Source of the DNA: Pseudomonadota bacterium
GTDB lineage: Bacteria > Pseudomonadota > Gammaproteobacteria > Acidiferrobacterales > Acidiferrobacteraceae
Direction: 5' to 3'
Length of the DNA stretch: 42,392 nt
Assembly (NCBI GenBank): GCA_021841585.1
Contig: JAKBUS010000016.1
Span: 1-42,392 of the forward strand
How positions within the stretch are numbered: position 1 is the stretch's first letter; every line of letters starts with the position of its first letter. Under the pieces are notes generated by a model. The model ran no database searches and was not told the origin of the DNA. It saw only the letters and a program-made list of their open reading frames with translations. Below are positions 1 through 42,392 of this stretch, piece after piece. Made by a program: the position numbers and the translations under genes.

Positions 1-48
1 GATCTCGAACTCAAGGCCGCCGGCTACCTCAAGGGCTCCGGGGGCTAG
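1..48 (+). CDS. C-terminal end of an unidentified protein (partial)
   Basis: The first 48 bases read without interruption as 15 residues ending GYLKGSGG and a TAG stop, 56 bases before the next start. The frame is in the direction of the exonuclease gene, so it is probably the upstream member of the same transcription unit. The fragment is too short to name the product. Confidence 0.5.
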   Translation, partial: DLELKAAGYLKGSGG

Positions 49-104
49 CGGCACGCGGCCTGCTCGCCGCCCGCGTGCCGTGACGGCCGAGGGCGTAGAT
101 ATCC

Positions 105-881
105 ATGAAGATCGCGACCTGGAACGTAAATTCCCTGCGCGTGCGTCTGGCGCAGGTCGAGGCGTGGCTGGATGCCGTCGCGCCGGACATCCTGTGCCTG
201 CAGGAGACCAAGGTGCGGGACGCGGATTTCCCGGTCCAGGCCTTCGCCGCGCGCGGCTACGAGGTGGTCTTCCATGGCCAGCCCACCTACAACGGTGTCG
301 CCATGGCCGCGCGCGGTCCGCTGACCGAGGTCACCTGCGGCCTGGCGGGTTTCGCGGACCCCCAGTGCCGCGCCTTGGCGGCCACCTTCCAGGGCCTGCG
401 CGTGGCGAGCCTCTATGTCCCCAACGGCAGCGCCGTCGATTCGCCTCGCTACCCTTACAAGCTCGGTTGGCTCGCGGCCCTCGAGGACCAGAGCCGCGCG
501 TGGCTTGCGCAAAACCCGGCGCTGGTCCTGGCCGGCGATTTCAATATCGCCCCCGAGGATCGTGACGTCTATGACCCGGCCGCCTGGGAGGGCTCTGTGC
601 TTGTGAGCGCGCCCGAGCGGGCGGCATTCCAGGCCTTGATCGCTACCGGGCTTACGGATGCGCTCGGTGCGTTGGCCGGCGAGGGGCGCGATTTCAGCTG
701 GTGGGATTACCGCGCGGCGGCGTTCCGGCGCGATCAAGGCCTGCGCATCGATCACATCCTTCTGGGGCCGCCGCTTGCCGCCACCTTCGTGCGCGGTTTC
801 GTCGATCGTAAGGCGCGTGCCCACTCGCGGCCCTCGGATCATGCGCCGGTCGTGGTCGAGGTCGCCTGGCCGCCCGCTTGA
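105..881 (+). CDS. xthA: Exodeoxyribonuclease III (AP endonuclease)
   Basis: This 258-residue protein matches the exonuclease III / AP endonuclease family in length and layout. Such enzymes cut DNA 5' of abasic sites and remove 3' blocking groups in base-excision repair in the cytoplasm. It opens with MKIATWNVNSLRVR, the usual N-terminus with the metal-site Asn. It then has LQETK (metal-binding Glu), LYVPNG (Tyr-Pro-Asn), LAGDFNIAP (catalytic Asp-x-Asn) and ends with the SDHAPV Asp-His pair. All core active-site residues are visible. The ATG at 105 gives the family's normal start; the ribosome site is weak (GAGGG about 12 bases upstream). It follows the end of another gene and precedes a 381-base non-coding stretch. 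Confidence 0.95.
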   Translation: MKIATWNVNSLRVRLAQVEAWLDAVAPDILCLQETKVRDADFPVQAFAARGYEVVFHGQPTYNGVAMAARGPLTEVTCGLAGFADPQCRALAATFQGLRVASLYVPNGSAVDSPRYPYKLGWLAALEDQSRAWLAQNPALVLAGDFNIAPEDRDVYDPAAWEGSVLVSAPERAAFQALIATGLTDALGALAGEGRDFSWWDYRAAAFRRDQGLRIDHILLGPPLAATFVRGFVDRKARAHSRPSDHAPVVVEVAWPPA

Positions 882-997
882 GCGCCCTCTAACCCGCAAT
901 CACGCCCCTCTGTATCACCACCAATACAGGTCGTGCTCACCTTAAATGCTTCATACCATGGTCGTTCTCCAGGATTTAGGCGTCCGGGTATCCCCTT

Positions 998-1009
998 TGG
1001 AATGTTCCA
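998..1009. promoter_or_regulatory. Candidate activator-binding dyad (enhancer) upstream of the sigma-54 promoter
   Basis: TGGAATGTTCCA has two 5-base arms around a 2-base centre, about 160 bases upstream of the -24 element. That is a normal distance for a sigma-54 activator site. No binding protein can be assigned from sequence alone. Confidence 0.25.
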
Positions 1010-1170
1010 TAAACGTAACATCTGCATAGGGCGCCCCCGCGCCCCCGGGATTTTCCCGGTGCCAGGCTTACACTAACGCCGCGACCGCTTCCCCCAAGGC
1101 CCCACGCACTCCCCCCTGAGCGCTTGCAAAGCCCATACGCATCAGCCTGTTAGAGAACGGTTCAGGCTGC

Positions 1171-1186
1171 TGGCATGGTTCTTGTT
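1171..1186 (+). promoter_or_regulatory. Sigma-54 (-24/-12) promoter for the amyloid-like genes
   Basis: TGGCATGGTTCTTGTT fits the consensus TGGCAYR-N4-TTGCW at every defined position except one (TTGTT in place of TTGCT at -12), with exact spacing. It points at the gene starting at 1263 and leaves a leader of roughly 65 bases. A sigma-54 activator with an intact GAFTGA motif is encoded at the far end of the same locus, which strengthens the call. Confidence 0.65.
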
Positions 1187-1262
1187 AATGGTGTGCGGCG
1201 TATAGGGCGGCGGTGCGCATCAAGGCGCCGCCGGCGAGTCATCATCGAATGGATCATTAAAG

Positions 1263-1862
1263 ATGAAACGCGCGGTCTTCATCGTCGTGATTTCCACGGT
1301 CCCGCTGCTTGCGGCGGCCAAGGTCATGGCCGCGGCCCCGCCGACGGTGGTCAACTCTGCGTCGCTTACGGGCTCCGTGCTTGCCGGCGGCAAAGGTGTC
1401 GCCACGGTCAATGAGGCGGCGGGTCATGGCAATGTCCAGGCCAACAGCGACGCCATCGCCAACGGCGGCCCGGCGGTCGCCAGGATCCATCAGCGGCTGA
1501 GCGGTTCGGTCTCTGGCCTAAGCGCGGACGCCGCGCGCATAGGCGGTGAGGCGTTCGCGCGTTTTGCCGGGATACTGAACGTGAACCAGGCAGCCGGCAA
1601 CAATAACCTCGAGGCCAATGCCGTCACCATCGCGCATTCCCTTCATCGCCTGAGCCTCGATCAGCTGACGCATATCGCGTCGCCCATCAAACAGTTCAAT
1701 CACACCGGTCTGCCGGTCTCCGCGGGCGGCCGGCGCACGGTAACGGTTGCTGATAACGCCTTGAAGGGTGTAGCCGGGATTGCCCAGGTAAGCCAAGCAG
1801 CAGGCTCGGGCAACAGTCTGAGCAACAGTGTCACGCTCAATATGCCTGCGGGCATGCGTTAA
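1263..1862 (+). CDS. Small secreted protein with three Fap-type amyloid motifs
   Basis: This is a 199-residue protein with a signal peptide (basic MKRA, hydrophobic stretch, probable cleavage after VMAAA near residue 25). Three short copies of a motif centred on N/S-x-AAG-x-x-N-x-x-x-N follow at about residues 46-66 (VNEAAGHGNVQAN), 104-125 (VNQAAGNNNLEAN) and 172-192 (VSQAAGSGNSLSN). This is the same motif that dominates the large neighbour and that I associate with FapB/FapC amyloid subunits of Pseudomonas. A secreted minor subunit or nucleator (FapB-like) or a FapA-like helper is the best inference; the family cannot be fixed by eye. It is first behind the sigma-54 promoter and 60 bases ahead of the large subunit gene. 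ATG 1263 has only a weak ribosome site. Confidence 0.6.
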   Translation: MKRAVFIVVISTVPLLAAAKVMAAAPPTVVNSASLTGSVLAGGKGVATVNEAAGHGNVQANSDAIANGGPAVARIHQRLSGSVSGLSADAARIGGEAFARFAGILNVNQAAGNNNLEANAVTIAHSLHRLSLDQLTHIASPIKQFNHTGLPVSAGGRRTVTVADNALKGVAGIAQVSQAAGSGNSLSNSVTLNMPAGMR

Positions 1863-1922
1863 GGGGTGCAGGGCCGGCTTGATACAAAGTCGTTATTCCG
1901 TTAACTCGTAAAGGAGAGGTGT

Positions 1923-4157
1923 ATGGCAACTCAGTGGAAACTTCGTACCATCGTGGTGGCCGTGGGCATGGCCCTGGTCGCCCCCGTGGTTGTGGCCAAG
2001 ACGACCGGCCACGCGCAGGCCACCGCAAACAGCAGTCAGATGGCCGGCGGGTCCTTCGATTTCGCCTCGGGCTCGAGCAATAGCGCCACGATCAATAGGC
2101 GCGTCCTGCAAAACGCCAAGGGCAACATCGGCGTGAACATCGCCGGCGGCGCCGGCAACATGCAGGTCAATAACACCGACATCGCGCTTGCCAACGGCGC
2201 CCTCACCAAGAAGACCAGCACCTCGTCCGTGGTCGAGAATACGCAGCGGGCCAACATGTTCTCGATGAGCGAGTCGGCGGATGTCACCAACCGTGCCTCG
2301 GCCGCCAACCACGTCCTGCAGAATGCCACCGGCAATATCGGTTTGAACGTCGCCGCCGGCGCCGACAACATGCAGGCCAACAATACCGCGCTCAGTCACG
2401 CCCTGGGGGTGCTGCCGAGCGGCCAGGCCGCGGCCACCATTGAAAGCGCTCAGGCCTCCGGTCCGTGGGATATGGCCATGGCCGGAAACAATAACGACAC
2501 GGCAAGCCTCTCGAACCATGTCCTGCAGAACGCCTCTGGCAACATCGGCGCCAATATTGCCGCGGGCGAGCAGAACATGCAGGCCAACAATCTTGCGGTT
2601 GCCTTCAATCAGGGCGGTGTCGACGCCTATGCCGGGGCTGGCAGCCGGCAGGGCGCAAGTCTCATGGGCGCCTTCACCATGGGCGCCGACAATGACGCAA
2701 CGCTCTCGAACCACGTCCTGCAGAACGCCTCTGGCAACATCGGCGTCAATGTCGCCGCGGGCGAGCAGAACATGCAGGAAAACAGCCTGTCGGTGGCGAC
2801 CGCCTATGCCGTTTACCCCTCTTCTCCGACCGCTACCACCGGCTCCAGCGAAGCGCAGGTCGCCAATAGCCAGAACGGTGGCGTGATCGCCGGCAGTCTC
2901 AATATCGGCTCCGACAACGACGCCGCCCTGTCGAACCACGTCCTGCAGAACGCCTCCGGCAACATCAGCGTGAATGCCGCGGCCGGCACGCAGAACATGC
3001 AGGCCGACAACGTGGCCGTGGCCATGAATATGTCGACACGTTCAGGCGGCATGGCCAACTCGAGTATCGCCAATAATCAGAACGCCGGCCCGATGGGCGG
3101 CTCCCTGAGCCTCTATGGCGATGACGATGCCTACATCACCCATCATGTCCTGCAAAATGCCGCTGGCAATGTGAACGTGAACGTTGCCGCCGGTGCCGAC
3201 AACATGCAGGCCAACGGGCTTGTCGCCACCGATAACAACGCCGGCAAGCTTGCCACTGCGGCCATTGACAACGATCAGGGGACCGAGGGCTATTTTGGCA
3301 ACAGCGCGCGCCTGTCGTTCACCCGGTGGGGCTCCAACAACGCCTACCTGAACGACCAGGTCCTTCAGAACGCCTCAGGCAACGTCGGGGCCAATGTCGC
3401 CGCCGGCGCCTGGAACGAGCAGGCCAACAACCTCTCGATGGCCTATGCCGCAGGTCCGGTCGCCAGTACCACGACCGCCACCGCCGCCATCGCCGACAAT
3501 CAGGCGAGCAACAGAGCCTTGTGGCTGCCGTCTGTCGCGGTCGACCAAGCGGGCGCTATGACCGCTTCGTTGTCGGATAAGGTCCTACAGAACGCCTCCG
3601 GCAACATTGGCGTGAACGCGGCCTCGGGTCTGCAGAACGTACAGGCCAATAACACCGCGCTGGCCTATGGCCTGGGTACGGGTAACGGTGACATGGATGG
3701 CGACAATACCGGCGGGCCTGCCACGGCTGTGATCAGTGGTGTGCAAAGTTCCGGGCCCTACTCGATGGCCCTGGACATGGGCGCGAGCAACGCGGCGAGC
3801 GTGACCAATCATGTGCTGCAGAACGCCTCCGGCAATATCGGCGCGAACGTGGCCTCGGGTCTGCAGAACATGCAGAGCAATGATCTGGCCTATGCCTTCA
3901 ACCAGGCTGGTAGCAATGCCTCGGCGATGAGCAAGGTCTCGCAGGTGTCGATGGGTGCGATCGCCACGGATACGCCGGTGAGCTTCTCGATGGGCGGTGA
4001 CAACGACGGCGACAACTCCTACAGCGTCCCGACCATGAACACCGCAGCCGTGAGCAACCATGTGATGCAGAACGCCACGGGTAATGTCGGGCTGAATGTC
4101 GCGGCCGGTGCGGCCAACATGCAGCGCAACACCTTGACCATAGCGGACGCGGACTAA
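1923..4157 (+). CDS. Large FapC-like functional amyloid subunit with ten repeats
   Basis: This 744-residue secreted protein has a signal peptide ending near VVVAKTTG (about residue 27). Ten imperfect repeats follow, each with a core like VLQNASGNIGVNVAAG followed by Q/D-N-M-Q-x-N-N. The repeat valines lie at residues 61, 131, 200, 265, 340, 409, 480, 554, 631 and 714. Cores of about 30 residues alternate with variable linkers of about 35-50 rich in Ala, Asn, Ser and Gly. I see no cysteine. The GN-I/V-x-x-N-x-AAG-x-x-N-x-Q signature resembles the R repeats of Pseudomonas FapC, which has only a few copies, so this is an expanded relative. It probably polymerises outside the cell into biofilm fibres. 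AAGGAGAG lies 4 bases before ATG 1923. The hairpin after the stop and the C39 peptidase and FapE-like genes downstream support the Fap reading. Confidence 0.7.
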   Translation: MATQWKLRTIVVAVGMALVAPVVVAKTTGHAQATANSSQMAGGSFDFASGSSNSATINRRVLQNAKGNIGVNIAGGAGNMQVNNTDIALANGALTKKTSTSSVVENTQRANMFSMSESADVTNRASAANHVLQNATGNIGLNVAAGADNMQANNTALSHALGVLPSGQAAATIESAQASGPWDMAMAGNNNDTASLSNHVLQNASGNIGANIAAGEQNMQANNLAVAFNQGGVDAYAGAGSRQGASLMGAFTMGADNDATLSNHVLQNASGNIGVNVAAGEQNMQENSLSVATAYAVYPSSPTATTGSSEAQVANSQNGGVIAGSLNIGSDNDAALSNHVLQNASGNISVNAAAGTQNMQADNVAVAMNMSTRSGGMANSSIANNQNAGPMGGSLSLYGDDDAYITHHVLQNAAGNVNVNVAAGADNMQANGLVATDNNAGKLATAAIDNDQGTEGYFGNSARLSFTRWGSNNAYLNDQVLQNASGNVGANVAAGAWNEQANNLSMAYAAGPVASTTTATAAIADNQASNRALWLPSVAVDQAGAMTASLSDKVLQNASGNIGVNAASGLQNVQANNTALAYGLGTGNGDMDGDNTGGPATAVISGVQSSGPYSMALDMGASNAASVTNHVLQNASGNIGANVASGLQNMQSNDLAYAFNQAGSNASAMSKVSQVSMGAIATDTPVSFSMGGDNDGDNSYSVPTMNTAAVSNHVMQNATGNVGLNVAAGAANMQRNTLTIADAD
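2103..4140 (+). repeat. Ten tandem imperfect repeats coding for amyloid cores
   Basis: GTCCTGCAGAACGCC or a close variant recurs ten times (starts at 2103, 2313, 2520, 2715, 2940, 3147, 3360, 3582, 3813 and 4062). The period is 195-249 bases, or 65-83 codons. DNA identity is high in the core and low in the linkers. Adjacent repeats 3 and 4 are almost identical in the core, which fits recent duplication or gene conversion. Confidence 0.85.
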
Positions 4158-4170
4158 AGTCCGCAGTAAG

Positions 4171-4198
4171 GGCGGGGGTATCACCCCCGCCTGTTTTT
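4171..4198 (+). terminator. Hairpin plus T-run between the large subunit and peptidase genes
   Basis: GGCGGGGG-TATCA-CCCCCGCC is a perfect 8-base-pair GC stem with a 5-base loop, followed by TG and five T. A second perfect dyad, GCGGAC-TAAA-GTCCGC (4149-4164), spans the stop codon just upstream. This looks like an intrinsic terminator. Because the next gene starts 18 bases later on the same strand, it may act as a partial terminator that makes the subunit far more abundant than the peptidase, or as a 3' stabiliser of the subunit message. Confidence 0.75.
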
Positions 4199-4215
4199 AT
4201 CTGAAGGGTGGAGTG

Positions 4216-4902
4216 ATGTCGTACCGTCTTCGATTTTACATACTCTGGCTTGCGATCCTGCCAATCATGGCGCGGGCGGGGACGGTGGTTGTCAACGGAT
4301 TCGGGGGCGTGCCGTTCATCACGCACGTCACCAGCATGCAAGGCCTCAAGTTTCGGTCGGTGGTGCGGCAGCGCACCGACTACAGCTGTGGGGCGGCGGC
4401 GATCGCGACTTTAGCCGATTACGCCTACGGCCGGCATCTGACCGAGGATCAGGTGATCATCGGGATGCTCAAGGTCAGCAATCGCAAGGTGGTACAGAAA
4501 AAAGGTTTTTCTATGTTGGATATGGCGCGTTATCTAACCCGTCTGGGGCTCCATGGGGCCGGCTACAAGGTGCCGCCGGCCTTGCTCGTAAAGCTCCGAG
4601 TCCCGGTAATCGTGCTGCTCGATATCCAGGGCTATGAGCATTTCGTGGTGTTGAAAGGCGTGATCAACGGCCGCGCCTATCTCGCCGATCCGGCGCTTGG
4701 CAATCGCAGTCTTTCCCTGCGGCGCTTCGTCAAGGATTGGGATGATGTGGTGTTCATCGTCATGGGACCGCACTACGAGAAACACACACTGCTGCGCCAG
4801 GGGCTCAAAACGGCGCGCGTGCACGGCCTCATGGCGGCCGTGGAGCGTAATGAAACACGCAACCTGCGGGAGTTCGGTTTTATCCCCGCAACGGATTTCT
4901 AA
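4216..4902 (+). CDS. C39-type cysteine peptidase, FapD-like
   Basis: This 228-residue protein has an N-terminal signal or anchor segment (about residues 5-22) and a papain-like C39 peptidase domain, the family of bacteriocin-processing peptidases. The catalytic set is visible: Cys58 in QRTDYSCGAAA, His142 in GYEHFVVL and Asp158 in YLADPALGN. In Pseudomonas, FapD is a C39-like protease thought to assist amyloid secretion; position after the large subunit argues for the same role here, in the periplasm. It lacks ABC-transporter domains, so it is a stand-alone peptidase. The start could be ATG 4216 or GTG 4213 directly before it; AAGG at 4204 and GGAG at 4210 are the possible ribosome sites. A hairpin terminator just upstream may lower its expression. 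Confidence 0.75.
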   Translation: MSYRLRFYILWLAILPIMARAGTVVVNGFGGVPFITHVTSMQGLKFRSVVRQRTDYSCGAAAIATLADYAYGRHLTEDQVIIGMLKVSNRKVVQKKGFSMLDMARYLTRLGLHGAGYKVPPALLVKLRVPVIVLLDIQGYEHFVVLKGVINGRAYLADPALGNRSLSLRRFVKDWDDVVFIVMGPHYEKHTLLRQGLKTARVHGLMAAVERNETRNLREFGFIPATDF

Positions 4903-4940
4903 CCCAAGAATTTTTGACGATCAGGATGCGAGGAAGCGGT

Positions 4941-5726
4941 ATGGACGCGAGTGGAAAAGGGATTCGTGTTCTTCGGAGCGCGGTGTGGCTCGTGGTGGCC
5001 GGGGCGTTTTGTGCAACGGCGGTGGCGGCGCACGCTGAAACGCTGCGCGGGCGCGATGTCAGCCTGATAGCCGGGCAAGCGCCGTTATCGGCGCACGCCC
5101 TGGCGTCCCTGCGGGGGCGCTATGTGGCCCCCGAGGGCGTCGTGTACTTCGGCCTGCAGATCGTAAGCCGCTGGACGCAGGCCGACGGCTCGGGTCTTGC
5201 CGTTGGCACCAATGTCAGTCTCGGCGTCGATGGCAATGGCCATCCGCATCTGTCCGTGGGCAGTTTCTCGACCGAGACCAACGGTACGGGGGGCGCCAGC
5301 TCCGCGGGTGCCGGGACGATCACCGGCAACCCGATCGCGGGTGTCGCTGGTATCGGCCAGGGTATCCAGACCACCGGTGACGGTAACGTCATCAAGAACG
5401 CCGCGGTGATCAACGTGATGGCTGGCGGCGCGAATGGATCGCCATCCGCGGAATCTTCCGGCCCCCAGAATCTGTCGGTAACGGGTGGGGGCGGTCAGGG
5501 CCGCATCGTGTTCAATCAGAACTCGGTGATCGTGGCCATCAATGTACCGGGGCAGGGCGTCATTCAGCAGACGCTTGGGGCCCAGGGGCTCGGGCAGAGC
5601 GCGCAGGTCCTGTCGAGCGCCAACAATATCTTGAATCAAATGAGCCTAAGTGTCGGCTTCGCGCATACAAGTGGTTTCTCCGCGGCGCAGCTCGGTGCGA
5701 TCCTCGGGGCCATGAAGGGGCTTTGA
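4941..5726 (+). CDS. Secreted FapE-like protein
   Basis: This 261-residue protein has a clear signal peptide (residues 1-33, ending AVAAHA-E). The early mature part has ASLRGRYVAPEGVVYFGLQIVSRW, in which I recognise the LRGRYV...FG pattern I associate with FapE-type proteins (shown here only as a cue). A Gly/Ser/Ala-rich middle contains a Fap-like GQGIQTTGDGNVIKN stretch near residue 140, and an Asn/Gln-rich C-terminal half follows. FapE is a minor, exported fibre-associated component in Pseudomonas. The order large subunit, peptidase, this gene fits that system. GAGGA lies 6 bases before ATG 4941; ATG 4926 in frame is the alternative. Assignment rests on order and weak motifs, so the name is provisional. 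Confidence 0.55.
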   Translation: MDASGKGIRVLRSAVWLVVAGAFCATAVAAHAETLRGRDVSLIAGQAPLSAHALASLRGRYVAPEGVVYFGLQIVSRWTQADGSGLAVGTNVSLGVDGNGHPHLSVGSFSTETNGTGGASSAGAGTITGNPIAGVAGIGQGIQTTGDGNVIKNAAVINVMAGGANGSPSAESSGPQNLSVTGGGGQGRIVFNQNSVIVAINVPGQGVIQQTLGAQGLGQSAQVLSSANNILNQMSLSVGFAHTSGFSAAQLGAILGAMKGL

Positions 5727-5877
5727 CGGATTTTGGAAGGAGACCGAGCCCCCATAGAGGGGCCGGTCATGGCCACGGGGATCTTGGGGTAGGGGTATGT
5801 CTCGTCAATCGGTGGGGGCGGAGCGCGCGCGGGGGGGCCGTAGCGGGCCGGTAAGGCGCGCGGGGGGGAATGAGGCG

Positions 5878-7047
5878 ATGCGCGCCCTGGTGTTGACCGG
5901 CACGCGTCCCGATATCATAAAAAGTGCAAGCGTCGTCCATGCCCTCGAGGCCAGCGGCTGCCAGACCTTTCTTGTTCATAGCGGCCAACATGATGTGGCG
6001 GTGTCGGCGCTCTACCGGTTCCTCGAGATGCGGCCGTTTGCCACCGTGCGCCTGGGGTCGCGTGGATCGCGGCTCGCCGAATTGAACGCCCGGTTGCTCG
6101 AGGCGCTCGACCCGCTGATCGCGCGCGTGCAACCCGACGTCATCGTGGTCCAAGGCGACACCACGACCGCGCTCGTCGGCGCGCTACTCGGTTTCTATCA
6201 CCGCGTGCCGGTGGCGCATGTCGAGGCGGGGCTGCGTTCCGGCGATTGCGGTGAACCGTTTCCCGAAGAACTCAATCGGCGGTTGATCACGCGCATCGCC
6301 GCCTGGCATTTCGCACCGACACCGCTTGCGGTCGCCAGCTTGCGTCGCGAGGGCATTGCACCCAAGGCCATCACCATGACCGGCAATACTGTGGTCGATG
6401 CCGCACTGTTTGGTTACCGTCGCCTTGGGCCGCCCGCCGCCGAGCAATCGGGCGCCTCGCGCCTCATCGTCGTCACCGCCCATCGCCGCGAGAACTGGGG
6501 CGTGGGTATCGAAGAGATCGGACGGGGCGTGCGGCGCATCGCCGAGCGCCTCGCGGACATCACCGTGCTCTGGCCGCTTCATGCCAATCCCGAGGTGGCG
6601 ACGGCGGTCAGGGCGGTATGGAGCGGGCTTGCGCCGGACGTCCGTCCCCGCGTGCGGCTCGCAAACCCTCTGGCCTACCCCGACATGCTACGGGCGCTGC
6701 GCGACGCGTGGCTGCTCGTCACTGACTCCGGGGGGCTGCAGGAAGAGGCGGTGACCGCGCGCGTCCCGGTGCTGATCACCCGCCGCCAGACCGAGCGTCC
6801 GGAGGTCCTCTCATGCGGGGCCGGGCGGCTGGTGGGCGCCGATGCCAGACGCCTGGAGGCGGAGATCACGCGTCTTTATCGCTCGCGCGCCAAGTGGGAG
6901 GCCATGCGTCCGGCGCGCTCGCCGTTTGGGGATGGTAATGCCGGCCGGCGCATCGCCGCGGTGCTTGCAAAGGCATGGGTCGCCGGCGCGGGCCTATCGC
7001 CGCCGCGCGCCGCGCTCGCCGACACCCGTACCGTGGTGGCGTCATGA
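5878..7047 (+). CDS. wecB: UDP-N-acetylglucosamine 2-epimerase (non-hydrolysing)
   Basis: A 389-residue protein of the WecB/MnaA family, which converts UDP-GlcNAc to UDP-ManNAc in the cytoplasm for surface polysaccharides. Visible family motifs are GTRPDIIK near the N-terminus, VVQGDTTTAL, HVEAGLRSG, PFPEELNRRL, TGNTVVDA, VTAHRRENWG and, late in the protein, LLVTDSGGLQEEA. Length is normal. I chose ATG 5878 because MRALVLTGTRPD then matches the family start; ATG 5797 would add an unusual Arg/Gly-rich 27 residues. It opens the polysaccharide block; its stop overlaps the next start by 4 bases (ATGA). A dedicated epimerase here suggests a ManNAc-containing polymer. It could also serve other glycans elsewhere in the genome. 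Confidence 0.9.
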   Translation: MRALVLTGTRPDIIKSASVVHALEASGCQTFLVHSGQHDVAVSALYRFLEMRPFATVRLGSRGSRLAELNARLLEALDPLIARVQPDVIVVQGDTTTALVGALLGFYHRVPVAHVEAGLRSGDCGEPFPEELNRRLITRIAAWHFAPTPLAVASLRREGIAPKAITMTGNTVVDAALFGYRRLGPPAAEQSGASRLIVVTAHRRENWGVGIEEIGRGVRRIAERLADITVLWPLHANPEVATAVRAVWSGLAPDVRPRVRLANPLAYPDMLRALRDAWLLVTDSGGLQEEAVTARVPVLITRRQTERPEVLSCGAGRLVGADARRLEAEITRLYRSRAKWEAMRPARSPFGDGNAGRRIAAVLAKAWVAGAGLSPPRAALADTRTVVAS

Positions 7048-7826
7048 GCATTGGGCGGCATGGCGATTGGCGGGCGCTTGCCGCGATGCTGGCGGTCATG
7101 GTTCCGGGCATCGCCTGGGCCCATGGGTGGGTGGGCGCGGGCGTCTCGTATTACCGCCTGACCCAGGGCTATGGGAGTTTCGAGGGCCTCTATGCGAAGG
7201 GCGTATTGGGCGAGGGCTCAAGCACCATCTGGAATTGGGAGGTCGATCACGGGCGCATGTTCGGCTATGAGGAGAGCTACGGTGTCGTGGGTGTCACGCA
7301 GACCTTTGCCCCGCGATGGTACGGCTATCTGAGCCTCGCCGGGAGCACCAATTCCGATGTCGTGCCGCAAGGAAGGGTCGATGCCAGCCTTTCCTACAAG
7401 GCGCTACCCGATAAGCGCCTAGTGCTCACGGGCGGCTATACCGGCATCCGCTTTCGCGATGGCCATGATGACCGCAGCGCCTGGACGAACCTCACCGCCT
7501 ACCTCCCCGATTACTGGGTGGCGATGGCGGGCCACGATTGGGCGACGAGCAACCCCGGTGCGGTGGAGGCGCAAAGGAGTTTCGCGGCCTTCGGTTACGA
7601 CCACGGCGGCGAGACCGAGCTGACCGTACGTTATGGTTGGGGGACCGAGGCCTATCTCCCGATCGGCGCCCATGTCGCGCTCGTGGATTTCCGCAGCGAA
7701 ACCGCATCCCTTACCTGGCGACAATGGCTTGGGACCGATTGGGGTACGGACCTCTATGTGGAGCGATTCGCAAGCCCCTATTACCGACAGACCGGAGGAT
7801 CCATCGGTGTCTTCTATCATTTCTGA
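7044..7826 (+). CDS. YaiO-like outer-membrane beta-barrel protein
   Basis: A 260-residue protein with a signal peptide ending at GIAWA-H (about residue 23). The rest alternates short polar turns with aromatic-rich strands (YYRLTQGYG, WNWEVDHG, YGYLSLAGS) and ends in GGSIGVFYHF, a C-terminal aromatic consistent with outer-membrane barrel insertion. The pattern fits the YaiO family, often encoded beside glycosyltransferases. It is translationally coupled to the epimerase (ATGA overlap) and to the next gene. I infer that it passes or anchors the polysaccharide at the outer membrane; direct family assignment needs a profile search. Confidence 0.65.
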   Translation: MSIGRHGDWRALAAMLAVMVPGIAWAHGWVGAGVSYYRLTQGYGSFEGLYAKGVLGEGSSTIWNWEVDHGRMFGYEESYGVVGVTQTFAPRWYGYLSLAGSTNSDVVPQGRVDASLSYKALPDKRLVLTGGYTGIRFRDGHDDRSAWTNLTAYLPDYWVAMAGHDWATSNPGAVEAQRSFAAFGYDHGGETELTVRYGWGTEAYLPIGAHVALVDFRSETASLTWRQWLGTDWGTDLYVERFASPYYRQTGGSIGVFYHF

Positions 7827-8616
7827 CGAGCGACCCGACCCGCGCGAGGACGCGCGCATCGCGGGTTGGCGGGGCGGTGTCATTTCCCCCCACAGGGGCT
7901 TGCGCATCATGCCCCACGAGCGCGGGCGGCAGGCGCTATCCCTGATGCTGGGCCCGGTCTTCGCGCTTGCGTTAAGCTTGGCGATCGGTCCGCTCATCCT
8001 CCCGCTGTGGGCCGCCATCGAACGGTTTTGGTGTGCCCGGGCCACGCCGGCGGTGACTGTCATTCGCATACGCTATGCCTTGCCGTGGGGCTCGAGCCTT
8101 GCGGTGCCAGTCCCCGACCTTAACGCCAGCGGCCCTTCGCACGCCGCTTGGGTGACAAGCGCGGTGCTGGTGGGGATCACACTGCTTTTGGCCATGCGCC
8201 TGCGCCGCCACCACCTCCCGCTGTCGCTCGCGCTCTTTACCCTGGTGGCGGTGTTCGTCATCGGGGCCGCCGGGTTTACGCCGCTGCTCGCGCCCTTCCC
8301 TTATGTCATTCCAGGCTACATCCAGTCGATGCTGCTCATGGGGCTTACGCTCATGTTCATGACCCCGCTCATGCTCATGGTGATCTATTACCCGCTCGAT
8401 TTCGCCCTGGGCAAGAAGGTCGCCCTTACGCTATTGGCGTTGGCGTGGCTCGCCATCGCGCTGCCCTGCCAGTTTTGCCTCCAGGCATTCGTGATAAGCG
8501 GCCTCGGCCTTATCGCCTTACCCGTGCTGTTTCTGCTGTTTGGCCTGCTGCTCGACATCATGGGGCTCGTTGCGCTCTACGCCTGGGGCATGAGTTGGAG
8601 ATTGCGCCATGACTGA
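7807..8616 (+). CDS. Polytopic inner-membrane protein of the polysaccharide block
   Basis: A 269-residue protein with about six to seven hydrophobic segments: one near residues 43-65, then near 120-135, 140-160, 170-195, 200-225 and 230-262. No catalytic motif is recognised. I take GTG 7807 as start because GGAGGA (7794-7799) sits at ideal spacing; it overlaps the barrel gene by 20 bases and gives a charged N-terminal tail. ATG 7909 (MPHERGRQ) is the alternative and has no good ribosome site. Its end overlaps the glycosyltransferase by 8 bases, so it is coupled to it. By position it may be an accessory subunit of the synthase, in the manner of PgaD for PgaC, but there is no sequence proof. 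Confidence 0.6.
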   Translation: MSSIISDERPDPREDARIAGWRGGVISPHRGLRIMPHERGRQALSLMLGPVFALALSLAIGPLILPLWAAIERFWCARATPAVTVIRIRYALPWGSSLAVPVPDLNASGPSHAAWVTSAVLVGITLLLAMRLRRHHLPLSLALFTLVAVFVIGAAGFTPLLAPFPYVIPGYIQSMLLMGLTLMFMTPLMLMVIYYPLDFALGKKVALTLLALAWLAIALPCQFCLQAFVISGLGLIALPVLFLLFGLLLDIMGLVALYAWGMSWRLRHD

Positions 8617-9955
8617 CGTCCATACGGGTCTATCGTTCACAGGGCAGGCCGCGGCCGCGCATGCCAGTCTGATCGCGGTCTTGCAGCCGATCGCCTACGC
8701 CATCGTCGCGTTGGTGGTGTTCTACACCGCCCGCCACCTGTTCTTCACCATGAACCGGCTTTTTGGTCGTCAGCGCCACCCCTATCTCGACATCACCCAG
8801 GCGTCATGGCCGCTTGTGACCGTCATCATCCCGGCCCACAACGAACAGCCGGTCATCGCGCATATCCTCGAGCGCATGATCGCCGTCGACTATCCCCCGG
8901 ACCGCCTGAAGATCCTGTGTATCGACGACCGCTCCACCGACGCCACGCCGGCCATTCTGGACGACTTTGCCAATCGCCATCCCGGTCGCGTCCAGGTCCT
9001 GCACAGGCCCCCCGACGCCCAGCCTGGCAAGGCCGCGGCGCTGGTCGACGCCACCGCGTACCTTATGGGCGACATCGCGCTCGTCTTTGATGCCGACTAT
9101 CTCCCCGGCGCAGGGCTCGTAAAGCAGCTTGTGGCGCCATTCTTCGACCCTGAGGTCGGCGGCGTCATGGGACGCGTCGTCCCCTACAACAGTGGCAGCA
9201 ATCTCCTTACGCACCTTTTGGAGCTGGAGCGCGCCGGCGGCTATCAGGTTGATCAGCAGGCGCGCGCGAACCTGCGTCTGATCCCGCAGTTCGGCGGTAC
9301 CGTCGGCGGCGTGCGGGCAAGTGCCCTGCGCGCCATCGGCGGCTGGGACCCGCGCGCCCTGGCCGAGGACACCGACATCACCTATCGACTCGTCATCGCC
9401 GGCTGGAAGATCGCCTACCAGAATCGCTCGGAATGCTACGAGGAGGTCGTGGAGTCATGGGCCGCCCGTTACCGGCAGCTGCGACGCTGGTCGCGGGGAC
9501 ACAACCAGGTCCTGTTTCGCCAGCTCTTACCGCTCTTGCGGTCGTCGCGCGTGACGCGCCGCGAACGTCTGGATGGCGTATCGCTGCTCGGCATCTACGC
9601 CATGGCGCCGGTGCTCCTCATCGGCTGGCTCGTGCTCTATCTCCTGTGGCTATGCGGCGACAACGGCGGCGGTCTTTTGCTCATGCTGGCGGTGGTGAGT
9701 TATGGGACCTTCGGCAACGCCGCCGCGTTCTATGAGATCGCCTCGGCTTCGCGCCTGGATGGGGAACGCGACAAGGTCAAAGGCGTACCGCTCATTCTCG
9801 TCGGGTTCTTCGTCTCCACTTTCGCGGCGACCGCGGGGTTCCTGGCGGCCATCGGCGACACGCTGCGGCCGCGCCGAATCCAATGGCACAAGACGCCGCG
9901 TTACCGTGATCAGGCGCGTGGCGCGCCCGACCCGGCGACGCCGACGCGCCTTTGA
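8609..9955 (+). CDS. Processive family-2 glycosyltransferase (polysaccharide synthase)
   Basis: A 448-residue membrane glycosyltransferase with the GT2 layout: an N-terminal membrane segment (about 24-45), the catalytic domain, then membrane helices from about 325 to 425. The signature residues of processive synthases are all present: the nucleotide-binding DDRS at 106-109, DAD at 161-163, the catalytic-base EDTD at 253-256 and the Q-x-x-R-W motif at 290-294 (QLRRW). It is therefore likely to polymerise and extrude a beta-linked polymer across the inner membrane, like PgaC or BcsA. There is no PilZ domain. The upstream epimerase suggests an N-acetylated hexosamine substrate, but substrate cannot be read from the sequence. 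Confidence 0.88.
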   Translation: MTDVHTGLSFTGQAAAAHASLIAVLQPIAYAIVALVVFYTARHLFFTMNRLFGRQRHPYLDITQASWPLVTVIIPAHNEQPVIAHILERMIAVDYPPDRLKILCIDDRSTDATPAILDDFANRHPGRVQVLHRPPDAQPGKAAALVDATAYLMGDIALVFDADYLPGAGLVKQLVAPFFDPEVGGVMGRVVPYNSGSNLLTHLLELERAGGYQVDQQARANLRLIPQFGGTVGGVRASALRAIGGWDPRALAEDTDITYRLVIAGWKIAYQNRSECYEEVVESWAARYRQLRRWSRGHNQVLFRQLLPLLRSSRVTRRERLDGVSLLGIYAMAPVLLIGWLVLYLLWLCGDNGGGLLLMLAVVSYGTFGNAAAFYEIASASRLDGERDKVKGVPLILVGFFVSTFAATAGFLAAIGDTLRPRRIQWHKTPRYRDQARGAPDPATPTRL

Positions 9956-9965
9956 GGAGGCTACC

Positions 9966-10928
9966 ATGCTGTCGCTGTTCGCTGTTGTGACGATCATTCT
10001 TTTTCTGCTTCCGTTCACCCCGACCGCGGGGCTGTTTCTGCGCCGCCGTCGGACCCTCGGGCCGTCCCCGCTATCCGAGGGGGCGTATGCGCCGGATCAT
10101 TTTGCCCGCAATCTGATCGAAAAGCTCCGCGCACGCATGGCGCTGATCACGCAACCGGTGGTCACGGTATGCGAATATCCCCTGGATGACGAGCCGCTTT
10201 TGATCCTGCCGGCCTCCATGCGCCGGGCGCCCTCGGAGTGCGCCACGAAGATGAGCTACGCCCTGGCCGACGTGGTCTTTCCGACAGCCCTCGCATGTGA
10301 CAAGGAGATTGCCGCGGAAGGGGCGTTGGTGACGGGGGAAAATGCCAGCTATCGCGCCCTCTATGCGGCCGATACCTTGCGCGTCGGCCGGAACTCCACA
10401 ATCGTTCGGTGGTGTCATGCCGATACCCACTTGAAAGTAGACAAAAGTTGCCGGATACTCGGTCGGGCATCGGCCAATAAAACAATTAAAGTCGACGCGC
10501 CATGTCGTTTTACGACTCTGACGGCCCCGATGATTTTGATTGGATCGGCGGAACCACGGGCGGCTGGCGCCAAGGCGGAGGATTTGGCATCGGTTGCGGG
10601 CACGAATCATGTGGCCCGCGAGCCGGTGTCGCTGGCCGCGGGGACAAGACTTCATGGATCGGTCAAGGCGTATAAGCGGCTGTGCGTGGGCGCCGGTAGC
10701 GTCATAGAGGGGGCGCTTGCCTGCGAGGGTGATATCGTCATAGAGCCGGGTTGCCTGATATGGGGCCCCATAATCGCCGAGGGCGATGTCCGCATCGCCG
10801 GGGGCTGCGAGGTAGGGCGGTCGGGTCATCCGGGGTCCGTGGTCGGCGAGGATGTCGAGATCGCCGCGCCCGCCGTGATCCACGGGGCCGTGCACGCGCG
10901 TCGCGGCGGAAATATTACAGAAAGTTAA
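9966..10928 (+). CDS. Membrane-anchored bactofilin-like beta-helix protein
   Basis: A 320-residue protein beginning with a hydrophobic anchor (residues 1-25) and an RRRRTLG basic stop. A central region follows, and the C-terminal half (about 230-320) reads as short repeating rungs such as LHGSVKAYKRLCVG, SVIEGALACEGDIVIEP and IIAEGDVRIAG. That pattern suits the right-handed beta-helix of bactofilin / polymer-forming proteins. GGAGG lies 5 bases upstream of ATG 9966, and the gene starts 10 bases after the glycosyltransferase stop. Bactofilins polymerise into filaments and often organise envelope enzymes; here it may scaffold the synthase. The strand between 10380 and 10540 is more AT-rich than its surroundings. 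Family call is by pattern only. Confidence 0.6.
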   Translation: MLSLFAVVTIILFLLPFTPTAGLFLRRRRTLGPSPLSEGAYAPDHFARNLIEKLRARMALITQPVVTVCEYPLDDEPLLILPASMRRAPSECATKMSYALADVVFPTALACDKEIAAEGALVTGENASYRALYAADTLRVGRNSTIVRWCHADTHLKVDKSCRILGRASANKTIKVDAPCRFTTLTAPMILIGSAEPRAAGAKAEDLASVAGTNHVAREPVSLAAGTRLHGSVKAYKRLCVGAGSVIEGALACEGDIVIEPGCLIWGPIIAEGDVRIAGGCEVGRSGHPGSVVGEDVEIAAPAVIHGAVHARRGGNITES

Positions 10929-10941
10929 AGAACTATAAAAT
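10914..10941 (+). promoter_or_regulatory. Possible promoter before the FapF-like gene
   Basis: An AT-rich island in GC-rich DNA contains ATTACA followed after 16 bases by TAAAAT (also TATAAA). It could let the FapF-like gene be expressed on its own. The match is modest. Confidence 0.3.
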
Positions 10942-11010
10942 AAAACACTGGGGGGCGGGTATCGCGGGTGGCTCCCAATCCCTACCACGCTAGATCTAAG
11001 GAGCATCACT

Positions 11011-12081
11011 GTGCGCACGCGACCCTATCATCCGGCTTTCGTGGCGCTTGCCGTGGCATGCGCGTGGACCCCGCAGGCCTGGGCGGGGACGTCTCCTACT
11101 GGTCCGCTCGATGTCCAGCACAAACCCGGGGCCCAGGAGAGTGTGCAGGCGGTCTATCGCCAGCAAAATGCCCTGTTCAAGGCCGGGCAGTGGATCCTGC
11201 AGCCTGGGGTGAGCTACGCCTACTCGGACAGCAATGCCTTGACCCTGAACGGGTTCCTGGCCTTGGGGGCGATCTTTCTTGGACAGATCAATGTAAGCAA
11301 GGTACAAAGCAATATCGAGACCTTGTCGCTCCAGACCAGTTACGCCCCCACGAATGATCTCGAGCTGTCGGTGACCGTGCCCTACCTGGCCCGGCAAAGC
11401 ACGTATGTGTCGGTCGGCGTCAACAGCTCGAGCCTGCAGGCGAGCCAGCAGGACGTGACCAACAAGGGCCAGATCGGGGATGCCAGCGCCGCGCTTTACT
11501 ATCAAATCTCGGGGACCAGCGGGGGGGCCGCGACCATCTGGAACTTGACTGCCAAGGCGCCGACCGGGCGCGGGCCCTACGGCATTCCGGTGGTGACACA
11601 GGCGCAGAACAATAACCTGAGTTATCCCGAGTCCTTGCCGACCGGCAATGGCGTATGGTCGGTATCGACGGGCCTGTCCTTCATAAAGCCGGTCAGTCCC
11701 GCCATTCTCTTTGGAAGCGTGAGTTACACCTACAACATTCCGCGCAGCTTCGGTAACATCTCGAGCACCACGACACCCCAGCCCGGACAAGTCGCCGGCG
11801 GCAATTCCGTGAGCTTCGGGGGCGGCACCGCCTTTGCGCTCAATCGGCGCGTGAGCCTCACGCTGTCCATGGCCGAGACGTTCATCACCGAGACGCGCAT
11901 AAAGCCCGCGGGCGGCGCCTGGCAGGCGGTGGTCGGCAGCAGCGGCAACGCCGCGGTCTTGAATCTGGGCATGTCGTATGCCGACAGCCGCCGGGTGACG
12001 GTCGTCACCAACGTGGCCGTGGGACTGACCAAGGATGCCCCCAATATCGATCTCAGCGTGACGGTGCCCACGACGTTTTGA
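11011..12081 (+). CDS. FapF-like outer-membrane beta-barrel protein
   Basis: A 356-residue exported protein with a signal peptide ending QAWA-G (about residue 25). A short N-terminal helix-forming stretch (VQAVYRQQNALF) follows, then barrel-like strands (WILQPGVSYAYSDSN, LNGFLALGAIFLGQINV, LELSVTVPYLARQ) ending in LSVTVPTTF with a terminal Phe. The N-terminal coil and the order of strand motifs resemble FapF, the outer-membrane pore that exports Fap subunits. It also resembles the broader phenol-degradation MetA-type barrel family, which is the alternative. It starts with GTG 11011, 7 bases after AAGGAG. It is separated from the other Fap-like genes by the polysaccharide block, yet no other Fap pore candidate is in the window. 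Confidence 0.6.
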   Translation: MRTRPYHPAFVALAVACAWTPQAWAGTSPTGPLDVQHKPGAQESVQAVYRQQNALFKAGQWILQPGVSYAYSDSNALTLNGFLALGAIFLGQINVSKVQSNIETLSLQTSYAPTNDLELSVTVPYLARQSTYVSVGVNSSSLQASQQDVTNKGQIGDASAALYYQISGTSGGAATIWNLTAKAPTGRGPYGIPVVTQAQNNNLSYPESLPTGNGVWSVSTGLSFIKPVSPAILFGSVSYTYNIPRSFGNISSTTTPQPGQVAGGNSVSFGGGTAFALNRRVSLTLSMAETFITETRIKPAGGAWQAVVGSSGNAAVLNLGMSYADSRRVTVVTNVAVGLTKDAPNIDLSVTVPTTF

Positions 12082-12194
12082 CGACCCGGGGGCGCCGGGG
12101 ATTGGCGGCAGGCCGCCCGTAAGCTTTTGTATGACCGCGCCCTGGTGATCCACGCAGGCCCAATCCAGATTTGGAAAGGCGGGAAGGAGGCAAG

Positions 12195-13618
12195 ATGCCA
12201 GAAGCGAAGAGCGATATCGATACCAAGCAGTCCGGGTTTCGTGTCGGGCTAGGGGCCGAAACCCGCGCGCTGCTGGTCTATTGCGCCGCCAAGACCCTCC
12301 CGTTCCACGAATCCGATATCACGAGCCACGGCTGGAACCTGACGCGCGTCGGGACCTGGGGGCGGCGCGCTCTCACATGGACCGCCTGGGGGCGGGCGTC
12401 GGTATCGTATGCCTGCAGGACGCCAGCGAGAAGGCGGTCGCGGACGCCGAGGCCCTGCTCGGCTATGGCAACAATCGCTTCCGGTGGATCGCGATCCTCG
12501 ATCTTGCATTTCTGAAAAACGCAGTCGCCAATCATCTCATCAGCGAGTGCTGTCTCGACTTCCATGTGGCGCCGGTGGACGTGCCACGGCTTTTGCACAG
12601 TCTCGGTCACGCCCTGGGGATGGCGCACCTTAGCCGCAACCAGCGCAAGGGTGCGGCGGAAAACCGCCTGGAAAAGAACATCATTGGCGCGAGCCAGGCG
12701 ATGAAGGCGACCGTTCAGCGGATTGCGAAGATCAGCCAATCGGATGCGCCGGTCTTGATCCTGGGCGAGACGGGTACCGGCAAGGAGCTATGCGCCCTGG
12801 CGGTCCACGCCCACTCGGTGCGTGGCGCGCGCCCGTTCGTGGCGGTCAATTGCGGGGCGCTACCCGACAAATTGATTCAGTCGGAACTTTTTGGTCACGA
12901 GAAAGGCGCCTTTACGGGCGCGCATCAGCGCAAGATCGGGCGCATCGAGGCGGCCGAGGGCGGCACGCTTTTTTTAGACGAGATCGGCGACTTGTCGCTC
13001 GACCTCCAGGTGAACCTGCTACGGGTCTTGCAGGACGGGACCTATGAACGCGTGGGGGGTACCGAGACCATGTGCGCCGACATCCGCGTGATCGCCGCCA
13101 CGCATGTCGATATGGAAAAGGCGGTAGGCGAGAAGCGGTTTCGCGAAGACCTCTACTATCGCTTGAACGTGCTGAATCTGGACGTGCCGCCACTGCGCAG
13201 CCGCGACGGCGACGTGGCCCTGCTCGCCCGTCACTGGTTTGATCGGTTTGCCGCCGAGAGAAACCCGCAGGTGCGCGGCTTCAGCCGCGATGCTTTGGCG
13301 GCCTTGAGCCGGCACCACTGGCCTGGAAACGTGCGCGAACTCATCAACCGGGTCCGGCGCGCGATGGTGATGTGCGAGCGGCAACTCATCGGCCCAGAGG
13401 ATCTGGGCCTCGACTATGTCGGGTCCCACCAGGATATCCCGGTCGAGGAGACCCTCGCCGAGGCGCGTGAACGCGCCGAGCGCGAGGCGATCTGCGAGGC
13501 CATCGACAGGAGCGCGGGCAACCTGTCGCGCGCGGCGCGATCGCTCGGGGTCTCGCGGGTTACGCTCTACCGCCTGCTTGATAAATATCAGATCCCCCAT
13601 CGCCTGCCGCGGAACTGA
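12195..13618 (+). CDS. VpsR-like sigma-54 transcriptional activator with apparent frameshift
   Basis: The protein has three parts. The N-terminal VpsR-type receiver-like domain begins ALLVYCAAKTLPFHESD and continues VGIVCLQDASEK. The AAA+ sigma-54 interaction domain has Walker A GETGTGKE, the sigma-54 loop GAFTGA, Walker B LFLDEIGD and the arginine-finger region FREDLYYRLNV. The C-terminal FIS-type helix-turn-helix is NLSRAARSLGVSRVTLYRLL. The start (ATG 12195, preceded by GGAAGGAGG) and the downstream part lie in different frames. They join if one G is added at the G5 run at 12358-12362, giving 474 residues. Without it, the first frame ends at 12515 and the domain is split. The downstream frame alone has no plausible start. 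By family it would control biofilm-matrix genes; the intact GAFTGA fits the sigma-54 promoter at 1171. Confidence 0.75.
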
Positions 13619-13642
13619 AGCGGCCCGCCACCACCGGCGTGG

Positions 13643-14452
13643 CTAGAAGCCCACCATGACGTGCAGCAGCTTGCGGTAGGGCAGATAAGCCTGGTTGTGG
13701 ACGCGCACGAGCCTTTTGTGTCCGAACATGTCACGCAAGGGCTTGGTCGCGGCCCGGCCGGCGGGGCTCAAGAGCGCGACCAGGATTTTGTGGCGCAAGG
13801 ACGGCGGCACCTTGGCGCTCACCGAGAACGCCTGGTTGGGCAGTCCCGGGACCTTATAGGCCGCCTGAAGCCGGCCCGGGAACTGCGCCTGCTGGTGCTT
13901 GAAGACCGCAAGCGGCTCGAGGGCGGCCATGCACTCGCCGTCGACGATGTTGCGCGCCGCCGCGGCGAAGTTGTGAATGACGACGATATAGGGCTGGCGT
14001 TCGGGATTCGTAAACCAGCTGTCCAACGTCAAGGTCCCCAAATTGGGTGGCGAAAAGGCGCACACCGCGCGCCCGACCAGGTCCTTGACCTGACGTATCG
14101 CCCGCCCGCCTTTTTTGGTGACGAGCACGAAATTGAGTTTGCCGCTCAATGCCGCGATCGCGCTGTCGTGCCAGTGGGCGATACGCCACCCTATGAGGGC
14201 CGGGCCGTCGAAGTAAATGGCGGCGGCATTACTGTGTACCTCGGCCATGTAGGTGAGCCAGTTGCTGGTGTAGTGAAAGGTGATCGGTGCCCCGGTGGCG
14301 TGCGCCAGAAAGGTCGCGATCTTTCCGTAGACGGCCTCCGCCTGCGCGAGTCCTTGGCGAGGCGGGGCGATCATGAGATAACGGGTGGGTCGGTTGGCGG
14401 CGTAGGCGGGGGCGCAAAAAAGACACAAGGCAAACGCGATCGTGCGCAACAT
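13643..14452 (-). CDS. PhnD-like periplasmic phosphate/phosphonate-type binding protein
   Basis: A 269-residue protein with a signal peptide (MLRTIAFALCLFCAPAYA-A). The mature part follows the PhnD/SsuA-like periplasmic binding fold: YGKIATFLAHATG, YTSNWLTYMAEV, VTKKGGRAIRQVKDLVGRAVCAF and GTLTLDSWF. There is no ABC permease or ATPase gene next to it, so it may be a sensor or orphan rather than a transporter part. GAGGAG lies 6 bases before the start. It converges with the sigma-54 activator across 24 bases. Its ligand is unknown. Confidence 0.7.
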   Translation of the reverse strand: MLRTIAFALCLFCAPAYAANRPTRYLMIAPPRQGLAQAEAVYGKIATFLAHATGAPITFHYTSNWLTYMAEVHSNAAAIYFDGPALIGWRIAHWHDSAIAALSGKLNFVLVTKKGGRAIRQVKDLVGRAVCAFSPPNLGTLTLDSWFTNPERQPYIVVIHNFAAAARNIVDGECMAALEPLAVFKHQQAQFPGRLQAAYKVPGLPNQAFSVSAKVPPSLRHKILVALLSPAGRAATKPLRDMFGHKRLVRVHNQAYLPYRKLLHVMVGF

Positions 14453-14639
14453 AATATCTCCTCATGATGTGTTCGCGACGGAGGTGTGGCGCCGTCGGTA
14501 GCCCCCGAACAGGCCCTTGCGCGGGATCTTCTTGTTTGGAGCCCCTAAAGATTAGACCGCGTGTCCGTGCTTGCAAGGCGCGCCGTGCCTTGGAGATGGT
14601 CGGCGCGGACCACCGCCATGCGGGTCGCGGCGGTTCGGC

Positions 14640-14669
14640 TTGGCGTTCGCGCGGGCGGACTGATATAGT
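14640..14669 (+). promoter_or_regulatory. Promoter of the glycine-cleavage operon
   Basis: TTGGCG, an 18-base spacer and TGATATAGT (an extended -10, TGnTATAGT) sit just upstream of the riboswitch. Transcription would begin near 14676, about 10 bases before the first aptamer stem. Confidence 0.65.
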
Positions 14670-14684
14670 CGGCGGGCGACAGAT

Positions 14685-14848
14685 AGCTTGCGGGAGAGGC
14701 CCGCCCTGCGGGGCCGGGCGCCGACGACGCAACCGCCCGGAAACGTACCGGCAAAAGGACCGCGAGGCTACTACCGTCGACTCTGGAGAGAGACTGCGCG
14801 ACAGTCCACCGAAGGGGCACAAGCTCTCAGGTCGTGGGACAGAGGGGT
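14685..14848 (+). ncRNA. Tandem glycine riboswitch
   Basis: Two glycine aptamers in series precede gcvT. The first (about 14685-14766) has GCGGGAGAGGC, GCCGACGACGCAACC and GGCAAAAGGACCGC. The second (about 14781-14848) has CTCTGGAGAG, CCACCGAAGGGGCA, CTCTCAGG and ACAGAGGGG, a near-perfect match to the family consensus. A short linker (GCTACTACCGTCGA) joins them. In bacteria this RNA senses glycine and, as a rule, turns on glycine cleavage when glycine is plentiful. The gene arrangement fits exactly. Confidence 0.93.
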
Positions 14849-14861
14849 GACTATGGATAGG

Positions 14862-14908
14862 CTCGCCGCCTAGGGGCGCGAGTTCGTGTGAATCGAACGC
14901 GAGATCTC
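14862..14908 (+). promoter_or_regulatory. Candidate riboswitch expression platform
   Basis: Two stems can form that share GGCGCGAG around 14876-14883: CTCG(C)CGCC with GGCGCGAG (14862-14883), and CGCG(AG)TTCG with CGAACGCG (14878-14901). Only one can exist at a time. No T-run follows, so control at translation start of gcvT is more likely than termination. Pairing is by eye. Confidence 0.35.
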
Positions 14909-14910
14909 TC

Positions 14911-16002
14911 ATGGGTCACCGTACCCCGCTTTATGAAGAGCATGTCAAGGCCGGCGCCCGCATGGTGGATTTCGGCGGTTGGGACATGCCCCTCCATTAT
15001 GGATCGCAGGTCGCCGAGCATCACGCCGTACGCCAGCAGGCCGGAATCTTCGATGTCTCGCACATGCGCGCCGTGGAGGTCCGTGGCGCCGATGCCCGCG
15101 CCTACCTCCGATACATGCTCGCCAACGACGTCGACAAGCTCGGTACCCCGGGAAAGGCGCTTTACGGCTGCCTCCTGAACGAGCAGGGTGGCGTCCTCGA
15201 TGACCTGATCGTCTATTTTCTGGCGCCCGACTGGTTTCGGCTGGTGGTCAACGCCGGACCCGCGGAGGGCGATATCGCGTGGTTGCGCGCGCATGCCGGG
15301 CGTTTTGGCGTTGACATCGCGCCACGCCCGGATCTGGCCATGATCGCCGTGCAGGGGCCGCGTGCCGACGAGGCGGCCTCGCGGGTTCTGGGGGAGGCCC
15401 ACGCCACGCTGGCGCGCCTGAAGCCCTTCCATGGCGCGTTCATCGGCGACACCTTCCTGGCGCGCACCGGTTACACCGGGGAGGCCGGTTTCGAGATCCT
15501 CATCGATGCGCGCGAAGCGCCCGGTCTGTGGCGGCGGTTTACCGATCACGGCGTCGTGCCGGCCGGCCTCGGGGCGCGTGACACCCTGCGCCTGGAGGCC
15601 GGCATGAACCTTTACGGGCATGACATGGACGCCACGGTGTCACCGCTCGAGTCGGGTCTGGCGTGGACCGTGAGCCTCGCCGCCGAGCGCGAGTTCATCG
15701 GACGTTCCGCCCTTTTGCGGCAGCGCGCGCAAGGTGTCACGCGTAGACTCACCGGACTTTTGCTGCGCGCCCCCGGGGTCGTGCGCGACGGCCAGGATCT
15801 GCAGGGCCCGTGGGGGCGGGGCACGGTGACGAGCGGCAGCTTCTCACCGTCGCTTGCGCGCGGTATCGGGCTCGTGCGCGTGCCGGCGGCGGCGGCGGAC
15901 GGGGACGCCTGTGAACTCATCGGCCGCTCCGGACAGGTCCTTGATGCGCGTCTGGTCACGCCGCCGTTCGTGCGCCAGGGGCGGGCACTGATCGATCTTT
16001 GA
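14911..16002 (+). CDS. gcvT: Glycine cleavage T-protein (aminomethyltransferase)
   Basis: A 363-residue aminomethyltransferase that moves the methylene group from the H-protein lipoyl arm to tetrahydrofolate and releases ammonia. It starts with [23 protein letters not shown] and has the folate-binding core ([19 protein letters not shown]), [11 protein letters not shown], and [15 protein letters not shown] near residue 230-240. Length is normal. ATG 14911 lies 60-odd bases after the riboswitch; the ribosome site is weak, as expected if its accessibility is controlled. First gene of the operon; gcvH begins 11 bases after it. Confidence 0.95.
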
Positions 16003-16013
16003 GGGGAGGAGAG

Positions 16014-16403
16014 ATGAGCAAGGTACCAGGGGATTTGCGTTATACCAAGAGCCACGAGTGGGTGCGCGAAGAAGGCGCGCTGGTGGTCGTCGGCATTACC
16101 GACCACGCCCAGGATCTGATGGGTGACATGGTGTTCGTGGAGCTGCCCAAACCCGGGACGCGCTTGGATGCCGGCAAGGAGTGCGCGGTGGTCGAATCCG
16201 TCAAGGCCGCCTCGGACGTGTATGCGCCGGTGGCGGGCGAGGTGACGGCGGTAAACGAGGCGCTTGCCAGCGCCCCGGAGACGCTCAATACCGACCCCTA
16301 CGGAAACGGCTGGCTCTTCAAGGTCAAACCCGCCGATCCCGGCGCCGCCCACACCCTGCTCGACGCCTCCGCCTACGAGACCCTGCTCGCGTCCGAAACC
16401 TAG
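16014..16403 (+). CDS. gcvH: Glycine cleavage H-protein (lipoyl carrier)
   Basis: A 129-residue lipoyl carrier that shuttles the aminomethyl group between the P, T and L proteins. The lipoylated lysine is Lys64 in [13 protein letters not shown], and the N-terminal YTKSHEWV is typical. ATG 16014 is preceded by AGGGGAGGAG at 2-11 bases. It lies between gcvT and gcvPA; the next gene follows after 3 bases. Confidence 0.96.
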
Positions 16404-16406
16404 ATC

Positions 16407-17807
16407 ATGCCATTCATTCCCCATACCGCGGCCGAGACCGCCGCCATGCTCGAAGCCATCGGCGCCCGGTCGGTCGACGAGCTGTTTGACGAGATCCCCG
16501 CGCGCCTGCGCTCGGGACCGCTGGCGGGCGTGCCCGAGGCCTTGACCGAGCATGAGATCGGCCGGCTCATGCGCGAGCGCGCCGCCGCCGATGGCGAGTT
16601 CCTGACCTTCGTGGGCGCCGGGGCTTATGAGCACCATATCCCCGCGGCGGTTTGGGAGATAGCGGGCCGTGGCGAGTTTTATACCGCCTATACGCCCTAT
16701 CAGGCCGAGGCCAGCCAAGGCACGCTCCAGCTCCTCTACGAGTTCCAGACGATGATCGCGGGCCTCGTCGGTCTCGATTGCGCCAATGCGAGCCTCTACG
16801 ACGGCGCCTCGGCCCTGGCCGAGGCCGTGCTCATGGCCGTGCGGCTGCATGGCCGGTCGCGGCGCGTGCTGATTCCCGAGACCGTGCACCCCCTGTACCG
16901 CAAGGTCGTGCAGACCATCGTCTCGGCGCAGTCGATCACCATCGATCTCGTGCCCATGAATGCCGCCGGGACCACCGATGCCGGGGGCCTTGCGCGTGGC
17001 CTCGAGGGGGCCGCCGGGCTCGTCATCCCCCAGCCGAATTTCCTCGGGTGCCTGGAGGACGTGCATGCCATGACGGCGTCGGCGCGGCGTGCCGGGGCGC
17101 TTGCCATCGGGCTCGTAAACCCGGTCGCCTGCGCGCTCCTCGCGCCTCCGGGCGAATGGGGGCCAGGCTGTGATATCGCGGTCGGCGAGGGCCAGCCGCT
17201 CGGCGCCCCCTTGTCGTCTGGCGGTCCCTATTTCGGCTTCATGGCCTGTCGGCGCGAGCATGTCCGGCAGATGCCGGGGCGCATCGTCGGGCGCACCGTG
17301 GACGTGGCTGGCCAAGAGGCCTATACCCTCACCCTGCAGGCGCGCGAGCAGCATATACGCCGCTCCCGGGCGACCTCCAACATCTGCACCAACCAAGGCC
17401 TGCTGGTGACCGCCGCCACGGTGCACATGGCGCTGCTCGGACCCGAGGGCCTGAGGCGTGTCGCGGCGGCCTCGCACGCTAACACCGCCGCCCTGCGCGC
17501 GCGCCTCGAGGCCATACCCGGCGTGCGCGCGGCATTCCCCGATACGCCGTTTTTCCACGAAGTGGTTTTGAGGCTCCCGGTGCCGGTGCCCGAGGTCCTG
17601 CGCGCGCTCGAGGCGCAGGGTATCCTCGGCGGCTGTGCGCTTGGCGAGTTTTACCCGGCGCTCACAGACAGCCTGCTTGTGTGCGCCACGGAAACGAAGA
17701 CCGAGACCGACATAGCGCACTATGCGCACCATCTAGAGCGTATCGTAAGCAAGCGCCGGCTCGATCCGCCGTGCGCTTACAAGGATGACAACCCAAGGAG
17801 CCCCTAG
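16407..17807 (+). CDS. gcvPA: Glycine dehydrogenase (decarboxylating) subunit 1
   Basis: A 466-residue N-terminal half of the two-subunit P-protein, which with subunit 2 decarboxylates glycine using PLP and loads the remainder on GcvH. It begins [20 protein letters not shown] and has the family segments [38 protein letters not shown] and TSNICTNQ. This subunit lacks the PLP lysine, which is in GcvPB. It starts 3 bases after gcvH and its stop is 2 bases before the thiol peroxidase start. Confidence 0.95.
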
Positions 17808-17809
17808 AA

Positions 17810-18307
17810 ATGGCCAAGATAACCCTCAAAGGCACGCCATGCACGACCTCCGGCGATCTCCCCAAGGTCGGCGCGAAGGCCCCGGACTTCAAGCTTGTCA
17901 ACGGCTCGCTCGCCGATGTCGGACTTGCGGATTTCAAGGGCAAGAAAAAGATCATCAACATTGTCCCAAGCCTCGATACGCCGGTGTGCGCGGTCAGCAC
18001 GCGGCGTTTCGATGAATACGCCGCCAAGGATCGGAACACCGTCGTGCTGGTGGTATCCTCCGACCTCCCGTTCGCGCAGGCACGCTTTTGCTCGGCGGAG
18101 GCGACGCATGTGGTCCCCCTGTCGATGATGCGTGATCGCCATTTCGCGCGCGACTACGGGGTCCTGATCCAGGACGGCCCGCTCGCCGGCATCACCGCGC
18201 GCGCGGTAGTCGTGCTCGATGCCGACGACAAGATCCTGCACACGGAACTTGTCTCCGAGATCGGTCAAGAGCCGGATTACGCGGCGGCCATCGCCGCCGC
18301 CAAGTGA
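17810..18307 (+). CDS. tpx: Thiol peroxidase, embedded in the glycine-cleavage operon
   Basis: A 165-residue atypical 2-Cys peroxiredoxin that reduces hydrogen and alkyl peroxides with thioredoxin. The peroxidatic Cys60 is in [14 protein letters not shown] and the resolving Cys94 in [10 protein letters not shown]; the FKLVNG and PDYAAAI ends are typical. AAGGAG lies about 10 bases upstream of ATG 17810. It is placed between gcvPA (2-base gap) and gcvPB (7-base gap), so it is co-transcribed and under the glycine riboswitch. No metabolic link to glycine cleavage is obvious. Confidence 0.95.
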
Positions 18308-18314
18308 ACCGCGC

Positions 18315-19775
18315 GTGCTGATCTTCGAGCGCGGTGCCCCGGGGCGCGTCAACGCACCGCAGATGCCGCGTCCGCCGGCGCCGCCGGGTGACATCCCGCC
18401 GGCGCTCCTGCGGCGCGCGCCGCCGGCCTTGCCGGAGGTCTCGGAGCTTCAGGTGGTGCGCCATTACACGCGCCTTAGCCAGCGGAACTTTGCCATCGAT
18501 ACGCATTTTTATCCGCTTGGTTCGTGCACGATGAAGTACAACCCCCGGGCCGCGCATGTCGCGGCCCTGCTCCCGGGTTTCGCGAACCGCCATCCTTTGG
18601 CGCCGGAATCAACCGGGCAGGGCCTTTTGGCCTGCCTTTTCGAATTGCAGGAGATGTTGAAGGATGTGACCGGCATGCGTGCGGTCTCGCTTACGCCGAT
18701 GGCCGGGGCTCAGGGGGAGTTCGCGGGGGTCGCCATGATTCGCGCCTACCATGTCGCCCGCAACGACCTGGAGCGGGACGAGATCCTAATCCCCAAGGCC
18801 GCCCACGGCACGAACCCGGCGACCGCGGCCATGTGCGGCTATCGCGTGCGCGAGATCGATGTGCGCGCCGACGGCGATATCGACCTCGCCGCGCTCGATG
18901 CCGCGATCGGACCGAAGACCGCGGGCCTCATGCTCACCAACCCCTCGACGCTCGGGGTATTCGACCGGCATATCGAGGACATCGCGCAACGCGTGCATGC
19001 CGCAGGCGGGCTCTTGTATTACGACGGCGCCAACTTGAACGCCATCCTCGGCCAGGTGAAGCCCGGCGACATGGGCTTTGACGTCGTTCACCTAAACCTC
19101 CACAAGACCTTCGCAACCCCTCATGGCGGGGGTGGTCCCGGGGCGGGCCCGGTCGGGGTGGGCGAGCGCCTGCTGCCGTTTCTGCCGGTGCCGATGGTCG
19201 GCGAGAGCGGGGGGCGCTATTACTGGATCACGGAAAAGACGCGGCCGCAGTCGATCGGGCGGTTGTCGGCCTTTGCCGGCAACGTCGGCGTGCTGTTGCG
19301 GGCCTATGTCTACGCGCGCCTCGTGGGTCGCGAGGGCATGGCGCGCATCGCGCAATACGCGGCGCTGAACGCCAACTACCTGCTGGGGCGCCTGAGCCGC
19401 CTGGGCTTCGAGCCTGCCTACCCCGGCCGACGCGCGGCCCACGAGTTTCTTTTGACGTTGAAGGGCCTGAAGGAGGACACCGGCGTCACCGCGCTCGATG
19501 TCGCCAAGCGGCTGCTCGATAAGGGCTATCACGCGCCGACCATCTATTTTCCCTTGATGGTTCCGGAGTGTCTCCTGATCGAGCCGACCGAGACCGAAAG
19601 TCGCGATGAGATCGACGGCTTCGTGGCGGCCATGGCCGAGGTCCTCGCCGAGGCCAAGACCACGCCCGAGCTCTTGAAGTCCGCGCCACACACGCTGCCG
19701 GTGTGCCGGGTCGATGAGGTGCGCGCGGCGCGTGAGCTCGATCTGGCCTGGAGGGCTCATCCCACCAAGGCTTGA
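18315..19775 (+). CDS. gcvPB: Glycine dehydrogenase (decarboxylating) subunit 2
   Basis: A 486-residue C-terminal half of the P-protein with the PLP-binding lysine, Lys264, in [16 protein letters not shown]. It also has [27 protein letters not shown] and [17 protein letters not shown] 18315 is chosen because [11 protein letters not shown] matches the usual start and it lies 7 bases after tpx; a longer frame from 18219 would run through tpx. Last gene of the operon. Confidence 0.94.
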
Positions 19776-19776
19776 G

Positions 19777-19810
19777 GCCGCTTGATCAGGGGCCATCCAT
19801 CGGCTTTTTC
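19777..19810 (+). terminator. Possible terminator of the glycine-cleavage operon
   Basis: GCCG (19777-19780) can pair with CGGC (19801-19804), with GAT/ATC pairs inside, and five T follow. The stem is short and interrupted. Position directly after gcvPB is the main support. Confidence 0.35.
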
Positions 19811-19921
19811 TTCCACTCGGGCCGACAATGATTTGAGGCGCGCTCGATGACCGCTATGCTCTGCGCCATCGAGTGGTCCGATATTGAACAGGCGGCCCGG
19901 TCATGAGGATTTTTAAGTAAC

Positions 19922-20863
19922 ATGACAGCACTCATTTGCGGTTCTTTCGCGTTCGACACGATCATGGTCTTTCCGGACAAGTTCGGGCGGCACATCCTTC
20001 CCGACCGGCTCCACATCCTGAACGTGTCATTCATGGTACCGAGCATGCGCCGCGAGTTTGGCGGTTGCGCCGGGAACATCGCCTATAACCTGAACGCGCT
20101 CGGGGGCCAGGCGCTGCCCATGGGGACCGTGGGCGAGGACTTTCTGCCCTACGCCCAATGGATGGACCGCCATGGCATCGCGCGTACGCATGTGGCCGAG
20201 GTGCCCGGGACCTATACCGCGCAGGCCTTCATCACCACCGATCTCGACGACAACCAGATCACGGCCTTTCATCCCGGCGCCATGGCGGAGTCGCATCGCA
20301 ATCGCGTGGCCGACGCCACCGGGGTGACGCTCGGCATCGTCTCGCCCGACGGGCGTCAGGGCATGATCGATCATGCCCAGCAATTCGCCGAGGCCGGCAT
20401 CCCGTTCATCTTCGATCCAGGCCAGGGCCTGCCGATGTTCGACGGCCCCGAACTCCTGTCTTTCGTCGATCAGGCGGACTATGTGTGCGTAAACGACTAC
20501 GAGGCGGGGCTGCTTGCCGCCCGCACCGGCCTGGATGTCGCAGCCCTCGCCGACCGGGTCCGCGCCTTCATCGTCACGAAAGGCGCCGACGGTTCGGAGA
20601 TCCATGCCAACGGCCGCGTCCATAAGATTCCATCGGTACGCACCGAGCGTGTCTGCGACCCCACCGGCTGTGGCGACGCCTATCGCGCCGGCCTGCTGTT
20701 CGGGCTCGCGCAGGGCTTTGATTGGGAGACGACGGGGCGCGTAGCCTCGCTGCTCGGCGCCCTGAAGATCGAGCACGCCGGGACACAGAACCATGCGATC
20801 GAGCCCGAGGCCTTTCGCGAACGTTTCGCGGATGTCTTTGGGTATCGCCTGAACGGAGGATAA
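19922..20863 (+). CDS. PfkB-family sugar/nucleoside kinase (adenosine kinase-like)
   Basis: A 313-residue cytoplasmic kinase of the PfkB/ribokinase family. The N-terminal signature FGGCAGNIAYNLNALGG (46-62) and the C-terminal anion-hole motif DPTGCGDAYRAG with catalytic Asp252 are clear; the latter differs from the usual DTTGAGD. The layout GSFAFDTIMVFPDKF with LDDNQITAFHPGAM resembles proteobacterial proteins annotated as adenosine kinase. The substrate cannot be fixed. ATG 19922 is the first plausible start. The next gene starts 6 bases after its stop. Confidence 0.85.
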   Translation: MTALICGSFAFDTIMVFPDKFGRHILPDRLHILNVSFMVPSMRREFGGCAGNIAYNLNALGGQALPMGTVGEDFLPYAQWMDRHGIARTHVAEVPGTYTAQAFITTDLDDNQITAFHPGAMAESHRNRVADATGVTLGIVSPDGRQGMIDHAQQFAEAGIPFIFDPGQGLPMFDGPELLSFVDQADYVCVNDYEAGLLAARTGLDVAALADRVRAFIVTKGADGSEIHANGRVHKIPSVRTERVCDPTGCGDAYRAGLLFGLAQGFDWETTGRVASLLGALKIEHAGTQNHAIEPEAFRERFADVFGYRLNGG

Positions 20864-20869
20864 CTTGCC

Positions 20870-21823
20870 ATGCTGCTAGGATCCGTATTCGCCTTGCTGA
20901 AGTCAGTGCCCGCGATCTTCTATGCCATAACGACCGGCTCGACCATCACCTTGAGCGGTCTTTACATGCAAAACCGCAGCGAATCGGAGCGCAACACCGA
21001 ACGCCTGCGCCATGATGCCCTGATGCGCGACCGCGAGCGCGATATGGCGTTGCGCCGCGAGGTCTATCTCAAGTCGGCCGAGGCCCTGGCTCATGCCCAG
21101 GAGTATCTCGCGGCATTCGCGCGCGACGACCTCGCCTCCGATCAGCACGAGGCGTTGATCCGTGGCATAGGGGGCGATCTCAACAAGGTGCATATCGTGG
21201 GCTCGCTTGCGACCGTGCAGGCGATTGTCGAGGCCAATGAGTTCTTCGTGCGCAGCGTCGCCGACCTGGGCGTCGAGCAGCTCCCGGTGAAGCGCCTGAA
21301 GGAGGAGATCAAGGCCGAGGAGCTCTTGATCGAGGCCGCCGGAGGGCGGCGCGACGAGGCGCTGGCGCGCATGCGCGAGATGGATCGCGCGCAGGCCACC
21401 GAGTCGGCCTTCTGGAGCGTGCAGAACCAGATCCTAGCCGAGGCCCAGACCGCCATAGAGGATGCCGTCGAACACCTGCGCGAACTGCGCGAGACGTTGC
21501 TCGTAAGCGAGGCCCAGCTGTTGCGCGACGCGGCCCACGCCGGTATCGCCTTCGGGGCGCTCGTGGTGCGCGCCAATGTCGCCATTCGCCGCGAACTGGA
21601 ACTGCCTTTGGATGCCGAGGCCTATGTCGGGCTCATGGAACGTTCCCAGGAGGCCCTGACGCGCCATGTGGGCAATTTCCAGGAGCAGGCCATGGAAGAC
21701 CGCCGCAGCCTCGTCAAGGCCCGCCTAAGCCCCGCGCATGGTGCCTTCGTGCACTGGTTCGGTCGCCACAAGGAGCCCGGCGACCGGCCGGTCGCCGAAC
21801 GGCCGGCCGCGCAGGAAGGCTGA
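20870..21823 (+). CDS. Membrane-anchored coiled-coil protein of unknown function
   Basis: A 317-residue protein I do not recognise. It has one N-terminal hydrophobic segment (about residues 5-33), then a long, highly charged and helical body with heptad-like stretches from about 35 to 270 (for example RDRERDMALRREVYLKSAEALAHAQ). The C-terminus is proline/arginine-rich. GGAGGA lies before ATG 20870. It follows the PfkB kinase after 6 bases and is probably co-transcribed with it. A single-pass anchor with a cytoplasmic coiled coil is the simplest topology. Confidence 0.6.
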   Translation: MLLGSVFALLKSVPAIFYAITTGSTITLSGLYMQNRSESERNTERLRHDALMRDRERDMALRREVYLKSAEALAHAQEYLAAFARDDLASDQHEALIRGIGGDLNKVHIVGSLATVQAIVEANEFFVRSVADLGVEQLPVKRLKEEIKAEELLIEAAGGRRDEALARMREMDRAQATESAFWSVQNQILAEAQTAIEDAVEHLRELRETLLVSEAQLLRDAAHAGIAFGALVVRANVAIRRELELPLDAEAYVGLMERSQEALTRHVGNFQEQAMEDRRSLVKARLSPAHGAFVHWFGRHKEPGDRPVAERPAAQEG

Positions 21824-22040
21824 GGCGGTACCCCCGCCGTGTACGTTCTTTGATGCCGTGGCGCGCGCCACCGGTTGGCGGGATGGAAGGTGACGAAGCC
21901 CGCGCACATGCCGACTGGCATCATGAACCAAAAGCCGGGTCGTAGGCCTCGAGGCGCGGAAACCACATAGCGGGCCTGATGGCCTTGCGCCGAGAGGCGA
22001 GACGAATACCCATGTCGGCGCGACCGGGTGGCCGGTCCCC

Positions 22041-22433
22041 TCAGTCGTCCGCCACGAGCGGCAGGCCCTCCGCTTCCCACAAGACACAGCCGCCGGCGAG
22101 ATTGCGAACGTCGCCAAAGCCCATCTCCTGCAGGGTGTCGGTGGCCAGCGCGCTGCGTGCCCCCGATTCGCAATACACCACCACCAGCCGCTCCTGGGCC
22201 GAACACAGAGGTTCGACGCGATGCGGGCTGGCGGGATCGGCGGCCCCCTCGAGCGTCCCGCGTGGGATCAAAATCGCCCCAGGGATATGGCCGGATGCGA
22301 ACTCCGCCGGTTCGCGCACGTCGACCACGAGTACCGCCTCGTTGTCTTCGAGGAGATTGTCGAGTTCCTCCGCGGGGATTTCCTGGATACGGCTGCGGGC
22401 GCGCGCGATGAAGTCGCCGATGGTCATGGGCAT
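22041..22433 (-). CDS. Single-domain rhodanese-like sulfurtransferase
   Basis: A 130-residue rhodanese domain. It has the substrate-side motif VVDVREPAEFASGHIPGAILIP (37-58) and the active-site loop with Cys88 in YCESGARSA. Such proteins transfer sulfane sulfur; in sulfur oxidisers they often serve sulfur trafficking, but that is inference here. It lies 30 bases after the DUF255 gene on the same strand and is likely co-transcribed. The start may be the first or third codon (MPM). Confidence 0.9.
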   Translation of the reverse strand: MPMTIGDFIARARSRIQEIPAEELDNLLEDNEAVLVVDVREPAEFASGHIPGAILIPRGTLEGAADPASPHRVEPLCSAQERLVVVYCESGARSALATDTLQEMGFGDVRNLAGGCVLWEAEGLPLVADD

Positions 22434-22463
22434 GACAGGCTCGTCCTCAATGAGTGGTTGTCG

Positions 22464-24527
22464 TCAAAGCATAGTCCGCGCGAGCACGCTCTCGAAGGTG
22501 GCCTCGTCTGTCACCGGCGCCTCGCACATAAAGCCCTGGCAGGCATAAGCGACCACCGTGCCTAAAGGCGCGCGCGCGGCAAGCCCGGGCGGCAGGTCTT
22601 TTGCGTCGTTGGGGATGGCGTAGACCGCGCGACGCGGCGCGAAACCGGCCCGCGCGCGTTCATGCCACCGATCCAGCGGGCCTTGCGCCCCCCGCAAGAC
22701 GATGATCGCAGGCGGGTCGTTGGCGTCCTCCCAGGCCTCGATCAGCGCGGCGTGCATGGATGGGTAGCGGGCCAGCGCGGCAAGACCCGCATCCACGGCC
22801 GCCCGCGCCGGGGCCTCGAGCGTCGGGTCGGCCAGCAAGTGGGAGAGACGGAAAAGCGCCGAGGCGGCCACGGCATTGCCCGATGGCAGGGCATCGTCGG
22901 AGAAGGATTTGGGCCGGTAGAGGGGGGTCGTGTGGTCGCTGGCGGTGAAGTAGAAGCCGCCGTTCTCGTGATCCGCGAAATCCGCGCACATGCGCTTGGC
23001 CAGCGCCAGGGCGAAGACGAGGTCCTCCTGGCGCCAGCGCGTCGCCAGGAGTTCGAGCAGCCCGTCGAGCAGGAATGCGTAGTCGTCCAGGTAACCGTAG
23101 GGGCTTACGCGACCGTCCTTGGCAACCGCCGACAGGCGCGCGCCATCCCAGAGCTCCAAGCGCATGCGATCACAGGCGCGGGCGGCCGAATCGACGAAGC
23201 GCGGGATGCCAAGCAGCCGTCCGGCGCGCGCCAGGGCCTTGATCATAAGCCCGTTCCAGGCCGTCAGGATCTTGTCGTCGCGGCCCGGCCGCGCGCGCCG
23301 GGCGCGCGCGGCGGCGAGCTTGTCGCGCGCGCCCGCCGCGCGCGCCGCCACCTCTTCCAGGGGCAGGCCCAGGCGCTTGGCGATGTCCTTAAGGGGGGTC
23401 GCGAGCATGAGATGGTAGGCGTGCCCCTCGAAGTTCGGTGGCCCGTCCAGGCCATAGTACGGGATCGCCACCGCCTGCTCGCCGGCATCGAGCCATTCCT
23501 CGAAATCCGATCGCTGCCACAGATAAAAGGCCCCCTCCTCGCCGCCGCTATCGGCGTCGAGGGTGGCGTAGTAACCGCCATGCGGGGTCTCCATATCGCG
23601 CAGCACCCAGTCGCCGGCCGCGCTTGCCGCGTCACGGAAACGGCTGTCACCGGTGGCTGCGAAGGCCTCCGCGTAGAGCGCGATGAGCTGCGCATTGTCG
23701 TAGAGCATCTTCTCGAAGTGCGGGATGTGCCACTTGGCGTCGACGCTATAGCGGAAAAATCCCCCCTCCAGATGGTCATAGAGCCCGCGGTCGGCCATCG
23801 CGTGCAGGGTCGTGCCGAGCATGGACCGCGCCTCCTGATCCGCGTGGCGGACGCAGGCCAGCAGCAGCCGGCGCACGCCCCCGGGATGCGGAAACTTCGG
23901 GGCGCCCCCGAACCCGCCATCGATGGCGTCGAATTGCCCCTTGAGTTCCGCGAGGGCGCGATCCGCCGGGGATTCATCGGTGGTCGTGTCCGCCGGTGTT
24001 ATCTGATCGGAGGTGGCCAAGATCTCGCGCAGCCGCGGACCCTGCGCTATGAGGTCCGCACGGTGCTCGCGAAAGTACTGCTCCACATGGACGAGCAGAT
24101 CCGGGAACGCCGGAAGCCCGAAGCGCGCCTCCTTGGGAAAGTAAGTCCCCCCGAAAAACGGTGTGAGGTCGTCAGGCGCGAGAAACATGGTGAGCGGCCA
24201 ACCCCCGGCGCGGCGCGCAAGCAGGTTGTGCGCCGCCTGATAGACGCGGTCGAGGTCCGGGCGCTCCTCGCGATCAACCTTGATGCACACGAACAGGCGG
24301 TTCATGACCGCCGCGACCGCCTCGTCTTCAAATGACTCATGGGCCATGACGTGGCACCAGTGGCACGCCGAATAACCCACCGACAAAAGGATCGGTCGGT
24401 CGGCCTCGCGCGCGATGCGCAGGGCGTTTTCGTCCCAGGGCTGCCACGCCACCGGGTTGCCGGCATGCTGTTTCAGGTAGGGGCTCGTCTCATCGGTGAG
24501 CCGGTTGATGAGGTCTGTCGTCGCCAT
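22464..24527 (-). CDS. DUF255 / YyaL-type thioredoxin-fold protein
   Basis: A 687-residue protein with an N-terminal thioredoxin-like domain carrying the DUF255 signature SACHWCHVMAHESFED (CHWC, Cys55 and Cys58) and FGGTYFPKEARFG. A long six-hairpin glycosidase-like alpha/alpha domain follows (KILTAWNGLMIKALARAG, DDYAFLLDGLLELL, PSGNAVAASALFRLSHL). These match the conserved YyaL family (human SPATA20), whose reaction is not well defined. I chose the ATG at 24527 (MATTDLINRL), which fits family starts; an upstream ATG at 24548 adds 7 residues. It diverges from the methyltransferase gene. Confidence 0.9.
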   Translation of the reverse strand: MATTDLINRLTDETSPYLKQHAGNPVAWQPWDENALRIAREADRPILLSVGYSACHWCHVMAHESFEDEAVAAVMNRLFVCIKVDREERPDLDRVYQAAHNLLARRAGGWPLTMFLAPDDLTPFFGGTYFPKEARFGLPAFPDLLVHVEQYFREHRADLIAQGPRLREILATSDQITPADTTTDESPADRALAELKGQFDAIDGGFGGAPKFPHPGGVRRLLLACVRHADQEARSMLGTTLHAMADRGLYDHLEGGFFRYSVDAKWHIPHFEKMLYDNAQLIALYAEAFAATGDSRFRDAASAAGDWVLRDMETPHGGYYATLDADSGGEEGAFYLWQRSDFEEWLDAGEQAVAIPYYGLDGPPNFEGHAYHLMLATPLKDIAKRLGLPLEEVAARAAGARDKLAAARARRARPGRDDKILTAWNGLMIKALARAGRLLGIPRFVDSAARACDRMRLELWDGARLSAVAKDGRVSPYGYLDDYAFLLDGLLELLATRWRQEDLVFALALAKRMCADFADHENGGFYFTASDHTTPLYRPKSFSDDALPSGNAVAASALFRLSHLLADPTLEAPARAAVDAGLAALARYPSMHAALIEAWEDANDPPAIIVLRGAQGPLDRWHERARAGFAPRRAVYAIPNDAKDLPPGLAARAPLGTVVAYACQGFMCEAPVTDEATFESVLARTML

Positions 24528-24583
24528 GGCGTGTCCCAAAACCGCCATTGTACGCCGCCCGCCCCGGGCTGCGCGCCGTTTCT

Positions 24584-24592
24584 TGGTATAAT
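24584..24592 (+). promoter_or_regulatory. Extended -10 promoter giving a probably leaderless message
   Basis: TGGTATAAT is a perfect extended -10 (TGnTATAAT). It ends 6 bases before the ATG at 24599, so initiation 6-7 bases downstream would fall on the start codon. No clear -35 or ribosome site is seen, as expected for extended -10 and leaderless starts. Confidence 0.6.
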
Positions 24593-24598
24593 GACGCC

Positions 24599-25795
24599 AT
24601 GTCTCTTCCCGTCATTCGGTTGCGGCCCCGCGAGGACCGGCGCCTGCGCGCCGGCCATCTGTGGGTGTTCAGCAACGAGATCGATAGCGACGTCACGCCG
24701 CTTACCGCGTTCACGCCGGGCGATGTCGTGCGTATCGAGAGCGCGCATGGCCGCTGTCTGGGCGTGGGCTATGTGAACCCGCGGTCGCTCATCAGCGTGC
24801 GTATCGTGAGCACCGACCCGCATGCCGTGGTCGGCCGCGACCTGCTCGCCGCGCGCTTGCAGGCGGCGCTCGCCTGGCGTGAGCGTGTTTATGCTTTGCC
24901 CTTTTACCGGTTGGCCTTCGGCGAGGCCGATGGGTTGCCGGGCCTCGTCGTCGATCGTTACGGTGATGTGCTGGTCGCCCAGTTCACGACCGCCGGCATG
25001 GAGCGCCTGAAGACGGATGTGATCGAGGCCTTGGATCAGGTCGTGCGCCCGGCCAGCATTCTCGTACGCAACGATACCGCGAGCCGCGCGCTCGAGGGCC
25101 TGCCCTCCTATGTCGAGGCGGGGCTCGGTGAACCGCCGGCCGAGGTCACCGTCGTCGAGGGCAGCTGCCGGTTTCGCGTGGCGCTGGGGGTGGGCCAGAA
25201 GACCGGATGGTTCTACGATCAGCGCCCGAACCGGATGCGGCTTTTGCCTTATGTGGCGCACGCCCGAGTCCTCGATCTCTTCAGTTATGTCGGCGGTTTC
25301 GGCATCCAGGCCGCCGCCCATGGCGCCCATCACGCGACGCTCGTCGATGCCTCCGACCGGGCGCTGTCCTATGCGCGCGGCAATGCCGCCGATAATGGCG
25401 TGGGCGCGCACGTCGCCACCGTCCACGGGGATGTCTTCGAGGTCTTGCGCGACCTGCGTGCCGCCGGCGAGCATTTCGATGTGGTGATCGTGGATCCACC
25501 CGCGCTCATCAAGCGCCGCAAGGATTACGGGGCGGGGCTTGCCGCCTACCAGAGGCTAAACGAGGCGGCGCTCGCCGTCCTCGGCGCAAACGGTGTCTTG
25601 CTGTCGGCCTCATGCTCACACCACCTCGAGCGCGAGACCTTGGCGCGGGTCGTGGCGCAGGCCGCCACGCGCCTGCGGCGTGGGCTCCAGTTCGTGGAGG
25701 AGGGCGGGCAGGGCCCCGACCATCCGATCCATCCGGCGATCCCCGAGACCGCCTATCTGAAGGCCTTGGTCGCGCGTTCCTTGTCGGTCCTCTAG
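24599..25795 (+). CDS. rlmI: Class I rRNA large subunit methyltransferase, RlmI-type
   Basis: A 398-residue SAM-dependent RNA methyltransferase of the RlmI / RlmO (COG1092) family, which methylates 23S rRNA cytosine C5. It has an N-terminal PUA domain (LRPREDRRLRAGHLWVFSNEI; SAHGRCLGVGYVNP), then GEADGLPGLVVDRYGD, the Tyr/Asp-rich FYDQRPNRM, SAM motif VLDLFSYVGGFGIQAA, VDASDRAL and the catalytic DPPALIKRRKD and SASCSHHL. ATG 24599 gives the standard start. The extended -10 in front suggests a leaderless mRNA. Confidence 0.9.
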   Translation: MSLPVIRLRPREDRRLRAGHLWVFSNEIDSDVTPLTAFTPGDVVRIESAHGRCLGVGYVNPRSLISVRIVSTDPHAVVGRDLLAARLQAALAWRERVYALPFYRLAFGEADGLPGLVVDRYGDVLVAQFTTAGMERLKTDVIEALDQVVRPASILVRNDTASRALEGLPSYVEAGLGEPPAEVTVVEGSCRFRVALGVGQKTGWFYDQRPNRMRLLPYVAHARVLDLFSYVGGFGIQAAAHGAHHATLVDASDRALSYARGNAADNGVGAHVATVHGDVFEVLRDLRAAGEHFDVVIVDPPALIKRRKDYGAGLAAYQRLNEAALAVLGANGVLLSASCSHHLERETLARVVAQAATRLRRGLQFVEEGGQGPDHPIHPAIPETAYLKALVARSLSVL

Positions 25796-25976
25796 CGCCG
25801 GTGGTCGCCGCGGCCACCGGCCTGTGGCGAGGCGTTTTGCCGAGAATTTCGCGGGCCGAGGCGTTTCTTTAGCCGGATACGCGTGATCGGTGGTCCTCTT
25901 AGAATGCGTGCGCAGGGTAAACGGGCAGGGAATTTTTCTGTCCAACGATCCGGGGGTCAGAAACGGAGGACACGCA

Positions 25977-26555
25977 ATGATCAGGAAAGGTGCACTCGTC
26001 AAGACAGGGATGATGGCGGCGTTCACGCTCACGCCAGTGGTTGCTTCAGCCCATTACTGGGGCGGCGCGCAGTCGGGCTTCTATATCGGTGCCGGCGGCG
26101 GCGGGGCGCGTAATCGCAACCTGGGTTCCAGCGTCCCCGGGCCATTCGTCAATTTCAAGCGCACCCGGCCCGCCTGGAAGGCCTTCGTCGGTTATGCATT
26201 CAACCGCTTCTTTGCCATTCAGGGCGGCTACCAGAACCTGGGCACGGACAGCATCGGTACGCCGGTGGGTTCCGAAGAGATCCGCAATCGCGGTTATGAC
26301 GTCAACGGGCTGCTCAGTTTTCCGTTCACGCCGGTATTCTCGATCTTTGTCGAGGGCGGCGGTTCGCGATTCCGCACGCGTACGGTCACCCCGGTCTCCA
26401 CGACCGTGACCCGTGACGGCACGCACCCCGATTATGGCGCCGGCGTGCAGATCAACATCGCCCGCCACGTGGCCCTGCGCGGACAATGGCAGCAATTCTT
26501 CATTCCCCATAACGACACGCAGTTCTACAGCGGCAGCCTGCTGTTTCGCTTCTAG
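25977..26555 (+). CDS. Small OmpA/OmpW-like outer-membrane beta-barrel protein
   Basis: A 192-residue protein with a signal peptide (MIRKGALVKTGMMAAFTLTPVVASA-H). The barrel is eight-stranded in pattern: GFYIGAGGGGA, KAFVGYAFNRFFAIQGGYQNLG, VNGLLSFPFTPVFSIFVEGGGSRF and a terminal YSGSLLFRF. The length fits an eight-stranded barrel of the OmpA N-terminal type without a peptidoglycan domain. GGAGGA lies 6 bases before ATG 25977. It converges with the aldehyde dehydrogenase gene. Confidence 0.75.
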   Translation: MIRKGALVKTGMMAAFTLTPVVASAHYWGGAQSGFYIGAGGGGARNRNLGSSVPGPFVNFKRTRPAWKAFVGYAFNRFFAIQGGYQNLGTDSIGTPVGSEEIRNRGYDVNGLLSFPFTPVFSIFVEGGGSRFRTRTVTPVSTTVTRDGTHPDYGAGVQINIARHVALRGQWQQFFIPHNDTQFYSGSLLFRF

Positions 26556-26564
26556 CGGCGGACC

Positions 26565-26596
26565 GGGCGCGGGCGTGGGCATCCCGCCCCGCGCCC
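26565..26596. terminator. GC-rich hairpin between convergent genes
   Basis: GGGCGCGG...CCGCGCCC forms a long GC stem around a GGG-CAT-CCC core, placed between the convergent barrel and dehydrogenase genes. There is no T-run on either side, so it is at best a weak or factor-dependent terminator. Confidence 0.4.
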
Positions 26597-26601
26597 TCCA
26601 T

Positions 26602-27969
26602 TCAAGGCGCGACCCACAAGGTCTTGATGTTGGTGAACTCGCGCACGCCGTAGAGCGCAAGCTCCCGTCCGTAGCCCGAGGCCTTTACGCCCCCGAAGGG
26701 TAGCCTCGGGTCGCTCTTCACCGGCGCGTTCACGAAACTCGATCCCGATTGCAGGTCTCGCGCCAGGGCCGCCCCACGCACCGCATCGCCGGTCCACAGG
26801 CTGGCGCCGAGGCCATAGCGGTTGTCGTTGGCGAGCGCCAGCGCATGCGCGCTGTCGCGCGCGCGCAAGATGATCGCCACCGGACCGAAGAGCTCCTCGC
26901 CATAGGCGCGCATGCCCGGACGCACATGGTCCAGGATCGACGGTGGATAGTAGCTGCCGGGCCCCTCGGGGATCTGGCAGCCGAGGCGCGCGCTGGCCCC
27001 GTGGCTTAAGGCGTCGGTGACCTGCTCGTGGAGGGTCTCGCGCAGATCGCGCCGCGCAAGCGGGCCCATAAGCACGTCCGGATCGCGCGGGTCGCCTACC
27101 TTCAAGGCCTTGACGTGCCGTGTGAAGTGCTCGAGAAAGGGCTCGGCCACGGACTCCACCAGGATCAGGCGCTTGGCGGCTATGCAGCTTTGCCCGGCGT
27201 TTTGGTAGCGGGACACGACCGCGGCCTTGGCGGCGCGGTCGAGATCGGCGTCGGCCAGGACGATGAAGGCGTCCGAGCCGCCCAGCTCGAGCACGGTCTT
27301 TTTCAGGGCACGCCCGGCGGCCGCGGCCACCGCGCGTCCCGCGGCCTCGCTCCCGGTCAGGGTGACGGCGTGGACGCGCGCATCAGCGATCAAGGCCGGG
27401 ACCGAAGGCGCGCGTACCAATAGCGCCTGAAACAGGCCCTCGGGGGCCCCGGCCTCGCGGAAGATCCGGGCGATCGACAGGGCGCATTGCGGGACGTTCG
27501 CGGCGTGCTTCAGCAGCGCCGCGTTGCCGGCCGTGAGCGCCGCGGTGGCGAACCGGAATACCTGCCAGAAGGGAAAATTCCACGGCATGATGGCCAATAT
27601 GACGCCAAGCGGCAGGAACGCCACTCGCGCGTCGGCGTCACCGACGTCGACCTTTTCGTCGCCAAGCAGGCGTTCGGCGTTTTCCGCGTAGTAGTCGCAG
27701 GCCCATGCGCACTTCTCGACCTCGGCACGGGCCTCCGTCACCGGTTTGCCAACCTCGAGGGTGATGATATCGGCGTAGTGGTCACGCCCGGCGCGCAGGA
27801 GGGCGGCCACCCTTTGCAGGAGCGCGCCGCGCTCTTGCGCGTGGCTCAGGCGCCACGCGTCGGCGGCAAGCGCGGCGCGGCCAAGCGCCGCCTCCTGCTC
27901 CGCCGGGCTCGTTTCGGGGAAACTTGCGACCCTTTCGTCGGTCGCCGGATTGATGCTATCGAATGACAT
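26602..27969 (-). CDS. NAD(P)-dependent aldehyde dehydrogenase (succinate-semialdehyde type)
   Basis: A 455-residue aldehyde dehydrogenase, soluble and single-domain. Catalytic Glu228 is in VLELGGSDAFI and the nucleophile Cys262 in YQNAGQSCIAAKR. The cofactor-site PWNFPFWQV (129-137) and the late motif ELFGPVA are also present. The start MSFDSINPATDERVASF and QEAALGRAALA resemble succinate-semialdehyde dehydrogenases of the GabD-like short branch (about 455 residues). The substrate is not certain. It diverges from slt and converges with the barrel gene. Confidence 0.9.
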   Translation of the reverse strand: MSFDSINPATDERVASFPETSPAEQEAALGRAALAADAWRLSHAQERGALLQRVAALLRAGRDHYADIITLEVGKPVTEARAEVEKCAWACDYYAENAERLLGDEKVDVGDADARVAFLPLGVILAIMPWNFPFWQVFRFATAALTAGNAALLKHAANVPQCALSIARIFREAGAPEGLFQALLVRAPSVPALIADARVHAVTLTGSEAAGRAVAAAAGRALKKTVLELGGSDAFIVLADADLDRAAKAAVVSRYQNAGQSCIAAKRLILVESVAEPFLEHFTRHVKALKVGDPRDPDVLMGPLARRDLRETLHEQVTDALSHGASARLGCQIPEGPGSYYPPSILDHVRPGMRAYGEELFGPVAIILRARDSAHALALANDNRYGLGASLWTGDAVRGAALARDLQSGSSFVNAPVKSDPRLPFGGVKASGYGRELALYGVREFTNIKTLWVAP

Positions 27970-27980
27970 GGCGCCATCCC

Positions 27981-28008
27981 TTGCACTGTTTACTGGCTCA
28001 AGTATAGT
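27981..28008 (+). promoter_or_regulatory. Sigma-70 promoter for slt
   Basis: TTGCAC, a 16-base spacer and TATAGT lie 30 bases before the slt GTG start, in the 68-base divergent gap with the aldehyde dehydrogenase gene. Confidence 0.5.
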
Positions 28009-28037
28009 AATTCCATCTCCTTACCGCAGTCAGGCCC

Positions 28038-29975
28038 GTGCGCCTCGCCCAAATCATCGTTCTTGCCCTGGCGTTTTCGAGCGTGGCCTACGCCAATACC
28101 CCGCAGGCGCAGGACAGGCTGCGCTACCGGCAGGCGCTCACGGCCCTGAACGAGGCGCGTTACGGCCAATTCCGGCGCCTCTATCACGAGTTGGACGGCT
28201 ATATCGCCCGCCCCTATCTACGCTACCACTATCTCATGGATCGGCTGCGCCACGATCGGCCGCGGGCGGTGGCGGCATTCCTCGCGCGCTATCCGCAGCT
28301 CCCCGTTACCGCCAAGCTGCGTCGCGGTTGGCTCAAGTTCCTGGCCCGTCGGCATGAGGACAAGCGCTTTCTGGCGGCCTACGACCCGAGCCTCGATTCC
28401 GATGTCAGCCTGCACTGCTACGACCTCGCCGCGCGCGCGCGCGCCGGGCAAAACGTGGCGGCCTCGGTGCGCGCATTGTGGCTGACCGGGCAATCGTTGC
28501 CGCGCAGCTGCCAGGGATTGACCGCGCACTGGCTGCGCGCCGGCGGCGCGAATCAAGCGCTGTTGTGGGCGCGCACCAAGCTTGCGATGCACGCCGGCAA
28601 CGTCACCCTCGTCAAGCGCCTACGCCCGGTGTTGTCGCCCGCGCACGCCCTGTGGGTGCATCGCTGGCTTGTGCTGAACGCGCACCCGGCGCGCGCGCTG
28701 GCGCACATCGATTACCCGCTGACCATGAAGCGCGCCCGCCACATGGTGCGCGCGGCGGTGGTGACACTCGGCTGGCGCAGCCCGACCTTGGCCATGTCGC
28801 TTTGGCAGCATCTCGACGCCGGCCGCTCGCTGCCCGGCGAAGACAATAACTATGTCCTGCGCGGCCTCGGGCTGATAGCCGCCAAAGATCACTTGCCCGA
28901 GGCCTTGCCGTGGTTGTCGGCCGCGGTCCCACGCACGAACGACGGCAGGCTTGTCCGTTGGCGGGTACGCGCCGCATTACGCGAGCGCGCGTGGGGCGAC
29001 GTGCTGATGTTCATCGACGCCATGCCGCAGCCCATGCAACACAGGCAGGAGTGGCAGTATTGGCGGGCGCGGGCGCTCGCCGCGAGCGGCCATGCAAAGG
29101 CCGCCGACGCGATATTCACGAGGCTCGCGGGGCGCTTTGGCTACTACGGATTTCTCGCGGCCGACCGGCTCGGACGGCCCTACCACATCCCGAATGTGCC
29201 CCTGACCGAGCCCGTGGGGCTCTTGCGGGCCGTCGATCGCCTACCGGGCATTCGCATGGCCCATGAACTCTTTCTCTTGCATCAGCACAGTGAGGCGCGA
29301 GCGCAGTGGTTTCAGGCGCTGCAGGGGCTTCCCGAGGATCAGATCGAGGCCGCGGCCCTGCTCGCCTCGCAGTGGGGCTGGCGCGACTGCGCGATCCTGA
29401 CGGTTGCCGGCACCCAGGCCAAGCATGCGCTCGGGATCCGTTTCCCATTGCTCTACCGTTCCCTCATAGAGCTCGATGCCGGACGCAACAAGATCGATGC
29501 GGCGTGGGTGTACGGTATCATCCGCCAGGAGAGCGCGTTTATTTTCGATGCCCGTTCCGATGTGGGCGCGCTCGGCCTCATGCAGCTCATGCCGGAGACT
29601 GGCTTCATCACCGCCCGCGAGATTCATCTGCCGATTACCGGCGATCGCGACCTGCTCGACGTGACCAACAACGTGGACGTGGGGACCCGTTACCTGGCGG
29701 ATGTCCTGCTGCGCGCGCGCGGCCAGGAGCCGGTGGCCACCGCTGCCTACAACGCCGGGCCGACCGCGGCCATTTCCTGGCTCCCGGTGCGCGCACCCCT
29801 TCCCGCCGATATCTGGATCGAGACCATCCCGTATCGCCAGACGCGGGGTTACGTCAAGAACGTCCTGGCGTTCACTGCGATCTATGACTACCTGCTAAAG
29901 GGCCGCCAGGACGCGCTGCTCGCGTGCATGAAGCCGATCCCGCCCGCCGTCGAGCTGGCCGCAAATGGGGGTTAG
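28038..29975 (+). CDS. slt: Soluble lytic murein transglycosylase
   Basis: A 645-residue periplasmic enzyme that cleaves peptidoglycan to 1,6-anhydro-muropeptides. It has a signal peptide (MRLAQIIVLALAFSSVAYA-N), a long alpha-helical ring (superhelical) domain and a C-terminal SLT domain with catalytic Glu498 in IIRQESAF. LGLMQLMPETG and TAAYNAGP complete the domain. Length equals Slt70. It starts with GTG 28038; there is no strong ribosome site. Its end overlaps the next gene by 11 bases. Confidence 0.93.
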   Translation: MRLAQIIVLALAFSSVAYANTPQAQDRLRYRQALTALNEARYGQFRRLYHELDGYIARPYLRYHYLMDRLRHDRPRAVAAFLARYPQLPVTAKLRRGWLKFLARRHEDKRFLAAYDPSLDSDVSLHCYDLAARARAGQNVAASVRALWLTGQSLPRSCQGLTAHWLRAGGANQALLWARTKLAMHAGNVTLVKRLRPVLSPAHALWVHRWLVLNAHPARALAHIDYPLTMKRARHMVRAAVVTLGWRSPTLAMSLWQHLDAGRSLPGEDNNYVLRGLGLIAAKDHLPEALPWLSAAVPRTNDGRLVRWRVRAALRERAWGDVLMFIDAMPQPMQHRQEWQYWRARALAASGHAKAADAIFTRLAGRFGYYGFLAADRLGRPYHIPNVPLTEPVGLLRAVDRLPGIRMAHELFLLHQHSEARAQWFQALQGLPEDQIEAAALLASQWGWRDCAILTVAGTQAKHALGIRFPLLYRSLIELDAGRNKIDAAWVYGIIRQESAFIFDARSDVGALGLMQLMPETGFITAREIHLPITGDRDLLDVTNNVDVGTRYLADVLLRARGQEPVATAAYNAGPTAAISWLPVRAPLPADIWIETIPYRQTRGYVKNVLAFTAIYDYLLKGRQDALLACMKPIPPAVELAANGG

Positions 29976-30870
29976 GCCGGGCGCGCTCGTCGTGGTGCTC
30001 GGGGGCTGCGGTTTCCTTGGCCGCGCGCTGGCCCGCGACCTGCATCACCGCGGCTATCGGCTGCGTCTCCCGACGCGCCATCCCGATCGTCATCGCGACC
30101 TGCTGGTCCTTCCGCGTCTCGAATTATGGGAAGGCGACGTCCATGACGAGCGCTTCCTGCGCAAAATCGCCGCCGGCGCCGCAGCGCTCATCAATCTGGT
30201 CGGCATCCTCGGGGAACGGACCCCGGGGGACTTCGTGCGCGTGCACGAGGAGCTGCCGGCGCGCGCCGCCCGCGCCGGCTGCGGGCTGCGGCTCCTGCAC
30301 GTGAGCGCCGCGGGCGCCGATCCCGCCTCCGATAGCGGCTATCTGCGCAGCAAGGCGCGCGGCGAGCAGCGTCTGCGGGCGCTGGCGCCGACCGCCATCG
30401 TCGTGCGGCCGAGCGTCATTTATGGGCCCCGTGACCATTTCGTGTGCCGTTTCCAGCGGCTCTTGCGATGGGCGCCGCTGGGCCTGCCGGTACCGCTCGC
30501 CGCGAGCCCCATGGCCCCCGTGCACGTCGATGACGTAGTCTCGGGGATCACCGCGGCCTTGGCCCGCACGGCCGCCGCCGGACGCGACTATGGCTTCTGC
30601 GGTCCCGAGGTCATGCCGCTTTCAGAGGCCGTATCGGCCATCGCCGAGATTTCCGGCCGAGCCCGTCCGCGCGGCCTTTCGCCGGGTACGAGCCTTTTGT
30701 TAGCGCGCGTCCTCGGCCACTTGCCGGGGCCCCCGTTTTCGGTCGATCAGTGGCGCACCCTGCGTGCGGGGTCGGTATGCCCGGCCGGGGCCCTCGGGCT
30801 GCGTGATCTCGGTATCACCCCCAGACCCTTCCGCGAGGCGCTCAAGGACCTCGTTCCGGGGTCCTGCTGA
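29965..30870 (+). CDS. NDUFA9-like NAD(P)-binding reductase (atypical SDR)
   Basis: A 301-residue protein with a Rossmann start VVLGGCGFLGRALARDL and VNLVGILGE typical of the complex I NDUFA9 subunit-like branch of extended/atypical short-chain dehydrogenases. SAAGAD, SKARGEQRL and VVRPSVIYGPRD follow. The canonical catalytic Tyr-Lys pair appears shifted to GYLRSKARGE. It overlaps slt by 11 bases and is coupled to it. Function is unclear in bacteria; quinone or redox housekeeping is only a guess. Confidence 0.85.
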   Translation: MGVRPGALVVVLGGCGFLGRALARDLHHRGYRLRLPTRHPDRHRDLLVLPRLELWEGDVHDERFLRKIAAGAAALINLVGILGERTPGDFVRVHEELPARAARAGCGLRLLHVSAAGADPASDSGYLRSKARGEQRLRALAPTAIVVRPSVIYGPRDHFVCRFQRLLRWAPLGLPVPLAASPMAPVHVDDVVSGITAALARTAAAGRDYGFCGPEVMPLSEAVSAIAEISGRARPRGLSPGTSLLLARVLGHLPGPPFSVDQWRTLRAGSVCPAGALGLRDLGITPRPFREALKDLVPGSC

Positions 30871-30985
30871 CGCACGGTGGCACCCAGAGGACGGAAGGAC
30901 GAACGGGGCGTGTTGTCGCCCCCTAGCGTCTGCTAACGTCTAAGGTACGTCGACGATGTGCGTATATGCGAGGGGTTTGCGGCTT

Positions 30986-31324
30986 ATGAATCTTTACATC
31001 GGGAATTTGTCCCGAATGGTCACCGAGGCCGATCTCGAGATCATATTCGAGGGGCTCGGGCATATCGTATTCGCGCGCCTAGCGCCCCCGAGCGCGGACC
31101 GCGAGACCCGCGGATACGCCTTTGTCGCGGTCGCCGACGAAGGTCAGGCGAAACTCGCGGTCAATGCCATGAACGGCAAATACCTGAAGGGCCTACGTCT
31201 GATCGTGCGGCCGGTGCTCGACCACGCGCGGCAGGCGCGGGCGCTGCGCGCCCATACGGCGCCGCGGGCCCCCCTGGCCGGTGCGCGCCTGCGCCTGCTG
31301 AAGGGCGGGGAGACGTTCGACTAG
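30986..31324 (+). CDS. Small RNA-binding protein with one RRM domain
   Basis: A 112-residue protein with a single RNA recognition motif: RNP2 LYIGNL (residues 3-8) and RNP1 RGYAFVAV (42-49). An arginine-rich tail of about 30 residues follows. Such small RRM proteins occur in many proteobacteria and cyanobacteria. I chose ATG 30986 because MNLYIGN is the family start; ATG 30956 would add 10 residues. Its last 132 bases lie opposite the 3' end of the aminopeptidase gene. A GGGGCG-TGTTGT-CGCCCC hairpin (30905-30922) lies in the leader. Confidence 0.85.
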   Translation: MNLYIGNLSRMVTEADLEIIFEGLGHIVFARLAPPSADRETRGYAFVAVADEGQAKLAVNAMNGKYLKGLRLIVRPVLDHARQARALRAHTAPRAPLAGARLRLLKGGETFD

Positions 31325-32395
31325 GCCCCTGCGGCTACGCAGTTCCCGATCACGGAACGGCGAAGGCAGCCTCCCATACCAGCGCACCGCCCGGAAGAAC
31401 GCCGGGAGTTCGCCATTCTCCAGGGCCAACAGCCGCCGGAATGCCGGCACCAGGCTCTCATAGCTCATGTAGGCGCCCAGCAGGGCATTGTTGAAGCGCT
31501 CATGAAAGAAGGCGCGGTAACCGTGGCTGCCGTGCCAGCGGCGCGCGAGCGCGCCAAAGCCCGCGCGCAACGCGCGGTAGGCGGCGCGCTTGGCCGCGAG
31601 TTTCCGCGCCGGGCTCAAGCTCGGGTCGGCGTAAATCCGCGCAAGCCGCGCCCGGCAGGCGCTCATGAGCGCGAGCACGGCCTTGTGGCGCGCGCGCCGC
31701 GCCCGATAGGCCAGGCGTTCGGCCGGGGTCCCCTCGGAATCCAGGAAACGCCGTACCCCCACCGCGGCCACGGCATCGGCGAACGATTCATCGAAAGTGG
31801 TGGCGTTCGGCACATAGATGAGGTCGTGCGCCAGCTCGTGGAAGATGATGTGCGCGACGGTCGTGCGCGGATAGCCGAGAAAGGTGTTCAAGACCGGGTC
31901 GCGCAGGTAACCAAGCGTGGCAAAGGCCGGTACCCCGCCCACGAAGACGTCATACCCCTTTCGCGAAAGGGCGCGCGCGTAGCGCCGTGCCGCGGCCCGC
32001 GAGAAATAGCCGCGATAGGCCACGCAGCCCGCGAACGGGAAGCACCAGCGCTTCAATACCAGGCTAAGGCGGGGGGCGGCAAAGACGTTCCAGACCACAT
32101 AGGGGCGATGGAGATCGGCGTAGTCGCGATAATTGCCGTGGAGCGCAAGCCCGAGGCGCGTGCGCGCGAACTGCCGCACCTTCAAGACATAGCGCAGGCG
32201 TGCCTTGACTGAAGGGGGAGTGGCCGGGTCGGCGAGCACATGCGCGATGGGGTGCTCGGCGCGCATGATGCCGATTTCACCCCCCACGGCCTGCGCGTAG
32301 TAGGGGAGCGCGCACCCGGATAGCGCCCCCGCCACAAGCACGGCGAGCACGAAGCCGATACAATGGCGGCCTTGGCCGACACGCTCGCGGGACAT
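31193..32395 (-). CDS. Lipoprotein zinc aminopeptidase of the PF10023-type family
   Basis: A 400-residue predicted aminopeptidase. The signal ends with a lipobox, LSGC with Cys28, so it is probably a membrane-anchored lipoprotein in the periplasm. The zinc motif HELAH is at 186-190 (IIFHELAHDLIYV) and a likely third ligand is Glu203 in TTFDESFAD. The family usually ends soon after a segment like LENGELPAFFRAVRWYG. Here about 55 extra residues, Arg/Gln-rich and running into the RRM gene on the other strand, follow; the native stop appears lost. Its ATG directly abuts the cca ATG on the other strand. Confidence 0.8.
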   Translation of the reverse strand: MSRERVGQGRHCIGFVLAVLVAGALSGCALPYYAQAVGGEIGIMRAEHPIAHVLADPATPPSVKARLRYVLKVRQFARTRLGLALHGNYRDYADLHRPYVVWNVFAAPRLSLVLKRWCFPFAGCVAYRGYFSRAAARRYARALSRKGYDVFVGGVPAFATLGYLRDPVLNTFLGYPRTTVAHIIFHELAHDLIYVPNATTFDESFADAVAAVGVRRFLDSEGTPAERLAYRARRARHKAVLALMSACRARLARIYADPSLSPARKLAAKRAAYRALRAGFGALARRWHGSHGYRAFFHERFNNALLGAYMSYESLVPAFRRLLALENGELPAFFRAVRWYGRLPSPFRDRELRSRRGLVERLPALQQAQARTGQGGPRRRMGAQRPRLPRVVEHRPHDQT

Positions 32396-33607
32396 ATGGA
32401 GACCTATCTAGTAGGCGGTGCGGTGCGCGACGATCTCCTGGGAAGACCGGTCATCGATCGTGATTATGTCGTGGTCGGCAGCACGCCGCAAGAGATGGAG
32501 GCGCGCGGCTTCCGGCGCGTGGGTATGGATTTTCCGGTGTTTCTCCATCCCGAGAGCCACTGTGAGTACGCGCTCGCGCGTACCGAGCGCAAGACCGCGC
32601 CTGGCTATCGCGGCTTTGCGGTGCACGCCGATCCCACCGTGACCCTCAAGGAGGATCTGGGGCGCCGCGACCTGACCATCAACGCCATGGCGCGTGCCGA
32701 GGGCGGGGCGCTGATCGATCCGTACGGGGGCCTTGCCGACCTGCGTGCCGGGATCTTGCGTCATGTCAGTCCAGCGTTTGCCGAAGACCCCGTGCGCATC
32801 CTGCGGGTGGCGCGCTTCGCGGCCCGCTTCGGTTTCACCGTAGCCGCCGAGACCATGACGCTCATGCGCTCGATGGTCGCATCCGGCGAGGTATCGGCGT
32901 TGGTGCCGGAGCGCGTGTTCACCGAACTCGACCGGGCCTTGGGGGAGCCGCACCCATGGCTTTTTGTCGAGGTGCTGCGCGCCTGCGGGGCGCTGGCGGT
33001 GCAGTTTCCGGAGATCGACCGCCTCTTTGGTGTCCCGCAGCCGCTCGCCCACCACCCCGAGGGGGATACCGGCGCGCATATCCTGCTGGCGCTCCGACAG
33101 TCCGTGCGTCTGGGGCTCACGCCGCGCGCGCGCTTCGCGGTGCTCCTGCATGACCTCGGCAAGGGGCTTACGCCCTCAGCCGAATGGCCCTCCCACAAGG
33201 GTCACGAGGGGCGCGGCGTGGCGCTCGTGGATCAGGTGTGCGCGCGCCTCAAGGCCCCGGCGGAGCATCGCGCGCTCGCGCGCGCCGTGGCCGCTTACCA
33301 TCTTCAGGTCCATGACGCCGCGCGCCTGCGGCCGGTCACCGTCCTGCGCCTCATCGAGGCCGTCGACGGGTTTCGCAGGCCGGAGCGCTTCCTAGAGTTT
33401 CTGGCGGCCTGCGAGGCCGATGCCCGTGGCCGATTGGGTCTCGAGGACCGCCCCTATCCGCAGGCCCAATGGCTGCGCGCGGCGCGGGATGCGGCGGCCG
33501 CGGTATCGGGTCGCGAGTGGGCCGCCGAGGGCCTTGCCGGGGATCAGATACGGGACCGCATCCGCGCATCGCGTATAGACCTCATCGCCGCCCTGAAGAC
33601 GGACTAG
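32396..33607 (+). CDS. cca: CCA tRNA nucleotidyltransferase (HD-domain type)
   Basis: A 403-residue class II nucleotidyltransferase that adds or repairs the 3' CCA of tRNAs. The N-terminal METYLVGGAVRDDLLG has the GG-x-x-R-D motif, with metal Asp pair in VIDRDYVVVG (residues 21 and 23). RRDLTINAMA, DPVRILRVARFAARFGF and the HD-domain HDLGKG near residue 252 follow. The HD domain makes it the multifunctional type with phosphatase/phosphodiesterase activity. ATG 32396 gives the family start; ATG 32363 would add 11 residues. Confidence 0.95.
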   Translation: METYLVGGAVRDDLLGRPVIDRDYVVVGSTPQEMEARGFRRVGMDFPVFLHPESHCEYALARTERKTAPGYRGFAVHADPTVTLKEDLGRRDLTINAMARAEGGALIDPYGGLADLRAGILRHVSPAFAEDPVRILRVARFAARFGFTVAAETMTLMRSMVASGEVSALVPERVFTELDRALGEPHPWLFVEVLRACGALAVQFPEIDRLFGVPQPLAHHPEGDTGAHILLALRQSVRLGLTPRARFAVLLHDLGKGLTPSAEWPSHKGHEGRGVALVDQVCARLKAPAEHRALARAVAAYHLQVHDAARLRPVTVLRLIEAVDGFRRPERFLEFLAACEADARGRLGLEDRPYPQAQWLRAARDAAAAVSGREWAAEGLAGDQIRDRIRASRIDLIAALKTD

Positions 33608-33632
33608 CCTCGAGCCCCGGTTTCTCGCCTCT

Positions 33633-33650
33633 CGCCCCGGCGCCGGGGCG
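33633..33650. repeat. Perfect 18-base palindrome between cca and cbbQ
   Basis: CGCCCCGGCGCCGGGGCG is its own reverse complement. It lies 26 bases after cca and 50 before cbbQ, without a T-run. It could be a protein-binding site or RNA stem; it may equally be a chance product of high GC. Confidence 0.5.
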
Positions 33651-33699
33651 GTGGCATTCATCGCATGGAGATGTATCATGAGCCCCTAATGGACGGGGG

Positions 33700-34554
33700 A
33701 TGCGCATGCGAGGTTTGATCGATCGATTGCGGGGCGTGGAGCGCGATATCGTGCAGGCCCCGGAGGCCGGGAACGGTCCCTACTATGAGCCTCAGGGCAG
33801 CGAGATCGCGATCTTCGAGGCCGCCTGGCGGCGGCGCCTGCCGGTCATGCTGAAGGGCCCGACCGGCTGCGGCAAGACCCGTTTCCTGGAGTATATGACC
33901 CACCGCCTCGGCCGCCCGTTGGTCTCGGTGTCGTGCCACGAGGACCTGACGAGCGCCGATCTCGTCGGCCGTTTCCTGCTCGATGGCGAATCGACGGTCT
34001 GGCAGGACGGCCCGCTCACCCGCGCCGTCAAGGCCGGCGCCGTCTGTTATCTCGATGAGATCGTCGAGGCACGCACCGACTCCACGGTCATCATTCACCC
34101 CCTGACCGATCACAGGCGGCGCCTGCCGCTCGAAAAGCGTGGACTGGAGATCGAGGCGCACGAGGACTTCCTGCTGGTCATCTCCTATAACCCTGGGTAT
34201 CAGACGGTGCTGAAGGACCTGAAGCCCTCGACCAAGCAACGCTTCGTGGCCATCGATTTCCGCTATCCCAGCGCCGAGGTCGAGGCGCGCATCCTGCAAA
34301 ACGAGGTCGAGGGGCTGGACCCCGAATGGGCGACGCGGCTCGTGGCGATCGCGCACAAGGCCCGCGCCCTCAAGGACCACGGGTTAGATGAAGCAAGCTC
34401 GACGCGCTCGCTGGTCTATGCCGCTTCCTTGATCATCGCCGGCCTGCCGCCCATGGAGGCCGGCGAGGCGGCACTCATCAGCCCGCTCACGGACGATGTC
34501 GAACTTGCCATGGCCCTGCGCGAGATCGTCAAGGCGCACCTGCCGGCGGCATGA
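33700..34554 (+). CDS. cbbQ: CbbQ-type AAA+ ATPase (Rubisco activase motor)
   Basis: A 284-residue MoxR-type AAA+ protein. Walker A is [14 protein letters not shown] (about 50), Walker B is [27 protein letters not shown], and [23 protein letters not shown] completes the CbbQ/NirQ/NorQ signature. With CbbO it forms a ring motor that removes inhibitory sugar phosphates from Rubisco. NirQ/NorQ, for nitric-oxide reductase, is the alternative. No Rubisco or NO-reductase gene is in the window. The start may be ATG 33700 or 33706. Its stop overlaps the next gene by 4 bases. Confidence 0.88.
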
Positions 34555-37049
34555 GCCAGGACCCCGAGGCGCGGCTTGCGCTGGTCGTGAGCGAGCTCAA
34601 GGAGTTGAGCTTCGTGGCCCATCGCGACCTCACCGCCGCGCTTCCCGCCCTAGAGGCCTGCGGGGCGCAGACGCGGGCGCGCTGGGCCGAGACCGGTCGT
34701 GACCTCTTTTTGCATGATCGTGACGGCGGCAAGGCGTTCCTGCGCGCGAGTCCGGGACTTGCGCGCGGCGTGGGGGCGGTCGATGTCTGGACGGAGCAGG
34801 CGCGGGGCTTCCTGGCGTTTCGCGGGTCCTGGAAGGCGTTGACCGCCTATCTCGCGAGCTTCCCGGAGGCGGTGCGGGTGCTGGGCCTAGACGACGCGCG
34901 CCGCTGGGGCGACGTGGGTCTCGAGTGGGCGCGCCGCCATCCCGACAGCGGCGCGGTGTTCTTCGAGACCCCGGTTGCCGATCTCGCCGCCGGGCGTGGT
35001 TTCGCCGGCGCCAGCGAGATCTTGGGCGCGCTCGCCGATCTCGCCGAGGAACGCGGCCTGCCGGGGGGGTTGGCGCTGCCGGGGGCGATCAAGGTTCGCG
35101 CGCTCTGGGGGAGCGAGGTCCTCGGGGCATGGCTCACGCGCGGGGCCGACGTCCTCAAGGCTGGACGCCTGCGCGGTGAGGCCTTTTTTCGCCTGGAGGG
35201 GCCAGACAGCGACGAGGCCCTGATGGCCATGCTCCCGGGGTTCCGCACCGCGGAGCATGAACGCTTCCTGGCGCTCGTCGCGCGCGCCGCGTTCGGCTGG
35301 ACCCCGGCACTGGCGCCCGCGGGTCTTACGGCCGGGGCCCCGGCCTTTGTCGAGACCGATGGCCGCGCGCTGTTCGTGCCGCCGGCGTTTCCGACGCGTG
35401 AGCAGGCCCTGGCCGCGCTCTTGCATCACGCCGGCCACCTGCATTTCGGGACCTATGAGCAAGGGGCCATCGAGCGGCTGTTCGCCGAGGCCGGCATGCG
35501 GCATCCGCCGCTCGATGCCGATCAGCGTGTCACCTGGCGGCCGCTGTTTGCGCTGTTCGGTGCGGACCTCCTGCGCTTTCAGGTGCTGTTCGACCTGTGC
35601 GAGGACTTCCGCGTCGACGCGCGCGTCCAGGCCCTGATGCCAAACCACGTCCCGCGGCTTCGCGATCTGGCCACCACCCGGCCCGATGGTCCGGCCGGCG
35701 CGTACTTCGATCTCGCGTGCCAGGGCCTCGAGGTGCTCGCCGGACAGGCGCGCGCCACCGGTCCCTGGGCGAGGCTTCTTGCGCCCGACGCCGATCTCGT
35801 CACCTCCTGGGTCGAGGCGCGCGCGCTGTATGAGGAGTCCGCGCTCCCCGAGCTTTACCTCGCCTGCCGTGACGCCGCCTACCTCCCCGGGCGCTCGCCG
35901 AATCACGCGCGCCCGGTCTACCCGCGCGCGATCGCGCGCGAAGATCAGCCGGGGCCTGATACCGACCCCCGTTCCTCGCCCACCAGCGACCCGGCCGCGG
36001 CGCGTCCGGCGCCGGTCAGCGCCGGTCACGACCCGGACATGGAGCTCCCGCCCGAAAATACGAGCGGTGCGGGTGGCCGGGTGGGCGTCGGCAGGCCCCA
36101 GCCGGCCACCACCAGCGCGCATCGCCGCCGGCTGCGGCCGCCGGGAGAGGGTCTGCCCTACCCGGAATGGGACTATCGCGACAAGGCCTATCGGTACGAC
36201 TGGACGCGCGTACTGGAGCGCGACCTCATGGAGCGCGATCGCGCCTGCGCGCAGGCGCTTTTGGCGCGTCATGCCGCGGTCCTACAGCGGCTCAAGCGCG
36301 CCATCCAGGCCGAGAAGCCGCGTCGCGCAGCGCCGCAACGACGCCAAAACGAGGGCGAAGAACTCGATGTCGACGCCGCCGTGGAGTACGTCGCCGACCG
36401 GCGTACCGGGGCCCGGCCGACGCCGCGCATCTATCGCCGACGCCGCCACCTGCTGCGCGACACCGGGGTGCTGCTGCTCGCGGATCTCTCGACCTCCATC
36501 ATGCAGCAGGCCGCCGACGGCGAGGGCCGGGTGGTGGACCGCATGAAGGCCGCGCTTTTGCTGTTTGCGCGCGCCCTCGAAGAGGTCGGCGACAGCTATG
36601 CCATCGCCGGGTTTGCCTCCAAGTATCGCGATGCCGTGAGCTATTACCCGATCAAGGATTTCGCGCAGCGCTTGACCCCCGACACCGAGGCCATGCTCGG
36701 CGGGCTCTCCGGGCGTCTCGCCACGCGCATGGGGGCCGCCATTCGCCACGCCTGCGTGCGCTTCGGCGGATCTCCGGCGGCGCGCCGCCTGCTGCTCATC
36801 CTCTCGGACGGCCGCCCGGCCGATTACGATGACGGCGGTGACGAGCGCTATCTCCACGAGGACACGCGCATGGCCGTGAAGGAGGCGGCCGACCAGGGCA
36901 TACACGCGTTTTGCATAACGCTCGATGCCTCCGGTTCCGCCTACCTGGAACGCATCTTCGGACGCGGCCATTTCCTGGTGATCGACCGGTTGGATGATCT
37001 GCCGCGGCGTCTGCCGCAGGTTTATCTCAGGTTGCGTGCTAGCGCGTGA
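34551..37049 (+). CDS. cbbO: CbbO-type VWA protein (Rubisco activase adaptor)
   Basis: An 832-residue protein. The N-terminal two thirds are an alpha-helical family domain, a low-complexity Pro/Arg linker lies near 460-530, and a C-terminal von Willebrand A domain begins near 640. The metal-site DLSTS is near residue 645 ([12 protein letters not shown]), with [11 protein letters not shown] and [11 protein letters not shown] later. In CbbQO, CbbO is the adaptor that binds Rubisco through the VWA domain. NorD/NirQ-linked proteins are the alternative. It is coupled to cbbQ by an ATGA overlap. Confidence 0.85.
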
Positions 37050-37071
37050 CGGTCGTCCCGCGGCCTTCGGC

Positions 37072-38223
37072 CTAGAGGGCCAGCGAGCGGCGCCGGTCGA
37101 GCAGGGAAAAGCCCTGGAGGCCGGCGTCGAGGCCGCGGCTAAAGGCGATGACCTTGAAGAGTTCCCCCATTTCGTGCGGGAGCGTTAGGCGTTTGATGGC
37201 CTGGCGCGCGCGCAGGGCCTCGCGCTCATCGGCGGGCATGTCAGCGCCGATGCCGAGCGCGAGCAGGAAGGCGCCCTGGCTCGTGTAGCCGGCGAGGTCG
37301 AGTCCGAGCGCGATGGCACCGCGCGCGGCGGCCGTGAAGTCGACATGGACGGTGATGTCCTGAAGGCCCGGCAGGATCAGGGGATCGGGGTGCGCATGTT
37401 GGCGAAAATGACACATGAGCGTCCCCTGGTGGCGTTGCGGATGATAAAACTCGGCGCGCGGGAAGCCGTAGTCGATGAGCAGGATCACGCCGCGCGCGAG
37501 ATGCTCGGAGGCCTGTTTCAAGAAGCCGTCGACACCTGGCAGGACCTCGGATTCATAGCCGTCGGCAAGCGCGAGGTCTTGAAGCGCGGCCGTCATTTCC
37601 AGGTCCGCCGGACCTTCGGCGAGGCCCAGCGCGCCGCTGTCGTCGCGTGCCACGAGCAGCGGATGGGCCTGTCCGCGGCGCATGCGAAATCTCTGGGCCG
37701 GAAGCGCGTCCAGAAGTTCATTGGCAACGATGATCACGGCCTTGTCATCCGGCCAGTCGGCGACCACCGACACCCGCTCGGCCCATTCCGGGATATCGCG
37801 GGCCACGCGTGCTTGTGCCTCCGCGCGCCTCCGCGCGCTTCGCTCGATCATCCAATAGCGGTCCGGCAGCCGGCCGTCGCGTCCCAGGGCCCTTAGGGTA
37901 TCCACCGCCAGCTGACCGTTTCCCGAGCCCACTTCCATGATGGCGCCCCCACGATCGGCGAGTATCGGCGCCCACTGGCGGGCGAGGGCCTCCGCCATGT
38001 GCGTAGACAGCAGCGGGGCGGTTACAAAATCCCCGTGCGCCCCGAAGACCTCGCGTGCGGCATAATAGCCGCATTCGCGGTCATAGAGCGCCCATCCCAT
38101 ATAATCGATGAACGAAAGCGGACCGCGCGCGAGGAGCGCGTCGAGGGCCTCTTCGTGGCGCGCGAGCGTGGCGCGCTCGGCGCTCGCGAGGGTTGCCCAA
38201 GGAGTGGCGGGGGGATGGGGCAT
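37072..38223 (-). CDS. MidA/NDUFAF7-type SAM-dependent methyltransferase
   Basis: A 383-residue methyltransferase. It has SFIDYMGWALYDRECGYYA, GDFVTAPLLSTHMAEALARQW, the SAM-binding IMEVGSGNGQLAVD, ANELLDALPAQRF and VILLIDYGFPRAEFYHP. These are the marks of the MidA / NDUFAF7 family, which in mitochondria methylates an arginine of complex I; the bacterial target is less clear. The ATG at 38223 (MPHPPATPW) is preferred over 38256. The gene diverges from the pteridine reductase. Confidence 0.88.
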   Translation of the reverse strand: MPHPPATPWATLASAERATLARHEEALDALLARGPLSFIDYMGWALYDRECGYYAAREVFGAHGDFVTAPLLSTHMAEALARQWAPILADRGGAIMEVGSGNGQLAVDTLRALGRDGRLPDRYWMIERSARRRAEAQARVARDIPEWAERVSVVADWPDDKAVIIVANELLDALPAQRFRMRRGQAHPLLVARDDSGALGLAEGPADLEMTAALQDLALADGYESEVLPGVDGFLKQASEHLARGVILLIDYGFPRAEFYHPQRHQGTLMCHFRQHAHPDPLILPGLQDITVHVDFTAAARGAIALGLDLAGYTSQGAFLLALGIGADMPADEREALRARQAIKRLTLPHEMGELFKVIAFSRGLDAGLQGFSLLDRRRSLAL

Positions 38224-38278
38224 CAATATGGAGGTCTGAGCATGATGAGGGGGCATTTTGGCACAGGAGGAGGGATCG

Positions 38279-39022
38279 ATGCAGGGGTCGTTTGAACCCG
38301 TGGTCCTGGTGACGGGCGGCGCGCGCCGTCTGGGCGCGGCGATCGTTCGCCATCTACACGCGCGCGGTCTGTCCGTGGTCGTGCACTATCGGTCGTCGGC
38401 GGACGAGGCGCGGCGCTTGAAGGCCGAGCTCGAGGCGTTGCGGCCCGGCACGGTGGCCCTGGCATCCGCCGACATCCTGGCGCCGGATGCCCCGCGAATA
38501 TTGGTCGAGGCCGCGCTCGAGCACTTCGGACGGCTCGACATGCTCGTGAACAATGCCTCAACCTTTTACGAGACGCCCCTCGATACCGCGAGCTACGCGC
38601 AATGGGACGACCTCATGGGCACCAATCTGCGCACCCCCTTCTTTCTATGTCAGGCCGCCGCGCCGCACCTCGTCGCGCACGCGGGCGCTATCGTCAACCT
38701 GATCGATGTCCATGCCCAGCGGCCGCTCAAGGATTTCCCGATCTACAGTGTCGCGAAGGCCGGCCTCGCCATGCTCACGCAGTCCCTGGCGCGGGAATTG
38801 GCCCCGCACGTGCGTGTGAACGGCGTGGCGCCGGGTGCCATCCTGTGGCCGGAGGCCGGCGCCGACGAGGCGGAGCGCGCGCGGGTACTGGCGCGGATTC
38901 CGCTGCATCGTACCGGCGCACCCGAGGATATCGCGCGCGCGGTGACGTTCTTGCTGCTCGACGCCCCTTACGTCACCGGCCAGATCCTGGCGGTCGACGG
39001 CGGCCGGTCGACGATGCTCTGA
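38279..39022 (+). CDS. Pteridine reductase (FolM-like SDR)
   Basis: A 247-residue short-chain dehydrogenase with the pteridine-reductase version of the NADPH motif, TGGARRLG (12-19). Asp143 in LIDVHAQRPL replaces the usual catalytic Ser, with Tyr156 and Lys160 in YSVAK. This pattern marks PTR1/FolM, which reduces pterins or dihydrofolate. GGAGGAGG sits 5 bases before ATG 38279. The folate gene folB lies 1 kb downstream on the other strand, which supports a pterin role. Confidence 0.9.
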   Translation: MQGSFEPVVLVTGGARRLGAAIVRHLHARGLSVVVHYRSSADEARRLKAELEALRPGTVALASADILAPDAPRILVEAALEHFGRLDMLVNNASTFYETPLDTASYAQWDDLMGTNLRTPFFLCQAAAPHLVAHAGAIVNLIDVHAQRPLKDFPIYSVAKAGLAMLTQSLARELAPHVRVNGVAPGAILWPEAGADEAERARVLARIPLHRTGAPEDIARAVTFLLLDAPYVTGQILAVDGGRSTML

Positions 39023-39030
39023 GGCGCGCC

Positions 39031-39594
39031 TCAGCCGAAGTGGTAGGCGGCGCCCAGAAGCACGGAGTTGATATCGAGGTCGTGGCCGTTGACCGCCATG
39101 GCACGGTAGATACGGTATTCGAGGCGCAGGCCGATATTGGATCCCAGGCGATAGGAGACGCCTAGGCCATAAAATCCCTGATGCAGCTCCTCGAGTATGT
39201 CGTATTGCGCTGAATGGCCCGTAACCCGATGCTCGCCGCCGCCGCTCGTGCCGATCGTTGACCAATCGACGAAACCCAAGCGCCCATAAACGCGTAGCCG
39301 GCGTCCGATTCGAGGTCCCACGGTCAGCGACACATCGACATTGTTGATTATGTTCGTGTAGGGCAGGCCTTGATCGCTGCCGGTCCAGCGCCCGAGGCGG
39401 TTATAGCCGGCCTCCAGACCTAGCCATGAGTCGATGGTGTAGCCGACGTAGAGTCCGGCGCTCGCGGAGCCGCCAAGGCCCTGGACATCGGAGGCGCCGA
39501 TATTGGCGCCGGCATAGAAGCCGGCGGCGTAAGCTGGAAGGGACCACAAGGAGCCGATCAATGCAATGATGGCCGCGCGATATGTCTTGGGCAT
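39031..39594 (-). CDS. Small outer-membrane beta-barrel protein
   Basis: A 187-residue protein with a signal peptide (MPKTYRAAIIALIGSLWSLPAYA-A). Strand-like segments are GFYAGANIGASDVQG, AGLYVGYTIDSWLGLEAGYNRLG and IGLRLEYRIYR, with a C-terminal VLLGAAYHF-G. It is like OmpA-type eight-stranded barrels but lacks a C-terminal peptidoglycan domain. I do not recognise a specific family. It converges with the pteridine reductase across 8 bases. Confidence 0.7.
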   Translation of the reverse strand: MPKTYRAAIIALIGSLWSLPAYAAGFYAGANIGASDVQGLGGSASAGLYVGYTIDSWLGLEAGYNRLGRWTGSDQGLPYTNIINNVDVSLTVGPRIGRRLRVYGRLGFVDWSTIGTSGGGEHRVTGHSAQYDILEELHQGFYGLGVSYRLGSNIGLRLEYRIYRAMAVNGHDLDINSVLLGAAYHFG

Positions 39595-40061
39595 GAGGCA
39601 ATGATCCTTGAGCAATGGGATACACGGGGACGCTCCCCAAGCGGCATCGACTACAAAGACGCGGGTGATGCGTTACGCCACACAGGCAGGGGCACGACAT
39701 CGAAGGCTACAGTGGTCGAGCCGGTGTGGCAAAAGGCAATTTAGGGGGACGCTCGCGGCCGGGCGGTTTCGCGGGACTTGCCCGGGCGCCGCGCAAGTGG
39801 CGGCTCGGGCGCGCCGGCATCCATATAGCCAATCATTATCGACGTGTTCGGGGGGTCACTGGCCTGTGCCACTAGGAGTGCCGACACCGCGCCGCCGCGG
39901 GTCTTGCGCGCACGCCATCCCATTCCTCGTGGATCCGTGCTCACGCATTCAGCGGTCTGCGCAAGGCCTCTGGGTGGCCGGTCGCGCGCCGACGCCCACG
40001 GCCGCGGGCGGCAAAGACGCGAGCGCCCCTTGAGCGGAAGGCGCGCCTGATCGCGCGTCGA
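39595..40061. other. Non-coding 467-base gap with short repeats
   Basis: There is no credible gene. GGGGACGCTC occurs twice in the same direction, at 39626-39635 and 39745-39754, and the first copy continues as the hairpin GGGG-ACGCT-CCCC. A frame between the copies reads GIDYKDAGDALRHTGRG before a stop; it could be the tail of a decayed gene. The rest (39770-40060) has scattered GC stems only. Confidence 0.5.
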
Positions 40062-40448
40062 TCAGGGCTCGGTTCGGCGCCGCTCTATCAAAAGCCCGAC
40101 CTGGCCCGCGCCGCGGATGGCGCCGCGCTTGTCGAGCCGCAGCCGCAGCCATGGGACCGGGAACTCCCGCAAGATGAGCCCCGCCACGCGCTCGGCCAAG
40201 GTCTCGACGAGGCGAAATTCGGAGGCCTCCACGAAGGCGATGACGCGTTTCGCGACGGCCTTGTAGTCGAGGGTGTCGTGGAGGTCGTCGGAGGCCGCCG
40301 CCGCGCGGATGTCGACACCCATGTCGAGATCGAACACGATCGTCTGCCGGGTCTGGCGCTCCCAGTCCCAGATCCCGATGATGCAACCCACTCTCAGATC
40401 GTGTAAATACAGCACGTCGCCATTGTCTTGGGGAACGCCGTCACGCAT
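40062..40448 (-). CDS. folB: Dihydroneopterin aldolase
   Basis: A 128-residue protein of the FolB family, which splits dihydroneopterin to 6-hydroxymethyl-dihydropterin and glycolaldehyde in folate synthesis. LYLHDLRVGCIIGIWDWER, TIVFDLDMGVD, DTLDYKAVAKRVIAFVE and FRLVETLAERVAG with the active-site Glu are present. The start is uncertain: ATG 40448 adds 11 residues and overlaps plsY, while GTG 40415 (MLYLHDLRVG) matches the family better and leaves a gap. Confidence 0.92.
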   Translation of the reverse strand: MRDGVPQDNGDVLYLHDLRVGCIIGIWDWERQTRQTIVFDLDMGVDIRAAAASDDLHDTLDYKAVAKRVIAFVEASEFRLVETLAERVAGLILREFPVPWLRLRLDKRGAIRGAGQVGLLIERRRTEP

Positions 40449-41063
40449 ATCTCGATATGGGCCTATGTTTTACCGGGGCTTGCCTATCTCCTCGGTTCGC
40501 TGTCCACGGCCATCCTGGCAAGCCGCATGCTGGGGTTGCCTGACCCGCGCCATGCAGGTTCGGGAAATCCCGGGGCGACCAATGTGTTGCGTCTCGGCGG
40601 CAAGAAGGCCGCCATTATCACCCTAATTGGCGATGTCCTCAAAGGGGTGCTGCCAGTGGTGCTGGCGCGACTTCTCGGGGTCGTGCCGTGGATCGTGGCC
40701 CTGACCGCATGGGCCGCGCTGCTAGGCCACATCTACCCGGTGTTCTTCCGGTTCCGCGGCGGCAAGGGGGTGGCCACCGCCCTCGGGGTGCTTACGGCCG
40801 TAAATCCGGTCGCCGGGGCGGGGTTACTCGGGATCTGGCTCGTTGTGGCGCTGGTATTCCGCTACTCGTCGCTGGCCGCGCTCACTGCGGCGGTGGCCGC
40901 GCCCTTCCTGATGGCCGCGACCCTGCGTCAGCATGTCGGGCTTTACTTTGCCATGACCTCGGCGATGAGCATCTTGCTGTTGTGGCGCCATCGCAGCAAC
41001 ATCCGCAATCTGCTTGCCGGGCGCGAGACCAAGATCGGCGCTAAGGCGGCGAAAGTTCGCTGA
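40428..41063 (+). CDS. plsY: Glycerol-3-phosphate acyltransferase PlsY
   Basis: A 211-residue membrane enzyme that acylates glycerol-3-phosphate from acyl-phosphate, the first step of phospholipid synthesis. The motifs [29 protein letters not shown] and [17 protein letters not shown] are all present, with five hydrophobic segments. No ATG or GTG lies in frame ahead of the first helix; the best start is TTG 40428, without a clear ribosome site. It is head-to-head with folB and its 3' end overlaps tsaD by 23 bases. This is the usual tsaD-plsY-folB neighbourhood. Confidence 0.93.
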
Positions 41064-42051
41064 GCGGCCAGCGGGGGCGTACCCCAAAGCCGCCGTCATC
41101 GGTCTGTCCGGCGGCAAGCCGCAGGCAGCCGGCATAGGCGATCATTGCCCCGTTGTCGGTACAGAACGCCGGACGCGGGTAGTAAAGGGTGGCGCCGAGC
41201 GCGCGGACCTCGTCTGTGAGGCGCTCACGCAATTTTTGATTCGCCCCAACCCCGCCGGCAATGACGAGGCGCTCATGACCGGTCTCCAGCAGGGCCCGCC
41301 GGCACTTCACGGCCAGCGTATCGACGATCGCCTCCTGCAAGGCGCGCGCGAGGTCGCATCGCCTTTGATCGTTGAGCGGCTGCTCCCGGGCCGCGTGCAA
41401 AAGCGCGGTCTTAAGGCCGCTGAAGCTGAACTCGAGCCCCGGGCGGTCGACGAGCGGCCGCGGTAGCCTAAGTCCGATATCATGCCCGCGGGTGGCCGCG
41501 GCGCTGATGGCCGGCCCCCCGGGATAACCGAGACCGAGGACCTGGGCACTTTTGTCGAAGGCCTCGCCCGCGGCGTCATCGCGCGACTCGCCCAGGATCT
41601 CGTACCGGCCGAGCGCGCGCACGTCGGCGAGCAGGGTATGACCGCCCGAGACCAGCAGCGCGAGAAACGGAAACTCCGGGGCCTGGGCCTCCAGTCGCGG
41701 TGCCAGCAGGTGGCCCTCGAGGTGGTGGATGCCGAGCGCCGGTATGGCAAGCGCGAACGCCAGCGACCGCGCCAGGGCCGCCCCCACCAGCAGCGCCCCG
41801 GCAAGGCCCGGACCCGCGGTGTAGGCGATGGCATCGAGGTCGGCGGTCGTCACTTGCGCGTCATGCAGCAGGGTGTCGATGAGCGGCAGCAGCTTCTGGA
41901 TGTGGTCGCGGGAGGCAAGCTCGGGCACCACCCCGCCATAGATCGCGTGGCTGACCTGACTGAAGAGCGCATGGGCGCGCAGCCCGGTGTCCCGGTCATA
42001 GAGGGCCACGCCGGTGTCGTCACAGGAGGTCTCGATACCGAGCACGAGCAT
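41041..42051 (-). CDS. tsaD: tRNA threonylcarbamoyladenosine synthase subunit TsaD
   Basis: A 336-residue ASKHA-fold protein that transfers threonylcarbamoyl to A37 of ANN-reading tRNAs with TsaB and TsaE. It starts [19 protein letters not shown]. The metal ligands are His110 and His114 in IHHLEGH and the C-terminal Asp in [20 protein letters not shown] and [11 protein letters not shown] are also typical. It converges with plsY (23-base overlap) and diverges from rpsU, the usual gammaproteobacterial order. Confidence 0.97.
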
Positions 42052-42249
42052 GGATGGGCCCTTGGGGTTTTAGGAAACGACGAAGCTTACCGCCGGCTTG
42101 TCTCCGCCACCAGACAGGCGTTGACGGATTCGTGGCCCGACCCCCGTCGCCTCCCCCATTGTTCTCGGGAATATAATGTTGGTGAGCGCACGCCGACCTA
42201 TGCCGTTCCCGGCCCCCGCGGGCATCGATAACCAAAAACAGGGCCTTTA

Positions 42250-42278
42250 TGTACAAATCGGCCGGCGCGCGTTAGAAT
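42250..42278 (+). promoter_or_regulatory. Probable sigma-70 promoter of rpsU
   Basis: TGTACA, a 17-base spacer and TAGAAT are followed 55 bases later by the rpsU start. An isolated TATAAT at 42172-42177 has no good -35 and may be a second start. Confidence 0.5.
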
Positions 42279-42333
42279 CCGCCGTTTACCACGGGCCGCC
42301 GGCTCAACTATTCAAGCGAGGTGTATTGCGTCT

Positions 42334-42392
42334 ATGCCATCGGTGCGCGTCAAGGAGCACGAGCCTTTCGAGGTTGCGCTGCGTCGTTTTCG
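42334..42392 (+). CDS. rpsU: 30S ribosomal protein S21 (partial, N-terminus)
   Basis: The first 19 codons read MPSVRVKEHEPFEVALRRF, the S21 N-terminus, and the gene continues past the window. S21 is a small-subunit protein involved in translation start. GAGGTG lies about 11 bases upstream. It is divergent from tsaD. Confidence 0.93.
   Translation, partial: MPSVRVKEHEPFEVALRRF

Follow-up and report, generated by a model that had tools for sequence, protein, structure and literature searches.

A predicted ten-layer FapC amyloid subunit whose repeat number appears fixed within a candidate Fap subtype of Acidiferrobacter-type bacteria

In the accessible parts of the published surveys, the Fap amyloid system is described as evolutionarily fixed, with a near-constant gene order and rare transfer between lineages (PMC12392863, PMC12822426, PMC3792158). 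Its minimal repeat is written GX4NX3GX6N (PMC3792158), and 1,031 of 1,094 FapC proteins (94.2%) have three repeats (PMC12392863; the count is repeated in PMC12822426). The same sections also record departures from this plan. Models of FapC with 4–16 repeats, 10 among them, keep the core (PMC12392863); repeat numbers of 4–8 in Acidithiobacillus and 16 in Vibrio are given per genus, loss of fapA and placement of fapF apart from the main operon are listed as deviations, and a fapF lying elsewhere is suggested to belong, perhaps, to a novel operon (PMC3792158). Expanded FapC proteins, including ones of ten repeats, are already published; what we did not find in print is a ten-repeat clade spanning two orders, or the five-gene block described below. 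Within our partial coverage of the literature, no paper on amyloid in Acidiferrobacter was found, and no fap operon with such polymer genes was evident from titles and the openings of abstracts.

Here, we analysed a window of 42,392 nucleotides, the whole stretch of DNA considered (contig JAKBUS010000016.1 of the Acidiferrobacteraceae assembly GCA_021841585.1). On the joint basis of homology, repeat register, predicted fold, gene order and phylogeny, we consider it likely that this window encodes a ten-layer FapC with a fixed repeat array, belonging to a Fap subtype of its own. The locus runs from an exonuclease III-type gene through fapB, fapC, fapD and fapE to a five-gene block, fapF and a VpsR/sigma-54 activator, with the following fap genes:

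1263..1862, + strand: fapB, minor/nucleator subunit, 199 aa (NF058557, 100.5 bits, below the cut-off of 190)
1923..4157, + strand: fapC, predicted amyloid subunit with ten repeats, 744 aa (NF058558, match to UK4 FapC, repeats, AlphaFold2 model)
4213..4902, + strand: fapD, C39-type peptidase (NF058616, 195.8 bits, cut-off 330; PF03412)
4914..5726, + strand: fapE, start codon unsure (NF058559, 98.6 bits, cut-off 250)
11011..12081, + strand: fapF, outer-membrane exporter (NF058560, 315 bits, cut-off 700)

The best-matching NCBIfam families of the flanking products come in the order FapB, FapD, FapE and FapF, all four at scores below their cut-offs. Two features depart from the canonical fapABCDEF arrangement: fapE and fapF, adjacent in that arrangement, are parted by 5,284 nt holding five genes, and FapC has ten repeats where the canonical definition asks for exactly three. 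The FapA model matched none of 21 genomes and was also silent in all 14 controls. PF23949, tried as a Fap family, proved a wrong guess, with a single match on another contig and below the cut-off. Judged by eye, the fapB product carries two repeats that fit GX4NX3GX6N and a third, degenerate one with S for N.

The fapC reading frame, complete from ATG to stop in the ORF list of the window, begins with what looks by eye like a signal peptide. A DNA repeat search recovered one repeat family within it, comprising ten 88-nt copies that start at 2084, 2294, 2501, 2696, 2921, 3128, 3341, 3563, 3794 and 4043, are spaced by 195–249 nt (65–83 residues) and are 65–78% identical to the reference copy. 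When the published pattern was searched with its last N relaxed to N or D, ten repeats were again found, nine of them exact and repeat 5 with D in the last place. A repeat profile likewise gave ten matches (E values of 2.0e-21 to 3.4e-16), the profile including these same ten repeats. The independent NCBIfam FapC model, NF058558, aligns to seven stretches of the protein and only just exceeds its cut-off (196.5 bits against 195), and a sequence search of PDB chains aligned the protein to UK4 FapC with an E value of 6.8e-14. Given these matches to the independent model and to UK4 FapC, the ten-repeat array is not a product of chance, and on sequence grounds the product is assigned as FapC, the major Fap fibril subunit. 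No Pfam family matched at E values up to 0.1, and curlin repeats of the curli (CsgA) kind, for which Pfam holds a model, were not found. Nine relatives were present in database genomes, one from an Acidiferrobacter sp. and the others from Proteobacteria metagenome-assembled genomes. A first-pass annotation made from the letters alone had called this gene an amyloid subunit with ten cores 65–83 residues apart in 744 residues, more than in Pseudomonas FapC. Both the DNA repeats and the motif pattern confirm the array, the comparison stands at ten against three, and NCBIfam and the predicted fold support an amyloid subunit of the FapC kind.

The AlphaFold2 model of FapC, built from nine close aligned sequences, has a mean pLDDT of 82.9 and a pTM of 0.87, with strands throughout the mature chain. 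Its top Foldseek match in the PDB is FapC itself (9u4u_A, E value of 6.4e-3), the sole row with a probability above 0.01, at an E value that is not strong when taken alone. VIA-align superposed three model layers on the cryo-EM structure 9u4u_A over 150 of 150 residues, with an rmsd of 1.3 Å, a Z score of 12.1 and 38% identity, along model residues 36–227. Unrelated rows reached Z scores of up to 11.6 (a beta-helix), at 3.7–7.0 Å and 2–12% identity, and by Z alone FapC (12.1) and the next row (11.6) are tied. Repeat proteins can too easily be modelled as a tidy stack. In the predicted model, the protein adopts the Greek-key layered fold of 9u4u, and the structure prediction proposed in the first-pass annotation as a check returned a repeated stack that superposes on 9u4u_A, rather than a chain devoid of one.

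Each repeat holds an N-x-Q triplet, which in the window FapC reads NMQ six times, then NEQ, NVQ, NMQ and NMQ. Most cores thus carry NMQ (8 of 10), as had been noticed, and all ten retain the flanking N and Q; both are kept in 126 of the 130 triplets of 13 ten-repeat arrays, the four exceptions falling in the sister-genus genome G014, in G317, which belongs to another order, and in two paralogues. The NQQ named there for Pseudomonas FapC was also right, being found in all three repeats of UK4 FapC. The idea of a special swap of NQQ for NMQ fails, since the middle residue is free: among 45 repeats taken from 15 three-repeat FapCs, Q and L occupy it 12 times each, A 7 times, M 6 times and other residues 8 times, and the published motif, in the accessible text, writes the place gNqQN, with small letters for high, not full, conservation (PMC12392863). 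Q closes the triplet in all 45 of those repeats, as found with a search pattern that fixed the N and left the Q free. That paper also reports that alanine at the conserved Asn and Gln slowed fibrillation (PMC12392863). NMQ as an adaptation was rejected, as the middle residue varies across the 15 three-repeat FapCs.

Across genomes, the profile gave exactly ten matches in each of eight (G000, G002, G004, G005, G008, G009, G011 and G012) and 20 in each of G013 and G014, which amounts to two ten-repeat FapC genes apiece. G003 gave 11, with repeat 8 appearing before and again after a stretch of N that is most simply an assembly gap. There was no repeat match in 4 of 14 genus genomes (G001, G006, G007 and G010; 85–94% complete), so that the Fap system is either dispensable or was missed there, nor in three of the four other genomes of the family. 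Among 57 genomes of the order, the only other matches were in G044 and G053, with three-repeat FapCs. Of 369 class genomes sampled evenly, 18 match the profile, with about ten repeats in one gene only in G000, G317 and the broken G003, and three or fewer per frame in the others; of 398 phylum genomes, 17 match, and four is the most that any one frame contains outside G000. Viral contigs contained 70 pattern stretches, none of them a relative. Two ten-repeat FapCs are orphans, one in a sister-genus genome (L051:9764-12172) and one in a genus genome (L092:12021-14276); they are 42–43% identical to the window FapC, and tblastn found no fap neighbours beside them.

Thirteen intact arrays could be aligned, including those of the window, the two orphan paralogues and G317, and excluding the G003 FapC with its N run. 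The repeats number exactly ten in each of the 13 and fall in identical alignment columns. When core and linker are taken as a unit, the best partner lies at the same position for 10 of 10 units between the window and G014, 7 of 10 between the window and G317, and 9 of 10 between the window and G014p. Position permutations over eight pairs (16 tests) never reached the observed sum in 20,000 trials in 15 tests, and reached it 12 times in 20,000 in the remaining one, which concerned the linkers alone of G317 and G014p; the unit sums were never reached in any of the eight pairs. With cores only, the same-position partner is best for 8 to 10 of 10 within the genus and for 1 to 8 of 10 between the genus, G014, G317 and the paralogues, the two paralogues matching each other in 10 of 10; with core and linker together, six such distant pairs give 5 to 10 of 10. 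Spacing correlates at 0.51–0.52 (p values of 0.07–0.09) between the window and G014, G317, G014p and G011, so that spacing alone is weak evidence. Concerted evolution of the repeats was considered and is not supported, as cores within the genus match best by position. On the question of which repeat was duplicated, repeat 3 of three-repeat FapCs gives the top score at each of the ten positions, a preference that a consensus-like sequence in that repeat might also produce.

Relative to the window, the other twelve proteins have core identities of 54–92% and linker identities of 32–85%, and in seven pairs dN/dS is 0.083–0.169 in cores and 0.176–0.279 in linkers. Both cores and linkers are thus under purifying selection, and the linkers drift faster than the cores, under constraint. 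With ten repeats, one register and position-matched linkers, we conclude that the repeat number is fixed and old. The first-pass annotation had suggested instead that near-identical cores beside diverged linkers reflect a repeat number changing by duplication, and the corresponding explanation, an ordinary Fap operon with repeats gained by recent and still active tandem duplication and a number varying by strain, could draw on cores that average 56% amino-acid identity within the window protein, on a closest pair that is 78% identical in DNA and on the 11 matches in G003. We regard it as highly improbable. "Near-identical" is generous for cores with that mean, and orthologous cores within the genus average 71–92% amino-acid identity to the window, against 56% between the repeats of one chain. 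The eleventh match of G003 is repeat 8 read on either side of the N run. The divergence of the linkers holds within the window FapC but not between orthologues, where linkers are also conserved, though less than cores. The comparison of repeat counts that the annotation itself proposed gave the outcome that it had named as counting against duplication, a constant count with linkers matched by position, and active tandem duplication is already contradicted at the species level. Recent tandem duplication was rejected on the constant count and the position-matched units.

Between fapE and fapF lies a block of five genes of polysaccharide type:

5797..7047, + strand: block gene 1, wecB-type UDP-GlcNAc 2-epimerase (TIGR00236, 340 bits, over cut-off)
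6975..7826, + strand: block gene 2, YaiO outer-membrane barrel (TIGR04390, 131 bits, over cut-off); true start probably near 7068 or slightly before
7891..8616, + strand: block gene 3, hydrophobic protein with no family assigned, start unsure (Met at 7909)
8609..9955, + strand: block gene 4, family-2 processive-type glycosyltransferase (nearest PgaC/IcaA, TIGR03937, 110.9 bits, far below the cut-off of 422; PF13641)
9951..10928, + strand: block gene 5, bactofilin-like in its C-terminal part, start unsure (PF04519, 29.7 bits, cut-off 27.9)

Block gene 3 has no Pfam match, and its longer frame no NCBIfam match; distant homologues of it stand near yaiO and family-2 glycosyltransferase genes in G267 and G391. 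All five genes are found between fapE and fapF in 10 of 12 ten-repeat loci, namely 9 of 10 genus loci and that of G317. G014 lacks the block and G012 retains one of the five genes, which shows that amyloid and polymer are separable. In G012 (L039:565-1781), the bactofilin-like gene was the only one found between fapE and fapF.

Whether the block belongs to the Fap system can be argued from both sides. The five genes may be bystanders that landed between fapE and fapF and act on their own, as would suit their absence from G014, their near-absence from G012 and the existence of relatives without fap: G267 has four of the five and G391 all five in a different order, and neither is among the 18 class genomes with a repeat match. 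Yet nine of the 10 genus loci keep the block in order and place, and so does G317, from another order, at identities of 33–62%, and the genes lie on one strand, 20–64 nt apart or overlapping, at 70 nt from fapE and 82 nt from fapF (with some starts unsure). Bystander genes are thus a reading to be kept in mind, to which we give roughly one chance in three, and we lean slightly towards amyloid and polysaccharide being co-produced, as this gene arrangement suggests.

The ten-repeat loci form one clade across two orders, with support of 100/100 for FapF and 100/99 for FapD, G317 lying outside family f1. The FapF tree was built without the G012 protein, which is cut by a contig end; in it, a grouping of family f1 with the three-repeat G044 and G053 of the same order was rejected (p-AU of 4e-40), for a group named only after the tree had been seen. 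In the FapD tree, the G317 branch is long (0.99) and its exact place is therefore unsure. A tree of the family-2 glycosyltransferase, from which the L042 match (27%) was left out, joins G317 with the genus against free-standing relatives (100/98), and the meeting of the long branches of G267 and G391 in it is flagged. The FapC tree, also flagged for long branches, does not resolve G014, G317 and the genus from each other. The simplest history would be one expansion with the block already present, followed by loss in G014 and reduction in G012.

The G317 locus repeats the order of the window, from fapB, a ten-repeat fapC, fapD and fapE through all five block genes to fapF and the activator, and could be explained by either transfer or old paralogy. 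Vertical descent from an ancestor with two Fap loci, with no passage between lineages, would suit a genome that has both this locus and a three-repeat fapC-fapB-fapD stretch, and would agree with the rarity of transfer reported in the accessible text of one survey (PMC3792158). The locus proteins are only 33–62% identical to those of the window, and any transfer must therefore be old. Vertical descent would require many losses, because only one of the five genomes from the G317 order has the type, as does a single family of the window's order, and we place it somewhat short of an even chance. The fuller proposal, of a distinct subtype that makes its ten-layer amyloid together with a dedicated exopolysaccharide from one operon, under one sigma-54/VpsR-like switch, and has spread as a unit between acid-living iron-oxidiser lineages, is tentative, and we think it rather less probable than its negation. 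The three-repeat stretch of G317 (L091, on G317:C3) has the same gene order as L041, L042 and L116, and the 15 kb read around it yielded no fapE, fapF or activator.

Three further elements bear on the expression of the locus:

1170..1187, + strand: sigma-54-like promoter element CTGGCATGGTTCTTGTTA, 75 nt before fapB (aligned genus loci)
4170..4192, + strand: terminator-like hairpin with T-run, between fapC and fapD (hairpin scan, alignment, shuffles)
12281..13618, + strand: sigma-54 activator with VpsR domain and Fis-type HTH, adjoining fapF (PF20161, PF00158 and PF02954, over cut-off)

All ten genus loci in the alignment carry the promoter element, which differs among them at a few letters and is surrounded by diverged intergenic sequence; its -12 part reads TTGT, not TTGC. 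Its pattern, written after the alignment had been seen, has one match in the window and none in shuffles. A strict sigma-54 scan of the window upstream of fapB found no canonical site and missed the element, and the relaxed pattern was not found before fapB of G014 or G317. The hairpin scan of the region gave 11 sites against 9.2 expected, the hairpin at 4170–4192 having the longest stem (10 pairs). Every one of the ten aligned genus loci has this hairpin, in which 3 of the 10 pairs show a pair-keeping change on both sides and the innermost pair is broken in three loci. By a single hairpin rule, 19 of 27 fap loci have such a structure following fapC, none of 26 has one following fapB, and none appears in 810 single-base shuffles; the rule finds no hairpin in G317 or in seven three-repeat loci and does find one in some three-repeat loci, so that, from sequence, a hairpin after fapC looks like a more general Fap feature. 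In the window and 18 other fap loci, it is a possible means of holding subunit transcripts above those of the export genes. The VpsR domain of the activator is the only presumed link to c-di-GMP in the window locus. Of 15 three-repeat stretches, 14 have a tblastn match to the activator and L091 has none, in a search in which any sigma-54 activator would match. In G008 (L034:4052-6935), fapF and the activator match are separated by about 2 kb, and the match extends over just 242 residues; an insertion is possible there.

Rusticyanin-type genes match in 10 of 10 fap-bearing genus genomes, over the cut-off in eight and below it in G012 and G013. In G014, G317 and the three order-mates covered, the matches fall short of the cut-off; a further seven genomes gave only weak matches in four cases and none in three. 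These genes fit an iron-oxidiser lifestyle of the carriers and, together with the composition of the mature window FapC (pI of 4.38, 8.3% charged residues), fit life in acid; they have no bearing on fibres or their toughness, which the first-pass annotation had suggested might rise with more stacking units per chain and suit harsh habitats.

Our favoured reading, a ten-layer FapC whose array is fixed and which belongs to a distinct Fap subtype, would work as follows. FapC of this Acidiferrobacter-type bacterium would be exported through FapF, aided by FapD and FapE, and would polymerise on the cell surface into fibres, each monomer contributing ten stacked Greek-key layers rather than three. 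Ten layers per monomer would therefore give about three times the usual fibre length per chain and fewer subunit joints per length. The array would predate the split of its carriers and have kept its ten units from then on, with every repeat and every linker evolving separately at its position. The locus would represent a separate Fap subtype, in most carriers with the five-gene block between fapE and fapF and then the VpsR-like sigma-54 activator. Amyloid and polymer may be made together as a composite attachment matrix, with genes switched on through sigma-54, perhaps in response to c-di-GMP, and the hairpin after fapC may keep FapB and FapC above the export and polymer genes.

That one clade holds to another, equally fixed repeat number and has polymer genes in its operon suggests that the number can be reset once and then locked. 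Such a clade allows a direct test of how the number of layers per chain relates to nucleation, fragmentation and stiffness, and co-production, if true, would provide a simple genetic handle on matrix building by acid-living bacteria.

Among known systems, the window locus shares with Pseudomonas Fap (UK4 FapC, PDB 9u4u/9nqd) the repeat motif, the NCBIfam FapC model, the predicted Greek-key stack and the neighbouring fapB, fapD, fapE and fapF; it differs in having ten FapC repeats instead of three and, unlike Pseudomonas Fap, in the five polysaccharide-type genes that part fapE from fapF. The multi-repeat FapCs of Acidithiobacillus, a genus of acid habitats, and of Vibrio, compared here through their published description, have an expanded repeat number and the same expected fold, but their numbers are stated per genus whereas the window clade is fixed at ten, and the window FapB, with two clear repeats and one degenerate, is unlike those multi-repeat systems. 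The 10-repeat FapC modelled in Fig. S8f of PMC12392863, as far as the accessible text describes it, equals the window FapC in repeat number and may come from the window genus. BrfA, described in the accessible text of PMC13101488 as the c-di-GMP-sensing enhancer-binding protein of fap in P. fluorescens, is like the window activator, by description, in being an enhancer-binding (sigma-54) activator tied to fap.
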